A stretch of 64,000 nt of DNA from an uncultured Prevotella sp. GTDB taxonomy: Bacteria > Bacteroidota > Bacteroidia > Bacteroidales > Bacteroidaceae. The first letter of the stretch is position 1. Each line of letters begins with the position of its first letter. The stretch lies in assembly GCA_905234815.1 (NCBI GenBank), contig CAJOIX010000002.1, positions 43,074 to 107,073 of the forward strand, given 5' to 3'. The position numbers and the translations under genes are program-made. The notes beneath the pieces were generated by a model. The model was not told the DNA's origin and did no database searches. It worked only from the letters and a program-made list of their open reading frames with translations. Of the stretch, positions 1-64,000 are shown piece after piece.

Positions 1-120
1 ACGGCCAAGGAGCTCGCCGCACGCATTGTCAGTCAAAAATTTGACAACACCTGTGAGATAACACTCGCCGTGCCACAATCAAAACGAGAAGAACTCATCA
101 ATCGGCTCAAGTCCCTTTGA
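1..120 (+). CDS. 3' end of a CDS, possibly YigZ/IMPACT (UPF0029) family C-terminus (partial)
   Basis: Open frame from window start ending TAKELAARIVSQKFDNTCEITLAVPQSKREELINRLKSL*; pattern resembles the C-terminal domain of YigZ-like proteins, weak. Confidence 0.4.
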   Translation, partial: TAKELAARIVSQKFDNTCEITLAVPQSKREELINRLKSL

Positions 121-244
121 TATTTTTGAAGAAATTTCTCGCTCTGTAGCCTCTGACATTTTGCGTTTTGGCGACTATAATAATTCGTTAAAATTCACGA
201 CGTTAACCGATAATAATTTGCTTAAATTGTTGGCACGTTCCTAA

Positions 245-2557
245 TCAGAACGGATAGCCAATAGCCAAGTGTATGGACTGGGCATCGCGGAACGAAGGAA
301 TGTTGAAATAGCCGCTCTTGCTGGTCGAATACGGTAAATGAAGTCCCCAACCCCAATCCAGACGCACCACAAAATAGTCTAAGTCATAGCGCAGACCAAG
401 GCCGGTACCTGTAGCCATTTGCCGCGGCAGATTCTTTAGGCGGAACTTGGCTCCTTCGCGGTAGTCGTCAGAGTGAATGCCCCATACGTTACCCGCATCT
501 ATGAAGGCTGCGCCATAGAGATTTCCCCAAAGCGGGAAACGATACTCAAGGTTGAAAAGCAATTTCATATCGCCCGTCTGATCCATATACGACAGCTGCT
601 CGTTGGGAGCCACATAGTTGCCAGGACCTATGGAACGGATATTAAATGCACGGATGGAATTTGCTCCGCCCACATAGAACTGCTCATTATAGGGTGCTAC
701 TGTCGAATTGCCAAAGGCATAGAGTATGCCTGCAGCAGTATGGGCCACAAGCGAAGATTTTGCAGTGAGCAACCATGTTTTTCTAAAGTCGGTCTCCACC
801 TTCAAGAATTGTGCAAAGGGATTTTTAAACATGGTTTTCTCTTTCTCAGAAAACTTCTTTCCCGCAGCGAGATAGCCCACCGAAAGAATGTTACCTGCCT
901 CGCTCACTGATGTGCGCCAATAGACAGGATGACGATACGACGAAGGACTCGTTAGCGTATAGGTATAGCGCATCTTGGGGATAAACTGGTCGCGCATGGA
1001 GATGTCTAAATAGGGGTTTTCTGCACGCAGGCGGCGAAACTCTTCGGTTTCGCTGGCCATACGATCGTACTGAACAGAAAGAGGAGTGAATTCGTGGATA
1101 GACCGCTCGGAGAGTTGAAAACGATAGGTCCATTCGCCAGAAATGATATGGCGTTTGAAGTAACTTCCGCGGTTCTGCACATTGGTAGAAAGGCTCAATA
1201 TGGTGGAAGGTGTAGTAAAGAACCGCTTTCGCAGACGAATTCCGGGAAGGAGCAAACGCGGATACTCTACCGATGCACTCACACCATATTCATACGTATT
1301 GACGCGCGATGAGGTATTCTGATGTTTATGGCCTGTTTGCCATTCATAGTTGCCCCAGACATCGAGTGTGAGCGTTTCACCGCCACGGAACGCGTTACGC
1401 TTGTTAAAACCTAAAACAAGTCCCGGACCATACAAGCCATTTGTTTTACCCTTCAAATTGGACTCAATGTAGAAATCATAGCGCTTGTCAAACACGCAAT
1501 TCAATTGCAAATCGAGCGTGCCTATAGTTGAGACCGTATCACTGGGTATAAATTTAAAATCAATCATCGAGAAGAGCCCTGTGGCAGAGAGTTTATTCAT
1601 CGATTCCAAATAGTTATCGTAAGAATAAAGTGAACCACTGCGCAGTTTCAAATCGCGCATAATTACCCGCGAACGAATAGGAGAGCGGCGACCAGTATAA
1701 TGCACTGTAAACCGACGTCGGGAGAGGGAATCGGTGAGCCGCTCCATCATCCGCTTGCGCAGATTTACATCAATCTTTCCAATCTTCCATTGTCGCATGG
1801 CCACATCGGGTACGCCATCAGTCATTTGCAGCCACAGCAGCACTTTTCCTGGTGTAGTAAGCGTATCTGCCAAATATGATGAGTATGAAGGGCTGTAGTG
1901 GTAATAACCATTGTTGCGCAACAGCAGCGCGATGCGATTGCGTTCCGCTTCCAGGTTGGCAGCACTGAAAGGATCGTTTTTGTGAATAAGAGTTTCCGAT
2001 GCTTTCGAGTTAATCAAGCTATCGGCATTAGCAGGGAAATTGACATAAGCCAGCGAGTCGATGGTAAACAGCTGCCCCATCCTGACGGTATAAGCAATTT
2101 TTGCCTTTCGCTCATTGCGCATCGGCACTTCTTTGTGGTCAACCTGCCCATGAAAGTAGCCATTTTCAACCAATACTTCCTCGGCTACTGATTCACGCAA
2201 AGGTGCACCAACCTGACTTAAGAGCAACGGTTGCTTGGCAAATGTCTTATTCAGCCATTTCCCTACAGTTGTTTTTGAACCGGAAAATGCGTTCCATGCC
2301 CACAAACGGAAAGGAAAGGGAGAACGATAGTACGAACTGCCGAAGAGCGAACCGCTCGGTGCCGTGGCCAAAGCGGCCTCTATCTCTTCCATAGTTGAAG
2401 TGGCATGAGCACTTTGCTCGTAATCCTGAAAGTCAATAGGCTTTAAACCCACATAGAGTTGCTCGCCAGCGGGCAGATTGCTTGTAGAAGAGCAACTGCT
2501 CACGAGGAAAATGACTGTGATATATAGCGATAAGAAATATCTTAACTTCATGTTCAA
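245..2557 (-). CDS. BamA/TamA-family outer membrane lipoprotein (TamL-like)
   Basis: Lipobox FLVSSCSS, POTRA-like N-terminus, C-terminal surface-antigen barrel with GGANSIRAF and YRFPLWGNLYGAAFIDAGNVW motifs. Confidence 0.85.
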   Translation of the reverse strand: MNMKLRYFLSLYITVIFLVSSCSSTSNLPAGEQLYVGLKPIDFQDYEQSAHATSTMEEIEAALATAPSGSLFGSSYYRSPFPFRLWAWNAFSGSKTTVGKWLNKTFAKQPLLLSQVGAPLRESVAEEVLVENGYFHGQVDHKEVPMRNERKAKIAYTVRMGQLFTIDSLAYVNFPANADSLINSKASETLIHKNDPFSAANLEAERNRIALLLRNNGYYHYSPSYSSYLADTLTTPGKVLLWLQMTDGVPDVAMRQWKIGKIDVNLRKRMMERLTDSLSRRRFTVHYTGRRSPIRSRVIMRDLKLRSGSLYSYDNYLESMNKLSATGLFSMIDFKFIPSDTVSTIGTLDLQLNCVFDKRYDFYIESNLKGKTNGLYGPGLVLGFNKRNAFRGGETLTLDVWGNYEWQTGHKHQNTSSRVNTYEYGVSASVEYPRLLLPGIRLRKRFFTTPSTILSLSTNVQNRGSYFKRHIISGEWTYRFQLSERSIHEFTPLSVQYDRMASETEEFRRLRAENPYLDISMRDQFIPKMRYTYTLTSPSSYRHPVYWRTSVSEAGNILSVGYLAAGKKFSEKEKTMFKNPFAQFLKVETDFRKTWLLTAKSSLVAHTAAGILYAFGNSTVAPYNEQFYVGGANSIRAFNIRSIGPGNYVAPNEQLSYMDQTGDMKLLFNLEYRFPLWGNLYGAAFIDAGNVWGIHSDDYREGAKFRLKNLPRQMATGTGLGLRYDLDYFVVRLDWGWGLHLPYSTSKSGYFNIPSFRDAQSIHLAIGYPF

Positions 2558-2711
2558 TATGGTTTATACCCGACAAAAATAGTAAAAATACATCTAATAA
2601 AATTTAAATAACCGTATTTTCTATATCATTGGTTTCCTCATTCTGAGATTTTTTACTACTTTTGAAAACCAAAATCGGCATTGCCGGTTGAATAATTCAA
2701 GAACGCACAAG

Positions 2712-3710
2712 ATGACCTTTGCATCACCATACTACTTTTTTGCACTCATTCCGCTTGTCATATACATCTGCTGGTATTGCGTTGTAGGGTATAAAAAGCA
2801 TTCCGCACTTGTTTATAGCGACATTGTGGCATTCCGCAAATTGCCCCGGAGTTTGCGCCAGCGGTTGATTCATCTGCCTTTTATGCTTTGGGTGGCAGCC
2901 TATGCGCTGGCTGTCGTTGCACTTGCAAGGCCTCAATCGCGCACTGCCTGGAGCGAACGTGAGACGGAAGGTATTGATATCATGCTGGCCATGGATGTCT
3001 CCACTTCCATGCTTGCTGAAGATTTGCGCCCCAATCGTCTGGAAGCAGCAAAAGAAGTGGCCCTTAACTTCATTGCAGACCGGCCAAACGATAATATCGG
3101 TTTGACCGTATTTGCCGGAGAAGCTTTCACACAATGCCCGCTGACTACCGACCACACCTCGCTGCTTAACCTGCTGCAAGCAGTGAAAAGCGATATCGCC
3201 TACAACGGACTTATTGAAGACGGGACCGCAATAGGTATGGGTATTGCCAACGCCATCAATCGGCTGAAAACATCCAAGACAAAAAGTAAAATTATCATTC
3301 TTCTGACCGATGGTAGTAATAATCGTGGTGACATATCGCCCATGACTGCTACCGAGATTGCCAAAAGTCTCGGAATACGCATCTATACCATTGGCGTTGG
3401 TACGAATGGAACTGCCCCATATCCCATGCAAGTAGGCGGGACGATACAATATGTGAATATGCCTGTTGAGATAGACCAAAAGACGCTCGCGCAAATTGCA
3501 GCAGCCACCGATGCTAACTTCTATCGTGCCACAAACAACAAAGAACTGGCAGAAATCTATTCGGCTATTGACAAATTGGAAAAATCAAAGTTAAGTGTGA
3601 GCAGTTTCTCCAAATTACACGAACGCTACCAATTGTTTGCCGCTCTGGCCGCACTGTGCCTGCTTTTACAATTGCTGTTGGGTATGACCATTTTTAAACA
3701 TTTGCCATGA
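2712..3710 (+). CDS. batA: VWA-domain protein BatA; ATG at 2712 preferred over the TTG at 2688 in the ORF track
   Basis: N-terminal TM segments, VWA MIDAS motif DVSTSM, C-terminal TM; followed by a second VWA protein. Confidence 0.88.
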   Translation: MTFASPYYFFALIPLVIYICWYCVVGYKKHSALVYSDIVAFRKLPRSLRQRLIHLPFMLWVAAYALAVVALARPQSRTAWSERETEGIDIMLAMDVSTSMLAEDLRPNRLEAAKEVALNFIADRPNDNIGLTVFAGEAFTQCPLTTDHTSLLNLLQAVKSDIAYNGLIEDGTAIGMGIANAINRLKTSKTKSKIIILLTDGSNNRGDISPMTATEIAKSLGIRIYTIGVGTNGTAPYPMQVGGTIQYVNMPVEIDQKTLAQIAAATDANFYRATNNKELAEIYSAIDKLEKSKLSVSSFSKLHERYQLFAALAALCLLLQLLLGMTIFKHLP

Positions 3711-4747
3711 GATTTGAAAATCCGATATTTCTTTGGTTGCTTTGTGCATTACCACTTCTGCTCCTGATACGCTTCTATCTCTGGCGGCACCAGCAAACAC
3801 TGATGCGTAGGCTGGGGGAGTGGTCACTACTGAAAAAACTAATTCCCGACCGCTCTGGCCGCCGACAACTGACCAAATTCATCCTTCTGCTTTCTGCAAT
3901 GGCGTGTCTTATCATTGCACTGGCACGACCACAAATGGGCAGCAAAATATCTAAAGATAAGCGTCAGGGAATTGAGGTGATGATTTGTCTGGATATCAGC
4001 AACTCCATGCGTGCCACGGATGTGAGTCCATCGCGCTTGGAAAAAAGCAAATTGCTGGTTGAAAACTTGGTTGATCACTTCCAGAACGACCGTATCGGAT
4101 TAGTGGTTTTTGCAGGCGATGCCTTTGTGCAACTGCCCATCACTGCTGATCACGTTTCAGCAAAGATGTTCCTCAATAGTGTAGATCCATCGCTTATTAC
4201 CACCCAAGGCACAGACATTGCTGCCGCAATTAAATTGTCCGCTAACACTTTCTCGCAAAATAAGCCCATAGGAAAGGCTATTGTGCTTATTACTGATGGC
4301 GAAGACCACGAAGGAGGTGCAGCCGAGGCAGCACGCGATGCACACAAAAAAGGTATCAATGTCTATATCTTAGGTGTCGGTACAAATACTGGGGCACCTG
4401 TTCCTGATGGAGCTGGCGGTTATTTGACCTCGCAGGAGGGACAGACGGTTGTGTCGAGCCTGAACGAAGATATGTGTAAAGAAGTTGCTCAAGCCGGTAA
4501 GGGAACATATATACACGTAACCAACACCAGTGCTGCACAACAAAGCATCAATCATGAACTCACGCGTCTGGAACAAGGTGAAATAGACAGCGTTATCTAT
4601 AGCGAATACGACGAACAGTATCAGACGTTCATAATACTTGCACTGATTCTGTTGTTAACCGATGCCTCCATCTTGAATGTGAAGAACCCGCATTTGCAGC
4701 GCATCAATATACTCCGACGAAAGAAAAAGGCTGACAATGAAAAATAA
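3707..4747 (+). CDS. batB: VWA-domain protein BatB
   Basis: MIDAS motif DISNSM, overlaps batA by 4 nt. Confidence 0.88.
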   Translation: MRFENPIFLWLLCALPLLLLIRFYLWRHQQTLMRRLGEWSLLKKLIPDRSGRRQLTKFILLLSAMACLIIALARPQMGSKISKDKRQGIEVMICLDISNSMRATDVSPSRLEKSKLLVENLVDHFQNDRIGLVVFAGDAFVQLPITADHVSAKMFLNSVDPSLITTQGTDIAAAIKLSANTFSQNKPIGKAIVLITDGEDHEGGAAEAARDAHKKGINVYILGVGTNTGAPVPDGAGGYLTSQEGQTVVSSLNEDMCKEVAQAGKGTYIHVTNTSAAQQSINHELTRLEQGEIDSVIYSEYDEQYQTFIILALILLLTDASILNVKNPHLQRINILRRKKKADNEK

Positions 4748-5441
4748 ATTACTACTCTTACTTCTTTTTGCATGCTTCTTACCACTCGCTACCTGTGCAC
4801 AAGCTGACAGGAAATACATACGCAATGGAAACAAACAGTTTCATCAAAAAGAATTCAATCAGGCAGAGCAATTCTATCGTCAGGCTTTGGCGGTAAATGC
4901 CAATAACGCTGTGGCGCACTACAATCTGGGCTGCGCGCTGCTCATGCAGCAAAAAGATTCGCTGGCTGCACAACAATTTGAGCGGGCGGGAAAGATGTCA
5001 ACAGACAAAAATCGACGAGCCATGGCTTACCATAATCTGGGCGTACTGCTACAAACCCACCAGCAATATGGCCAAGCCATAGAAGCATATAAAGAGAGTC
5101 TGCGAGCTAATCCTGACGACAATGAGACCCGCTACAATCTGGCGCTCTGCCAGAAACTGCAGAAAAAACAACCTCAAAATCAGCAAAAGCAGCAACAAAG
5201 CCAACAGCAGAAAAAAAATCAACAAAATCAGCAACAGGAAAACAAAGACCAGCAACAGAATAAAAATAATCCTAACGAGCAGGACAATAATCAAAAAGAT
5301 AACAGTCAACCTGAGCAAATGAGCAAAGAGAATGCAGAACAAATGCTCAATGCGGTGTTGCAAAAGGAAAAACGCACCAAAGAGAAGGTGGATAAAGCCA
5401 TGAAAGCAGGTAGCCGTAAGCGCTTAGAAAAGAACTGGTAA
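4737..5441 (+). CDS. batC: TPR protein BatC with Q/N/K-rich tail
   Basis: Signal peptide, TPR repeats, low-complexity Q/K/N tract; operon context. Confidence 0.82.
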   Translation: MKNKLLLLLLFACFLPLATCAQADRKYIRNGNKQFHQKEFNQAEQFYRQALAVNANNAVAHYNLGCALLMQQKDSLAAQQFERAGKMSTDKNRRAMAYHNLGVLLQTHQQYGQAIEAYKESLRANPDDNETRYNLALCQKLQKKQPQNQQKQQQSQQQKKNQQNQQQENKDQQQNKNNPNEQDNNQKDNSQPEQMSKENAEQMLNAVLQKEKRTKEKVDKAMKAGSRKRLEKNW

Positions 5442-5456
5442 AGTATCAACAAGACA

Positions 5457-7853
5457 ATGGGTTTCAAAAAATACATTCTTATCGTTTCACTCTTGTTGTT
5501 GACGGTGATGGCAGCAGAAGCGCAATCCATCAGCGCTTCTGCACCAGCGCACGTGGCAACAGGGGAAAACTTCCGACTCTCTTATACGGTTAATTCGCAA
5601 GATGTTGAAGGATTTAGAGCTGCTTCCATCCCTGCAGGACTGGAAGTTGTGGCTGGGCCATACACCTCTAGCCAATCGAACTTTCAAATCATTAACGGAC
5701 ATACATCATCGTCGAAGACCATCACTTATACATACACCATCTATGCAGAGAAAGCAGGCACATACACTATTCCTGCTGCCCATGCCACGGTAGAAGGAAA
5801 ACGCATACAATCAAATCAGGTAAAGGTAATAGTATCAGGTAGCAATGTTCCTGCACATTCCAATGCGCCCAAGATGCACGATGAAGATCAGGCTTATGTA
5901 CCTGCAGGTAACGAACTGTTTATAAAAGTCTCAGCCAACAAAGCCCGCGTCTATGAACAAGAGCCAGTATTGCTCACCTATAAAGTTTATACTACCCAGC
6001 AACTGACCCAATTGGAGGGGAAAATGCCAGATTTAAAGGGATTCCATACTCAGGAAATGCCCCTCCCACAACAGAAGCAGTTTCATGTAGAAACTCTCAA
6101 AGGACGCAAATACAACTGTGTGACATGGAGCCAATACGTGCTGTTTCCACAGATGACAGGTAAAATTGAAGTTCCAGCCATCACCTACAAGGGTATAGTG
6201 ATACAACCACTGAAATCGGTGGATCCTTTTGAAGCTTTTTTCAATGGTGGCTCAGGCTACAGGGAAGTGAAAAAGACAATCGTAGCGCCAGCCATAACTC
6301 TGCAAGTAGACCCCCTTCCTAAACGGCCTGACAATTTTTCCGGAGGAGTAGGGAAATTTGACATTACGACCAAAGCAGATCAAACAACGGTAAAGACAGG
6401 CGATGCCTTCCATCTCTATGTCACAGTGAGTGGGACGGGCAATCTCAAACTGCTAAAACAACCAACAATCCAGTTCCCGACATCTTTTGATGTTTATGAT
6501 CCCAAGACAACAGATCAAAGTCAACTTACGGCCAATGGAGTAGAAGGAGCTGTGATATACGAATTTATTGCCATTCCCAACACACCAGGCAAGTTTACCA
6601 TTCCTGCTGTCGAGTTCACATATTTCGACACTCAAATAAAACAATACGTTACTAAACGCACAAATCCTATAGATATAGAAGTGCAAAAAGGGAAAGGTAA
6701 GGCTGGCGTTGTAGCACAATTTGCGGAAAAAGACAAAGACATTCGCCCGCTAAAAATGGACGATGACGACAAAGAGACTCATTTCTTTGCTTCCAGCCAA
6801 CATTTTATTGCTTTATTTTCTTTGACTGTTTGTTTCCTGCTCTTGGTTGTTATCTTGCGCCGGCGTGCACAACTCAATGCAGATTTGGTCCGTACACGCA
6901 ACAAAAAAGCCACTCGCATTGCCCATAAACGCCTGCAAAAAGCAGTCCGATTGATGAAGACCGGCCAGTCTGATGCTTTCTTCGACGAAGTGCTACGCGC
7001 ATTGTGGGCCTTCGTGGGTTTCAAACTGAACATACCCATGCAAGACCTCTCGCGTGAAAATGTTGCTGAAAAACTGAAGGAGCAGAATTTGAACGAACAG
7101 CTCATTAACAATTATATAGCCGCCATTGACGAATGTGAGTTCATGCGGTATGCCCCAGACGATGTGGAAGGAAATATGAAGCAAACTCTTGAAAAGGCTC
7201 TTCAATCAATCGAAGAGATTGAAGATAACATCAAAACCCCACATCGTTACTGGTTTTGGCGCAATTTGGTGCTCCTTGCTATATGTTTTACAACACTCAG
7301 CCTGCAGGCTAAAGATAAACAAACTGCTGATAGCCTTTTCATGCAAGGAAACTACCAGCAGTCTATTGCAATCTACGAGCAACTACTGCACGACTCTCAT
7401 CCCTCATCTCTCACTTCGGATCTCTACTACAACTTAGGCTGTGCCTATTATCGCACAAACGATATGGAGCACGCAGTCGAGATGTTTGATCACGCATTAA
7501 AACTAAATCCGGCCGATACTGATACACGGTTCAACCTTCAGTTGGCACGCAGCAAAGCTGGTGGGAAATATACAGAGGAATCTCATCTTTTCTTCGTCAC
7601 ATGGTATCAGGAATTGGTGTATCTTTTCAGTGTCGATACCTGGGCAGTCATCGGAACAATAGCTTTGCTACTATTCTTCTGCGCCTCGCTACTTTTCCTG
7701 TTTACATACCGCCTCCTGTGGCGACGAATAGGATTCTATTCTGCCATTGGAATGTTGATACTCTTTATTCTAAGCCATATTTTTGCATATCAGCAGCAAC
7801 AACAAATCAACAATGAAAAGACACACATTACTTTACAGAAATCAACAAAATGA
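5457..7853 (+). CDS. batD: BatD (oxygen-tolerance) domain fused to a BatE-like TPR domain
   Basis: N-terminal BatD-type domains, central TM (FIALFSLTVCFLLLVVIL), then a second hydrophobic segment, TPRs and two C-terminal TMs typical of BatE. Confidence 0.82.
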   Translation: MGFKKYILIVSLLLLTVMAAEAQSISASAPAHVATGENFRLSYTVNSQDVEGFRAASIPAGLEVVAGPYTSSQSNFQIINGHTSSSKTITYTYTIYAEKAGTYTIPAAHATVEGKRIQSNQVKVIVSGSNVPAHSNAPKMHDEDQAYVPAGNELFIKVSANKARVYEQEPVLLTYKVYTTQQLTQLEGKMPDLKGFHTQEMPLPQQKQFHVETLKGRKYNCVTWSQYVLFPQMTGKIEVPAITYKGIVIQPLKSVDPFEAFFNGGSGYREVKKTIVAPAITLQVDPLPKRPDNFSGGVGKFDITTKADQTTVKTGDAFHLYVTVSGTGNLKLLKQPTIQFPTSFDVYDPKTTDQSQLTANGVEGAVIYEFIAIPNTPGKFTIPAVEFTYFDTQIKQYVTKRTNPIDIEVQKGKGKAGVVAQFAEKDKDIRPLKMDDDDKETHFFASSQHFIALFSLTVCFLLLVVILRRRAQLNADLVRTRNKKATRIAHKRLQKAVRLMKTGQSDAFFDEVLRALWAFVGFKLNIPMQDLSRENVAEKLKEQNLNEQLINNYIAAIDECEFMRYAPDDVEGNMKQTLEKALQSIEEIEDNIKTPHRYWFWRNLVLLAICFTTLSLQAKDKQTADSLFMQGNYQQSIAIYEQLLHDSHPSSLTSDLYYNLGCAYYRTNDMEHAVEMFDHALKLNPADTDTRFNLQLARSKAGGKYTEESHLFFVTWYQELVYLFSVDTWAVIGTIALLLFFCASLLFLFTYRLLWRRIGFYSAIGMLILFILSHIFAYQQQQQINNEKTHITLQKSTK

Positions 7854-9043
7854 ATACAAAGAATATACGAATAGAGGATTATAACTACCCGTTACCCGAC
7901 GAGCGAATAGCCAAGTATCCGCTTCAACAGCGCGATCACAGCAAACTCTTGGTGTATCAGCATGGGCAGGTGAGTGAAGACCACTTCTTCAATCTGCCCA
8001 ACTATATACCAACAGGCACACTCATGGTATTTAACAATACACGAGTGATTCAAGCACGGCTCCATTTTCAAAAAAGTACGGGAGCACAGATTGAAGTATT
8101 TCTACTGGAACCAGCGCTACCAGCCGACTATGAACAGATATTCCAAACTCGTGGATCATGCGATTGGGTCTGCATGATTGGCAATCTAAAAAAATGGAAA
8201 GAAGGCTCGATACAGCTACAATTAGGTGAAATATCAATACAAGCCACAAGGGTAGGGGAGCGCGGCACAGGTATTCAGGTGCACTTTAAGTGGGAACCGA
8301 AATCGCTATCGTTCGCTGAAATCATTGACCGAGCAGGGGAACTGCCTATTCCTCCTTATCTCAATCGGCAAACTGAACAAAGTGATTTAACTACATATCA
8401 AACTGTTTACAGTAAAATTAAAGGTTCTGTGGCAGCACCTACAGCTGGGCTGCATTTCACTGAAAGTGTTTTGCAATCAGTTCATAAAAAAGGTATTGAT
8501 ATTGAAGAAGTTACACTACACGTTGGTGCGGGTACTTTTAAACCTGTCAAATCAGAAGAAATTGCCGATCACGATATGCACACGGAATATTTTGCCGTGA
8601 AACTTTCAACCATCGACGCTTTGCTCAACCATGAAGCCAAGGCTTTAGCCGTGGGCACCACCAGCGTAAGGACACTTGAAAGTCTTTACTATATTGGCCT
8701 GCAGTTGCGCAAAAATAGCCCTGATGCACTTCACGTAAGACAATGGTTACCTTACGAAAACAACGAAGAAATAACTCCCATAAATGCACTCATTACCATC
8801 AAAGAGTATTTGGAAAAGAACCATCTATCTGTGCTACATGCAAGCACCCAGATTATCATCGCCCCTGGATATGATTACAAGATTGTAAAGGCAATGGTTA
8901 CTAATTTCCACCAACCTAAAAGCACACTACTTTTGCTGGTAAGTGCCTTTGTAAAAGGTGACTGGAAAACCATCTATCAGTACGCTTTACAACATCAATT
9001 CCGTTTTTTGTCCTACGGAGACAGCAGTATCCTCATTCCTTAA
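7850..9043 (+). CDS. queA: S-adenosylmethionine:tRNA ribosyltransferase-isomerase
   Basis: Motifs YPLPDERIAKYPLQQRDHSKLL, AAPTAGLHFT, HVGAGTFKPV, NFHQPKSTLLLLVSAF. Confidence 0.95.
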   Translation: MNTKNIRIEDYNYPLPDERIAKYPLQQRDHSKLLVYQHGQVSEDHFFNLPNYIPTGTLMVFNNTRVIQARLHFQKSTGAQIEVFLLEPALPADYEQIFQTRGSCDWVCMIGNLKKWKEGSIQLQLGEISIQATRVGERGTGIQVHFKWEPKSLSFAEIIDRAGELPIPPYLNRQTEQSDLTTYQTVYSKIKGSVAAPTAGLHFTESVLQSVHKKGIDIEEVTLHVGAGTFKPVKSEEIADHDMHTEYFAVKLSTIDALLNHEAKALAVGTTSVRTLESLYYIGLQLRKNSPDALHVRQWLPYENNEEITPINALITIKEYLEKNHLSVLHASTQIIIAPGYDYKIVKAMVTNFHQPKSTLLLLVSAFVKGDWKTIYQYALQHQFRFLSYGDSSILIP

Positions 9044-9076
9044 AATAGTTTCACTAATTCACATTTTTTATTTATC

Positions 9077-9538
9077 ATGGAAAAAACACTCGTTCTTCTC
9101 AAGCCCAGCTGCGTGCAACGCAATCTCATGGGCGAAATCATAACCCGTTTTGAACGTCGCGGACTGCGTATTGCCGGTCTAAAAATGATGCAGCTCGACC
9201 TGCCCATTCTCAAGGAGCATTATGCCCATCTGGCAAATAAGCCCTTTTTCCCAACTCTAGCAGCATCAATGATGGCATCGCCTGTTGTAGCCCTGGCCAT
9301 TGAAGGCATTGATGCCGTGCAAGTGGTACGCACCATGACTGGCGCTACCAATGGACGTGCCGCAGCACCTGGAACCATTCGTGGTGATTTCTCTATGAGT
9401 AATCAACAAAACATTGTCCACGCTTCAGACTCACCTGAAAACGCACTCATCGAACTGAAACGCTTCTTCCGCGATGAAGAAATCTTTGACTACGAAGCCG
9501 GACAACATGCATTTGTCTATGGTTCCGATGAGAAATAA
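9077..9538 (+). CDS. ndk: Nucleoside-diphosphate kinase
   Basis: MEKTLVLLKPSCVQRNLMGEII, TMTGATNGRAAAPGTIRGDF, NIVHASDSPENA. Confidence 0.96.
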   Translation: MEKTLVLLKPSCVQRNLMGEIITRFERRGLRIAGLKMMQLDLPILKEHYAHLANKPFFPTLAASMMASPVVALAIEGIDAVQVVRTMTGATNGRAAAPGTIRGDFSMSNQQNIVHASDSPENALIELKRFFRDEEIFDYEAGQHAFVYGSDEK

Positions 9539-10226
9539 TTTTCTAAATGCCGCATTCTTCTTCGTTTGTCTATTGGCGAGTATTATTCAAGCCAAGGGAC
9601 AAACGAAAGAAGAACTGCGCGCATCACTCAAACAAGCCACCGAACGTCTGGCTTTCCATCCAGATTCTGTGGAACTACGCTTGGAAAAAGCTTCGTTCAA
9701 CATGTTACTGGAGCAATACAATTACGCTAAAGAAGAGTACGATTATCTGCTTCAACGGAATCCTAATCTTTTTGCAGCACACTTTTTTCGCGCCTATGCA
9801 AACGAGAAAATGGGACGTTATTCATTTGCTCGAATCGACTATGAGCAAGCCATTATGCTGCAACCCGATCATTTTGAAGCCAAACTTGGATTGGCTATTC
9901 TTCTTAACAAGATGAAACATTATACCGAAGCTATGGACCGAATCAACCAGCTTCTGCAGCAATATCCTGAAAAAGCCGAAGCATATGCTACACGCGCCGG
10001 CTTTGAGAAAGAAAGAGAATACTGGGAATTAGCACTTTATGACTTCACGATAGCCACACAATTAGATCCCAATAACAAAGACTATCACATCAACCGCCTT
10101 GAATTACTGTATCGTTTAAATCAGCAATCAGAGATACCTGCTGAGGAAAAAGCACTAAGATCCTTGGGAATACCCAAACCTGCTATAGATCAAATAAAAG
10201 AACAAGCTAAACACAGACGCAGTTAA
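9528..10226 (+). CDS. Secreted TPR protein (start internal to the ORF-track ORF)
   Basis: Signal peptide MRNNFLNAAFFFVCLLASIIQAKG then TPR repeats; overlaps the ndk 3' end. Confidence 0.75.
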   Translation: MRNNFLNAAFFFVCLLASIIQAKGQTKEELRASLKQATERLAFHPDSVELRLEKASFNMLLEQYNYAKEEYDYLLQRNPNLFAAHFFRAYANEKMGRYSFARIDYEQAIMLQPDHFEAKLGLAILLNKMKHYTEAMDRINQLLQQYPEKAEAYATRAGFEKEREYWELALYDFTIATQLDPNNKDYHINRLELLYRLNQQSEIPAEEKALRSLGIPKPAIDQIKEQAKHRRS

Positions 10227-10411
10227 ATTATTTGCGTGCTATTGTGTTTGCATTTCCACACTTTACTTTTTGTCTCAAAGCAATATTCTTTCTGCACGGC
10301 AGCATCAATTAATTTCACATGACCTATAACCTCATTCGCATTGCAAGACCCATTTAATTCATAATGGTGATTATGATAAATGACGTTTTTGATTTATATA
10401 AAAAACCTCTC

Positions 10412-11902
10412 CTATATTTGAGTCTGCTGCCGATAACGGTAAAAGATAAAAGTGATAGAAGAAATGATGATATAGCAAGCTACACATTCTATCAGATTTA
10501 ACTGAATAGACTCGATACTCGCGCACGGCAAATTAGATATTTTTTGTACGCAAAAAAGCATAGTTGCAGCGAATTTATTCACAAGCATAGTTGTAAAGAA
10601 ACGAGCATCAGTAACTATCCAGCAACAACAACTCAACAGCAAAAAATATGATAAAGGGATAATAATAATATTTGTGAGTAAAAAATAAACGGAGAAACGT
10701 TCGAAGTAAAACATGACCAACGGTGCTGTTAGAATTTGTGCAGCCAACGAAACTGACATCATACCGTAAGTCCAGTCAATAATTTTGATTTTTTTCACAG
10801 TTTTAGGGAGCAGATTGTAAAAGAACGGTTGGTAGATGAATATGCTCAAAACGGCTAAAAAAGAAAGTTGGAAACCTATATCCCAAAGAGCCAATGGATT
10901 TGCAACAAGAATTACTATTGCACAGAAAGATAATGTATTATAAGATAATGATTTACGTTGAATAACCCGAGCTATTTCAGCGACCGTTATCATTAAAGTT
11001 GCACGGATGATTGAGACAGGAAGCCCAACCAAAAATGCGAATGCCCATAACGATGCAATAATGATGGCTGCACTGACCATCCGGAGTCGCCTTTGGGGTA
11101 AAATCAGCACCAGAAAAAAATAGAGAATACCTAAGTGCAGCCCTGACAAGGCCAAAATATGCGAGGCACCTGCAATGGAAAACTCCTCACGAATTTCTTT
11201 CGACAATGCACTCCGTTCGCCCAGTGAAATTGCTGCAACCAAAGGTACAATTTGCTCGTCAAGCAAAAGGTGCATGTTATGAACAATACGCTGGCGTCGC
11301 TTCAGTAATTCAATCTTCAGCTTTGTCCATTTCGACAGATGACTATAATCTACTCGTGCTTTTTTCCATGCAGTGTCGTGAATGAATGTTTGACCAGAGA
11401 TACCTTGTGTGAGCAACCAAAGGGAATAATTGAAATTACTGTTACTTTGAACATTAAGCGGTTTTTCAAGGGTTGAACTAACAATGATACCGTCTCCTAC
11501 GGACAAACGTTGATAGCGGCATGTGATAGTATCCCGTAATATGGTGGCACGGACAGTTATGGGAGTGTTTTGAGATGTAATCAGCAGATTAAAGTGCACC
11601 ACTCTACCCCGTTCCGTTGGCTGAGAAAGCAACACTCCTTCGTAAACAATATCGTCAGAGGGAAATTTAGGCTGCAAACGAATAAGTTCTCTTTGTGTAA
11701 GCCACCCGCCTAAACAAAAGATTCCAATCAGTAGTGCTATCGATTGTACACTTATTCTCCGCCAAAGAAAATAAATAACTATGGATAAGACGATTGCCGC
11801 AAGCCAAATCCTCTCCCCTATCCAATTCATTGTGTAATAACCCACGATGATACCAAGAATGAATACGATGCATACTCGGACAAGAGGATTTAATTGCCAC
11901 AT
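10412..11902 (-). CDS. ComEC/Rec2-family competence protein, without metallo-beta-lactamase domain
   Basis: Polytopic; ISLGERSALSKEIREEFSIAGASHILALSGLHLGILY and SFLAVLSIFIYQP motifs. Confidence 0.88.
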   Translation of the reverse strand: MWQLNPLVRVCIVFILGIIVGYYTMNWIGERIWLAAIVLSIVIYFLWRRISVQSIALLIGIFCLGGWLTQRELIRLQPKFPSDDIVYEGVLLSQPTERGRVVHFNLLITSQNTPITVRATILRDTITCRYQRLSVGDGIIVSSTLEKPLNVQSNSNFNYSLWLLTQGISGQTFIHDTAWKKARVDYSHLSKWTKLKIELLKRRQRIVHNMHLLLDEQIVPLVAAISLGERSALSKEIREEFSIAGASHILALSGLHLGILYFFLVLILPQRRLRMVSAAIIIASLWAFAFLVGLPVSIIRATLMITVAEIARVIQRKSLSYNTLSFCAIVILVANPLALWDIGFQLSFLAVLSIFIYQPFFYNLLPKTVKKIKIIDWTYGMMSVSLAAQILTAPLVMFYFERFSVYFLLTNIIIIPLSYFLLLSCCCWIVTDARFFTTMLVNKFAATMLFCVQKISNLPCASIESIQLNLIECVACYIIISSITFIFYRYRQQTQI

Positions 11903-11939
11903 GGGGTAAGGTGTGTTAGCCTGAAGGTGTCAAGAGAGA

Positions 11940-13172
11940 CTAAAATGAATAGGAAAATCCCAACGAGGTGTATTCCTTCAACTGCCAGTATGTTTTACCA
12001 TCTTGGCGCGTTGCATTATCGTCAAAGCGTGGATATACGAAGATGTTGGCCGATATAAATCTGTTGAACTTAAAGGAAAATGTATTTTCCCATTCAAGTT
12101 CAGACCGTTTGTAGGTGGTATATCCATAGAGCCGTGTCTTCCAGGAGATATTGTCGGAGAATTTCCAAAGCAGTTCAATGGTCACCTGCGAACCTTTATC
12201 TAAAAGCGTATGCTTTCCTTCGTCCAAGCCATAGCGGGGTCCCAACTCCGTACGATTTACATATCGGAAATTGAAAGCCAATGGTGCCAAATGTACATTA
12301 CCCGTAAGTCGGCTCTTGAGAGCTTCTACTGAGTAATCCATACCCAAAGAGATATTTAAGTTCAAGGGCGACATGAAATCGGAATAAACATAAGCATCAT
12401 TATTCTTGTAACCGCGAGTAAACTGTGTATAGCCAATAAACTGGAGCGTATAATACCAACGTTTAGTTGCTTGCAATCCAAATTTTGAAGTCAATCGAAT
12501 AAGGTCCTCGGTGGTTTTGAATTGATGTAAGGAATCTGTACGTGAGGTCTGGAATCCAAGTTTCAGCTCCAGGGTATTATCCCATTTTACTTTTTGCTTA
12601 TTGTTATAATTGGCAGAGAAAGTGGCTGATCCTACCATAGAATAACTCGATTCGCCCCCCTTATACCAGTTGGATGATATGTAGTTTTGCAGGAATTGCA
12701 AGTAGTAATCACCGCCATAAGTCCAAAAGTTTGGTTTTTTTATCTCTACAACCGGCATCACTGCGATGGGTTCAGACGGTAATCCGGGCGCATCTGTCAG
12801 GTTATCCATCTCTTTTTTAACTACAGATGGTTCTTCTTCTGGCAGTACAGGCGAAAGGATTTTTTCAGCAGGCACAAAACGAAAGACATGTTCGGGATGA
12901 TTCAGAAAGAATTCTACCATTTGCCGACTGTGGTCTTGCATCATATCAGACGATGCCGATAGTGAAAAGAATTTTTCCAAGTCGCTACCCCTCATGATTG
13001 GCAATAATGAGTTGATTGTCCAAGGCGACTGATTTCGCCCAATTAGCGACGGTCTAATAGCAGATAAAGAATCGGAATATTGCTGGATTCTTATGCTTAT
13101 AGAATCTTGTGCATGTACCGAATAAGGGCAAATCAATGCTATAATAAATAATGTCCTAACTATAATTCTCAT
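11940..13172 (-). CDS. DUF3078-domain protein
   Basis: Signal peptide; FWTYGGDYYLQFLQNYISSNWYKGGESSYSMVGSATFSANYNN motif typical of DUF3078. Confidence 0.75.
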   Translation of the reverse strand: MRIIVRTLFIIALICPYSVHAQDSISIRIQQYSDSLSAIRPSLIGRNQSPWTINSLLPIMRGSDLEKFFSLSASSDMMQDHSRQMVEFFLNHPEHVFRFVPAEKILSPVLPEEEPSVVKKEMDNLTDAPGLPSEPIAVMPVVEIKKPNFWTYGGDYYLQFLQNYISSNWYKGGESSYSMVGSATFSANYNNKQKVKWDNTLELKLGFQTSRTDSLHQFKTTEDLIRLTSKFGLQATKRWYYTLQFIGYTQFTRGYKNNDAYVYSDFMSPLNLNISLGMDYSVEALKSRLTGNVHLAPLAFNFRYVNRTELGPRYGLDEGKHTLLDKGSQVTIELLWKFSDNISWKTRLYGYTTYKRSELEWENTFSFKFNRFISANIFVYPRFDDNATRQDGKTYWQLKEYTSLGFSYSF

Positions 13173-13205
13173 CTCGTTTCTTTGCTTTTATCCTGAATGT
13201 ATTGT

Positions 13206-14234
13206 TTAAATACTCAATTTCCGTTGCAGCGACTTGCTTACAGCTAATACATGACGACCTTGTTTTTGCAAATCATTGCGCATGGCATGAACTTCGTTCA
13301 AGAATACTGATGCTGCTGTTTGCAGAGCGTTCGGGCGCCGCAACCGTTTATTGGCTTTACCATTGACGATTACGCGTATGCCTTTATTAACAACTTCCAC
13401 CACAATATCACGTCCTGCCCAGACTGGATCACCATCATAATGAATCACGCCTTCAGTGCTGCGATGCACCACAAGCCGCTTGGTTCTAAATGTATGTATA
13501 AAGGAACTTTTGTCCAAAGTTTTGTTAAACATTTCGATGCTAATCTGTGGAGCATCAATGAGTTTAAACGGTTCCATCACAATCACATCAAGCAGTCCGT
13601 CGCTCATAGAAGCCTGCGGGGCAATATAAGCGTTGTTTCCATATTGCGAGGCGTTGGCACAGGAAACCAAGAAGGCCTTATAGCGCTGTGTGCCACTCGC
13701 ATCTGTAATTTCGTAAGTCTCTGGTTGATAGCGTAATCCTTCTTTGAGGATTTGTTCCAGATAAGTCACAGGACCGCGCTTACCTGCCTCTGAAAATTTC
13801 TGACTTACGAAAGCATCAAAACCCATGCCGCAAGTACAGAAGAATGGATGTCCATCAATAAGTCCATAGTCAAGTTCGTGCACTTCGAAAGCATTGATGA
13901 CATCTAAAGCTTTCTTGACAGAAAGAGGTAAAAAAAGATGGCGTGCCAATCCGTTTCCAGAACCGCATGGTACTATTCCCAATGCTGTTTGCGTACCAAT
14001 AAGTCCTCGTGCAGTTTCATTTACAGTTCCATCACCTCCTACTGCCACAACAGCGTCCACGCCGTTACGAGCAGCCATTGTTGCCAAATCGGACGCATGC
14101 CCAGCATGAGTGGTAAAAGTAATATCGAATTCGAACTTCTCGACATCGACAGATTTCTCCAACAATGGCATAAGAGCCTGTTTGTCGGATGTACCAGAAT
14201 GGGGATTGACTATAAACAGTAACTTCTTTTTCAT
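13206..14234 (-). CDS. Diacylglycerol/sphingosine kinase family (YegS/BmrU-like lipid kinase)
   Basis: IVNPHSGT, VAVGGDGTVNE, GIVPCGSGNGLARHL motifs. Confidence 0.9.
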   Translation of the reverse strand: MKKKLLFIVNPHSGTSDKQALMPLLEKSVDVEKFEFDITFTTHAGHASDLATMAARNGVDAVVAVGGDGTVNETARGLIGTQTALGIVPCGSGNGLARHLFLPLSVKKALDVINAFEVHELDYGLIDGHPFFCTCGMGFDAFVSQKFSEAGKRGPVTYLEQILKEGLRYQPETYEITDASGTQRYKAFLVSCANASQYGNNAYIAPQASMSDGLLDVIVMEPFKLIDAPQISIEMFNKTLDKSSFIHTFRTKRLVVHRSTEGVIHYDGDPVWAGRDIVVEVVNKGIRVIVNGKANKRLRRPNALQTAASVFLNEVHAMRNDLQKQGRHVLAVSKSLQRKLSI

Positions 14235-14346
14235 TACCTCACCAATCGTCCTGTATATTTACACATAGTCCCTCTGCTGATACTGGTTCGGAAGAATCAA
14301 GTCTGAGCAGAGGGATTTAGCGTTATAATTCAAACTTCAAATGCAA

Positions 14347-14733
14347 TTAGAAAGGCAGATCATCGGCCTGTTCTTCTGCTGGCGCTGCATCTTGAGGTGG
14401 GAAGGGAGCCTGCTCAGGAGCGGCCTGTGTAGGAGCTGCGGCGGCAGCTGGTTGTGCGGCGTTCAAATCAACCTGACGCACATCAAAGGCACGGATATCT
14501 GTGTACCAACGACCTTGATATTCTCGAGCATCAATATCAAAGGACACATTCACAACCTGGCCTAACTGTATATTAAAACGGGCAAGACGATCAGAACCAA
14601 ACACGCGAAAAACCATCTTGCGGGGATAAGCATCCAGTGTCTCAATAACGAAATCCTGTGCTTCCCATTCGCCACGGGCTGATACACCACTACGTTTTTC
14701 CAATGCAGCAATAACTTTTCCTTGTAATTCCAT
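14347..14733 (-). CDS. DUF3127-domain protein
   Basis: MELQGKVIAAL...WEAQDFVIET...YPRKMVFRVFG...GQVVNVSFDIDAREYQGRWYTDIRAF; acidic C-terminal tail DDLPF resembling SSB-type tails. Confidence 0.8.
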   Translation of the reverse strand: MELQGKVIAALEKRSGVSARGEWEAQDFVIETLDAYPRKMVFRVFGSDRLARFNIQLGQVVNVSFDIDAREYQGRWYTDIRAFDVRQVDLNAAQPAAAAAPTQAAPEQAPFPPQDAAPAEEQADDLPF

Positions 14734-14896
14734 TTTTTGAAATCTCTAAAGATTGAACATTTTCTTTTCGTCTGCGAAATTAGTAAAAACTTCAAAATTG
14801 CTAAAGTTTTCATCCTTTTTTTTGTTGTATCTCGAGAAATTTGTACTTTTGTAGCATTGAAAAATAATCGAAAAAATACAATAAAAACAATCAACA

Positions 14897-16021
14897 ATGA
14901 GATTTACAGTATCCAGTACTGCTTTGAGCAGTAAATTACAGGCACTCTCTAAGGTCATCAACAGCAAAAATTCTATGCCCATTTTGGAGTGTTTCCTTTT
15001 CGAAATCAACGGTCAGCAGCTTTCGATGACAGCCAGCGATGGTGAGAATGTGATGAAAAGCACAATTGCTCTTGACGCTGCCGATGCTGATGCACGCTTT
15101 GCTGTGCCCAGTGCAACTGTACTTGAAGCCATGCGCGAACTTCCAGAGCAGCCGTTGCAGTTTGATGTTGATTTAAACAGCAAGAATATCATCATCCATT
15201 ACCAAAATGGTGTATATAATTTCACTGCCCAAAACGCAGACGAATATCCCCTTGTGCAACCTATTTCTGGAGATTCCCGCACCATTAATCTCTCCTGTGA
15301 ATTACTGAGCGAGAACCTCAACCGCACACTATTCGCAACTGGTCAGGATGAATTACGCCCGGTGATGAATGGTGTATATTTTGACTTGACCTCTGAAGGT
15401 CTGGCCATCGTAGCCAGCGATGGTCACAAACTGGTTCGCAACATTAATTTCAACATTAAGACCGACCAGCCCGCTGCCTTCATTCTTCCTAAGAAACCCG
15501 CTACTCTACTCAAGAATATTCTGGGAAAAGAGGCTGGCGATGTAACCATTCAGTTCAACGAACGGAATGTAGAAATAACCTTCACTGATACAGTTCTGAA
15601 CAGCCGACTCATCGAAGGTCGCTATCCCAACTATAATTCAGTGATTCCGAAAAACAATCCCAACCGCCTGACCATTGATCGTAAGGTATTCATCAGCGCT
15701 CTACGCCGTGTACTACCATTCGCCAGTGAAAGTTCTCAGCAGATACGTCTGACGTTAGAAATGGGATTGATGAAATTATCTTCACAAGACATCGACTTTT
15801 CAACCAGCGCAGAAGAGAAACTTACCTGCGACTATACAGGACAGAACATGAGTATTGGCTTCAAGGGAAGCTCACTCACAGAAATTCTCACCAATCTCGA
15901 TTGCGAAAACGTTGATTTGCTACTGGCTGATCCAAGTCGTGCTGGCATCATCGTTCCTTCTCAGCAAAAGGAAGGTGAAGATGTGCTGATGCTCATCATG
16001 CCAATGTTGCTCAACGACTAA
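14897..16021 (+). CDS. dnaN: DNA polymerase III beta subunit (sliding clamp)
   Basis: MRFTVSSTALSSKLQALSKVINSKNSMPILECFLF, C-terminal MLIMPMLL. Confidence 0.95.
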   Translation: MRFTVSSTALSSKLQALSKVINSKNSMPILECFLFEINGQQLSMTASDGENVMKSTIALDAADADARFAVPSATVLEAMRELPEQPLQFDVDLNSKNIIIHYQNGVYNFTAQNADEYPLVQPISGDSRTINLSCELLSENLNRTLFATGQDELRPVMNGVYFDLTSEGLAIVASDGHKLVRNINFNIKTDQPAAFILPKKPATLLKNILGKEAGDVTIQFNERNVEITFTDTVLNSRLIEGRYPNYNSVIPKNNPNRLTIDRKVFISALRRVLPFASESSQQIRLTLEMGLMKLSSQDIDFSTSAEEKLTCDYTGQNMSIGFKGSSLTEILTNLDCENVDLLLADPSRAGIIVPSQQKEGEDVLMLIMPMLLND

Positions 16022-16044
16022 TAATAATCATTGTAAACACAATA

Positions 16045-16084
16045 AAGCCCTCGTAGTTTTTTGCAAGAAAAGCTACGGGGCTTA
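16045..16084 (+). terminator. Intrinsic terminator downstream of dnaN
   Basis: Stem AAGCCCtCGTAG ... CTACGGGGCTT followed by ATTTTC. Confidence 0.75.
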
Positions 16085-16092
16085 TTTTCAAT

Positions 16093-16992
16093 ATGAAAAA
16101 GCTCCTTACACTGATATTACTATTTCTAACGCTCGGTGCAAATGCACAGGAGCTACAGGCTCGTGTGACCATCAACCACAGCCAGATTCAAGGCACAGAC
16201 GTCTCTATTTTCGATAATCTGCAAGAGACGCTGGAACAGTTTCTCAATGATCAGCAATGGACCAATCTCCAGTTTCGACAGAACGAACGCATCAATTGTT
16301 CGTTCAATATCACTGTGACCAAATACGATCAGAGCAACAATTTGTTCACGTGTAAGGCGCTTATACAAGCCAATCGCCCAGTTTACAATGCCGCATACAC
16401 CACCGCAATCTACAACAACACTGATAACGATTTCAATTTTGAATTCACACAGTTCCAGCAGTTGGCCTTCAACGAAGAAACTGTAGATAATCAACTCACT
16501 GCCCTACTGGCCTATTATGCTTATCTTATCATTGGACTTGATTTGGAAACCTTTGCACCAATGGGTGGGGAAGAATGCTTATTGCGATGCTACAACATTG
16601 CCAACAATGCACAAAGTCTGAACTTCACTGGGTGGAAATCGTTCGATGACAACAGAAATCGGTATGCCATTATTAACGATTATCTCGATACTGGCATGGA
16701 ACCCTTTCGTCGTCTTCAATATAACTACTACCGATTGGGACTTGATGAAATGGCGAATAATGTTGAACGCGGACGAACCAATATCTCTACTACATTGGAA
16801 GAAGACTTGAAACAATGTCACGAAAATCGTCCTTTGTCGCTTCTGCCGCAAATATGGACAGACTATAAACGTGATGAACTGGCCAATATCTATAAAGGCA
16901 AAGGCACACAGAAAGAAAAAGAAACAGTCTACGAAATACTCTTTTCCATCAATGCCAGTCAAAGCAACGCATGGGATCAAATAAAACAATGA
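16093..16992 (+). CDS. DUF4835-family secreted protein
   Basis: Signal peptide; ELQARVTINHSQIQGTDVSIFDNLQETLEQFLNDQQWT; position before recN typical in Bacteroidetes. Confidence 0.82.
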   Translation: MKKLLTLILLFLTLGANAQELQARVTINHSQIQGTDVSIFDNLQETLEQFLNDQQWTNLQFRQNERINCSFNITVTKYDQSNNLFTCKALIQANRPVYNAAYTTAIYNNTDNDFNFEFTQFQQLAFNEETVDNQLTALLAYYAYLIIGLDLETFAPMGGEECLLRCYNIANNAQSLNFTGWKSFDDNRNRYAIINDYLDTGMEPFRRLQYNYYRLGLDEMANNVERGRTNISTTLEEDLKQCHENRPLSLLPQIWTDYKRDELANIYKGKGTQKEKETVYEILFSINASQSNAWDQIKQ

Positions 16993-16996
16993 ACCA

Positions 16997-18655
16997 ATGC
17001 TGACCGAACTAACCATACAAAATTATACCATTATTGACAGTTTGAATGTAAACTTTCATAATGGCTTTTCCGTTATCACCGGCGAAACCGGAGCCGGCAA
17101 GAGTATTATTTTAGGTGCTATCGGCTTACTTACTGGCAACAGAGCTGATCCTAAAACACTCCGCAATCCTGAGAAGAAATGCATTGTGGAGGCGATTTTT
17201 GACATCCGCCAGAATCCGCTTCTCGATTTTTTTCAAACAAATGAGATAGATACAGATGGCGAAGAATGTATCCTCCGTCGTGAAATTCTCCCAAGTGGCA
17301 AGTCGCGTTCATTCATCAACGATACTCCCGTAGGACTTTCCCAGATGAAGGAGCTTACGGCACACCTTATCGACATTCATTCGCAACATCAAAACTTACT
17401 TCTTGAAACGGAAGATTTTCAGCTCAGTGTGCTCGACACCGTGGCCAACAATCAAGAATTGCTTGTACGTTACCGCACTGCTTATGCCAACATGAAACAA
17501 GCAGAGCAACAATTAAACGCAGCAAAACAAGAGATTGAGGCAACACGCGAACAGGAAGATTTTTTACGTTTCCAATTTAACGAACTCTCCAATGCACATC
17601 TGCAAGAAGGTGAAGAAGATGACTTGATTGAATCAATAAATACGCTCAGCCACTCTGAAGAAATTAAGGAAGGGCTCTATCATGCATCGCAATTACTTTC
17701 TTCCGAACAAGGAGTTGTCAGCCAACTGAAGCAAATCGATGTCCATCTTAATCGAGTTTCATCCGTTTATCCAGCCTTATCTGAATTGCCCGAGCGTATC
17801 AATTCTTTACTCATTGAAAGTAAAGATATTTCATCAGAGGTGTCGGCGCATTTAGAAAAGATTGATTTCGACCCTGCTGAACTCGACAAGATGCAAATCC
17901 GCCTGGATCAGTTACAATCACTCAAGCAAAAATATAAAGTCGATACAATCGGTGAACTTATCACCCAACTTTCAACGCTTAACACTCAGCTATCAGCACT
18001 TACCGACAGCTCGGCACATTTAGAAGACCTTGAGTCTGCTGTCGCAGATAGTAAAAAGGAATGCTTGACGATTGCATCCAACTTGACGAAATTACGCCAA
18101 GACGCTGCCCGCATGGTGGAAGAAAGAATGAAGAAAGACCTACAAGCCTTAGGTATGCCTAAAGTGCAATTCCAGGTTCAGCTCTCCCCCATCCTCTCAG
18201 GTCTGTCGTCTAAGGGTTCAGATGCTGTTGAGTATCTCTTCAGTGCTAACACCACACCCCTGCTCCCCATCAGTCAAATCGCATCGGGCGGCGAAATAGC
18301 TCGAGTGATGCTCTGCTTGAAAGCGCTTCTGAGTGAAACACATGGTCAACCTACCATCATCTTTGATGAGATAGACACGGGTGTCAGTGGTGCCATTGCC
18401 GAACGCATGGCATTCATCATGGACAACATGGGCAAGGCAGGACGCCAAGTCATCTCCATCACACACCTGCCTCAAATTGCCGCCAGAGGTCTTCATCACT
18501 ACCGTGTAGAAAAGCACGATACCGCTGATGGAACAAATAGTAACATGAAAGAATTAAACAAAGAAGAACGCATTCACGAACTCGCTCAAATGCTCAGTGG
18601 AGTGAACATCACTGAAGCTGCCACTTTGCAAGCCCAAGAACTTCTCAAAAATTAA
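16997..18655 (+). CDS. recN: DNA repair protein RecN
   Basis: MLTELTIQNYTIIDSL, Walker A GETGAGKS, SGGEIARVMLCLK, IIFDEIDTGVSG. Confidence 0.95.
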   Translation: MLTELTIQNYTIIDSLNVNFHNGFSVITGETGAGKSIILGAIGLLTGNRADPKTLRNPEKKCIVEAIFDIRQNPLLDFFQTNEIDTDGEECILRREILPSGKSRSFINDTPVGLSQMKELTAHLIDIHSQHQNLLLETEDFQLSVLDTVANNQELLVRYRTAYANMKQAEQQLNAAKQEIEATREQEDFLRFQFNELSNAHLQEGEEDDLIESINTLSHSEEIKEGLYHASQLLSSEQGVVSQLKQIDVHLNRVSSVYPALSELPERINSLLIESKDISSEVSAHLEKIDFDPAELDKMQIRLDQLQSLKQKYKVDTIGELITQLSTLNTQLSALTDSSAHLEDLESAVADSKKECLTIASNLTKLRQDAARMVEERMKKDLQALGMPKVQFQVQLSPILSGLSSKGSDAVEYLFSANTTPLLPISQIASGGEIARVMLCLKALLSETHGQPTIIFDEIDTGVSGAIAERMAFIMDNMGKAGRQVISITHLPQIAARGLHHYRVEKHDTADGTNSNMKELNKEERIHELAQMLSGVNITEAATLQAQELLKN

Positions 18656-18676
18656 TTAGATTAAAATACCCGAAAG

Positions 18677-20371
18677 ATGAAAAAAATACTCCTGCTGACA
18701 TTATTTATCACCTTTTCGCTACTCTCTTTTGCCCAACCTGCACCAATAAAAAAAGCGGCAAAAGCCGTTTATCGACTAACCACTTATAACCAGCAAGGTG
18801 ATATCCTGACTACAACCTATGCCATTGCGCTCTCGTCTCAAGGTGAATGTGCTGCACAGTGGACGCCTTTTGTCGGTGCTGCACGTGCTACTCTTGAAGA
18901 CAAAACAGGTAAAATCTATCCTGTTGAAACCATTTTAGGAGCTAACGAACTCTACAATGTCTGCCGCTTTAAGGCAGAAGGACCCTTAACCGCACTATCG
19001 CTTGCATCTAAACCCGTAACCTCGGGAAACAAAGTGTGGGCATCTCTACCCAATAAATTCGGAAAAACGGAAGAAACATCTATAAATAAAGTAGAAATAT
19101 TCAACGAGAAATACAATTATTATACCTTATCAAATCCCTTCGCAATCCCGTCTTCTTTTAGTGGACTGGCTCTAACTAATGCCGCAGGACAGGCTATAGG
19201 ACTCATACAAGTATCTGCACAAGGTGAAGCTTCGGCTATTGATTTGTCATTCATCCGTACGTTACAAATCACCGATGCACTGGCCATCAATGATCCCACA
19301 TTGCTCACCACACACATTCGTTTGGCTCTTCCACAAAATAAAGAACAGGCCCTCACGCTTCTTGTCTTGATGGGACAACGTTCTGATTCGCTCACACGAG
19401 TGAATTATATCCACGATTTTATCCGTCAGTTCCCTTCCGAAATTGATGGCTATCAGGCTCTGGCTGAAGAAGAATTGCGTGCCAAACATTATGGTGAAGC
19501 CCATAGCCAGCTTCAATATGCTATTAATAAATGCGACAAGAAGGATGAAGCGCATGCCGCATGGGCCAAGCTCATCTATCAGAAAAACATATGGTTTCCA
19601 CAAGATGTTGCTGATGAATTCACCATCAGCAATGGTCTCCAAGCCATTCGCACAGCATATAAGCTCCAGCCCCTACCAGCATACAAGCATCAGGAAGCGC
19701 AATTGCTTTTCCTGCAAAACCAATATGCAGAAGCTCTTGATATTTTTCTCTCGCTAACCAAGACAAACATTCGTAGTGGAGAAATCTTTTTTGAAGCCTC
19801 GGCTTGTAAAGAGGCATTAAAAGCACCTACTGAAGAAGTAATCTGCCTACTTGATTCTGCTGTCAACGTACATCTTGCTACCGAGCCACAACTGGCAGCA
19901 CCTTATGTACTTTCGCGAGCTGACGCATGGAATCGTGCAGCTAACTACCGAAAGGCTGTCAGCGATTACAACCTCTACGACAGCATCAACGGCGGACGTC
20001 CCATTTCACCTGAATTCTACTATGTTCGCTCGAAGTGTGAATTGCAAATCCGACAATTCCAACAAGCACTCACTGATTTAAACCGGGCATTGTTGCTCGA
20101 TAGCCGCAACTCGCTTCTCTGGGCCGAAAAAGCTGCACTGCATTTACGTTTCAAGCAATACGAAGATGCCATTCGGGCTTCAGAATTTTGCTTAAAATTT
20201 GATGAACAAAATACCGATGCAATGATTGTGGCAGGAATAGCCTTAGATGCTCAAAGTAAAGACAAGGCGCGTAGCAAGTCTGAAGCCAGTGAGAACAAAC
20301 AGAAATCAATTGCCTTTTTTGATCGTGCCAAGGCTCTTGGCGACAATCGCGGCGACGCATACAGGAAATGA
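18677..20371 (+). CDS. Secreted protein with degenerate trypsin/HtrA-like domain plus TPR repeats
   Basis: Signal peptide; S1C-like fold pattern QWTPFVGAARATLEDKTGKIYPVETILGANELYNVCRFK and FSGLALTNAAGQAIGLIQ; C-terminal TPRs. Confidence 0.7.
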   Translation: MKKILLLTLFITFSLLSFAQPAPIKKAAKAVYRLTTYNQQGDILTTTYAIALSSQGECAAQWTPFVGAARATLEDKTGKIYPVETILGANELYNVCRFKAEGPLTALSLASKPVTSGNKVWASLPNKFGKTEETSINKVEIFNEKYNYYTLSNPFAIPSSFSGLALTNAAGQAIGLIQVSAQGEASAIDLSFIRTLQITDALAINDPTLLTTHIRLALPQNKEQALTLLVLMGQRSDSLTRVNYIHDFIRQFPSEIDGYQALAEEELRAKHYGEAHSQLQYAINKCDKKDEAHAAWAKLIYQKNIWFPQDVADEFTISNGLQAIRTAYKLQPLPAYKHQEAQLLFLQNQYAEALDIFLSLTKTNIRSGEIFFEASACKEALKAPTEEVICLLDSAVNVHLATEPQLAAPYVLSRADAWNRAANYRKAVSDYNLYDSINGGRPISPEFYYVRSKCELQIRQFQQALTDLNRALLLDSRNSLLWAEKAALHLRFKQYEDAIRASEFCLKFDEQNTDAMIVAGIALDAQSKDKARSKSEASENKQKSIAFFDRAKALGDNRGDAYRK

Positions 20372-21651
20372 AGAATACATTAGGCCTCATTGCACTGTCA
20401 CCCCTACTGGTATTTGTAGTTGTCAATACAGCTACAGCCCTTATGGTGGGCGATTTCTATAAAGTGCCCATCTCGGTGGTTTTCCTTATTTCGTGTATTT
20501 TTGCCGTCTTGGTTGTTGGCAAAGGAAAAACACCTGACCGCATCAAAACATTTAGCAAGGGAGCAGGTTCAACCAATATTCTACTCATGATTTGGATTTT
20601 CGCCATGGCAGGAACCTTTACCGCCACTGCGAAAGCAATGGGCAGCGTTGATACTACAGTCAATCTGATACTTTCACTCCTACCTGCGAATATGTTGCTG
20701 CCAGGTTTGTTTGTGACTGCGTGTTTGGTTTCATTTTCCATTGGCACAAGCGTTGGAACCATTGTGGCACTGGTGCCTATTGCAAGCGGACTTGCACAGT
20801 CGTGCGACATCCATATGCCGCTAATGATAGCATCTGTAGTTGGTGGTGCCTTCTTTGGCGATAATCTTTCTTTTATTTCCGACACCACTGTTGTTGCAAC
20901 AACCACTCAAGGGTGTTCCATGCGCGATAAATTCAAAGTCAACGCTTTTATCACGATGCCCGCAGCCATAATAACCTTGGTTTTATATCTCATTGTAGGT
21001 CATTCGCAGTCAGTGCATCTCCACGAATTGCCCTCCATTAATCCTTGGGCAGTGCTTCCCTACTTAGTAGTCATCTTGGGCGCATTTGTTGGAATGCATG
21101 TACTTTCTGTACTCAGCGTAGGATTACTTACAGCGGCTGCTATTGGACTTGCCAATGGTAGTTTCTCTGTACTTTCATTGATGACAACGATGAGTCTTGG
21201 AATGTTGAGCATGGGTGAGCTCATTCTTGTATCGCTCATGGCTGGCGGGTTATTGGAACTCATTAAACAAGCGGGTGGTGTTGATTTCATCATTGAGAAA
21301 CTTTCACGAAAGCTATCCGGAAAACGAAGCGCTGAATTTTCAATTGGCGCATTGGTATCATTGGTTGATGCTTGCACAGCCAACAACACCATTGCCATAC
21401 TTACTGTAGCAGACACTGCTAAGCACATAGCTAAAACCTTCAATGTGGACCCACGCAAAACAGCCTCAATACTCGACACTTTTTCGTGCTGTATGCAAGG
21501 TCTCCTGCCCTATGGTGCCCAATTACTTATGGCCGCAGGGTTGGCAGCAATTAGTCCCATGGAAATCATTCCTTATCTCTATTATACATTTATCTTAATC
21601 ATCTCCGTCTGCGGAGCCATTATCTTGCGCTATCCACGCAGATATTCATAA
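20368..21651 (+). CDS. Na+/H+ antiporter NhaC family
   Basis: Polytopic; FSIGTSVGTIVALVPIASGLAQ, GGAFFGDNLSFISDTTVVATTTQGC. Confidence 0.85.
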   Translation: MKNTLGLIALSPLLVFVVVNTATALMVGDFYKVPISVVFLISCIFAVLVVGKGKTPDRIKTFSKGAGSTNILLMIWIFAMAGTFTATAKAMGSVDTTVNLILSLLPANMLLPGLFVTACLVSFSIGTSVGTIVALVPIASGLAQSCDIHMPLMIASVVGGAFFGDNLSFISDTTVVATTTQGCSMRDKFKVNAFITMPAAIITLVLYLIVGHSQSVHLHELPSINPWAVLPYLVVILGAFVGMHVLSVLSVGLLTAAAIGLANGSFSVLSLMTTMSLGMLSMGELILVSLMAGGLLELIKQAGGVDFIIEKLSRKLSGKRSAEFSIGALVSLVDACTANNTIAILTVADTAKHIAKTFNVDPRKTASILDTFSCCMQGLLPYGAQLLMAAGLAAISPMEIIPYLYYTFILIISVCGAIILRYPRRYS

Positions 21652-21661
21652 ATTCAATACT

Positions 21662-23395
21662 ATGAAAACAATTGTCCTTTCCATTTGCCTGCTGTGCTGC
21701 ATTAGTGCTCATTCGAAGCCCAAAACCGTTACTATCCATTTGTTGGAAACTTCAGATGTGCACGGATCTTTCTTCCCCTACGACTTCATTACCTTCAAAC
21801 CAAAACGGGGAACGCTTGCCAGAATCAGTACCTATGTGAACCGCTTACGCCAGGAAACCAGCGGAAATGTTATTCTTCTCGACAATGGCGATATTCTCCA
21901 AGGCCAACCCACATGCTATTTCTACAACTATGTGAATACGCAGGAGGAAAACATAGCAGCATCAGTAATCAATTACCTTTCATACGATGCTGAAACCATT
22001 GGCAATCACGATATCGAAACAGGCCATTCTGTCTATGATAAATGGATAAAAGAAGTAACTTGTCCGATGCTGGGAGCCAACATCATCAATACAACCACGA
22101 ACGAGCCTTATGTAAAACCATACACCATCGTAGAGCGACAGGGCATCCGCATCGCCATTCTTGGTATGTTGACTCCTGCCATCCCCAACTGGCTGCAACC
22201 CAACATTTGGAGTGGATTGCAATTTGAAGAAATGGTGTCGTGTGCCAAAAAGTGGGTAAAAATCATCAAAGAAACCGAAAAGCCTGATCTCATCGTTGGC
22301 CTCTTCCACAGTGGGAAGGACGGCGGTATCGTCACCAGCGAATATGCAGAAGATGCATCCCTACAAGTTGCAAAAGAAGTATCAGGATTTGATGTCATCT
22401 TCTTCGGTCATGATCACACACAGCATAATAGCACGGTCACCAATCGCAAAGGAAATGAAGTCCTGTTTCTCAATCCGGCCAACAATGCCCTCGCTGTAGC
22501 TCAAGCCGATGTAACCTTTGAAAAAAAGAACGGCCGGTGGAAAGTTGTCAAGAAAGAAGGCAAAGTAGTTGATGTCACCAAAGAGGAGATTGACCAACAA
22601 TACATTCAACATTTCCAATCCCAGTTAGACAAAATCATGGCATTTGTCAATCGACAGATAGGAGTACTCGAAGAGACCATCACCACGCGCGATTGTTTCT
22701 TCGGTTCAAGCGCTTTCACTGACCTAATTCTAAACCTTCAATTGGAACTGACAGGTGCTGACATCGCTTTCAATGCCCCACTCCAATTCAACTCGACCAT
22801 TAAAGCAGGACCAATCCGCGTAAGCGATATGTTCAATCTCTACAAATTTGAAAATCAGCTATATGTGATGCGTCTCACGGGCGAAGAAATCCGTCGGCAC
22901 CTGGAAATGAGTTACGACCTGTGGGTCAACACCATGCAATCGCCCGACGACCATCTGCTCTTGCTTTCAGAATCGACCTTTGGCGATCAACAACGATTAG
23001 GCTTTAAGAATTTCTCCTTCAACTTCGATTCAGCAGCTGGCATTGACTATGTGGTGGATGTAACGAAGCCCGATGGCCAGAAAGTCAAAATTCTTCAAAT
23101 GTCAAACGGCGAACCATTCGATGAAACCAAATGGTATCGCGTAGCCCTCAATTCGTATCGTGCCAATGGCGGCGGTGAACTTCTCACGCGTGGTGCCGGC
23201 ATCAAGAAAGAAGATCTCAACGAGCGTATTATTTACCGAAGCGAACGCGACCAGCGTTTCTACCTGATGCAAGAGATTGAAAAGAAAGGAACAATACACC
23301 CCAAGTCCAACAACAACTGGCGTTTCATACCTGAAGAATGGGTACAACCTGCAGCCAAGCGCGACAGCCTCATCCTCTTCGGTAAAAAACAATAA
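21662..23395 (+). CDS. 5'-nucleotidase / metallophosphoesterase (UshA-like)
   Basis: ETSDVHG, LDNGDILQG, IGNHDIE, VGLFHSG, FFGHDHTQH; C-terminal 5'-nucleotidase domain. Confidence 0.88.
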   Translation: MKTIVLSICLLCCISAHSKPKTVTIHLLETSDVHGSFFPYDFITFKPKRGTLARISTYVNRLRQETSGNVILLDNGDILQGQPTCYFYNYVNTQEENIAASVINYLSYDAETIGNHDIETGHSVYDKWIKEVTCPMLGANIINTTTNEPYVKPYTIVERQGIRIAILGMLTPAIPNWLQPNIWSGLQFEEMVSCAKKWVKIIKETEKPDLIVGLFHSGKDGGIVTSEYAEDASLQVAKEVSGFDVIFFGHDHTQHNSTVTNRKGNEVLFLNPANNALAVAQADVTFEKKNGRWKVVKKEGKVVDVTKEEIDQQYIQHFQSQLDKIMAFVNRQIGVLEETITTRDCFFGSSAFTDLILNLQLELTGADIAFNAPLQFNSTIKAGPIRVSDMFNLYKFENQLYVMRLTGEEIRRHLEMSYDLWVNTMQSPDDHLLLLSESTFGDQQRLGFKNFSFNFDSAAGIDYVVDVTKPDGQKVKILQMSNGEPFDETKWYRVALNSYRANGGGELLTRGAGIKKEDLNERIIYRSERDQRFYLMQEIEKKGTIHPKSNNNWRFIPEEWVQPAAKRDSLILFGKKQ

Positions 23396-23399
23396 AACT

Positions 23400-24221
23400 A
23401 TGACAACCTGGTACATTTTCTGTCAAGGTAAACTCCTGCTCCAGAAAGTCTCCTCCTGCTCCGCATCCACAGGAGAGAGCACTTATACCATACCGTCAGG
23501 CGAACAACCTCCTATTAACAAAGACGAAGCTGCCAGACTTTTCTGTGCAGGCCACAATGCTGTTGGTTTTTATGTACCTCAACCAGACCTCCCAAGCCTC
23601 AGCAAATCCCTTTGCCAATCAAGAGCCTCGGATGAGCAGTCTGTTGCGTTCACGTTCATCCCCTTGAGAGAAACCTTCTCGCTCCTTCCCGCCGAAAAAT
23701 ACCAATTAGCCACAAAATTAGCCGAGCTCACCTATTGGGACGAACAGACGCAGTATTGTTCCCACTGCGGAACGGTCTTAGAACCACTCACCGAAATCTC
23801 AAAACAATGTCCCAATTGCCACCAAGAGTTCTGGCCACAACTCTCCATTGCTGTCATCGTATTGATTCGGCGAGGCGACGAGGCTCTCTTGGTGCGCGCC
23901 AAGAATTTCCGTAAATATTTTTTCGGGTTAGTAGCCGGATTCGTAGAAACTGGAGAAACTCTCGAAGAAGCCGTTCAACGCGAGGTGAAAGAAGAAACCG
24001 GCCTTACCATCAGTAACATCCAATATCACTATTCCCAACCTTGGCCGTTCCCTTCGGGCCTCATGGTTGGTTTCTTTGCCGATTACCAAGAAGGCGACCT
24101 GCGCATTGACCAGTCAGAACTAATTGAAGGCGGCTGGTTCACCCGTCAAAACCTGCCCACCCTACCCGATGAGATGTCTATCGCCCGACGCCTCATTGAA
24201 GAATGGAAATCAACCCGATAG
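23400..24221 (+). CDS. nudC: NAD(+) diphosphatase (NUDIX, NudC-type)
   Basis: Zinc ribbon CSHCGTVLEPLTEISKQCPNC; NUDIX box GFVETGETLEEAVQREVKEETGL; start trimmed to ATG 23400. Confidence 0.88.
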   Translation: MTTWYIFCQGKLLLQKVSSCSASTGESTYTIPSGEQPPINKDEAARLFCAGHNAVGFYVPQPDLPSLSKSLCQSRASDEQSVAFTFIPLRETFSLLPAEKYQLATKLAELTYWDEQTQYCSHCGTVLEPLTEISKQCPNCHQEFWPQLSIAVIVLIRRGDEALLVRAKNFRKYFFGLVAGFVETGETLEEAVQREVKEETGLTISNIQYHYSQPWPFPSGLMVGFFADYQEGDLRIDQSELIEGGWFTRQNLPTLPDEMSIARRLIEEWKSTR

Positions 24222-24306
24222 CACAAGATAATCCACATTTCTTCGCCTCTTTACCATTTTTTTAATACCTTTGCCGCAAAATAATTGTAAATCCGTAAAT
24301 ATTCCC

Positions 24307-25872
24307 ATGTCTCAGCAAACAGAAAAAATCAAGCAACTCATTGAAAAGCGCGCAGCAGCGCGTTTAGGCGGAGGCGAAAAAGCCATTGAAAAACAGCACC
24401 AACGCGGCAAGTACACCGCCCGTGAGCGTATAGAAATGCTCGTTGACAAAGACTCGTTCGAAGAGTACGACATGTTTAAACTCCATCGTTGTCACAATTT
24501 TGGAATGGAAAAGAAACAATTCCTGGGCGACGGTGTCGTTTGCGGAAGCGCCACCATCAATGGTCGCTTGGTCTATGTGTCAGCGCAAGACTTCACCGTA
24601 AACGGCGGATCGCTTTCCGAAACCATGTCGCAAAAGATATGTAAGGTAATGGATATGGCCGTTCAAAACGGAGCTCCCATGATTTGCCTGAACGACTCTG
24701 GTGGCGCACGTATTCAGGAAGGTATCAACTCATTGGCTGGCTACGGCGAAATTTTCGAGCGCAATATTCTCGCTTCTGGTGTAATTCCACAGATATCAGG
24801 TATTTTCGGCCCCTGCGCAGGCGGTGCTGTATATTCCCCTGCACTGACCGACTTCATCATGATGGTGGAAAACACATCCTATATGTTCCTCACAGGCCCT
24901 GCCGTGGTAAAAACGGTTACAGGCGAAGATGTTGATGCGGAACATCTAGGCGGTGCAAGCGTACACGCAACCAAGAGCGGCGTAACCTCCTTCACAGCAA
25001 AAACCGAAGAAGAAGCCATTGAGATGCTCAAGACCCTGCTCAGCTATATTCCATCAAACAATATGGAAGAGGCTCCGCGCGTGGAATGTACCGACGACAT
25101 CAACCGCATGGAAGATTTACTGAACGACATTTTGCCCGACGACCCCAACAAGGCTTACGATATGTACAAAGTTATCACAGCCATTACCGATGGCGGTGAG
25201 TTCTTTGAAGTACAACCCAAATTCGCCAAGAACATCATCACCGGTTTCGCCCGTTTCAACGGACAAAGTGTAGGCATTGTGGCCAATCAGCCGTCATGCT
25301 ATGCTGGTGTTCTCGATACCAACGCCTCGCGCAAAGGAGCGCGATTCGTTCGCTTCTGCGATGCGTTCAACATTCCTATCGTTTCGCTTGTTGACGTACC
25401 AGGATTCCTCCCAGGAACTGGTCAGGAATACAACGCTGTTATTCTCCACGGAGCTCAGTTGCTCTATGCCTATGGCGAGGCTACAGTTCCCAAGATTACC
25501 ATCACCCTGCGCAAGAGCTATGGTGGCAGCCATATCGTGATGGGCTGCAAACAACTGCGTGCCGACCTCAACTTCGCATGGCCAACAGCAGAAATCGCCG
25601 TAATGGGTGCATCGGGGGCAGTGGCAGTTCTTTCTGCCAAAGAAGCCAAAGCCAAGAAGGAAGCAGGCGAAGATGTCAAGGCTTTCCTTGCCGAGAAAGA
25701 AGCTGAATACACTGAATTGTTTGCCAATCCTTATCAGGCCGCACAATACGGCTATATTGACGATGTGATTGAGCCACGCAATACACGCTTCCGCATCTGT
25801 CGCGGACTGGCACAACTGCAAAACAAACGGCAGTCGCTCCCCGACAAGAAGCACGGATGTATGCCGATGTAA
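24307..25872 (+). CDS. Acyl-CoA carboxylase beta subunit / methylmalonyl-CoA decarboxylase alpha subunit
   Basis: Carboxyltransferase motifs GGARIQEGINSLAGYGEIFERN, GPCAGGAVYSPALTDFI, DVPGFLPGTGQE; start trimmed to ATG 24307. Confidence 0.9.
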   Translation: MSQQTEKIKQLIEKRAAARLGGGEKAIEKQHQRGKYTARERIEMLVDKDSFEEYDMFKLHRCHNFGMEKKQFLGDGVVCGSATINGRLVYVSAQDFTVNGGSLSETMSQKICKVMDMAVQNGAPMICLNDSGGARIQEGINSLAGYGEIFERNILASGVIPQISGIFGPCAGGAVYSPALTDFIMMVENTSYMFLTGPAVVKTVTGEDVDAEHLGGASVHATKSGVTSFTAKTEEEAIEMLKTLLSYIPSNNMEEAPRVECTDDINRMEDLLNDILPDDPNKAYDMYKVITAITDGGEFFEVQPKFAKNIITGFARFNGQSVGIVANQPSCYAGVLDTNASRKGARFVRFCDAFNIPIVSLVDVPGFLPGTGQEYNAVILHGAQLLYAYGEATVPKITITLRKSYGGSHIVMGCKQLRADLNFAWPTAEIAVMGASGAVAVLSAKEAKAKKEAGEDVKAFLAEKEAEYTELFANPYQAAQYGYIDDVIEPRNTRFRICRGLAQLQNKRQSLPDKKHGCMPM

Positions 25873-25875
25873 TTC

Positions 25876-25945
25876 AGAGTTAAGAGTTAAGAGTTAAGAG
25901 TTAAGAGTTAAGAGTTCATAGTTTAGAGTTCAAAGTTTAGAGTTC
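25876..25945. repeat. Heptanucleotide tandem repeat AGAGTTA x5 followed by degenerate units (AGAGTTC/ATAGTTT/AAAGTTT)
   Basis: Direct reading: 10 consecutive 7-mers, first 5 identical. Confidence 0.95.
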
Positions 25946-25965
25946 TTAATGCAAAATTCATAATT

Positions 25966-26121
25966 ATGACCGACAAGAATATATTGGCAGCCATCGGATT
26001 GGCCCTGCACGAGTTTCGTGGCAACAACGTTCACGACCGCGAGCCAGGCATAATCACCATAAAGCCCAAACAAACACTTTGGAACGCAAAGTTTTTAACA
26101 TTCACGAAGAAACCTCAGTAA
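25966..26121 (+). CDS. Small (51 aa) protein between carboxyltransferase and biotin carrier; absent from the ORF track
   Basis: MTDKNILAAIGLALHEFRGNNVHDREPGIITIKPKQTLWNAKFLTFTKKPQ*; stop sits 1 nt before the next ATG (26123), implying translational coupling; resembles the AIxxALhxY...HDxEs..lTI...WxxK motif at decarboxylase delta/gamma-subunit C-termini. Confidence 0.75.
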   Translation: MTDKNILAAIGLALHEFRGNNVHDREPGIITIKPKQTLWNAKFLTFTKKPQ

Positions 26122-26122
26122 T

Positions 26123-26557
26123 ATGAAAACATATAAATATACCATCGACGGAAAAGAATACACCGTAGAGATTGGTCAGATTGTTGACAACCAAGCAGAA
26201 GTGATTGTAAATGGCGAGACCTTCTGCGTTGAAATGGAACCAGAGAAGGAACCAGAGAAGAAGAAAGTGGTACTCGGCAACCCGACTGAAAACAATTCCG
26301 ATGCAAGTGAAAGTGTTTCTGCCACACCTGCCAATGTTAATACCGCCAATGCCTTGAAAGCCCCACTACCTGGTGTAATCACCGATATTAAGGTGCAAGT
26401 GGGCGACAGCGTGAACGCCGGCGACACCATTCTGGTGCTCGAAGCCATGAAAATGGCTAACAATCTTGAAGCCGAGAAGAGTGGTAAAGTAACTGCCATT
26501 CTCGTCAAGGTAGGCGAAAACGTCATGGAAGACACTCCACTTGTGGTGATTGAATAA
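26123..26557 (+). CDS. Biotin carboxyl carrier protein
   Basis: Biotinylation motif VLEAMKMAN; A/P-rich linker. Confidence 0.93.
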   Translation: MKTYKYTIDGKEYTVEIGQIVDNQAEVIVNGETFCVEMEPEKEPEKKKVVLGNPTENNSDASESVSATPANVNTANALKAPLPGVITDIKVQVGDSVNAGDTILVLEAMKMANNLEAEKSGKVTAILVKVGENVMEDTPLVVIE

Positions 26558-26591
26558 GCGATATTGAACACCGATATTATCTAAATAGCAA

Positions 26592-26635
26592 ACAAAACTC
26601 CCTTGAGCCGTTCGGCCCAAGGGAGTTTTGTTTTG
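26592..26635 (+). terminator. Intrinsic terminator after the biotin carrier gene
   Basis: ACAAAACTCCCTTGaGCCgttcGGCcCAAGGGAGTTTTGT stem then TTTG. Confidence 0.88.
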
Positions 26636-26669
26636 CACGCACCTGCCAAGAAAAAAAATTTACTATATT

Positions 26670-26700
26670 TTTGTATTTTAAAATTTCTTTTTATATTTGC
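26670..26700 (+). promoter_or_regulatory. Bacteroidetes-type promoter (TTTG ... TATATTTG) driving the ncRNA candidate
   Basis: TTTG at 26670-26673, 18-nt spacer, TATATTTG at 26692-26699. Confidence 0.7.
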
Positions 26701-26703
26701 ATG

Positions 26704-27048
26704 GTCTCATCGGATTCCCATCAAGGAAATTCTTTGAGATGAAAAGACTTTGATGGAATGAGAACCCCATTTATATGGGAAATTCTCGGAAGGCGTTTAC
26801 AGAACGTTATCATTCTGTGCATTCAAACTTCGCAACTTTGAAACCATATCGCAGATGATAGTGCAACGAAACGCTTACGTTGGTGAATTATATCCAATTC
26901 ACATGTTCCATGTTTTCACAATATGGAATTAGTGTTAGTATATAAATCACTAGGCGTGGGCTGGATGTGTTGCCTATTCTTGATATGGGGGCAATGCGAA
27001 GGCCTGAATGCAAGGATGGGTACGTCGAAACACCCATGCCTTTTTAAT
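26704..27048 (+). ncRNA. Candidate structured non-coding RNA (about 345 nt)
   Basis: No supported ORF; promoter upstream; many nested/serial complementary helices; terminator-like hairpin GGATGGGT...ACCCATGCC + TTTTT at 27014-27045. Confidence 0.6.
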
Positions 27049-27203
27049 TTCCTAAAATGTAAGCTTCAACCATGCTCCTAAGTTTGGGTGTTATTAGGAA
27101 TTACGCTGGAATGCGTATGTATAATCTGTTACAATAACACACAAACGAGGAAGTCGAAACGCGTTAAAGGGAGTAGGCATTTAATTATCTAACTTTATTC
27201 ATT

Positions 27204-27530
27204 ATGAAAAAAACTTTCAAATCACTGGCAGTTTTAGCTGTTGGTACCATGATGCTTAGTTCATGCGGAACCATGATTGGCACACAAACTGGTACTGGTG
27301 CTATTTTCACCAGCACTACTGATCCTGTTGCTGTAACAAGCAACAATGTAGGCAAAAAAGTAGGTACTGCTAAAGCCAGCAACATTCTTGGCCTCGCTGT
27401 TACCGGTGACGCAGGTGTTAATGCTGCAGCAAAAAATGGCGGCATCAAGAAAATTTCTCACGTTGATGTGAAGAAATCTTCGTTCTTGGGCATTTTCGGT
27501 TCTACTGAAACTACCGTTTACGGAGAGTAA
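27204..27530 (+). CDS. TRL-like family lipoprotein
   Basis: Lipobox LSSCGTMIGTQTGTGAIFTSTTDPVAVTSNNVGKKVGTAKASNILGLAVTGDAGVNAAAKNGGIKKISHVDVK, typical TRL-family pattern. Confidence 0.78.
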   Translation: MKKTFKSLAVLAVGTMMLSSCGTMIGTQTGTGAIFTSTTDPVAVTSNNVGKKVGTAKASNILGLAVTGDAGVNAAAKNGGIKKISHVDVKKSSFLGIFGSTETTVYGE

Positions 27531-27545
27531 TTCTTATTTTTTCAT

Positions 27546-27582
27546 GAGGGTGTGCCTTAATTGGCACATCCTCGCTTTATTT
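27546..27582 (+). terminator. Intrinsic terminator after TRL-like gene
   Basis: GAGGGTGTGCC ttaatt GGCACATCCTC followed by T-rich tract. Confidence 0.85.
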
Positions 27583-27589
27583 TTTTTGT

Positions 27590-28111
27590 ATGAAGCGAAT
27601 TGTATTCATTATATTCTTTATCATTTTTCCGTTCTTTGCGAATAGGGCATTACCGGCTAATCCGCACAAATCATATAAATCATATCTTTCTGCCGATGGG
27701 ATGGTGTATTTTATAGCCCCTCAAAAGATGCCTTCAATACATACGGCAACTTCAAGAAAAATGATTTATGATATCACTTGTGTCTCAGGCCTTGATAGCA
27801 TTTCCTACACGGCAACATTATTTACTAAAGAACCACAAACGTTAAATTCTGTAACCATTCTTACTGAAAATGGAAAACAAATAATAACTCCTGTTGAACC
27901 AATCTTTACAGAAATCACTGGAAGTTATTATAAATACCGTATCAGATTTTACATAAGTTGGAACGAATGGTTACAGTTATATCTCTCGAAAAATCCTTAT
28001 ACCATAAAGTTTAATGACAAATATATGTATGCATATTCCGAGTCACAATGGTATTCTAAACGCGCTTCAATGAATCAAATCATCCACATCATAAAATTAA
28101 ACAGACAATGA
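27590..28111 (+). CDS. Secreted protein of unknown function
   Basis: Signal peptide MKRIVFIIFFIIFPFFANRALPA; overlaps next gene by 4 nt. Confidence 0.65.
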   Translation: MKRIVFIIFFIIFPFFANRALPANPHKSYKSYLSADGMVYFIAPQKMPSIHTATSRKMIYDITCVSGLDSISYTATLFTKEPQTLNSVTILTENGKQIITPVEPIFTEITGSYYKYRIRFYISWNEWLQLYLSKNPYTIKFNDKYMYAYSESQWYSKRASMNQIIHIIKLNRQ

Positions 28112-28848
28112 AATCAAAAACAATGTTCGTATTGCTGCTATGTCTTTTTGCAACTGAAGGCATGGCACAAATATCTTTAGATGATCTCATATACAAATCG
28201 CTAAAGAAGGGGTTTGTGCTTCTCCAACAGGATTATCTTGTGTTAGATGAAGACGATGAACCATATGGACCGCACAAAGACTATTACGGACGCACATACA
28301 CTTGCGCCATCCGTATCAACCAAACTGAGCTTTTGGTGGAACAAGACTTTCTAAAGCCCTGGTCAGATGACCTGTCAATTCCGAAAAGCGACAAATACCA
28401 TTGTACCATTTCAAACACTGCATACAAAGACATAGAGAGCAAGGAAATGGAACAAATAGAGTTAGACGTTGAGAGTGCCGAGGAACTGGTCGGAAATCAT
28501 ATCTACAAACTTAGCGGTTCAGAAGAAGAAAGCTTCCCTATCGACGACCAATACGGCAAAAAGCGTGGATATATAGTCTGGCTGATTTCGGCAACAAACT
28601 TCAATAAGGACAAAGAACCTACTGGCCTTTCTCTGGATATTCTGCCATTCAACATCACCACAAACGATAGCAAGAGTGTTTATGACCTACCAAGTCAACC
28701 CAAAGGCAATGTGGTTGGTGGTGCTTATCTTATTCCTTATAGTTCTCATACAGGCCAAATCGCATTTAAGGTAAATGGCATGATGGAGAAAATAGGCGGA
28801 ATCTGGAAACTTATATCTTTAGGTACAGAGGAGCCTGATACGGAATAA
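28108..28848 (+). CDS. Secreted protein of unknown function
   Basis: Signal peptide MKSKTMFVLLLCLFATEGMAQ; 246 aa. Confidence 0.68.
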   Translation: MKSKTMFVLLLCLFATEGMAQISLDDLIYKSLKKGFVLLQQDYLVLDEDDEPYGPHKDYYGRTYTCAIRINQTELLVEQDFLKPWSDDLSIPKSDKYHCTISNTAYKDIESKEMEQIELDVESAEELVGNHIYKLSGSEEESFPIDDQYGKKRGYIVWLISATNFNKDKEPTGLSLDILPFNITTNDSKSVYDLPSQPKGNVVGGAYLIPYSSHTGQIAFKVNGMMEKIGGIWKLISLGTEEPDTE

Positions 28849-28885
28849 ATTGATTTATAATCTTTGACATTAAAACAAAACAATT

Positions 28886-29326
28886 ATGAAAAAGTATTTA
28901 TGGGCTATTGCCTTATTGATGATGTTCCTCCCTGGAACTATGGTACTTACCTCTTGCGGTGACGATGATGAAGACATTGGCGTAGGTGGTTCTGAACTTG
29001 CAGAAAAGATGGCAGGCTACTGGGATTTCTTTTCGGGCACAATGACTTTTGCTGGGCAGACCATTACTATTGATCGTAACACTATGATGCAATACAAACC
29101 TGCAAATGTAAACCTTTGGGATTTAACCCTAAACATCACGAGTACAACAATTAACGGAGAAGCTTACACCATGAGAGGAAATCAAATCATTATGAGCGAT
29201 TTTGGCCTCTACGAAGGATTTACCATCAAGGTTAAGAGTGTTACTGAAAATGTACTACTATTAGATGAAACAATTTCAGCTGAGGGGACAAACATCACCG
29301 TAACAATGGAATATCACAAGCGATAA
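28886..29326 (+). CDS. Putative lipoprotein, possibly lipocalin-like
   Basis: Signal with TSCGDDDED lipobox and acidic +2 region; beta-rich remainder. Confidence 0.65.
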   Translation: MKKYLWAIALLMMFLPGTMVLTSCGDDDEDIGVGGSELAEKMAGYWDFFSGTMTFAGQTITIDRNTMMQYKPANVNLWDLTLNITSTTINGEAYTMRGNQIIMSDFGLYEGFTIKVKSVTENVLLLDETISAEGTNITVTMEYHKR

Positions 29327-29351
29327 AACTGAATGTTTTCATGAATTAATT

Positions 29352-29388
29352 AAACCCTCCCTGGTTTGATGCCAAGGGAGGGTTTCTT
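29352..29388. terminator. Bidirectional intrinsic terminator between convergent genes
   Basis: AAACCCTCCCT ... AGGGAGGGTTT stem. Confidence 0.85.
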
Positions 29389-29433
29389 GTTTATAACGAT
29401 ACGGTAAGATGCTAAGTGACACTTGTAAGACGC

Positions 29434-29835
29434 TTACTTTTCGAGGGGCATTTGGGCTTGCTGCCAGGCGAGGATTCCGCCAGCGAGGTTGATGAGTTGA
29501 TAGCCTTCGGCGGCTAACTTCTCAGCAGCGGAGGCGCTACGGCGCCCACTGCGGCAATAGATGGCTATGGGTTTTTCTTTGGACAGTTTCGCCAAGGTCT
29601 GCGGCAGGAATTGATCGGAATAGAAATCTATCTGCAGAGCGCCAGCGATGTGGCCTTCGTCAAATTCTTTCAGTGTACGCACATCGAGCAGTTGTATAGC
29701 AGTAGTATCTGCAATGATTGCTGCGAACTCAGAAACCGAAACAGTTTTAAACGACTGTGCCTGTCGATTGCTGCTCGCCCAAACAAAGATGGCGAGCAGT
29801 ACGAGTGCAGCGGTCAGAATAATTTTATAGTTCAT
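29434..29835 (-). CDS. Rhodanese-like domain protein
   Basis: LLDVRTLKEFDEGHIAGALQIDF, active-site loop YCRSGRRSASAA, NLAGGILAW. Confidence 0.9.
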   Translation of the reverse strand: MNYKIILTAALVLLAIFVWASSNRQAQSFKTVSVSEFAAIIADTTAIQLLDVRTLKEFDEGHIAGALQIDFYSDQFLPQTLAKLSKEKPIAIYCRSGRRSASAAEKLAAEGYQLINLAGGILAWQQAQMPLEK

Positions 29836-29864
29836 AGAGGCATGTATAGAGTTGGGGGTAATTG

Positions 29865-32333
29865 TTAGCGCACTGGGATGGTGAGGGTGGATTTCAAGCG
29901 GGGATTTGTGCGGTCCTTCACCACGAGTTTCAGATTGCCTTTGTGGTGAGAGGCCTGAACAGTGACTACCAGTTTACCGCTGAAGAGCCGCATGGTGGGC
30001 TTGGTGAATGGTTCCAGCGAGGTTGCATCGCCATTACATACGGCACGGAACTGTCCAGCGCCCGATACTTCAAAATCGAGCTGGTCTGTTGCATTGGGCA
30101 GGAAGTTTCCTTTTTTATCCACAATAGAAACAGTGATATAAGCCAGATCGTCGCCATCAGCCACCAACGAGGTGCGGTCGCTCTCAAGCTTCAAGCGAGC
30201 TGCAGCGCCAGCGGTGCGAACAGTTTCCGAGCCAGCCACCTGACCATTCTCGTCATATACCACCACGCGCAGTTCACCAGGTTCGTACACTACATTGTTC
30301 CAACGCAAACGGTAACGGTCGAGCGCAGCGGTGTTGAGTTCGGTTTTATCATGATTGCAAATGATTTCCTTAGCCTCAGCATTCTTGCGGATGCGCCCCT
30401 GCGACTTGCCGTTCACAAAGAGTTCAGCTTCGGGATAGTCCGTATAACAATAGACGGGTGTCACCTGTCCCACGCGGTCGGGCCATGTCCAATGGGGCAA
30501 GAGATGAATCGTATGGTCGTCTTTGTTCCACTGTGAGCGATAGAGGTAGAAGCGATCCTTGGGCAGACCGGCCAAATCGCAGATGCCGAAATACGACGAG
30601 CGCGAGGGCCAGTATTCATCATAGGGTGACGGTTCGCCAAGGTAATCGAAACCTGTCCAAACAAATTGTCCGATGGTATAGGGCAGATCGTCTTGACAGA
30701 GGAAATCATCGTCGGGCAGATTCGACCAAGGGCAGTATTCAATGTCGTACGACGAGCATTGTCCGTCGGAGTAAACGCCGTGATTGGTCAATTCGGCAGG
30801 GAACTTATACACGCCGCGCGAAGAAACCGTAGAGCCAGTTTCCGAGCCGAGGAGGAATCCCTGCGGCAGTTGTCCGATGTTACGCGGATATTTATGTACG
30901 CGATAGTTGAATCCAGGCACATCCATCACCTGTGCGAAACCCGACCAGAGGGCATCGTCGGCACGGTCCATACCTTGCGTCACAGGACGTGTGGGGTCGA
31001 GCTCGTGGCAGATATCCTGCAAGTGTTTCGAAATGGCCACACCCTCAACGCTCCACTGTTCAGGTATCTCGTTGCCAATAGACCACATCACCAACGAGGG
31101 ATGGTTTCTGTGGTTGAGCACCAGATTGGTGATATCGCGAGCAGCCCATTCGTTGAAGAGGCGCGCATAACCATTCTTGCATTTGGGATAAATCCACATA
31201 TCGAAACTCTCTGCCATGACCATCATTCCCAGTGAGTCGTACACTTCCATCTGCATCTTCGAGGGCATATTATGCGCCGTGCGGATAGCGTCGCAACCCA
31301 TGTCTTTGAGTATGCGCACCTGGCGAATCAACGCCGCCTTGTTCACTGCTGCACCAAGCGGACCGAGGTCGTGGTGGAGACATACGCCCTTGAGCTTGCG
31401 CGTCACGCCATTGAGTTGGAAGCCATGCTCCTTAGATACCTTCACCTCGCGTATTCCGAACTTCTGGGTGTATTCATCCACGAGTTGCGAACCTTTATAG
31501 AGTTGCATCTTGATTTGATAGAGCGTGGGCGATTCTGGACTCCAGAGATGTGGATTAGCTGTTCCGAATCGTTGAATGACCTTTCCTTGCTTCCGTACGG
31601 GTATTTCCGTAGGAGTTGCAAGGGGTTTACCTGTGGGGTCAATGAGCTGCATGGTCATTGTGAATTGGTTTTCATCGCCTTCACCAATGCCCTGAATCTG
31701 GGTTCCCACTTTCACGTGCCAGATATCTTTCGGTCCCTTTTTCTCGGTAGAATTGGTGATAATCTGTGTCTGCCACGGGTCGATGTGGGCTTTGGGAGTG
31801 GTGATGAGCGTGACGGGTCGATAGATACCGCCACCGGGATACCAGCGGCTGCTCTCCTCAAGATTGTTCAAAGACACCTCGATAAGATTCTCTCCCACTT
31901 TCAGTGCGCTGGTGATATCGAACTTAAAGGCATTGTAGCCATAGGGCCAATGTCCTACTTCCTTGCCGTTCACGCTCACATACGCATCGGCCATGGCACC
32001 GTCGAAGAGCAGTTCAGCATGTTCCGGCAGTTCAGCAACGCTGATTGTTGTTTTATAGAATCCGCGGCCAATCCACGGCAGTGCGCCTGAGCGACCAGAC
32101 TTTTCTGTGGCTTCCGTCTCGCCATTCTGCGTGATGGCCACGCGCTGCAAGTCCCACTTCTTGTCGAACGGACCGCTAATGGCCCAGTCGTGTGGCACCG
32201 TCACAGAGGAGAATTGCTCCCCGTCGCGCGAGAACTGCCACTGCCGCAAGGAAACCGACACTCGATTTTGTGAAAACACAGGTAAACAGGCAAGCGAATA
32301 AATCGCAAGCAGACAGATACGATAAAATTTCAT
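29865..32333 (-). CDS. Glycoside hydrolase family 2 (beta-galactosidase-like)
   Basis: Signal peptide; GALPWIGRGFYKT, RTAHNMPS, MWSIGNEIPEQW acid/base motif, GSETGS; start trimmed to ATG at 32333. Confidence 0.88.
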   Translation of the reverse strand: MKFYRICLLAIYSLACLPVFSQNRVSVSLRQWQFSRDGEQFSSVTVPHDWAISGPFDKKWDLQRVAITQNGETEATEKSGRSGALPWIGRGFYKTTISVAELPEHAELLFDGAMADAYVSVNGKEVGHWPYGYNAFKFDITSALKVGENLIEVSLNNLEESSRWYPGGGIYRPVTLITTPKAHIDPWQTQIITNSTEKKGPKDIWHVKVGTQIQGIGEGDENQFTMTMQLIDPTGKPLATPTEIPVRKQGKVIQRFGTANPHLWSPESPTLYQIKMQLYKGSQLVDEYTQKFGIREVKVSKEHGFQLNGVTRKLKGVCLHHDLGPLGAAVNKAALIRQVRILKDMGCDAIRTAHNMPSKMQMEVYDSLGMMVMAESFDMWIYPKCKNGYARLFNEWAARDITNLVLNHRNHPSLVMWSIGNEIPEQWSVEGVAISKHLQDICHELDPTRPVTQGMDRADDALWSGFAQVMDVPGFNYRVHKYPRNIGQLPQGFLLGSETGSTVSSRGVYKFPAELTNHGVYSDGQCSSYDIEYCPWSNLPDDDFLCQDDLPYTIGQFVWTGFDYLGEPSPYDEYWPSRSSYFGICDLAGLPKDRFYLYRSQWNKDDHTIHLLPHWTWPDRVGQVTPVYCYTDYPEAELFVNGKSQGRIRKNAEAKEIICNHDKTELNTAALDRYRLRWNNVVYEPGELRVVVYDENGQVAGSETVRTAGAAARLKLESDRTSLVADGDDLAYITVSIVDKKGNFLPNATDQLDFEVSGAGQFRAVCNGDATSLEPFTKPTMRLFSGKLVVTVQASHHKGNLKLVVKDRTNPRLKSTLTIPVR

Positions 32334-32540
32334 GATATGATTAGTTTTTAGTTTCTTGCCACAAAAATATAAATTCCTCACTACTTGCGCAACATTCGCT
32401 CCACAAAAAAGAGGGATGCACCGTCACACATCCCTCAATTTCATCTATCCTTTCGCTACACGTTTTTCTTCAGAAATTGAAACAACCACACTAATTTAGG
32501 GTAGTTCCATTACTAAAAAATTAAAAATAATAACAAAAAA

Positions 32541-32571
32541 TTTGGTGGTTTGAAAATTAGTCTTAACTTTG
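32541..32571 (+). promoter_or_regulatory. Perfect-spacing Bacteroidetes promoter TTTG-N19-TAACTTTG
   Basis: TTTG 32541-32544, 19-nt spacer, TAACTTTG 32564-32571. Confidence 0.75.
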
Positions 32572-32576
32572 CACCG

Positions 32577-32666
32577 TTATCCTGAAAACAATCTTTTTAC
32601 CTTAAAAGACTAATACCTATTGAAGATTTGAAGCGATTGACTGTGAAGTTCATCGCTTTTTTTTTG
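32577..32666 (+). ncRNA. Candidate short non-coding RNA (about 85-90 nt) ending in an intrinsic terminator
   Basis: Promoter immediately upstream; AAGCGAT...ATCGCTT stem (32631-32658) with long T tract; no ORF. Confidence 0.6.
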
Positions 32667-32914
32667 CAAAGAAGAAACGTCAACATCAGTGTTATCTGTG
32701 TAATCTGTGTGGCAAGTTAATGATTTCAGTGTCTTTCTGTGATTTCTGTGTGACCTTAAATTATTCTTTTTCGGTGTGACAATTTTTCGGTATTTCTTTT
32801 TGGCATTGCTGAATTTTTATTACCTTTGCAGCCGATTTAGTCCGTTTGGGCTCGAAAAAGAGGGCCACGAGTTGGCTCCGCCTGGCGGAAAAACCCGTTT
32901 TAATTTATTTATAA

Positions 32915-33232
32915 ATGTACGCAATCGTAGAAATTAACGGTCAGCAGTTCAAGGCCGAAGCCGGTCAGAAGCTTTTTGTGAACCACATTAAGACTGCCGA
33001 AGAAGGTCAGACTGTTGAGTTCGACAAGGTATTGCTCGTTGACAACGAAGGCAAGATCCAGGTCGGCGCACCCACAGTGAAAGGTGCAAAAGTAGTAGTA
33101 GAAGTGTTGAAACCGCTGGTGAAAGGCGAGAAAGTCATCGTTTTCAAGATGAAGCGCCGCAAGGATTACCGCAAGAAGAACGGTCATCGTCAGCAGTACA
33201 CACAAGTTGAAGTTAAACAAGTTATCGCTTAA
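32915..33232 (+). CDS. rplU: 50S ribosomal protein L21
   Basis: [22 protein letters not shown]...[23 protein letters not shown]. Confidence 0.97.
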
Positions 33233-33250
33233 AATTAGGAGGAACACATC

Positions 33251-33514
33251 ATGGCACATAAGAAAGGTGTTGGTAGTTCGAAGAACGGACGCGAATCCGC
33301 AGCTCAAAGATTAGGCGTTAAAATCTGGGGTGGCCAGAAAGTTGTTGCTGGAAACATCATTGTTCGCCAGCGCGGTTCTAAGCACAACCCTGGCAAGAAC
33401 GTTGGCATGGGCAAAGACGATACTCTGTATGCACTTGTTGATGGCACGGTGAATTTCCACCGCGGTCGTCACGATAAGAGCTATGTATCGGTGATTCCCG
33501 AAGCTGAAGCATAA
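33251..33514 (+). CDS. rpmA: 50S ribosomal protein L27
   Basis: [24 protein letters not shown]...[23 protein letters not shown]. Confidence 0.97.
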
Positions 33515-33538
33515 GAAAAATAGCTACTACGCATAAAT

Positions 33539-33577
33539 CAGCCCCCGATTCTGAACGAGTCGGGGGCTGTTTTTTGT
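33539..33577. terminator. Intrinsic terminator between rpmA and mutY
   Basis: CAGCCCCCGA ... TCGGGGGCTG + TTTTTT. Confidence 0.92.
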
Positions 33578-33581
33578 GTCG

Positions 33582-34575
33582 TTATTCGGGGAGTAAGTCC
33601 ATCAGTCGCTCCACCAGCCGAGGCTTTCCGAGCGATTCCACCTGATTGAGACTCACCCACTGGCAGCCCTCGGGCAGCGCAGTGGCGTCTGCAACATCAA
33701 CCAGATAGGCGCTGGCGAAGATGATTTGGTGGGTCAGCACGTGCTTCATGTCTTTCTTCAGGAGCGTCCACTGCCCTGAAATAGAGGGCAATGCCGAATC
33801 TTCCACGAGCAACGGCTCCCACAATCCCTGCCAGATGTCGCCCTTGCCGCGGCGGTGCATGGCCAAGGATTGCTCGCCGCGCGCCCCACCCTGCTTGAGA
33901 CGGATAAACACATAGGTGAAGTGGCGCTCGCGCTGGGCGGTGCGCTTCGACTTCACGGGCAGCTGGGCGGTGCGCTTTTCGCGAAAAGCCACGCACGATT
34001 CCTGTAATGGGCATCCGGCACAGGCGGGTGACTGCGGTGTGCACTGCAAGGCACCGAAGTCCATGATGGCCTGATTGTAATCGGCTGCACGGTCGTGGGG
34101 GATGTGCGCTTGTGCCACGGCAGCAAAGAGATGCTTGCCCTGGGTGGTGTCGATGGGGGTGTCAATGCCTTCATAGCGCGCGAGAACACGATAAACATTG
34201 CCATCGACCACGGCTTGCGGCTCGCCGAATGCGAACGCCCACACCTTTGAGCGTGCGAATTTCGTCGAAAGTAGTCGGAAAGGCACCGCGCGCAACAATA
34301 TCTTTTGCGGCAGCATGCAGATTGCGCGCACGCGAATAATAGCCCAATCCCTGCCAGAGCCGTAGCACTTCGTCCTCGCTGGCGGCGGCTAAGAGCTCAA
34401 CGCGCGGCCAGCGCTCAACAAAGCGCTCCCAGTAGGCCCGCCCCTGGTCTATGCGGGTCTGCTGGAGAATGACTTCGGAGAGCCATATTATATAAGGATC
34501 GCGCGTGCGACGCCACGGAAGGTCGCGGCCGTTCGCAGCAAACCAACGGAGTATCGTATCGGAAAAAGTGCTCAT
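33582..34575 (-). pseudogene. mutY: A/G-specific adenine glycosylase MutY, disrupted by internal deletion/frameshift
   Basis: N-terminal part in one frame (MSTFSDTILRWF...SEVILQQTRIDQ...LKGVG), remainder in another frame (FAFGEPQAVVDGNVYRVLARY...CAGCPLQESC...); junction near 34232-34240. Confidence 0.85.
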
Positions 34576-34791
34576 TTGGCAGCGAAGATACGAAAAATAT
34601 TGTAAGTCAGCACAGTGAAACTGACACTTTCTTAACATGGATTTACCCACTCTATTTTCGCGTTTTTCTAAGTTCGACGAATAAGTGCACAAATACGCAA
34701 ATCTGGAGAGGGTTCCGTTAAAAACTTCCAATACACAGATAGCCAGACAGTTAGAAGAATTTTATCCAAAATAGTTCAATTGCGGTTTTGT

Positions 34792-34828
34792 AAAAGCTAT
34801 GCTTTTGTGTTCCAAAAGCATAGCTTTT
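34792..34828. repeat. Inverted pair of AAAAGCTATGCTTTT / AAAAGCATAGCTTTT palindromes
   Basis: 34792-34806 is the exact reverse complement of 34814-34828. Confidence 0.95.
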
Positions 34829-35166
34829 AGTCGCCAAGAACTACTCTTTTGAGGGATAAAATGCCACCTTTTATCGACAAATTATTCTCGTTTTTAGGCC
34901 AAAAAGAAGCAAAATTGAGTACAAAAGGGGCTTTTCGGGCTCAAAATTTACAACTCTAAACCGGAAATTTAGCCTATCTGCACAACTTTTTGGGCAGTTT
35001 TCAGCGGTAATTTTTGAAGCATTTCATCTGAAAACTGACACTATTTTAACATCTCCTATAAAGAAATTGGCTCAGACTTGACACATAATTTCCGCGAAAT
35101 GATTACTTTTGCCTGAAAATTTTTTCACCAGTAGAATTTATCCTCTATCGTATAATCAAAAAACTC

Positions 35167-36483
35167 ATGTTAACACTCAAACTGATTAACGCAGAGACCG
35201 AGCGCGTGATAGCCGGTCTGGAAAAGAAACATTTCAACGGAGCCCGCGAAGCCATTGAAAAAGTACAGGAAATAGACCGCCAGCGCCGCACAGCCCAGCA
35301 ACAACTCGATGCCAACAAGGCCGAAGGCAACCAACTGGCCAAACAGATTGGTGCACTGATGAAACAAGGTCAGCGCGAAGAAGCAGAAGCCGTGAAGCAG
35401 CGCGTGGGTGAACTGAAAGCTGCCGAAAAAACTCTGAAAGAACAAATGGATCAGGCCGAGCAAGAGCTCACCACCCTACTCTGCCAGATTCCCAACATAC
35501 CCTACGACGAGGTGCCAGAAGGTGCAACAGCCGAGAGCAACCGCGTGGTGAAGAGCAATCAGAAAGAATGTACTGCCGACGACACCGTGGGCAACTGGAC
35601 AGCCAACCCCACCAACAATGAAGCCAAGCTGCCCCACTGGGAACTGGCCAAGAAGTACAACCTCATTGACTTCGACTTAGGTGTGAAAATCACTGGTGCC
35701 GGTTTCCCTGTCTATATAGGCAAAGGTGCACAACTGCAACGCGCACTCATCAACTTCTTCCTCGATGAGGCTCGCAAGGCCGGCTATACAGAAATCATGC
35801 CGCCCACCGTGGTGAACGCTGCATCGGGCTACGGCACAGGTCAGCTGCCCGACAAAGAAGGTCAGATGTACCACTGCGAAGTGGACGACTTCTATCTCAT
35901 CCCCACAGCCGAGGTGCCCGTGACGAATATCTACCGCGACGTGATTCTCGACGAAAAAGACCTGCCCATCAAGAACTGCGCCTACACGCAGTGCTTCCGC
36001 CGCGAGGCTGGATCGTACGGCAAGGATGTGCGCGGTCTGAACCGTCTGCACGAATTCTCAAAAATTGAGATTGTACGCATAGACAAACCCGAACACTCGA
36101 AAGAGAGCCACAAAGAGATGCTCGAGCACGTGGAAGGACTGCTCAAGAAGCTCGAACTCCCCTATCGCGTACTGCTCCTCTGCGGCGGCGATCAGAGTTT
36201 CACTTCGGCCATTTGCTACGACTTTGAGGTTTATTCCGAAGCACAAGGCCGCTGGCTGGAAGTATCGTCGGTTTCTAATTTCGACACCTACCAGGCCAAC
36301 CGTCTGAAATGCCGCTACCGCAAGGCCGACGACAAGAAGATTGAACTCTGCCATACGCTCAACGGATCGGCATTGGCACTCCCCCGCATCGTGGCAGCCA
36401 TTCTCGAAAACAACCAAACACCCGAAGGAATTCGCATACCAGCAGCACTCGTACCCTACTGCGGATTCTCGCTCATCGACTAA
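35167..36483 (+). CDS. serS: Seryl-tRNA synthetase
   Basis: MLTLKLINAETERVIAGLEKK, class II motifs FRREAGSYGKDVRGLNRLHEFSKIE, TLNGSALALPRIVAAILENNQ. Confidence 0.96.
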   Translation: MLTLKLINAETERVIAGLEKKHFNGAREAIEKVQEIDRQRRTAQQQLDANKAEGNQLAKQIGALMKQGQREEAEAVKQRVGELKAAEKTLKEQMDQAEQELTTLLCQIPNIPYDEVPEGATAESNRVVKSNQKECTADDTVGNWTANPTNNEAKLPHWELAKKYNLIDFDLGVKITGAGFPVYIGKGAQLQRALINFFLDEARKAGYTEIMPPTVVNAASGYGTGQLPDKEGQMYHCEVDDFYLIPTAEVPVTNIYRDVILDEKDLPIKNCAYTQCFRREAGSYGKDVRGLNRLHEFSKIEIVRIDKPEHSKESHKEMLEHVEGLLKKLELPYRVLLLCGGDQSFTSAICYDFEVYSEAQGRWLEVSSVSNFDTYQANRLKCRYRKADDKKIELCHTLNGSALALPRIVAAILENNQTPEGIRIPAALVPYCGFSLID

Positions 36484-36518
36484 CAATCAACGCCTCAAGC
36501 GCAAAAATATCAAACGAA

Positions 36519-36565
36519 CAGAAGCAGCGAAACCCTCCATGTGTTTCGCTGCTTCTGCTTATTTT
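36519..36565 (+). terminator. Intrinsic terminator after serS
   Basis: CAGAAGCAGCGAAAC ... GTTTCGCTGCTTCTG, 15-bp stem, T-rich tail. Confidence 0.9.
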
Positions 36566-36716
36566 TAATTTACTTAAAAGATTTTTATTAATCATCTGGA
36601 TTTCAGTTTATTAACAAAACCAATTTGAGACGAAATTCAGACCCATCAAAGGGGTCGCGGCAAAGAAAAGAAAAAAAATTTTTACCAATCTTGGAGAAAT
36701 AATTATCTTTGCATAG

Positions 36717-37703
36717 ATGAAAACCCTTGCTCGACATATAGAACAATTATTGCTCAGCAATGACTGCGTGATTATACCCGACTTTGGCGGGTTTGTTGCG
36801 CACCACGTTGCTGCTACCTTTGACGAGCAAGAGCAGCTCTTCCTCCCCCCGCACCGCACCATTGGTTTCAATCCGCAGTTGACCATGAACGATTCACTGT
36901 TAGCTCAGCAGTACGTTCAGGCGGCCGACATCAGTTATCCGGAAGCAATGCGCATGATAGAAGATGCCGTGGAGCGTCTTCGCATAGTGTTAGAAACCGA
37001 CGGACAATTTCTGCTCGACGGCATCGGTACCCTCTCGCTGAATGAGGAAGGCAACCGCGAATTTACTCCTGCCGCATGCGGCATCTCTTCGCCGGCCTAC
37101 TACGGTCTGAGCTTTGTGGAGTTGGCTCCACTGCAGGAGTTGCCTGTGACCGAAGAGGAAGAAGCTACAGAAGATTCTGAAGAAGAGGAAGTGGCAGAAA
37201 CCGTAGAAATCCGCAAGAGCACGCTCCAGCTGATAGCTGCCGCGTGTGTGGCCATCGTGCTGTTCTTTACGCTGCCCAACACCGTACAGGCTCCGCTGAA
37301 TGCAACTTTGGCCAGTGTGGACAGCGGCAAGATGCTACTCAAAGTATTGCCCAAGACTGAAGTGAGAGGCACTGTAGCCGATTTGACGCTACAGCAAGCA
37401 AAACCCTCAGTGCAGGAGAAGTCTGTACCTGTTCCGGAGAAAACCACAACACCGGCGGTTATGCCAACACCACAAAGCTATTACACGCTGGTGCTGGCCA
37501 CTGATGTATCCAAGCGAAACGCCGCAGCCTTTGTGGAATCGCTCAGCGCAAAAGGATTTCCCCAAGCATCTGTCAGAGATGGGAAACGGCGCAGAATTGT
37601 TTATGGAGTATTCGCTTCCGAGAGTGAGGCCTACCGCAAGCTGGCACAACTGCGTAGCAACAGAGAGTTTGCGGATGCCTGGGTGATGAAAATCAAAGAA
37701 TAA
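36717..37703 (+). CDS. HU-fold (CCDC81-like) domain protein with TM segment and C-terminal SPOR domain
   Basis: LARHIEQLLLSNDCVIIPDFGGFVAHHVAA / DGIGTLSLNEEGNREFTP (tandem HU-like), TM LQLIAAACVAIVLFFTLP, SPOR-like YYTLVLATDVSKRNAAAFVESLSAKGFPQASV...YGVFASESEAYRKLAQLR. Confidence 0.82.
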   Translation: MKTLARHIEQLLLSNDCVIIPDFGGFVAHHVAATFDEQEQLFLPPHRTIGFNPQLTMNDSLLAQQYVQAADISYPEAMRMIEDAVERLRIVLETDGQFLLDGIGTLSLNEEGNREFTPAACGISSPAYYGLSFVELAPLQELPVTEEEEATEDSEEEEVAETVEIRKSTLQLIAAACVAIVLFFTLPNTVQAPLNATLASVDSGKMLLKVLPKTEVRGTVADLTLQQAKPSVQEKSVPVPEKTTTPAVMPTPQSYYTLVLATDVSKRNAAAFVESLSAKGFPQASVRDGKRRRIVYGVFASESEAYRKLAQLRSNREFADAWVMKIKE

Positions 37704-38227
37704 TGAAACGCGTCAGATGCCCGAAATGTGATGCCTATATCACGTTCGACGAAACCCAATACAGCGATGGACAGTCGCTGGTTTTTGTTTGTCCTGAATG
37801 TAACAAGCAATTCGCCATCCGCATTGGCGTATCTAAGCTCCACAACAGACAGAAAGAGACACACCCAGAAGATGAAATGCACGACGCTCCGTGCGGTTCA
37901 TTGCTGGTGATTGAGAATGTTTTCCACTTCAAACAAGTGATTCCCCTGAAAATGGGACGCAATGTGGTAGGGAAATACATGAAGGGCAACAAGGCCAATT
38001 GCCAGTTTGAAACACGCGATCCGAGCGTAGATATGCACCACTGCATCATCACGGTGGACAGAGACAAGCAGCAGCGGTTGCGCTATACGCTGCAAGACGG
38101 GCCCAGCTACACGGGAACCTTTGTTGACAACGAAATACTGGGCGACCGCGAACGCCGAATCATAGAGCCCGACACGCTCTTCACCCTCGGAGCAACAAGC
38201 ATCATTCTGAAAGGAGCAGAAGAATAG
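37703..38227 (+). CDS. Zinc-ribbon plus FHA domain protein
   Basis: CPKCDAYITFDE...FVCPECNKQF ribbon; FHA-like VGKYMKGNKANCQFETRDPSVDMHHCIIT. Confidence 0.8.
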   Translation: MKRVRCPKCDAYITFDETQYSDGQSLVFVCPECNKQFAIRIGVSKLHNRQKETHPEDEMHDAPCGSLLVIENVFHFKQVIPLKMGRNVVGKYMKGNKANCQFETRDPSVDMHHCIITVDRDKQQRLRYTLQDGPSYTGTFVDNEILGDRERRIIEPDTLFTLGATSIILKGAEE

Positions 38228-38290
38228 CAGCAAAAAATTCTCTTAGATTTTCAATATAAGCCTACGGCGTAACTAAAAAAATAAGCAATT

Positions 38291-38971
38291 GTGATAAAAT
38301 ATAAAAGCGTAAAAATTTATCAGGCCGAGAAGGTAATTCTCAACAATGTTGACTTTGAGGCATCGGCTGGAGAATTCATCTATATCATCGGTAAAGTGGG
38401 TTCGGGCAAGAGCTCGCTGCTGCAATCGTTCTATCAGGAGATAGATATTTATCCCGAAGACGCAGAAACGGCTGAAGTGCTGGGGGTTGATCTCACCCAC
38501 ATCCGCCGCAAGGACATTCCTGCACTTCGCCGGCAGATGGGCATCATCTTCCAGGATTTCCAGTTGCTGCACGACCGTTCGGTGAAAAAGAACCTCGACT
38601 TTGTGCTGCGTTCTACCGGATGGGACGACAAGGCCGCACGCGAACAGCGTATTCAGGAGGTGCTGGAACAGGTGGGCATGGCCAGCAAAATAGACAAGCA
38701 GCCCCACGAACTGTCGGGTGGCGAACAACAGCGAATAGCCATCGCGCGCGCCATACTGAACCGCCCCAAACTGATTGTGGCCGACGAGCCGACCGGCAAT
38801 TTAGACCCAGAAACGGCCACACAAATCATTTCGCTGCTGCGCTCGCTGACCGAAGAAGGCACAACCGTCATCCTGACCACACACAATCTGCCCATGCTCG
38901 ACCAGTTCCCGGGCAAGGTATATAAGTGTGAGGACGGTACCATCAGCCTGCAAGCCGCAGCCAACAGTTAA
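38291..38971 (+). CDS. FtsE-like ABC transporter ATP-binding protein (GTG start)
   Basis: Walker [24 protein letters not shown], Walker [13 protein letters not shown]. Confidence 0.88.
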
Positions 38972-38999
38972 TGTTTTTCATCATTTCTTTGTTTTCTAC

Positions 39000-40334
39000 A
39001 TGATAGTCATGAAATTTGGGGGTACCTCTGTTGGAAGCCCCGAACGCATAAAAGAAGTTGCCAATATACTGGTAAATTTCGGACAACCCCTGTTGGTAGT
39101 GCTGTCTGCCATGAGTGGCACGACAAACGCCTTGGTTGAAATTGCAAACTGCTACCGTAAGGGCGATAACGGCCAGGCCGGAACACTCATTGCCGAACTG
39201 CAACAAAAATATCAGCAGCACGTGCAGTCGCTGTACGCTACAGAAGAGATGCGCCAGAAGACCGCAGCGCTGCTCGAAGATAAATTCAACTTTATCCGCT
39301 CGTTTGCTGGCGATTATTTCTCTTCGTTTGAAGAAAAGCAGATTGTTGCCCAAGGCGAAATCATGAGCACCAACATGATGGTGAACTATCTGGTAGAATG
39401 TGGCTATGCCGCTTGTCTGCTCAATGCGCTCAACATGGTTTACACCAATAAAGACGGTGAACCAGACATGGAGAAGATTTCTCAGGCCACCCACGCCGCC
39501 CTATCAGCCAATCCCAACAAGCAGATATACGTGACGCAGGGTTTTATTTCGACCAATGCCTTTGGCGAAACCGACAATCTGCAGCGTGGCGGCTCTGACT
39601 ATACAGCCACCCTCTTAGGCGCAGCCATTCGCTCGGAAGAGGTACAGATATGGACTGATGTGGATGGAATCCACACGGCCGACCCACGCATTGTAACAAA
39701 TACACGTGCAATTCGCGAGGTGAGCTTCAACGAAGCAGCCGAATTGGCACGATTCGGAGCAAAAATTCTTCACCCCACTTGCGTGATTCCTGCACAAAAA
39801 GCTGATGTGCCCATCCGACTGAAATATACGATGGACCCAGAGGCAGAAGGCACACTCATCACAAACAGCCCGTCAACCTCTTCTTCGTCAGCAGCCGCAA
39901 CACCCACTGCGATTGCCTCGAAGGAGCCTATAACGCTGTTGCGCCTGCAGCCCAAGCACAACATTTCCGCCACCACGCTGCTAAAGCGCGTATGCGATGA
40001 ACTCATTGCTCACCAGCTTCAGCCAGACTTGACAGCTCTCTGCGGCGGAAACATACTCATGGCGATTGGCAACGACGCAATGACAGAGGACTTTATTGAG
40101 AGAGTGCAGCTTTGGAGTTATCTGAACAAGGACATGAACTGTTCGCTGATAGCCATTGTGGGCGACTACGAAGATAATGAAAAACTGAGGGGATGTGTTA
40201 TGGATGCCGTTCCGCAACAGGCAATAAAGGTGCATTTGCAGGGTATCTCCCCCTTGAGCATCTCATTTGTGGTGAAAAGAGACGACCGAGATGCCTTTAT
40301 CTCATTAATGCATCAACAGTTATTTGCCTTGTAA
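39000..40334 (+). CDS. lysC: Aspartate kinase (monofunctional)
   Basis: MKFGGTSVGSPERI, GRGGSDYTA-like QRGGSDYTATLLGAA, WTDVDGIHTADPRIV; start could also be ATG 39009. Confidence 0.92.
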   Translation: MIVMKFGGTSVGSPERIKEVANILVNFGQPLLVVLSAMSGTTNALVEIANCYRKGDNGQAGTLIAELQQKYQQHVQSLYATEEMRQKTAALLEDKFNFIRSFAGDYFSSFEEKQIVAQGEIMSTNMMVNYLVECGYAACLLNALNMVYTNKDGEPDMEKISQATHAALSANPNKQIYVTQGFISTNAFGETDNLQRGGSDYTATLLGAAIRSEEVQIWTDVDGIHTADPRIVTNTRAIREVSFNEAAELARFGAKILHPTCVIPAQKADVPIRLKYTMDPEAEGTLITNSPSTSSSSAAATPTAIASKEPITLLRLQPKHNISATTLLKRVCDELIAHQLQPDLTALCGGNILMAIGNDAMTEDFIERVQLWSYLNKDMNCSLIAIVGDYEDNEKLRGCVMDAVPQQAIKVHLQGISPLSISFVVKRDDRDAFISLMHQQLFAL

Positions 40335-41149
40335 GCGTCGAAAAGAGTTTTCGCTTCGGGGTAACGTTCTTGAAAAGCCTTGATCTTAAATTCTAATGCG
40401 GTTTGAAAGCGTTGATTCTCTTCACTATCCGGACGGAAAGGACGATGGTGAAGGGCATCTTTCAGCGGTTTCCATGCTGCAAGGAAATCCAGCGTATCTG
40501 CTGAGCCATAAGTCTGAACAAACTGCTCATAAATATAATCAACCGCCTGTTCGGAGGGATGAATCATATCGGGCGAATAGAACCTGTAGTCGCGCAGGAA
40601 ATCCATCATGATTTCGTAAGCAGGAAAATAGCTTGAACAGCCTGGTTGTGCTTTCACCACATTGTCGGATGCGAGCAACAAGGTAGCCTTAGAGAGTTGG
40701 CTCTCGTGAAATCCATACTTCTTATAACGTATGGGACTCACCGTAAAGATAATCTGAATAGCAGGATTTTTCTCTTGCAATGCCTGTACTGCCTGCAGAA
40801 GATATTCCGTACACTCATCCACATTCAGCACTTTTTCTTCGAATAACTGTTGCGGTCGTTTTTGACAGTTATCAACGATATTACCAGTTGACCGCTCGAT
40901 GTATATGTGATTGGTTCCTAATGTAATAACCGCAATGTCTGGAACGAATTTGGAGAATTCTTGGATGGTGTGAAGAATGGAGGCTGGATTGTACATAACC
41001 CCATAGGGATTGACCGCTGCCTGAAAGAGATCGCCCTGAAATCTGCGGCCAATACTATCGGCAAAACAGGAACCCACAAACAAGATTTTTTCTATGGACT
41101 CAATCTTAAAAGATGAGGGTGGAATGATTACAGGTGTTTGCAGTTCCAT
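40313..41149 (-). CDS. GSCFA-domain protein
   Basis: ILFVGSCFADSIGRRF, NPYGVMYNPASI, MIHPSEQAVDYIYEQF. Confidence 0.85.
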   Translation of the reverse strand: MELQTPVIIPPSSFKIESIEKILFVGSCFADSIGRRFQGDLFQAAVNPYGVMYNPASILHTIQEFSKFVPDIAVITLGTNHIYIERSTGNIVDNCQKRPQQLFEEKVLNVDECTEYLLQAVQALQEKNPAIQIIFTVSPIRYKKYGFHESQLSKATLLLASDNVVKAQPGCSSYFPAYEIMMDFLRDYRFYSPDMIHPSEQAVDYIYEQFVQTYGSADTLDFLAAWKPLKDALHHRPFRPDSEENQRFQTALEFKIKAFQERYPEAKTLFDAYKANNC

Positions 41150-41205
41150 GTTTTATAACGGTTGTTTTCAGTGAGCAAATAAATAATGACTGCGGTGGAT
41201 TGCCT

Positions 41206-43761
41206 TTAAGCGTTGGTGCCAGTCTTTCGCTGGCGCAAAGCATTGAGGAGACGCGGGTGTGAGGACGCAATGGCAGCAAGCAATACTCCGATGACTAACA
41301 AGAGCAAAACGATGCTGGCGATAGTGGCAATGATTTCAGTGGTCTTGACCGACTGAGGTTTAAATGTGAGTACCACTTTGTGCTGGCCAGGCTCGATGCG
41401 AATGGCACGGAGCACGTAATCGACACGGCCAATGGGCGTCTGCAATGAATCGACGGTAGCAGTCCAGCCAGGATAATAGATCTCTGAGAAGACCAGCACA
41501 CCACCCTTTCCGCTCTGCACATCGTAGGTGAGCTGATTGGGCTGATAGTCTGTGATGGTTACTCGTGAGAGGGTATCCTGCTCAGTGCTGGAGCCTAAGA
41601 TGCTTTCAAATCGTTTATCGGCCACGGCCACATGGCGAAGCGGCAACCGCGAAAGGGCATCCAGCTCGTCGTTGGCATTATCAACATATTCCACACGGTC
41701 AACCATCCACGCATTGCCATAGGTGTAAGGATTGAGCAGGGGCACGGTCTGATTGTCGCTCAGCGGCAAAATGAAGTACTTGGCATTGAGCATATTGAGC
41801 ACAGGGAACAGCGAGTCGCCTTTGATCATTGTCATATCGCCCATAGCAGACGCCACAGCAGGAAGGAGTTTGTTCATTTCAGGCTGTATGTGGGCGTCAA
41901 TCAGTTCCTGATAACGACGCAGCTTGGCTGCATGATAACCGCCGATGGATTTATGATAATACGATGTATTGTTCTCGTTGAAAGTATTCCCGGCGAGATT
42001 AAGCACGCGATAATCAAGCGACTGATCCAAGAGAATCTGCTCGTCGGTAGGTGTCTTGGGCTGCGGCTGGTCGCGGAGACTTTTCTCAACAAACATTTCA
42101 TCGAAGAGATAACGCTTGTTGATTTGCCACATATCAACAAGACAGAGCACAGCCAACAAACCGACAAGCCATTCTTGGCGGAGCTTTCCGAAGCGGAACA
42201 AGAGCAACAGGCCGCAACCGAGCAAGATAATCCACATAGATCGCCAGCAATCGGCCACGAAGATATGCTGGTGCATTTCGGCAACATTGCCAAGCAATGC
42301 GCTGGAAAGGCCGGCCAATTCAGGCTGCTGTTGTGTGATGACCCGTTCTATGTGTTCTGCCGTCTGTATATCGCTGCCAGAGATGAACTCGAAAAAGACT
42401 GTGGGCATCAGGGCAAAAGTGAGGCAAATGCCTGCAGTGAGCGCCAGGCTGATGAGCCATGCCCGCACTTCGTGCTTTTCGATCTTTGCTGTTCGGCGCT
42501 GGATAATCTCATTGAGCGCCATGACGGCTAACAGCGGAATGGTAAATTCTGCAATTACGAGTATGGATGCCACTGTACGGAATTTAGCATACATCGGCAT
42601 ATAATCGATGAAGAAATCAGTAAGAGGCATGAAATTGCGCCCCCACGAGAGCAGTATGGACAAAATGGTGGCAGCAAGGAGTGCCCACTTCATGGGACCC
42701 TTCACAATGAAGATGCCGAGCACAAAGAGAAATAAAACAAAAGCTCCGACATAAACAGGACCTGATGTGCCGGGCTGGGTGCCCCAATAGGATTCAAAAT
42801 AGTTGTAGAACTGTGCCAATTCCGGATCAGCCTTCTCCATGGCCTTCTCATCGCGAGAGAGTGGGAATGAAGCGCCTCCCTTGGTGTTGGGAATTAAAAG
42901 TGTCCACGTTTCGTCCAGTCCATAGCTCCACTGTGTAATATAGTCGCGATCTAATCCGCTATTTGTCTGATTGGCACTATTGCTTTTCACCAATTCGCTT
43001 TTACCGCGCATAGATTCCTGGCCATACTCCCAAGTGTGATAAAGATTACTGAGGTTGATGAGTATGCCTAAGGCTGCACCAAGAATACAAACTCCCGTGG
43101 CGCGCCAGAAACGAATCATCTGCTTTTGACGAATTGCTTCGACGAGGAAAGCAATCACCATAAATAAAAGCGGGAAAAGGAAGTAATAGGTCATTTGCAC
43201 ATGATTGGCCTTCACTTCAAAAGCCGTAAATATGGCTGTAAGAATCAATCCCCAGAGATATTTTCCCCGATAGGCCAGCACCACTCCACCAATCATGGGC
43301 GGAAGATAGGCCAAGGCCATCACCTTCCAGATGTGACCAGCAGCAATGATGATAAAGAAGTAGGAAGAAAAGGCCCACAGGATAGAGCCTAAAGCGGCTA
43401 ATTCACGTCGGAAGTTGAATGCACGCAGCATGATATAGAAGCCCAAAAGATAGGCAAAAACGTACCAAACATTTTCGGGCAGCCACAAGTGGTAAGCATC
43501 CATGAGAGCTCCCAAGGGGCGTGTGGAAGTATAGGAGGGTGCCGTCTGATATGTGGGCATTCCAGAAAATGTAGCATTGGTCCAGCGTGTGTGATGTCCC
43601 GTCTGCTCGTAATAAAGAGTTTGTTCCTGACCTGCTCCACGACCGGCTGAAGCGTCATGGCGGTATAATATGCGGCCTTCCAAATCAGCAGGCATGAAAT
43701 AGGCAAACGCTATTGCAGCAAAAACGAGAATAAAAAATACATCCCAAAGATATTTTTTCAT
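41206..43761 (-). CDS. YfhO-family membrane protein
   Basis: 851 aa, many TM segments; LNMLNAKYFILP, SEIYYPGWTATVDS, LRAIRIEPGQHKVVLTFKP. Confidence 0.85.
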   Translation of the reverse strand: MKKYLWDVFFILVFAAIAFAYFMPADLEGRILYRHDASAGRGAGQEQTLYYEQTGHHTRWTNATFSGMPTYQTAPSYTSTRPLGALMDAYHLWLPENVWYVFAYLLGFYIMLRAFNFRRELAALGSILWAFSSYFFIIIAAGHIWKVMALAYLPPMIGGVVLAYRGKYLWGLILTAIFTAFEVKANHVQMTYYFLFPLLFMVIAFLVEAIRQKQMIRFWRATGVCILGAALGILINLSNLYHTWEYGQESMRGKSELVKSNSANQTNSGLDRDYITQWSYGLDETWTLLIPNTKGGASFPLSRDEKAMEKADPELAQFYNYFESYWGTQPGTSGPVYVGAFVLFLFVLGIFIVKGPMKWALLAATILSILLSWGRNFMPLTDFFIDYMPMYAKFRTVASILVIAEFTIPLLAVMALNEIIQRRTAKIEKHEVRAWLISLALTAGICLTFALMPTVFFEFISGSDIQTAEHIERVITQQQPELAGLSSALLGNVAEMHQHIFVADCWRSMWIILLGCGLLLLFRFGKLRQEWLVGLLAVLCLVDMWQINKRYLFDEMFVEKSLRDQPQPKTPTDEQILLDQSLDYRVLNLAGNTFNENNTSYYHKSIGGYHAAKLRRYQELIDAHIQPEMNKLLPAVASAMGDMTMIKGDSLFPVLNMLNAKYFILPLSDNQTVPLLNPYTYGNAWMVDRVEYVDNANDELDALSRLPLRHVAVADKRFESILGSSTEQDTLSRVTITDYQPNQLTYDVQSGKGGVLVFSEIYYPGWTATVDSLQTPIGRVDYVLRAIRIEPGQHKVVLTFKPQSVKTTEIIATIASIVLLLLVIGVLLAAIASSHPRLLNALRQRKTGTNA

Positions 43762-43799
43762 GACGTGAAATATGTTTCTAATAAATTATATTTGGCGAC

Positions 43800-43891
43800 A
43801 AAGGTACGATTTAGCGAGCAAAGAGCAAAATCGTTTTGGCTCTTTCAAGCATGAGTACCTTATCAAAAGGTACGATTTAGCGAGCAAAGAG
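43800..43891. repeat. Direct repeat AAAGGTACGATTTAGCGAGCAAAGAG, two copies (43800-43825, 43866-43891), 66-bp period
   Basis: 26/26 identical by eye. Confidence 0.95.
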
Positions 43892-44031
43892 TAATTCAAC
43901 TTCGTACTGCCACGGGGCATGACTAAACAAATAATCGGAACTTGGCGTGCACAATTCAGCCCAGCTGCATATTGCGGCTGGGCTGCGAGGATGAATACCT
44001 TTAAAGAATTTTTAGTTGACGGAAATAGAAG

Positions 44032-45258
44032 TCAGGCTTGGCGCTGTATAATTTCGAGACACATACGGCCGTTGTGGTAAGGACATTTCCAAAAGCCGGC
44101 TTTGTCGTCGGTGGTGTTCAATTTTCCGTCGGCATATCGACTCCAATACCACTCTCCGTTCTTGTAGTCAATGAGATTGTCCTTGACATATTGCCAACAG
44201 CGCAGTGCCTTCTTGAGCGCCGCTTTATCGTCGAAATGCTGATAGATGTTGAAGAACCCAACAATGGCCTCTGCTTGTACCCACCAATGAAGATCGCGAT
44301 CAGCAGAGGCATTGGAGGGAGATACTTGGGCTTCATGAATCATAGATCCATCAGGATTGAGTCCTTTCTCGGACGCACGGGCTATCTTCTCGACAAGTGG
44401 TTCTATCTCTTGCAAGAGCGGCTTGTCGCCGAGCACGAGGGCCGCTTCATGAATGAGCCAAGAACATTCTATATCATGCCCATAACTTTCTATTTGGCTG
44501 CCTCCAAGTGTCCAGTCATTATTGAAAAAGAGGTCCAAGTGGTAGGTATGCCGGTTGAGTATTTTATCCTTGAAGATACAGATGATATTCCGAAGCGCTT
44601 CAGCCACACAAGCTGCCTGCGGGTGTGACGGGGTACCGCAAGCAAGAGGAGGATAGATTTCTGTTAGGGTGCGATAAAGATTGGTGTAGGCTTCAAGGAT
44701 GTGAAGATGCGTATTTTGTGATTTGGGGTAATTTGCATCGTGTTGGGAAAGACGCATATCGTCGATTGACTGCCAAGAGCGTGTGGTGGCCTCGATATAT
44801 CCGCCCCACTGATGATCTAAAGCATGGGTTTCAATAATCTGGAAGAGAGAAACCGCATATTGGAGCGCCTCGGGGTCGGAAGTGGCGCGCGCAAATTCTG
44901 ACAAGCCATAGATAGCAAAGGCTATTGCATAGAATTGCTTCTTGGTGTCGGCTGGTGTACCATCATAGTTCAGACTCCAGAACACGCCGCCGTATTCGCG
45001 GTCAATGAAATGATCGATGAGGTATTGCTTGGCACGTTCTGCTACTTGCAAATAGTCTCTTTTTCTCAATACTCTATATGCTGCAGAAAAAGTCCACAGG
45101 ATGCGTGCATTGAGGATTGCACCTTTGCAAGCCGTGGGGTGCAGCGTGCCATCGCCAGAGATGCGCCCGTAGAATCCTCCATGCTGATGGTCAATCATAT
45201 TGTCCATCCAGAATTTGAGGATATTTTCTTGAAGAATTTGAGTCATTTCTTGCTTCAT
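44032..45258 (-). CDS. AGE-family epimerase, likely cellobiose/mannobiose 2-epimerase
   Basis: FWMDNMIDHQHGGFYGRISGDG, RILWTFSAAYR, GGVFWSLNYDG, HILEAYTNLYR; adjacent GH130 and MFS genes. Confidence 0.9.
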   Translation of the reverse strand: MKQEMTQILQENILKFWMDNMIDHQHGGFYGRISGDGTLHPTACKGAILNARILWTFSAAYRVLRKRDYLQVAERAKQYLIDHFIDREYGGVFWSLNYDGTPADTKKQFYAIAFAIYGLSEFARATSDPEALQYAVSLFQIIETHALDHQWGGYIEATTRSWQSIDDMRLSQHDANYPKSQNTHLHILEAYTNLYRTLTEIYPPLACGTPSHPQAACVAEALRNIICIFKDKILNRHTYHLDLFFNNDWTLGGSQIESYGHDIECSWLIHEAALVLGDKPLLQEIEPLVEKIARASEKGLNPDGSMIHEAQVSPSNASADRDLHWWVQAEAIVGFFNIYQHFDDKAALKKALRCWQYVKDNLIDYKNGEWYWSRYADGKLNTTDDKAGFWKCPYHNGRMCLEIIQRQA

Positions 45259-45276
45259 AAGGCAGGAAAATCTATT

Positions 45277-46623
45277 TTACTTTCTGAGAGGATAAATATA
45301 CAAAAGTACCAGCATGATAAGCGTGATTATGGCTGGAAAGAGTGAGAAGAGCGCCCAAATCATGGTGCGCACGGCAGGGAGATTGGTGATGGTTATGATG
45401 GTTTCGCCCGTGGCAGTTGTACCAGAGGCAAATCCAGCCAGTCCGAGCAACAATGCCACTAACGATCCAGAGATGGCGGTGCCAAACTTCTGCGCCATGG
45501 TTCCTGAGGAGAAGATGAGTCCTGTGGAGGATGTTCCGTTGTGCTCGGTTGCATAGTCGGCAACATCGGCATACATAGACCAAAGCAATGGAGAGAAGAT
45601 GCCAATTCCCATGGATGTGAGAATAACCACGGCAACCATTAGGAAAATATAATCGGCATCCATAGGTATGAAGAAATAGGCTATGGAAGAAAATAGGCAT
45701 CCGATCAGTGCAACGAAGAATGCTTTCCGTTTGTTGCCTACCCACTTAGTAAAGGATGGTGAGAATGCACCAAAAATCATGCAGGTCAGCTCACCAAATG
45801 TCATAAAGACTGTATAGTTAATAATGAGTCCGTTGACGGTAACATCACCATGAAGGCAGTATTCAAACATATATCCAGCCACGGCATAGCGGAAGCCGTT
45901 GAAGAAATTCATGCCTATACCAATAAGCGTAAGGACAATCCATGGCTTATTCCTAAAAAGATCTGCAAAGGGTTTAAGTGAGAATTTTTCGGCGCGGATA
46001 ATCTTGATTCTTTCTTTGGTGAGTAGTCCACAGGCAAGTGTTCCAGCTGTGGCAAGGATTCCAAAGAATGCGCCCAACACCGCATATTGATGCTGGGGTG
46101 TACCACCGACAAAGCGCTGTAAGTATGGGAAAGAGAGCAATGTAACAAATCCCATGGCATAAGCACCAACCATTCGGAAACTGGAGAATTGATTCTTTTG
46201 ATTATCATCGTCGGTCATGACACCCAGGAGTGAGCCGTAGGGCACATTGACCGCCGTGTAAACAACCATCATGAGGATATAGAGCGAATAGGCCCAAATA
46301 CGCTTTCCTGTAATGCCCAAATCGGGAGTGTAGAGAAGCAGGGCGAATATCAGTCCGAGTGGCACAGCACCGAAAATCATCCATGGACGGTAGGTTCCCC
46401 AACGCGATTGTGTACGATCGGCAAGAGCCCCCATCAGTGGATCAGTCACAACATCGAACATTCTGGCCAAGAGCATGAGCGTGGCAGTATCGGCGATTGT
46501 AAGTCCAAACACATTGGTAAAGAACAATGGAAAAGCAATAGACATGACTTTCCACGTAATGCCACCAGCAGCGGCGTCACCTAAGGCATAGCCAATTTTT
46601 TCAGACAATGAGATTTTTGCCAT
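45277..46623 (-). CDS. MFS (GPH family) sugar:cation symporter
   Basis: KIGYALGDAAAGGITWKVMSIAFPLFFTNVFGL, DVVTDPLMGALADRTQSRWGTYRPW. Confidence 0.9.
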   Translation of the reverse strand: MAKISLSEKIGYALGDAAAGGITWKVMSIAFPLFFTNVFGLTIADTATLMLLARMFDVVTDPLMGALADRTQSRWGTYRPWMIFGAVPLGLIFALLLYTPDLGITGKRIWAYSLYILMMVVYTAVNVPYGSLLGVMTDDDNQKNQFSSFRMVGAYAMGFVTLLSFPYLQRFVGGTPQHQYAVLGAFFGILATAGTLACGLLTKERIKIIRAEKFSLKPFADLFRNKPWIVLTLIGIGMNFFNGFRYAVAGYMFEYCLHGDVTVNGLIINYTVFMTFGELTCMIFGAFSPSFTKWVGNKRKAFFVALIGCLFSSIAYFFIPMDADYIFLMVAVVILTSMGIGIFSPLLWSMYADVADYATEHNGTSSTGLIFSSGTMAQKFGTAISGSLVALLLGLAGFASGTTATGETIITITNLPAVRTMIWALFSLFPAIITLIMLVLLYIYPLRK

Positions 46624-46629
46624 AATGAT

Positions 46630-47820
46630 TTAACGGGTAAGCGTATTTTTGTTTTTTGCTATGAGTTGTTTGATTGTTTCTACACTTGCACTGGTGCAGA
46701 AGCCGTCGGCAGGGGTATGCAGACAGTAGTCAACGAGGCGTTCGATGGTGGATGTGGCTACATGCAATCGTGTATCGGCTGTAGCATAATAAATAAACAC
46801 TTGGCCGTCGTCGTCGGCTATCCAGCCGTTCGAGAAGGCCACGTTCATCACGTCGCCCACATACTCCTGCCCTTCAGGTGCCAGGAAGTAGCCGCCCGGC
46901 TGGGCTATTACCCGCGTGGGCTCATCAAGAGCCGTCATATACATATATAATACGTAGCGCAGCCCATCTGCCGTATTGCGCACGCCATGAGCCAGATGCA
47001 GCCATCCCTGCGGTGTTTTAATAGGCGCTGGTCCCTCACCGTTTTTCACCTCCATGATTGTGTGATAGTGGCGCGGATTGATGATAATCTCCTCCTCTAT
47101 CTCGGCATGGGTGATATCCTCGCAGAGTCCCCACCCTATGCCACCACCGCTGCCGGTGTCGATGAATCCGTCCTGCGGCCGCGTATAGAACGCATACTTT
47201 CCGTCGACAAATTCCGGGTGCAGCACCACATTCCGCTGCTGACTATTGGATTTGAGGTCTGGCAAACGTTCCCATGTTTTCAGGTCTTTGGTCCGTGCTA
47301 TTGCAGCAGTTGCTGTTGCTGCGCTAAGATTGTGGGGTTGTGTGGGGTCGTGCCGTTCAGCACAGAACACACCATAAATCCAGCCGTCTTCATGCTGGGT
47401 GACGCGCATATCATAGATGTTTACGGCAGGGTCGTCGGTATCAGGCATAGTGACGGGTTCTTCCCAAAATCGCCATTTATCAATACCATTGGGCGACTCG
47501 GCCACAGCGAAGAAAGATTTCCTGTCGGCACCTTCAACTCGACAAACAAGCAGATAGCGGCCGTCGAGCTTGATGGCGCCGGCATTGAGCACTGCGTTCA
47601 TCATGATGCGCTGCATCAGGTAAGGATTGTCTTGCTCCGAGAAATCGTAGCGCCACTCAAGTGGAGTGTGTTCGGCTGTGAGTATGGGATACTGATATTT
47701 CTTGTAAATACCATTACCCTCCTCTTGTGGACAATTTTCTCTGTTGAGCAGAGCCTCATGGCGTGCACGAAGCGATTTGATTTTATCTTTATAAGTGGTT
47801 GTTAAGATGTCTTGTTTCAT
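46630..47820 (-). CDS. GH130 phosphorylase, likely 4-O-beta-D-mannosyl-D-glucose phosphorylase
   Basis: [60 protein letters not shown]; context with epimerase. Confidence 0.9.
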
Positions 47821-50327
47821 TACAGCAAAAATAATTTATTTTTTATAATATACACCCCTTTTGATGCGTGATTCTCTCTCCTGCCATCAAGAGTATAGAT
47901 TTCGGCAGATGTATTGGTTTCTGTTTGTTCTGTCAACGCATCAATGCCTGTAGGTTCATCAGGAGTAGTTGAGCGATACTGCTCAAAGAAATTCATATAT
48001 CGCGTGAACCAATTGCTAGGCGTCTGATGTTTGAGTTCCGGATTGTAGATAATGTGCTTGTTGTCGGCGTCTGTTGCGACATTGTTATATGGAGCCAAGT
48101 TGGTATGAGCAGGACATACATTGTCTTGCAGTCCGACGGATGTGATGATGGGGCATGAGATGCTGGGCGCCAGATTCTTGGTATCGAAATAAGAAAGGAA
48201 AGCAAACATCTCTGCGTCGTTCATGGTTCCTTGATTTTCACGTGCCACATGTGCTGGCCAGTTTACAATGTTGAAATAGTCGGGAAAATCACCCATGAAT
48301 GTGATGGCTGGTGCGATGGCTTTAAATTCCCTACCACTCAAAGCAGCAGCCGCAACGGTGAACGCTCCTCCTTGACTTTGCCCCTCGGCATACAGATTTG
48401 TCATGTCGCTTGTTGGGCGTGTGGCCATGAAATCGATGGCGCGCACACAATCCATATATGCGCCACGATAGTAATAGGAATCTTTATTTCCAAAGTTAAA
48501 TGCAAACCAGTCGCCGTACGAATTGGTGAAATCACCTTGTCCATCGGATTCTCGTTCGTTGGCAGCACGATTGTTGAGACTTTGACCTCGGCAAGACAGA
48601 TAGAACTCTGCATAATCGCTTGTATCTCCATCGCCACTGGGACAATAAGGTTTAAATTCTGTACCACCTGGAGCGTAGGCCGAATCGTAACCAAGGAAGT
48701 GCATTATAACAGGATGCTTCTTTCCGTCGGTAGGTTCAACATAGTAGCCACGAATGGTTACCGGATCACCACTTGTGCCGTCGGGAATTGATTTGAACTG
48801 CACGAGATAAACCTTGCGAGTGGCGGTCGATTTGCTAACGGTACCATTTTCGCCATTGAGCTCTATGAGGATAGGTTCGTCAGTTGCTTCTATAGCAGCC
48901 AGTTGCTCCTTGGCTGCTGCCCAATAGTTTTCAAAATCTGCTTGTTTGTCAGGGGCTGAGACAATATCGGTGGGATTAATGGCGAAGAAGAATTCACGCG
49001 CCAATTCATCGTTTACTGTAATCGTGGCCTTATAGATACCAGGCTCGAGATTGCTCTCAGTAGTGATGGCGATATTCTGGTTAGCACCAGCAGTGATGTT
49101 GACATTCTTCTCAATGGTTTCCGCCGATACCATTTGATCGGTTGTTATTGCAGCCACGACTTTTGCAGCCACACTCTCCGCATACGGGTTTGTGATGTTC
49201 ACTTCAAGATTCGGCTTATCGGCAAATACCCAGTCGCTTGTTACAGGAACAGACAGTGTGAGCGCTTTAATATCGGCTGGATTGATTACTTCAACTGCTG
49301 TGAGCGTGAAGTTTATTCCGCTCACAATACCACCACCGCTTTGCAGTTTTTCAAGCATATCGGCCGTAATGGTGTACTGCTGATACACACCCTTTATATT
49401 AACAAGTGGCGCATCTGGCATATCCATCCATTCGGAAGTGCTCAGTTTAAACTGTGCGCCCGCTTTCACATCTTTAAATTTAAAACGGATATACATCCCT
49501 TCTTTCGCATTGGCAAATTTTGCTGCCGGAATTTGTTCCCATGCGCTCCACGATGGGCCGAAAGTTGTTGAACCTGTCCATGCTGTAAAGGTCTCGCCTG
49601 CAATGTCTTCACTATTACCACTCTGTTCTGCCTTGTACGTTTCCAGAGCCGATACGCAAAGATACTGCGCGGCCAAATCGACAGGACCCGCTTTGAGTGC
49701 GGACAGCTGATCGGCAGTGAGTTTATGGGCAAAGGTTGAGGCCGTCTGCACTGACCCAGCGCAGACATTCACATAATTGCTGCGTACGGCATACTGATGC
49801 CAATCAGCACCATCGTTAATGGCTGATATGGTTACACCAATTAGGTCACCCGCAGAAAAACCGGCAAAGAGCGTAGCATCGAGGGCTGCACTTTGTGTCC
49901 AGCCTTCGTTGTCGTTAACACTACCAGTCCAAATGGTCTTATCGTGATAGAATACTTCAACCTTGGTGAAGGTGTAATTCTTACCAGTGAGATTGATTCC
50001 GTTAGCTTTTACGTCAGCTGCAGTAGTTTCGTTCAGGACAAAACATACGGTAGTGGCATCGCTCACCTGCGTCTGATAATCAGCCATGAGCTGCCAGCTA
50101 CTGGTCTGAATCACTACCCAGGCATCTGTATTGTCGCTAACTTCCGATACGGTTACGGCCAGCACATCGCCAGCATTCACCTTCTTGAGAACATTGTAAT
50201 TCTCTGCAGACAGTGTCTTTGCACTCCACGAGCCTACAGTGTGTTCACCGTTAAACACTTCTTCTGCTGCAAGATTTTGACATAGCAGCACGAGAAAGAA
50301 ATAAAAAAGGAATTTTACGCTTTTCAT
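47820..50327 (-). CDS. Multimodular secreted acetylesterase (CE7/Axe1-like) with three N-terminal repeated modules
   Basis: Signal peptide; esterase core [21 protein letters not shown]...[15 protein letters not shown]...[18 protein letters not shown]-terminal W-G...GD repeats; C-terminal IYTLDGRR...KGVYIIKNK. Confidence 0.82.
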
Positions 50328-50342
50328 TTGAGCGTGTAGCTT

Positions 50343-51404
50343 TTATTTTACTTTTGAAATATCGTTGAGCATCAACACATTGGAGTTGCGCACCAAATCA
50401 TTGAAATAAAACGCATTCTTTTCTCCAGGAGCAGGACCAAAGAACTCATGTTTTGCATTTCGCCAGAAAAGGAAATAGCAGATGGGATACTTATCCATTT
50501 GCGGTTTCAGCACGCGCGTCCACCATGTGGGATCTGGCAGATTTTTCAGTCCGCACTCGGTCAGTGCCAACAGCTTGTCATGCCGTTCGCAATATCGGGT
50601 CATCATGGAGAGGTTGTCATTGATCTGTGTGACAAAATCTTTTTCTGCTCCCCACTGGTAAGCATCGAGCCCTATCAGATCTACGCGATTGTCGCCAGGA
50701 TAGCGTTCGAGGAATTTCTCTTCTGAAAAGTTCTCGTCAAGATTGGGCGAATAGCTCCACACGAGATTTTCCATACCTTCGCTGATGAGGTAGTCTTGCA
50801 ACATACACCAAAGGGCTTTATATTCTTCGGCTGAACAGAGATTTTGTCCCCACCAGAACCATGAGCCATTGTTTTCATGCCAAGGTCGGAATATGATGGG
50901 TAGCGGCCGTTCGTTTTCATCTTTGATCGACTTAAGAAAGTTCTTCACATTCTTCATCCAGAGCAAGAACTTCCGGTGCATATTTCCACCAGGGAGAATG
51001 CTACGCACCACTGTCGTGTCGCTCACATCCCAGGCTGTCCCCCCTGTGAGTGGATTGCGTGGGTGCCAGCTCACCGTAAGAATACCACCGCGCCGATGAT
51101 GAGCCAATAGTTCTTCACGCATTCGAGTGAAGGGCACAGAATCGAGGTTCTTCTCGTCGCCTACTTCAATTCCTCCTATCTCAAAACCCATCACGGCAGG
51201 ATAGTCGCCAGCGGTTTCTTTCACATCGCTTCGTCCTCGCTCCCATTCCCAAGTAAGTCCATAAAAGGGATCGTCTTGGTGGCCAACCATGTATCCGCGA
51301 GCCTGAAGCGTGGCTAAACGATTGAGGAGTTGCTGCCGTATCTGAGCCTTGACAGGAAGCATCGTACAGCACGCAAGGAGCAGTAATATAATCTTGTGTT
51401 TCAT
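50343..51404 (-). CDS. GH26 beta-mannanase/mannobiohydrolase (signal peptide, no lipobox)
   Basis: GHQDDPFYGLTWE, acid/base FRPWHENNGSWFWWG, nucleophile LALTECGLK. Confidence 0.92.
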   Translation of the reverse strand: MKHKIILLLLACCTMLPVKAQIRQQLLNRLATLQARGYMVGHQDDPFYGLTWEWERGRSDVKETAGDYPAVMGFEIGGIEVGDEKNLDSVPFTRMREELLAHHRRGGILTVSWHPRNPLTGGTAWDVSDTTVVRSILPGGNMHRKFLLWMKNVKNFLKSIKDENERPLPIIFRPWHENNGSWFWWGQNLCSAEEYKALWCMLQDYLISEGMENLVWSYSPNLDENFSEEKFLERYPGDNRVDLIGLDAYQWGAEKDFVTQINDNLSMMTRYCERHDKLLALTECGLKNLPDPTWWTRVLKPQMDKYPICYFLFWRNAKHEFFGPAPGEKNAFYFNDLVRNSNVLMLNDISKVK

Positions 51405-51409
51405 TAGTT

Positions 51410-53578
51410 TTAATTTTCAGCTTTTAGTTCAAATATGCGTGATGCATAGTCGCCTTCCAAGGGAATGTCCAAACCTACTTCCATAAGTGTAGCACCAGTA
51501 TATTTCTTGCCGTTAAGGGCACACGGTTCTTTGCCTACCTGCAGGTTCTTCTCCACGACGATATAAGTCTTGCCGGCATCTAATCCACTGAGACAAATCC
51601 GAGGCAGGGTCTGATTCATCATGTTTTCTAATTTATAGACGAAAAGAACAGCATCTGACTGATTATCATCCACATACATCAGTGCAGCCAGTCCTTGCTT
51701 CTCATAGGGCGAAACAAGGCGATAGAGGTTGCCCAGTTGGATGAGTGGGCGCAATGTTTTGTAATCGCTAATGGCCGTGGTACACTGCTGGCGCTCTTCA
51801 TCGGTCATATCGCGAGGTTGCAGTTCCATTCCCAGTCGTCCACTCATGGCTACATCACAACGGAACTTGATGGGCAGCGAGCGATGCGTCATGTGATAGG
51901 GCGAGCCGCCGATATGCTGCGCCATGGCGTTGGAGGGAAAGAAATAGGATGTGCCCCATTGTATATATATGCGCTGGAGGGCATCATTGTTATCGCTTAC
52001 CCAAAATTCGTCAAAATATGGGAGCAACCCATAATTGGCTCGTCCGCCACCGGAGGCACAATCTTGGATCACCACGTTCGGATATTTCGCACGAATGCGC
52101 TGGAGTGTTTTCACCAGTCCGAGATGATAATCAACGTAGAGATTCTGTTGCTTGTTGGCGGGCAGATAGGTCGAGCCATAGTTTTGTATGGAAGCATTGG
52201 CATCCCATTTGATATAGGCTATTTCGGGATAAGCCGTGAGCAGACGGTCCACTACGCCAAAGACAAAGTCCTGCACTTGCGGATTACTCATATCGAGCAT
52301 CACCTGCGTACCGCCACGCCCCAGTTTCAATTCGCGGCCTTTCGTTTGCATAACCCACTCGGGATGCTTTTCAAAAAGCTCACTGCGAGTGTTTGTGGCT
52401 TCTGGTTCAATCCAGATACCAAATTTGATGTTTCGCTCAGCAGCTGCACGAGTCAGTGCACCGATGCCATTAGGTATTTTTTTTCTGTCCACTTCCCAGT
52501 CACCCAGGGCGGCATCATCGCTGTTGCGCTGATATTTTGTGCCAAACCAACCATCGTCCATTACGAAGAGTTCACCACCCATTCCACTAATATCGTCTAT
52601 CATATTGATGATACGTTCTTCGGTAATGCTGAAGTAGATTCCCTCCCACGAGTTGAGCAGGATGTCGCGAGTGGTCATTCCGCTATGGAGCATACCTTCC
52701 TGACGCGCCCAGCGGTGAAAGATACGGCTTACTCCGCTCATTCCTTCCTTGCTGTAGGCAAAGGCTAAATGGGGTGTTTCAAATGTCTTGCCCGAGTCGA
52801 GGATGTACTCGCTCGATTGTGGGTCGATGCCCGCATAGATTTGATGGCGCTGATTGTTGGCCGTATTGAGCCGAAGTTCGTAGTTTCCGCTCCAACAAAG
52901 TGTCATGCCGATGGTTCTGCCGGTGTTTTCCTGCGGCTTCCCATCGAGCGAGAGCATCAGGCTGGGGGCATCGCAATGAGCATTGCGGGCGCCATCGGTG
53001 TTACGAATCACCTTCAGTCCGGGAGTGAGAGGCTCCTGTGTGGGTACGGCCTCCGCTGCCCAATTGCCATGCAAATGAGTGGTCCATACATTGCCGCGCG
53101 GAAGTGCAAGCGTGCCTGAATCAAAGCGTTTCAGCTGGATGCTTTTCTTTTCACCATTGAATATCTCAGTCCATGTTTCTATAAGGTCTATGGTTTGATA
53201 GGCTTTGTAGAAGATTATCACGGTGACGGGTTGCAGCTTGTCCTTCAGGGTGATGGTATGTAGTGTGGCATGGCCATCAGGTGCTGATGTATAGTTGCTC
53301 ACCATGAGTTCCAGGTTTAGGTCGCCCGAAGCATGGAGCACCTGCAGCGCAGGCAACTCAATCATATCTACCGTGCCGAAAGTGGGAAGCGCCGCAGCCT
53401 GAAGCTCCGGCACCTGTCCTTCAACGCGCGGGCCGTAGTAGGTTTGCAAAAGGTTGTTGGCAGTGGCTTTAAGCAAGAGCTGTGTGTTGGGGGTGGTTAT
53501 GGCAATGTTGCCTTCCCATGCCAGAAGCACTACGGGGAAGATGAGTCCCACGAAAGTGAAAAGCAATTTATTTCTCAT
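51410..53578 (-). CDS. GH36 alpha-galactosidase
   Basis: NSWEGIYF, VMDDGWFG, KFGIWIEPEA, YIKWDANASIQNYGS, IQDCASGGGRANYGLL, FWVSDNNDALQRI. Confidence 0.93.
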   Translation of the reverse strand: MRNKLLFTFVGLIFPVVLLAWEGNIAITTPNTQLLLKATANNLLQTYYGPRVEGQVPELQAAALPTFGTVDMIELPALQVLHASGDLNLELMVSNYTSAPDGHATLHTITLKDKLQPVTVIIFYKAYQTIDLIETWTEIFNGEKKSIQLKRFDSGTLALPRGNVWTTHLHGNWAAEAVPTQEPLTPGLKVIRNTDGARNAHCDAPSLMLSLDGKPQENTGRTIGMTLCWSGNYELRLNTANNQRHQIYAGIDPQSSEYILDSGKTFETPHLAFAYSKEGMSGVSRIFHRWARQEGMLHSGMTTRDILLNSWEGIYFSITEERIINMIDDISGMGGELFVMDDGWFGTKYQRNSDDAALGDWEVDRKKIPNGIGALTRAAAERNIKFGIWIEPEATNTRSELFEKHPEWVMQTKGRELKLGRGGTQVMLDMSNPQVQDFVFGVVDRLLTAYPEIAYIKWDANASIQNYGSTYLPANKQQNLYVDYHLGLVKTLQRIRAKYPNVVIQDCASGGGRANYGLLPYFDEFWVSDNNDALQRIYIQWGTSYFFPSNAMAQHIGGSPYHMTHRSLPIKFRCDVAMSGRLGMELQPRDMTDEERQQCTTAISDYKTLRPLIQLGNLYRLVSPYEKQGLAALMYVDDNQSDAVLFVYKLENMMNQTLPRICLSGLDAGKTYIVVEKNLQVGKEPCALNGKKYTGATLMEVGLDIPLEGDYASRIFELKAEN

Positions 53579-53602
53579 GTGGATTTATAAGTTAATTTAG
53601 CT

Positions 53603-53697
53603 GATTTCCGAAAGCTATGCTTTTGGACGCTGAAAGGATAGCTTTTGCGGGGCAAAAGGATAGCTTTTAGGGGTCAAAAGGATAGCTTTTGGAAATC
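53603..53697. repeat. 95-bp inverted-repeat structure with internal AAAAGGATAGCTTTT direct repeats
   Basis: Arms GATTTCCGAAAGCTATGCTTTTG (53603-53625) and CAAAAGGATAGCTTTTGGAAATC (53675-53697) complementary over 23 nt with 2 mismatches. Confidence 0.9.
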
Positions 53698-53717
53698 GGA
53701 TTGGAAACTACTGATTA

Positions 53718-54977
53718 TCAATTAGTTGCAGTTGACTTCTTTTCGAGTCGGAAGTTGCCGAGTCGGAAATCGACGGCGGCGTCTGCCTGGATCAGTTTGT
53801 AAACGATATCAAAGGTCTGCCATGTGCCAATGTTGTTGAATCCGTTTGTGGCCATGGGGGCCAGTTCCATTTTCACTGTCTGCCACTCGCCTTGTGTGTT
53901 GAACTGCCCATTGGCTGCCGGGTCAAATTCCTGTCGGTCGCCCCAGTTGATGCCAAATAAGAGGCCGTCCTGCTCTTCGTTGGTGGATGCGGGGAAAGGA
54001 GCGTTGGGCGCGGTCATCACTTCGAAGACGAAGAGATAATCGGCAGGATTGGTTATTTCGCCGAATCCCATATCGCGGAGATTCTCTGAAATGTCATATT
54101 GATACCAGGTCCATTGTGCGGGCCGGCCATAGAAGTGAAGGTGAGGAGTGCCCAATGCGCTCCCGTTCACGGCCGAGTCGTCCTCGATAAAGATGAACGG
54201 ATTGGCTTGCAGGTCACTGTTCATTGCGATGTTGCACTGGGTGAGGTCGCTATACATGAGATGTGCTGATGGACGGAAGGGGAAAGATGCTGACTGCGCA
54301 GAGCCATCGGAAGCAATCCACTGGAAAAGAATGGTTGAGTTGTCGGGCGTATTGGCAGGAATCTCAATAAGCATTCCTTCGTCGGTGGCAATGCTAACAT
54401 TGACAGCCGCGCCATTGATAGTGACGGTTGAAGTGCCATCGGCAAAGCCATAGAGTTCAAAGTATTTGCCCAGCACGCCTGTTTCGGTTCCTGGTGCAGC
54501 AAACTCGTTTTGGAGTCCATCGATTTGGAGGTCGGGTACGGGAATGGGGAAATTGTATGTGGCAGCCCCCTTATCGGTGGTATAGACCAGTGCATTGTCG
54601 CCCCCCATCTTCACCTCTGAAGGAATGGTGACGATGGCAATGGTGGAAGCCGTATAGATATTGGTGAGGTCAGCCTCGAGTGTGTTGAAAGTGATGCGCT
54701 GCACATTGTTCAGGTTGCGCCCGACAATACGGAGGGTTTGTCCGGGTGTTCCTTCGGCGAGCGGAGACGATTGCTGAGTGTCTGCCACATCATAAATGGC
54801 TTCAATGACAGGCTCACCCGTATTAGGCTGCGCATCGCCAGGGGCGTAACCATCGTTATAATTTACTATGTCGCTCTGGCAACTGCCCATGAACAGACAA
54901 GCAACAAACAAGGCAAGCGCGCTCACGAATTCCTTTCTCAAAGAGGAAAGATTGATATGCTTTGTTAACGTAATCAT
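53718..54977 (-). CDS. Surface glycan-binding lipoprotein (SusE-position, IPT/TIG domains, SGBP-B-like)
   Basis: Lipobox LFMGSCQSD; TIG-like repeats PGQTLRIVGRNLNNVQRITFN; C-terminal LHFYGRPAQWTWYQYD; position after SusD. Confidence 0.85.
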   Translation of the reverse strand: MITLTKHINLSSLRKEFVSALALFVACLFMGSCQSDIVNYNDGYAPGDAQPNTGEPVIEAIYDVADTQQSSPLAEGTPGQTLRIVGRNLNNVQRITFNTLEADLTNIYTASTIAIVTIPSEVKMGGDNALVYTTDKGAATYNFPIPVPDLQIDGLQNEFAAPGTETGVLGKYFELYGFADGTSTVTINGAAVNVSIATDEGMLIEIPANTPDNSTILFQWIASDGSAQSASFPFRPSAHLMYSDLTQCNIAMNSDLQANPFIFIEDDSAVNGSALGTPHLHFYGRPAQWTWYQYDISENLRDMGFGEITNPADYLFVFEVMTAPNAPFPASTNEEQDGLLFGINWGDRQEFDPAANGQFNTQGEWQTVKMELAPMATNGFNNIGTWQTFDIVYKLIQADAAVDFRLGNFRLEKKSTATN

Positions 54978-55029
54978 ATATTCCGAATTAGAAATTGTGC
55001 ATTATAAATAGTGTATTATGCAATATGAA

Positions 55030-56808
55030 TTAGTTCCATCCCGGGTTGTTGGCGTTAATAGCCGAGTTGGTGTTAATTTCTTGTGCCGGTATGGGGAAGA
55101 GAAGGTTACGCTCCTGACGCGTCTTGGCCACGCCACTGTCGTCCGATCCACCCAGAGCATTCATGGCATCGAGATAGACACCCCAACGGATGAGATCCCA
55201 TCGGCGGTCGGCCTCACAAGCCAATTCTTTGGCGCGCTCTTCGATAATGGCCGAACGACGCTTCAGCTGAGTGTCTAAATCGGAGAGGGATGCGGTGGTG
55301 GCATTGGAACGCTCGCGCACCTTGTTGAGATATATGAGCGCTTTCTCGGGCTGGCCGATTTCGTTGAGGGCTTCAGCGTAAAGCAGCAACACATCGGCAT
55401 AGCGCAGGAATGGCCAGTTGGCATCGGCTTCTTCGATGGCATCGTTGGAAACATCCATGTATTTGGTGGTGAAGGCCAGGCATTGGGCATCCATAGAGTA
55501 ATAATAGTTCACGCCATCGGCGAAAATGCCTGAGGGGGAGCCAGAATAGTTACCATCGGCATCACGACCTGTGGCCATATAGGTGTATTCCTCGTCGTAA
55601 GGATAATAGAATCCCGAGTTCGACTCCTGCTGGGTGTAATAACGCCAGCGGTGCTTCACGCCCTCGGTGATGCGGTAATCGTCATGATCGAAGAGGTCGT
55701 ACCAGTGACGAGTGCAGCCTACCCAACCACCACTCTGGATGAAGTCGGAACCTGGTGCCGTCTTGTAACCCTCGTATTGCGTGTGTACCGCGGTTTTGTA
55801 GGTAGCATCGCCGCTCACTGTTCCAACAGAGAAAAGGAACTCGCTGGCAGTGGCCGATGCACGTTTCCATAACTGATTGTAAGGCAGCAGGGTGTAAGCG
55901 CCATAATATCCTTCTTCCAATTTCTCAGCCCAAGCAGCCGCACGAGCATAGAGTGTTGCCGCATCCATATCAGCGTAACCGTTGACCGAGCGCTTCGAGA
56001 AGGTAAAGGTCTGCAGCTGAGCATATGCTTTGTCGCTTCCAGCCCCCTCGTAGGCTTGTCCGCTGCGAATGGTCACCTGGGTGCCGGCAGGCATGGCACT
56101 GGCAGCCATGGTGGCATAGACTTTCACCAGCAATCCTGCGGCCGAACCTGCACAAACATGGCCAGCCTTATAGCCTGGGTCGGTATTTTTATACATCAAT
56201 GCCACAGCCTCTTCCAGTTGCTCTATAATATAGGCATAGACCGTGGGAATGGGTTGGCGCGGTTGGTTTTTCTCGCCATTGGCCTCTTCGGGCTGAATGG
56301 GGATTTCGCCATAGGCTCTGACAAGCAGGAAATAGGCAAAGGCCTTCTGGAATTTCAATTCGCCTATAGCGTTGTATTTCACTTCGTCGGAGGGATTGAC
56401 CATTGCTGCGATGTGACGTTCAGCATTGTTGGCACGGGCGATAAGCCCATAACAACCTTTCCACAGAGCATCAGTAACATCGCTTTCACCCTGGAAATTA
56501 CCAGCGCCGAATGTACCGAAGAGCCAGTCGGGACCGGAGATATAGTCGGCGTCAAATTCCAAGACACGAGGAAAATATCCCCAGCAGAACATATCATATA
56601 TCCATTTGCTATAGGTTCCTGTCAACCATGTATTGACTGCCTCCTCACTATCACCTATCTGAGTGTCGGTCACTTGCCCGGAGGGCGACTCTTCAATCCA
56701 ACTATTGCATGAAGACAGAAGCATCAAGCTGCAGGCAAGAAGCAATACACCTACTCCCAGTCTCTTCCGAAAGAAGGAGAAGTTGATTTGTTTATTTAAA
56801 GTCATCAT
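55030..56808 (-). CDS. SusD/RagB-family outer membrane lipoprotein
   Basis: Lipobox MLLSSCNSW; YFLLVRAYGEIPI; WPFLRYADVLLLYAEALNEIG; EERAKELACEADRRWDLIRWG. Confidence 0.95.
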   Translation of the reverse strand: MMTLNKQINFSFFRKRLGVGVLLLACSLMLLSSCNSWIEESPSGQVTDTQIGDSEEAVNTWLTGTYSKWIYDMFCWGYFPRVLEFDADYISGPDWLFGTFGAGNFQGESDVTDALWKGCYGLIARANNAERHIAAMVNPSDEVKYNAIGELKFQKAFAYFLLVRAYGEIPIQPEEANGEKNQPRQPIPTVYAYIIEQLEEAVALMYKNTDPGYKAGHVCAGSAAGLLVKVYATMAASAMPAGTQVTIRSGQAYEGAGSDKAYAQLQTFTFSKRSVNGYADMDAATLYARAAAWAEKLEEGYYGAYTLLPYNQLWKRASATASEFLFSVGTVSGDATYKTAVHTQYEGYKTAPGSDFIQSGGWVGCTRHWYDLFDHDDYRITEGVKHRWRYYTQQESNSGFYYPYDEEYTYMATGRDADGNYSGSPSGIFADGVNYYYSMDAQCLAFTTKYMDVSNDAIEEADANWPFLRYADVLLLYAEALNEIGQPEKALIYLNKVRERSNATTASLSDLDTQLKRRSAIIEERAKELACEADRRWDLIRWGVYLDAMNALGGSDDSGVAKTRQERNLLFPIPAQEINTNSAINANNPGWN

Positions 56809-56835
56809 AACTTATGAAATGTGATTTGTGAATGA

Positions 56836-59800
56836 TTAGAATACGAAGTTCAGTCCGAGAGAGAATGTTCTGGCGCTTGGGTAAGAATAACTATCCACGC
56901 CAGGACAAGCAGCGTTGGCACCGCCTGCATTCACATCAGGATCGAACCAAGAGTAATTGGTGATGGTAAAGAGATTGCTGGCTGTGAGCGAAATGTTCAC
57001 TTTCTCAATCCAACGGCAGGGTTTCAGCCAGTCGTAGGCCAGAGTGATGTATTTCATTTTCAGATAACTACCGTCTTCAACATAGCGGTTGCTGACCAGC
57101 CATGTACGCGTATAACCTGCTGTGGCTTTGGGCCATAGGGCATAGGATGTGCTCTCGGGCGTCCAGCGCGAGGCATAAGCTTCGGCTGTGATATTACCGA
57201 TATTGCTCATGGTAATATCGGTGAGATTGTAGTTGAAGATATCGTTACCGTGAGACCCTTGCAGCAAGAAACTCAACGACCAATTCTTCCACTGGAGATT
57301 GTTGGTGATACCATAAGTAAAGTCTGGGTTTGTGTTACCAATAATGGTGCGGTCGTCTTCAGTGATTTGATTATCGCCGGTCAAATCGCGATATTTGATT
57401 TCACCCACATGCTTCAAGGCTTCTGCATCTGACAGGCCTGCATAAGCGGGATTTGAGCGCACTTCAGCCAGATTGTCATAAAATCCGTCTTCGACATATC
57501 CGTAAAGCGTACCGATAGGACAGCCATTGCGCTGCAAGAAGACCTGATCGGCTTTGCTCCAGAGGGCTGTGGCATACTGGTCGCCGCTGAGACCTCCAAT
57601 ACGATTACGGTTGGTGGCCAGGTTGGCAGCAATGCTCCACTTCAATGCGCCCTTGGTCAGAATGTCATAATTGAGCGTCAGTTCAAGACCATCGTTCGTT
57701 ACATTGCCGGAATTGGTCATCATTTGGCCGAATCCGGAGGAGTTCGGGATGGAGATGTTCTGCAAAAGATCGCGTGTTTTCTTATAATAGTAGTCAACGG
57801 TCAGTTGCAAGCGATTTTCAAAGAAACCGAAATCAACACCAAAATTAAATTGTGCCGTTGTTTCCCACTTGAGGTTAGGATTGGTAGGTCCACGCCAGTC
57901 TATCATCGACATTCCGCTTTCTAACGTCCCGTTATAAGGATAGTTGGCAGCATCGAGCAGCGTGAGCGTACGATAGGCACCAATGGCTTGGTTACCCGTT
58001 TCACCATACGACATACGGAACTTCAGGTTGCTGAAGATATTCAGGTCTTGGATGAACTTCTCATCGCTGGCTCTCCATGCGAAAGCGCCCGAGAGGAATG
58101 TGGCCCACTTGTTGTCTTTAGCAAACGAGGAACTACCATCGGTACGAATGCTAGCGGTGAAGAGGTATTTATCTAACAGGGTGTAGTTAATACGAGCAAG
58201 GAACGATTCGAGTGTCTGTCGTGTTTCGCTACTCTTCACCACAGCTTTATTGAGGGCAAGGCCCATATTGGCATCTTTAGTATAGTCGTTGGGGAAGTTG
58301 GTGGCTGTCATTGACGTATTCTCCCCTACTCCTTTTTCAAAGGTCATACCAGCCACGGCGTTGACCGTGTGGATGCCCCACTGTTTATCGAAGGTAAGGA
58401 TAGACTCTGCCGTCAGACTACGCCAGATACTTGATGCTTTACCGGCCTTACCATTGTTGGGCGACTTGCCTTCCTGGGTGTGGCGGTCGTAGTAGGTGCC
58501 ACGATGACCGTCGTTGTATCCCAAGCCAAGGTTTTGGCGGAATTTAAGCACAGGAAGAATTTTTGCTTCAAAGTAGGATGACGAGAACCAAGATATTTGC
58601 TTGAGTCGGTCTTTCGCGCCATTCACATAGTTAACTGGATTGGCAGCAAGCCAATTGAGCTCGTCGAGCTGCTCGGTGGCTGTATGCGGGCCATATGTTG
58701 AAGGGAAAATAAGTGCAGAACGTATAATACCCGTATTTTCAGAGTTTGTGCGCTGAAAGTCAGTGATTGTGTTGGTGAAGAACGAAGAAGTACCAATTTC
58801 AATCGATTTGTTCACGTGCACACCGATATTCAGTCCGAGACCATAACGTGTGTTGCCCGTATTCTTGATGATACCCGTCTGTTCACCGTAGTTACCAGAG
58901 AAGTTGTACCATAATCCTTCGGAGCCACCGCTGACACTGGCACTGTATTCTTGTTGTACACCTGTACGGTAGATCTCATCTTGCCAGTCGGCTCCTATCA
59001 CTTCGTCCACATTTCCATATTCGTCAGTGCGCACGCCAGGGTTGAGGAAATCGTCGGGCGCAGGATTGTACGACCCTGCAGTATAAACATATCCACTACC
59101 TATGTAGGGATAGGTCCATTCACCGCGATAGGGAAGCGTTCCCGTAGAACCTTCGTAGTAACTGGAGTTGGTCTGGGCTTCGTTCTGGTAAAGGGCATAA
59201 GTGCGAGGATCGAGCATCCGCACTTTCTTGGCTTTGTTCTGGATACCCCATTTAGCATTGAATTCAACATGAGGTTTCCCGCCGCCCTTAGAACCTTTCT
59301 TCGTTGTGATAATAACCACACCATTAGCACCACGTGAACCATAGATGGCTGTGGCAGAAGCATCTTTCAGCACTTCAATTTTGTCAATATCGTTAGGATT
59401 GATCATCGATAGCGGCGATGTGGATTGGTTGTTGCCCTGATTGGCATCGCTCGAGGGAGTTCCGTTGGGGTCAGTGCCATAGGGTACACCATCAACAATA
59501 TAGAGCGGCTGCGAACTGGTGGTAAACGAGTTGGCACCGCGCACAGTGATACTAACACCTGCACCCGGCGAACCATCGTTCTGACTCACATTCACACCGG
59601 CTACTTTTCCTTGCAGACCATGAGCAATATCACTGGCTCCACCCTTCATCAGCTCGCTACTTTTAATTTGGGTCATTGCGCCAGATAGGTCACGCTTCTT
59701 CATGGTTCCGTAGCCCACCACTACGACTTCATCCATTAGTTGGGCATCTTCAACCAGCGTGATGGTCAGATTGTTCTTTCCTTTCACGTTAATCACCTGC

Positions 59801-60036
59801 GTCTTGTAACCGACAGACGATACTTGAATGAGGAATTTTCCTTCAGGCATCGTGAACGAAAACTGCCCTTCAACATTCGTAACGGTACCTGCACTGGTGC
59901 CTGGCACTTGTACGCTGGCGCCAATCATGGGCTCATTGTAGGCTCCATCCATTACGACACCCGTAATGGTTTGCTGTGCTTGCACGTTGGTGCATATTGC
60001 AAGAAGCAACATGCTGATTAGAAATAATTTTCTCAT
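56836..60036 (-). CDS. SusC/RagA-family TonB-dependent transporter
   Basis: Carboxypeptidase-like N-domain TITGVVMDGAYNEPMIGASVQV; plug VVVGYGTMKKRDLSGAM...LYIVDGVP; IEVLKDASATAIYGSRGANGVVIITTKKG. Confidence 0.97.
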   Translation of the reverse strand: MRKLFLISMLLLAICTNVQAQQTITGVVMDGAYNEPMIGASVQVPGTSAGTVTNVEGQFSFTMPEGKFLIQVSSVGYKTQVINVKGKNNLTITLVEDAQLMDEVVVVGYGTMKKRDLSGAMTQIKSSELMKGGASDIAHGLQGKVAGVNVSQNDGSPGAGVSITVRGANSFTTSSQPLYIVDGVPYGTDPNGTPSSDANQGNNQSTSPLSMINPNDIDKIEVLKDASATAIYGSRGANGVVIITTKKGSKGGGKPHVEFNAKWGIQNKAKKVRMLDPRTYALYQNEAQTNSSYYEGSTGTLPYRGEWTYPYIGSGYVYTAGSYNPAPDDFLNPGVRTDEYGNVDEVIGADWQDEIYRTGVQQEYSASVSGGSEGLWYNFSGNYGEQTGIIKNTGNTRYGLGLNIGVHVNKSIEIGTSSFFTNTITDFQRTNSENTGIIRSALIFPSTYGPHTATEQLDELNWLAANPVNYVNGAKDRLKQISWFSSSYFEAKILPVLKFRQNLGLGYNDGHRGTYYDRHTQEGKSPNNGKAGKASSIWRSLTAESILTFDKQWGIHTVNAVAGMTFEKGVGENTSMTATNFPNDYTKDANMGLALNKAVVKSSETRQTLESFLARINYTLLDKYLFTASIRTDGSSSFAKDNKWATFLSGAFAWRASDEKFIQDLNIFSNLKFRMSYGETGNQAIGAYRTLTLLDAANYPYNGTLESGMSMIDWRGPTNPNLKWETTAQFNFGVDFGFFENRLQLTVDYYYKKTRDLLQNISIPNSSGFGQMMTNSGNVTNDGLELTLNYDILTKGALKWSIAANLATNRNRIGGLSGDQYATALWSKADQVFLQRNGCPIGTLYGYVEDGFYDNLAEVRSNPAYAGLSDAEALKHVGEIKYRDLTGDNQITEDDRTIIGNTNPDFTYGITNNLQWKNWSLSFLLQGSHGNDIFNYNLTDITMSNIGNITAEAYASRWTPESTSYALWPKATAGYTRTWLVSNRYVEDGSYLKMKYITLAYDWLKPCRWIEKVNISLTASNLFTITNYSWFDPDVNAGGANAACPGVDSYSYPSARTFSLGLNFVF

Positions 60037-60060
60037 AGATTCTATGTTGTTTTTAGTATA

Positions 60061-61230
60061 TTACTGTACAGTGATAAGTTGTATCCTTGTTACGACACAG
60101 CCAACGCCTGTAAGCACAAATCCCTTAGTTTTGAGGCGATCGAGGCTGATTTCATCGAAAGGTATCACAAGATCTTGTCCATTCAGGTCCAGCCACTGCG
60201 GCTCGCTGGCACCACCTAAATCGTCCCAGTTGCCACGATTTTCGCGCAGAGAGATTTTATGCGGGCAGTCTTCATTGAGCAGCGTATAGGAAATGATGAG
60301 ACAATCGTCAGTCGTGCATTCTTGAAAGGGAGCTGCATTGATAATGAGATTGCCGCTCCAGTCGGCAGGCAGTAATTTCTCGCCGCGATAGAGTTCTCCT
60401 GGCTGGAGAATGTACTCCTTGGGAGCATGCTGGGCATCGGAAAAGTCTTCATCCACTTCACCAATGAACTGAACGATGCCGATCTTGTCCAACCGATACC
60501 CTTTTCCGCCTACGCGCAACGCTACATTCTGACCAGTACCAGCCAACTGTATCTTCAGTAACGGCGCCTGATCTTCTACATAGAAGGTAAAGCCTTCGCT
60601 TCCAACGGGTATGCCATTGGTCGAAGGGTCGAGCGCATTGTATGTCATGTCCATGAGCTTGGCAGCAGCCTCTGGCTCAACACGACTTGCATGAAAGCGA
60701 ATACCATCACCCAGCTTCAAGTTTTTGAAGCATTGCCCTGTTATTGCCGCACTGACACTCCAGTCAGACTTCATCTGCAGCGAGGGACCGCGCCATACAA
60801 TTTTCTCTACAAACTCTTCGCCTGGTGTGATGGTCACCTGAGTGATACGATAGTCATGGCCACCAATACCTAATCCGTGCTCACGAACCTTTGTAAGTAT
60901 CTCGTCGGTAAATGTCAAGCGAAATGGACCTTTTACATTGAAGTAGGCATATTCTGGTGCCACGGCTTGCCAGTCTTTAGGATTTTGGAAGGCGCCCTGT
61001 GCATTACCTTTGGCGTTATCGTTATACACCGTAAGGATATCACCAGCTTTGACATGCTGAAAGTGACGGGCTTCCAGCACGATATTGTCTCGCCAACCAC
61101 GTCCAATGGTCTTCGGCCCAATCAATATGGTATGTTCTGCTGCCGAAATTTGCATATTGGCTGCAGCCAACAGAAACAGAACCATCAATGTGAATTTCTT
61201 CGTGTATTCATTATTTAAATAAGTAACCAT
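60061..61230 (-). CDS. Secreted three-module protein of unknown function, candidate glycan-binding protein
   Basis: N-terminal hydrophobic signal; three tandem W/GD-type beta-rich modules resembling those at the N-terminus of the PUL acetylesterase; between susC and GH26. Confidence 0.75.
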   Translation of the reverse strand: MVTYLNNEYTKKFTLMVLFLLAAANMQISAAEHTILIGPKTIGRGWRDNIVLEARHFQHVKAGDILTVYNDNAKGNAQGAFQNPKDWQAVAPEYAYFNVKGPFRLTFTDEILTKVREHGLGIGGHDYRITQVTITPGEEFVEKIVWRGPSLQMKSDWSVSAAITGQCFKNLKLGDGIRFHASRVEPEAAAKLMDMTYNALDPSTNGIPVGSEGFTFYVEDQAPLLKIQLAGTGQNVALRVGGKGYRLDKIGIVQFIGEVDEDFSDAQHAPKEYILQPGELYRGEKLLPADWSGNLIINAAPFQECTTDDCLIISYTLLNEDCPHKISLRENRGNWDDLGGASEPQWLDLNGQDLVIPFDEISLDRLKTKGFVLTGVGCVVTRIQLITVQ

Positions 61231-61294
61231 ATATCTAAATAATCAAATGGGTGAAATTGTCAAATAGAAAAATAAGCAAAAAGGTCACATATTT

Positions 61295-62422
61295 TTATTT
61301 TCCAAGGAGTGCACGCATTTCGTTGCGATCCACCACAAGCCCTGTAGCAAAAGCATCGTTCCACCAGTTAGGCCCTGCAAACTGATGCTCATCAGTATTT
61401 CCCTCATTGTAAGCAGCATCGTACCATGTCATAAACCAACTCCAGCGAGAGCCTTGCTGCCAGATTTTACTCCAAAGAGACATATTCACTTCGTCACCAT
61501 TGCCACACTCGGCAAGGGTAATAATCTTATTGGGATATTCGGCTTGAAGTTGCTTATACTCTTTCATCAGCGGATATTGCAGAGCATAATAAGAATCTCG
61601 TCCTACTATATCCACCACATCATCGCCAGGATACCAAGACTTATCGCCCATCTGTGAATTCCATACCCAGATGAGATTATTGAGCCCGTGGTGATTAACA
61701 AGGCGGTCATATAGAAAACGCCAAAGTTTTTTATACACTTCTGCTCCCTTAGCGCCCCACCAGAACCACGCTTTACCGCCATTGAATTCGTAGGTATTAC
61801 CAGAAGCTTCATGCAAGGGACGCCAAATAACAGGAATGCCTGCCTGCTGCATTTTCTTCAAATAACCAGCCACTTGGTCTATGTCTTTTATCAACCGCTT
61901 ATAGTCGGCTGAGGTAGGATTGTCGATACAAGCAGGATCGAACGATGTTTCACCCGGATTTGTGCCCGGGCTGCAAGTGTAATTACTGCCATTGTTGGCA
62001 AGAGTCTGCCAGTGCCACATACAACCTACAAGACCACCATGCTGCCACCACTGGCGCACAACAGTGTCATCGCTATAGTCTAACCAGCCACTGGGATTTA
62101 CATCCTTCGAAGCGTGAATATTGATAAAGTCGAACACATTAATAGCAGGATAACGCCCCGTCCACTGATATACATTTTCGGCTTCACGAATGTTCCAGTC
62201 AACGTTTGCCACAGTGCCCGCAATTGACTTCTTTGTGTAAAGATTGCACAGAATTTGGAAAACTTGTCGTGTCTCTGCTGTAGCATTACTGTTACAAAGC
62301 GATTGCTGCCAATTAGTCACGGGCGTAGGAACTTCTTCGGCAGCACTATCGGAACTCGACGAGCAAGAAAGGATAACCATCAGCAAAAGAATGGCCACCG
62401 CAAATATCGATTTCTTTACCAT
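61295..62422 (-). CDS. GH26 beta-mannanase, surface lipoprotein
   Basis: Lipobox VILSCSSSS; WRPLHEASG, AWFWWGAKG, LAECGNGD. Confidence 0.92.
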   Translation of the reverse strand: MVKKSIFAVAILLLMVILSCSSSSDSAAEEVPTPVTNWQQSLCNSNATAETRQVFQILCNLYTKKSIAGTVANVDWNIREAENVYQWTGRYPAINVFDFINIHASKDVNPSGWLDYSDDTVVRQWWQHGGLVGCMWHWQTLANNGSNYTCSPGTNPGETSFDPACIDNPTSADYKRLIKDIDQVAGYLKKMQQAGIPVIWRPLHEASGNTYEFNGGKAWFWWGAKGAEVYKKLWRFLYDRLVNHHGLNNLIWVWNSQMGDKSWYPGDDVVDIVGRDSYYALQYPLMKEYKQLQAEYPNKIITLAECGNGDEVNMSLWSKIWQQGSRWSWFMTWYDAAYNEGNTDEHQFAGPNWWNDAFATGLVVDRNEMRALLGK

Positions 62423-62722
62423 AAACGAAAAAATTAGGTTATTGATTAGGTTTTAGATTTATCTGATGCAAAAATAAATCGAAACCAAGAGTCAAACCGA
62501 CACTTTTTTAACAAATACCAACACTTTTATGCGCCCCGACTCAAACACTATTTATGGCTTAAGAAGCTCCAGTTTCTATTGTTGGTAACGTTTTTACAAC
62601 GCCTGCAATAGGGCTATTTCACTCTTGAAACAATGATTCCCAATGGCTTAAAACTATAGGAGAATAAACATTGCTTCTGCAAGAAGTACAGTAGAAATCA
62701 ATCAATGGAAAATCAGAGGAGA

Positions 62723-63607
62723 TTATACAATCACCTTGGTTTTCTGGTATTTCATTCTGAATTCTTTTGGAGAACATTGCTTCCTCTTCCGAAATAGACG
62801 ATTAAAATGGGACAATGTGTTAAAGCCTGTGGCCCAACATATTTCAGAAATCGTATCGGTTGTATCAACCAATAGACGAGCTGCATGCCCCAGACGAATA
62901 TCCACAATATATTCCGAAATGGTCTTTCCCGTATGCAGCTTAAAAAAACGGCTAAATGCAGCAGGTGCCATGCCAATCAAATCGGCCACTTCCTCAAGCG
63001 AGATATCTTCGCGGTAATGAACATCTATATAATTCTTCACCGTCAATATCCGTTTCGACTTACTATCCACGGCAACTTTGGCAAAAGCAGAAGAGGCTAA
63101 CTCTTTAGCATTATCGCACTTAGACAGCGTATTCAAAATTGTAAAAAATTCTTTTACGGCTTGAAAACCATCCTTTATTGAAGATAGGTTCAGCAACGAA
63201 TCGAGCACCAATTGGATTGTCTCCCGCGGGAAAGACAAACCACGTTTAGCCCTGCTTAACATCTGCCGAATAGAGAAAAAAGGATTGGTCTGATAAATGG
63301 AATTAGGCGAATCAAAATCAGCGCGAAACTGTATCGTAATCTCGTGAATATCATCACTTTTACATTTATTTTGTTCCCACACATGCTCCAATTCAGGCGA
63401 AGTGATAAGCACTAAATCCAAATCACCTATCACTTCTGTCGAATCTCCAACAATACGCCTGCATCCAACAGCATTAGCCACAAAATTCAATTCAAAGATC
63501 TCATGCCGATGAATTGGATAATCAAATTCCTGTTTGTGGCGATCGGCCACATACATAAAATCATTCTCACCCAGAGGAGCTATTTCTTGTAGAACTCTAT
63601 TCCCCAT
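62723..63607 (-). CDS. AraC-family transcriptional regulator
   Basis: N-terminal cupin-like YPIHRHEIFELNFV; C-terminal tandem HTH DISLEEVADLIGMAPAAFSRFFKLHTGKTISEYIVDIRLGHAARLL...SEICWATGFNTLSHFNRLFRKRKQCSPKEFR. Confidence 0.93.
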   Translation of the reverse strand: MGNRVLQEIAPLGENDFMYVADRHKQEFDYPIHRHEIFELNFVANAVGCRRIVGDSTEVIGDLDLVLITSPELEHVWEQNKCKSDDIHEITIQFRADFDSPNSIYQTNPFFSIRQMLSRAKRGLSFPRETIQLVLDSLLNLSSIKDGFQAVKEFFTILNTLSKCDNAKELASSAFAKVAVDSKSKRILTVKNYIDVHYREDISLEEVADLIGMAPAAFSRFFKLHTGKTISEYIVDIRLGHAARLLVDTTDTISEICWATGFNTLSHFNRLFRKRKQCSPKEFRMKYQKTKVIV

Positions 63608-63837
63608 CGATCTTTGAACTGTTTCGTGTTTCTAATAATCTCTGATAAACCATTAAGACATTTATGCCGCTAAAATATAAAATATAATATTTTTCGCAAA
63701 ATTTTAAAGAATAAATCATCTTGATTTGAAGCCACTATTTATGACTTACCCTGACAAAAGAGAACAAGATATAAATGAAAAAGCCCCTAATCACGGCTGG
63801 AGCTACAATCCAGCATAGATAAGGAACTTGTTCGATA

Positions 63838-63866
63838 CAAAGATACAATTTATTTAAAAAAGTCAA
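63838..63866 (-). promoter_or_regulatory. Bacteroidetes-type promoter upstream of AraC leader
   Basis: Minus strand TTG-N18-TATCTTTG. Confidence 0.55.
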
Positions 63867-63912
63867 GTACACAAACAAAGGCAACTATTGACAATACTGC
63901 CCAAACAAAAAA

Positions 63913-63946
63913 AAGAGAGTCTCAATCTTTCGACTGAAACTCTCCT
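63913..63946 (-). terminator. rrn operon terminator
   Basis: GAGAGT...ACTCTC stem with minus-strand T tract (CTCTCTTTTTTTTG), just after the 5S 3' end. Confidence 0.85.
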
Positions 63947-63955
63947 GATAAAAAG

Positions 63956-64000
63956 TGGCGGTTACCTACTCTCCCACATTGCATTGCAGTACCATCGGCG
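63956..64000 (-). rRNA. rrf: 5S rRNA, 3' end (partial)
   Basis: Minus strand CGCCGATGGTACTGCAATGCAATGTGGGAGAGTAGGTAACCGCCAC matches the conserved 5S 3' half. Confidence 0.92.

Follow-up and report, generated by a model that had tools for sequence, protein, structure and literature searches.

An apparently undescribed, probable leader RNA family of Bacteroidales with two alternative predicted folds

Positions 26700–27048 of the window (the whole 64,000-nucleotide stretch of uncultured Prevotella sp. DNA analysed here) are confirmed as a single copy of a real, intricately folded RNA family, apparently an undescribed leader switch of ~250–370 nt with its own promoter and stop signal. The existence of this structured family is established as firmly as comparing sequences allows, with an alignment of 117 homologous sequences establishing two predicted folds that are mutually exclusive and are each conserved across the family. 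That the RNA acts in cis as a leader attenuating transcription is, in the absence of any transcription data, the reading we consider likely. Attenuator leaders are a known kind of element; this family and its architecture are absent from Rfam 15 and from the open papers searched.

Recognition of the family and its 5′ end

No match to the leader was obtained from Rfam 15 at the gathering score, either in the window or in 22 homologue loci, and a search of the window at E values up to 10 returned merely weak minus-strand or short chance matches. The same search recovered RF01693 at positions 1052–1228 of locus L067, providing a positive control, with the leader of that locus remaining unmatched. 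Rfam includes models for the T-box, group I and II introns, RNase P, tmRNA, and SRP RNA, none of which matched the leader, and a known Rfam RNA was rejected on the lack of any match in the window or the homologue loci. No prior description of the family was found in open papers; most subscription papers and preprints, and all supplements, lay outside the literature search, and an earlier description therefore cannot be excluded. The predicted folding energy of 26700–27048 is −123.9 kcal/mol, compared with −85.6 ± 6.0 kcal/mol for shuffled sequences (z = −6.4, none of 100 shuffles as good). Together with the strong covariation described below and the lack of a conserved frame, these results support the original prediction of a novel structured RNA that has a promoter and a terminator of its own.

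The leader region of the window holds no supported open reading frame, as had been predicted, and a coding sequence was rejected because no reading frame is conserved among the homologues, with core lengths dividing 41/40/36 among the three residues modulo 3 and the longest open frame (57 codons) only slightly above that of shuffled sequences (49 codons). The same figures bear on a ribosome-dependent leader-peptide attenuator, which would share the architecture of terminator and antiterminator seen here, yet would need the conserved short frame that these sequences fail to provide; this explanation is already disfavoured and we hold it to be very improbable.

All features of the window described here lie on its plus strand. 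The putative promoter is of the Bacteroidota type and spans 26670–26699, comprising TTTG at 26670–26673, an 18-nt spacer, and TATATTTG at 26692–26699, the start that was originally proposed from the sequence alone. The promoter is established as a family feature, with TAnnTTTG found upstream of the core in 111 of the 117 homologues (13 when shuffled) and a TTTG a further 18–20 nt upstream common among them. Transcription is inferred to start near 26705, at the head of a 5′ extension (26705–26789) in which GACnTnGATGGAATGAG and the following hairpin recur in homologues of the Prevotella type; the extension is absent from Bacteroides-type members. The pairing CCCAT/ATGGG, predicted as a hairpin at 26766–26779, is enclosed by a longer hairpin formed by GAGAA (26760–26764) and TTCTC (26783–26787), and it is the form of this hairpin that recurs in relatives.

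Two alternative folds of the RNA

In the first fold, a rod predicted to represent the ON state, the 5′ and 3′ halves of the RNA are zipped together around a central loop–loop kiss. The closing helix P1 (26790–26795/27037–27042) is paired in 97.2% of alignment cells and shows GC to AU double changes, and is followed by H2 (26819–26824/27006–27011), in which all four Watson–Crick pair types occur and which gives the top covariation score (z = 41.7). The stem of hairpin A (26824–26827/26837–26840) carries the loop CUUCGCAAC, its pair 46–63 appearing as AU, UA, GC, and CG, whilst the stem of hairpin B (26989–26992/27002–27005) is 98.9% paired and presents the loop that kisses hairpin A. This kissing loop, K, joins CUUCGCA (26828–26834) to UGCGAAG (26995–27001) and is 99.9% paired; three of its pairs show double changes, and its letters are wholly exchanged in divergent members, for example to CUGGUAA/UUACCAG. 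Further along the rod, H3 (26845–26850/26982–26987) again shows all four Watson–Crick pair types, H5 (26857–26867/26969–26978) is 95.1% paired, and H4, formed by GCUUAC (26873–26878) and GUGGGC (26956–26961), is 99.0% paired.

In an unbiased covariation scan of the 117 homologues, the highest-ranking pairs belong to H2, H3, hairpin A, and the kissing loop, and all four Watson–Crick types occur at many of them. Over the whole rod 91.6% of cells are paired, with 683 double-change cells against 216 ± 12 in shuffled alignments and a covariation score of 0.281 against 0.142, meeting the expectation that covariation should be found in homologues; sliding the partners by 1–3 columns lowers the double-change count to about 50–110. 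Furthermore, 60 divergent copies were found later by covariance model and took no part in deriving the structure, and in 42 of these none of the 60 candidate partners suited the 3′ loop better than the 5′ region of the same copy.

The second, OFF fold confines pairing to within each half; beside the U-run, GGCGUGGG and CCCAYGYC form what is predicted to be an intrinsic terminator. This T-stem is formed in the window by GGCGUGGG (26953–26960) and CCCAUGCC (27033–27040), followed by the U-run at 27041–27045, and is 99.8% paired in the family. The B-stem (26972–26979/27014–27021) is paired in 100% of cells across the 117 sequences, and each of its eight pairs shows double changes in divergent copies. 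P0 (26792–26798/26869–26875), which offers an alternative partner to the 5′ strand of P1, is 98.0% paired with variation that is mostly wobble. Overall, the T-stem, B-stem, and hairpins A and B are 94.7% paired. The T-stem and B-stem also covary in the divergent copies, with 149 double-change cells against 28.6 ± 9.9; the alignment used for this count was fitted to the model, and the count therefore leans towards the structure. The two folds compete for the same letters, with GUGGG of H4 also serving the terminator stem and the 3′ strand of H5 also serving the B-stem. The strands that serve both folds, GGCGUGGGC and GUUGCUUAUCC, are nearly invariant, and their partners vary by wobble. By inspection of its letters, the copy in the window can pair every base of H2, K, H3, H4, the T-stem, and the B-stem. 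By predicted energy the rod is the more stable of the two, the median difference being 7.3 kcal/mol (−95.5 for the rod against −82.0 for the OFF fold in the window), from which it follows that the OFF fold, and with it termination, must be reached kinetically or with assistance.

A terminator had originally been placed at 27014–27045. The stem followed by five U residues ending at 27045 is retained; the local hairpin GGAUGGG/CCCAUGCC is replaced, the long-range T-stem being the conserved one. Among the helices first listed, three are conserved in the family: 26791–26798/26869–26876 corresponds to P0, 26822–26827/26837–26842 to hairpin A, and 26808–26813/26855–26860 to part of the weaker HA′. 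Those at 26705/26763, 26718/26756, 26883–26902, 26906–26928, 26930–26952, and 26970–26994 proved copy-specific or unconserved. That list also lacked the long-range elements P1, H2, the kissing loop, H3, H5, and H4, as well as the T-stem and the post-terminator pairing described below.

Downstream genes and spread of the copies

In the window, the leader is followed on its own strand first by a gene for a TRL-like lipoprotein (27204–27530; PF13146, Pfam E = 9.7e-26), the putative regulated gene. This gene starts ~158 nt past the U-run, compared with ~70 nt in typical copies. The orientation and spacing of downstream genes are established features of the family, with the next gene on the strand of the leader in 110 of 116 loci, upstream genes of mixed orientation, and the start codon usually 50–90 nt past the U-run (about 70). 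A second promoter between terminator and gene was not found above chance (6 found, 4.3 expected). Past the terminator lies a further paired element, D, in which AACACCC (27029–27035) pairs with GGGTGTT (27086–27092), the core pairs being 92% paired across the 117 sequences. The terminator contributes its UCCC segment to this pairing, and a copy's own partner beat permuted partners in all trials (0/300). A D motif of the GGGAG type is found ~34–35 nt upstream of the start codon in 97 of 108 loci, compared with 17 when shuffled. In the window, a second GGGAGTAGGCAT element at 27165–27180, ~35 nt before the TRL start codon, resembles the D of other copies; despite this resemblance, the terminator arm of this copy reads ACACCC.

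These observations bear on whether the unit could instead be an independent, trans-acting small RNA, the terminated 250–370 nt transcript acting elsewhere through base pairing or a protein, with the nearby gene incidental. The unit's own promoter and terminator, its many copies per genome, and its exposed complementary loops would all suit such a role. However, the shared strand and tight spacing at 110 of 116 loci, the absence of a promoter between terminator and gene, the conservation in the downstream 5′ UTR of D, which pairs back to the leader, and loop letters that covary inside each copy and are not common to copies all speak against it, and we judge it improbable. Because gene orientation and spacing are conserved and a second promoter is lacking, a leader of the TRL-like gene, one of the two options first put forward, is favoured over an independent RNA; the terminated RNA might nonetheless have a role of its own.

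The proteins encoded downstream, mostly exported ones, are diverse, with 67 Pfam families among 112 proteins and no metabolic theme among the genes. They include six proteins with BspA-type repeats, three SusC/RagA proteins, and 14 of 112 that are Cys-Xaa-Xaa-Xaa repeat radical-SAM target proteins (TIGR04117; e.g. at L009, L040, L054, and L087). Signal-like N-termini are enriched (40 of 55, against 221 of 467) by a crude hydrophobicity rule. Small helix-turn-helix-like proteins of 70–82 aa follow four copies (L044, L072, L110, and L125), and at L011 a 353-aa transposase-like frame, IS110-like by appearance, starts on the minus strand ~13 nt after the U-run.

By blastn, copies were found in 18 of 100 relatives, all of the same genus, with up to six per genome, and the genome from which the window derives holds at least three others. 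A pattern drawn from the conserved 3′ part matched at least 120 stretches in a species-genome collection, nearly all labelled Bacteroidales and including Bacteroides, Phocaeicola, Parabacteroides, Muribaculaceae, and Prevotella; the labels of two matches, Lachnospiraceae and Clostridium, probably reflect mislabelled or contaminated MAGs. Within the genus, the covariance model R1 detected the leader in 69 of 100 genomes, at up to 11 copies per genome; across the order, R1 detected it in 58 of 296 genomes and the broader R2 in 53 of 199 (up to 18 copies), R2 also giving one weak case outside the order. The leader is thus carried by 20–27% of sampled Bacteroidales and almost never found outside the order. 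One weak match outside the order (L200) lies inside an open reading frame and is taken as chance; a further weak match (L239) scores 36.9 bits. Eight genomes reached from seed loci carry 2–12 copies each, with five copies in Phocaeicola massiliensis. Many copies lie near contig ends in assemblies G075, G427, G462, and G532, which suggests that they flank repeated sequence.

Phage or plasmid cargo was rejected, there being no match in phages or plasmids by distant blastn, nor in 2.9 million viral contigs for the queries used. A related possibility is a mobile or gene-converted promoter cassette resembling a MITE, of which the folded RNA would mainly be an element feature and control of the host gene a secondary one. 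The similar copy pairs L020/L061 (92%) and L011/L138 (91.7%) match from promoter to terminator only and are flanked by unrelated sequence, a pattern suggestive of a cassette that spreads or undergoes gene conversion; partial copies, with promoter and 5′ hairpins only, exist near full copies (L009 885–1006; L090, L099, L127, L086, and L138), and the great diversity of downstream genes points the same way. Against this stand the missing phage, plasmid, and viral matches, the orientation and spacing to genes, which insertion would not fix, and the deep compensatory change, which reflects long selection on the RNA; additionally, the unit showed no obvious terminal inverted repeats or transposase, although these were not searched for systematically. 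We therefore regard the cassette explanation as decidedly unlikely and retain the transcription-attenuating leader.

Proposed mechanism and comparison with known systems

An attenuator or riboswitch is expected to lie in the 5′ UTR on the strand of its gene and to hold mutually exclusive terminator and antiterminator structures that are both conserved; the family meets both expectations, with co-transcription inferred. In the proposed scheme, polymerase would start at the leader promoter and produce ~340 nt of RNA ahead of the TRL-like gene. Were the 3′ half to form the GGCGUGGG/CCCAYGYC stem beside the U-run, transcription would terminate; were the halves to zip into the rod of P1, H2, K, H3, H5, and H4, the GUGGG strand and, after closure of P1, the other terminator strand would be sequestered, and polymerase should therefore read on. 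Once polymerase has read through, D would engage the terminator's UCCC segment and might hold the RNA in its open state; since D is synthesised only after read-through, it is unable to decide termination. Three parts of this scheme are inferences: termination at the stem in living cells, control of the gene by the fold adopted, and the setting of that fold by a signal, whose identity and direction are unknown. A more far-reaching suggestion, made tentatively and without ligand data, is that the family constitutes a riboswitch class spanning the order and responding to a signalling compound yet to be identified, coordinating the exported-protein repertoire of Bacteroidales through strand exchange between kissing halves and a lock formed past the terminator, close to the start codon.

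With about a quarter of sampled Bacteroidales species carrying several copies per genome, the family could represent a major layer of control over the proteins that dominant gut and rumen bacteria export, among them proteins with BspA-type repeats, SusC/RagA proteins, and Cys-rich radical-SAM target peptides. Coordination of surface genes is directly testable, because type strains such as Phocaeicola massiliensis carry copies.

Among known RNAs, the leader shares with Bacteroidales-1, or 6S-Bacteroidales RNA (RF01693), its status as a structured RNA of the same order, but Rfam places RF01693 apart from the leader within L067. The GEMM and ydaO aptamers are much smaller than the leader family, which has no Rfam match to either. 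Like the leader family, the c-di-GMP (GEMM) and ydaO riboswitches precede many unrelated genes and not one homologous gene set (PMC2864571). The leader also resembles the adenine, lysine, and cobalamin riboswitches in being a 5′ leader with a structured domain, a loop–loop kiss, and a closing helix that is exclusive with an intrinsic terminator. The comparison concerns transcription-terminating riboswitches in which P1 acts as the antiterminator. In contrast to them, the leader family has no Rfam match and no known ligand, its 5′ and 3′ halves exchange all their partners, an extra paired element lies past the terminator, and the genes that it precedes encode diverse exported proteins.
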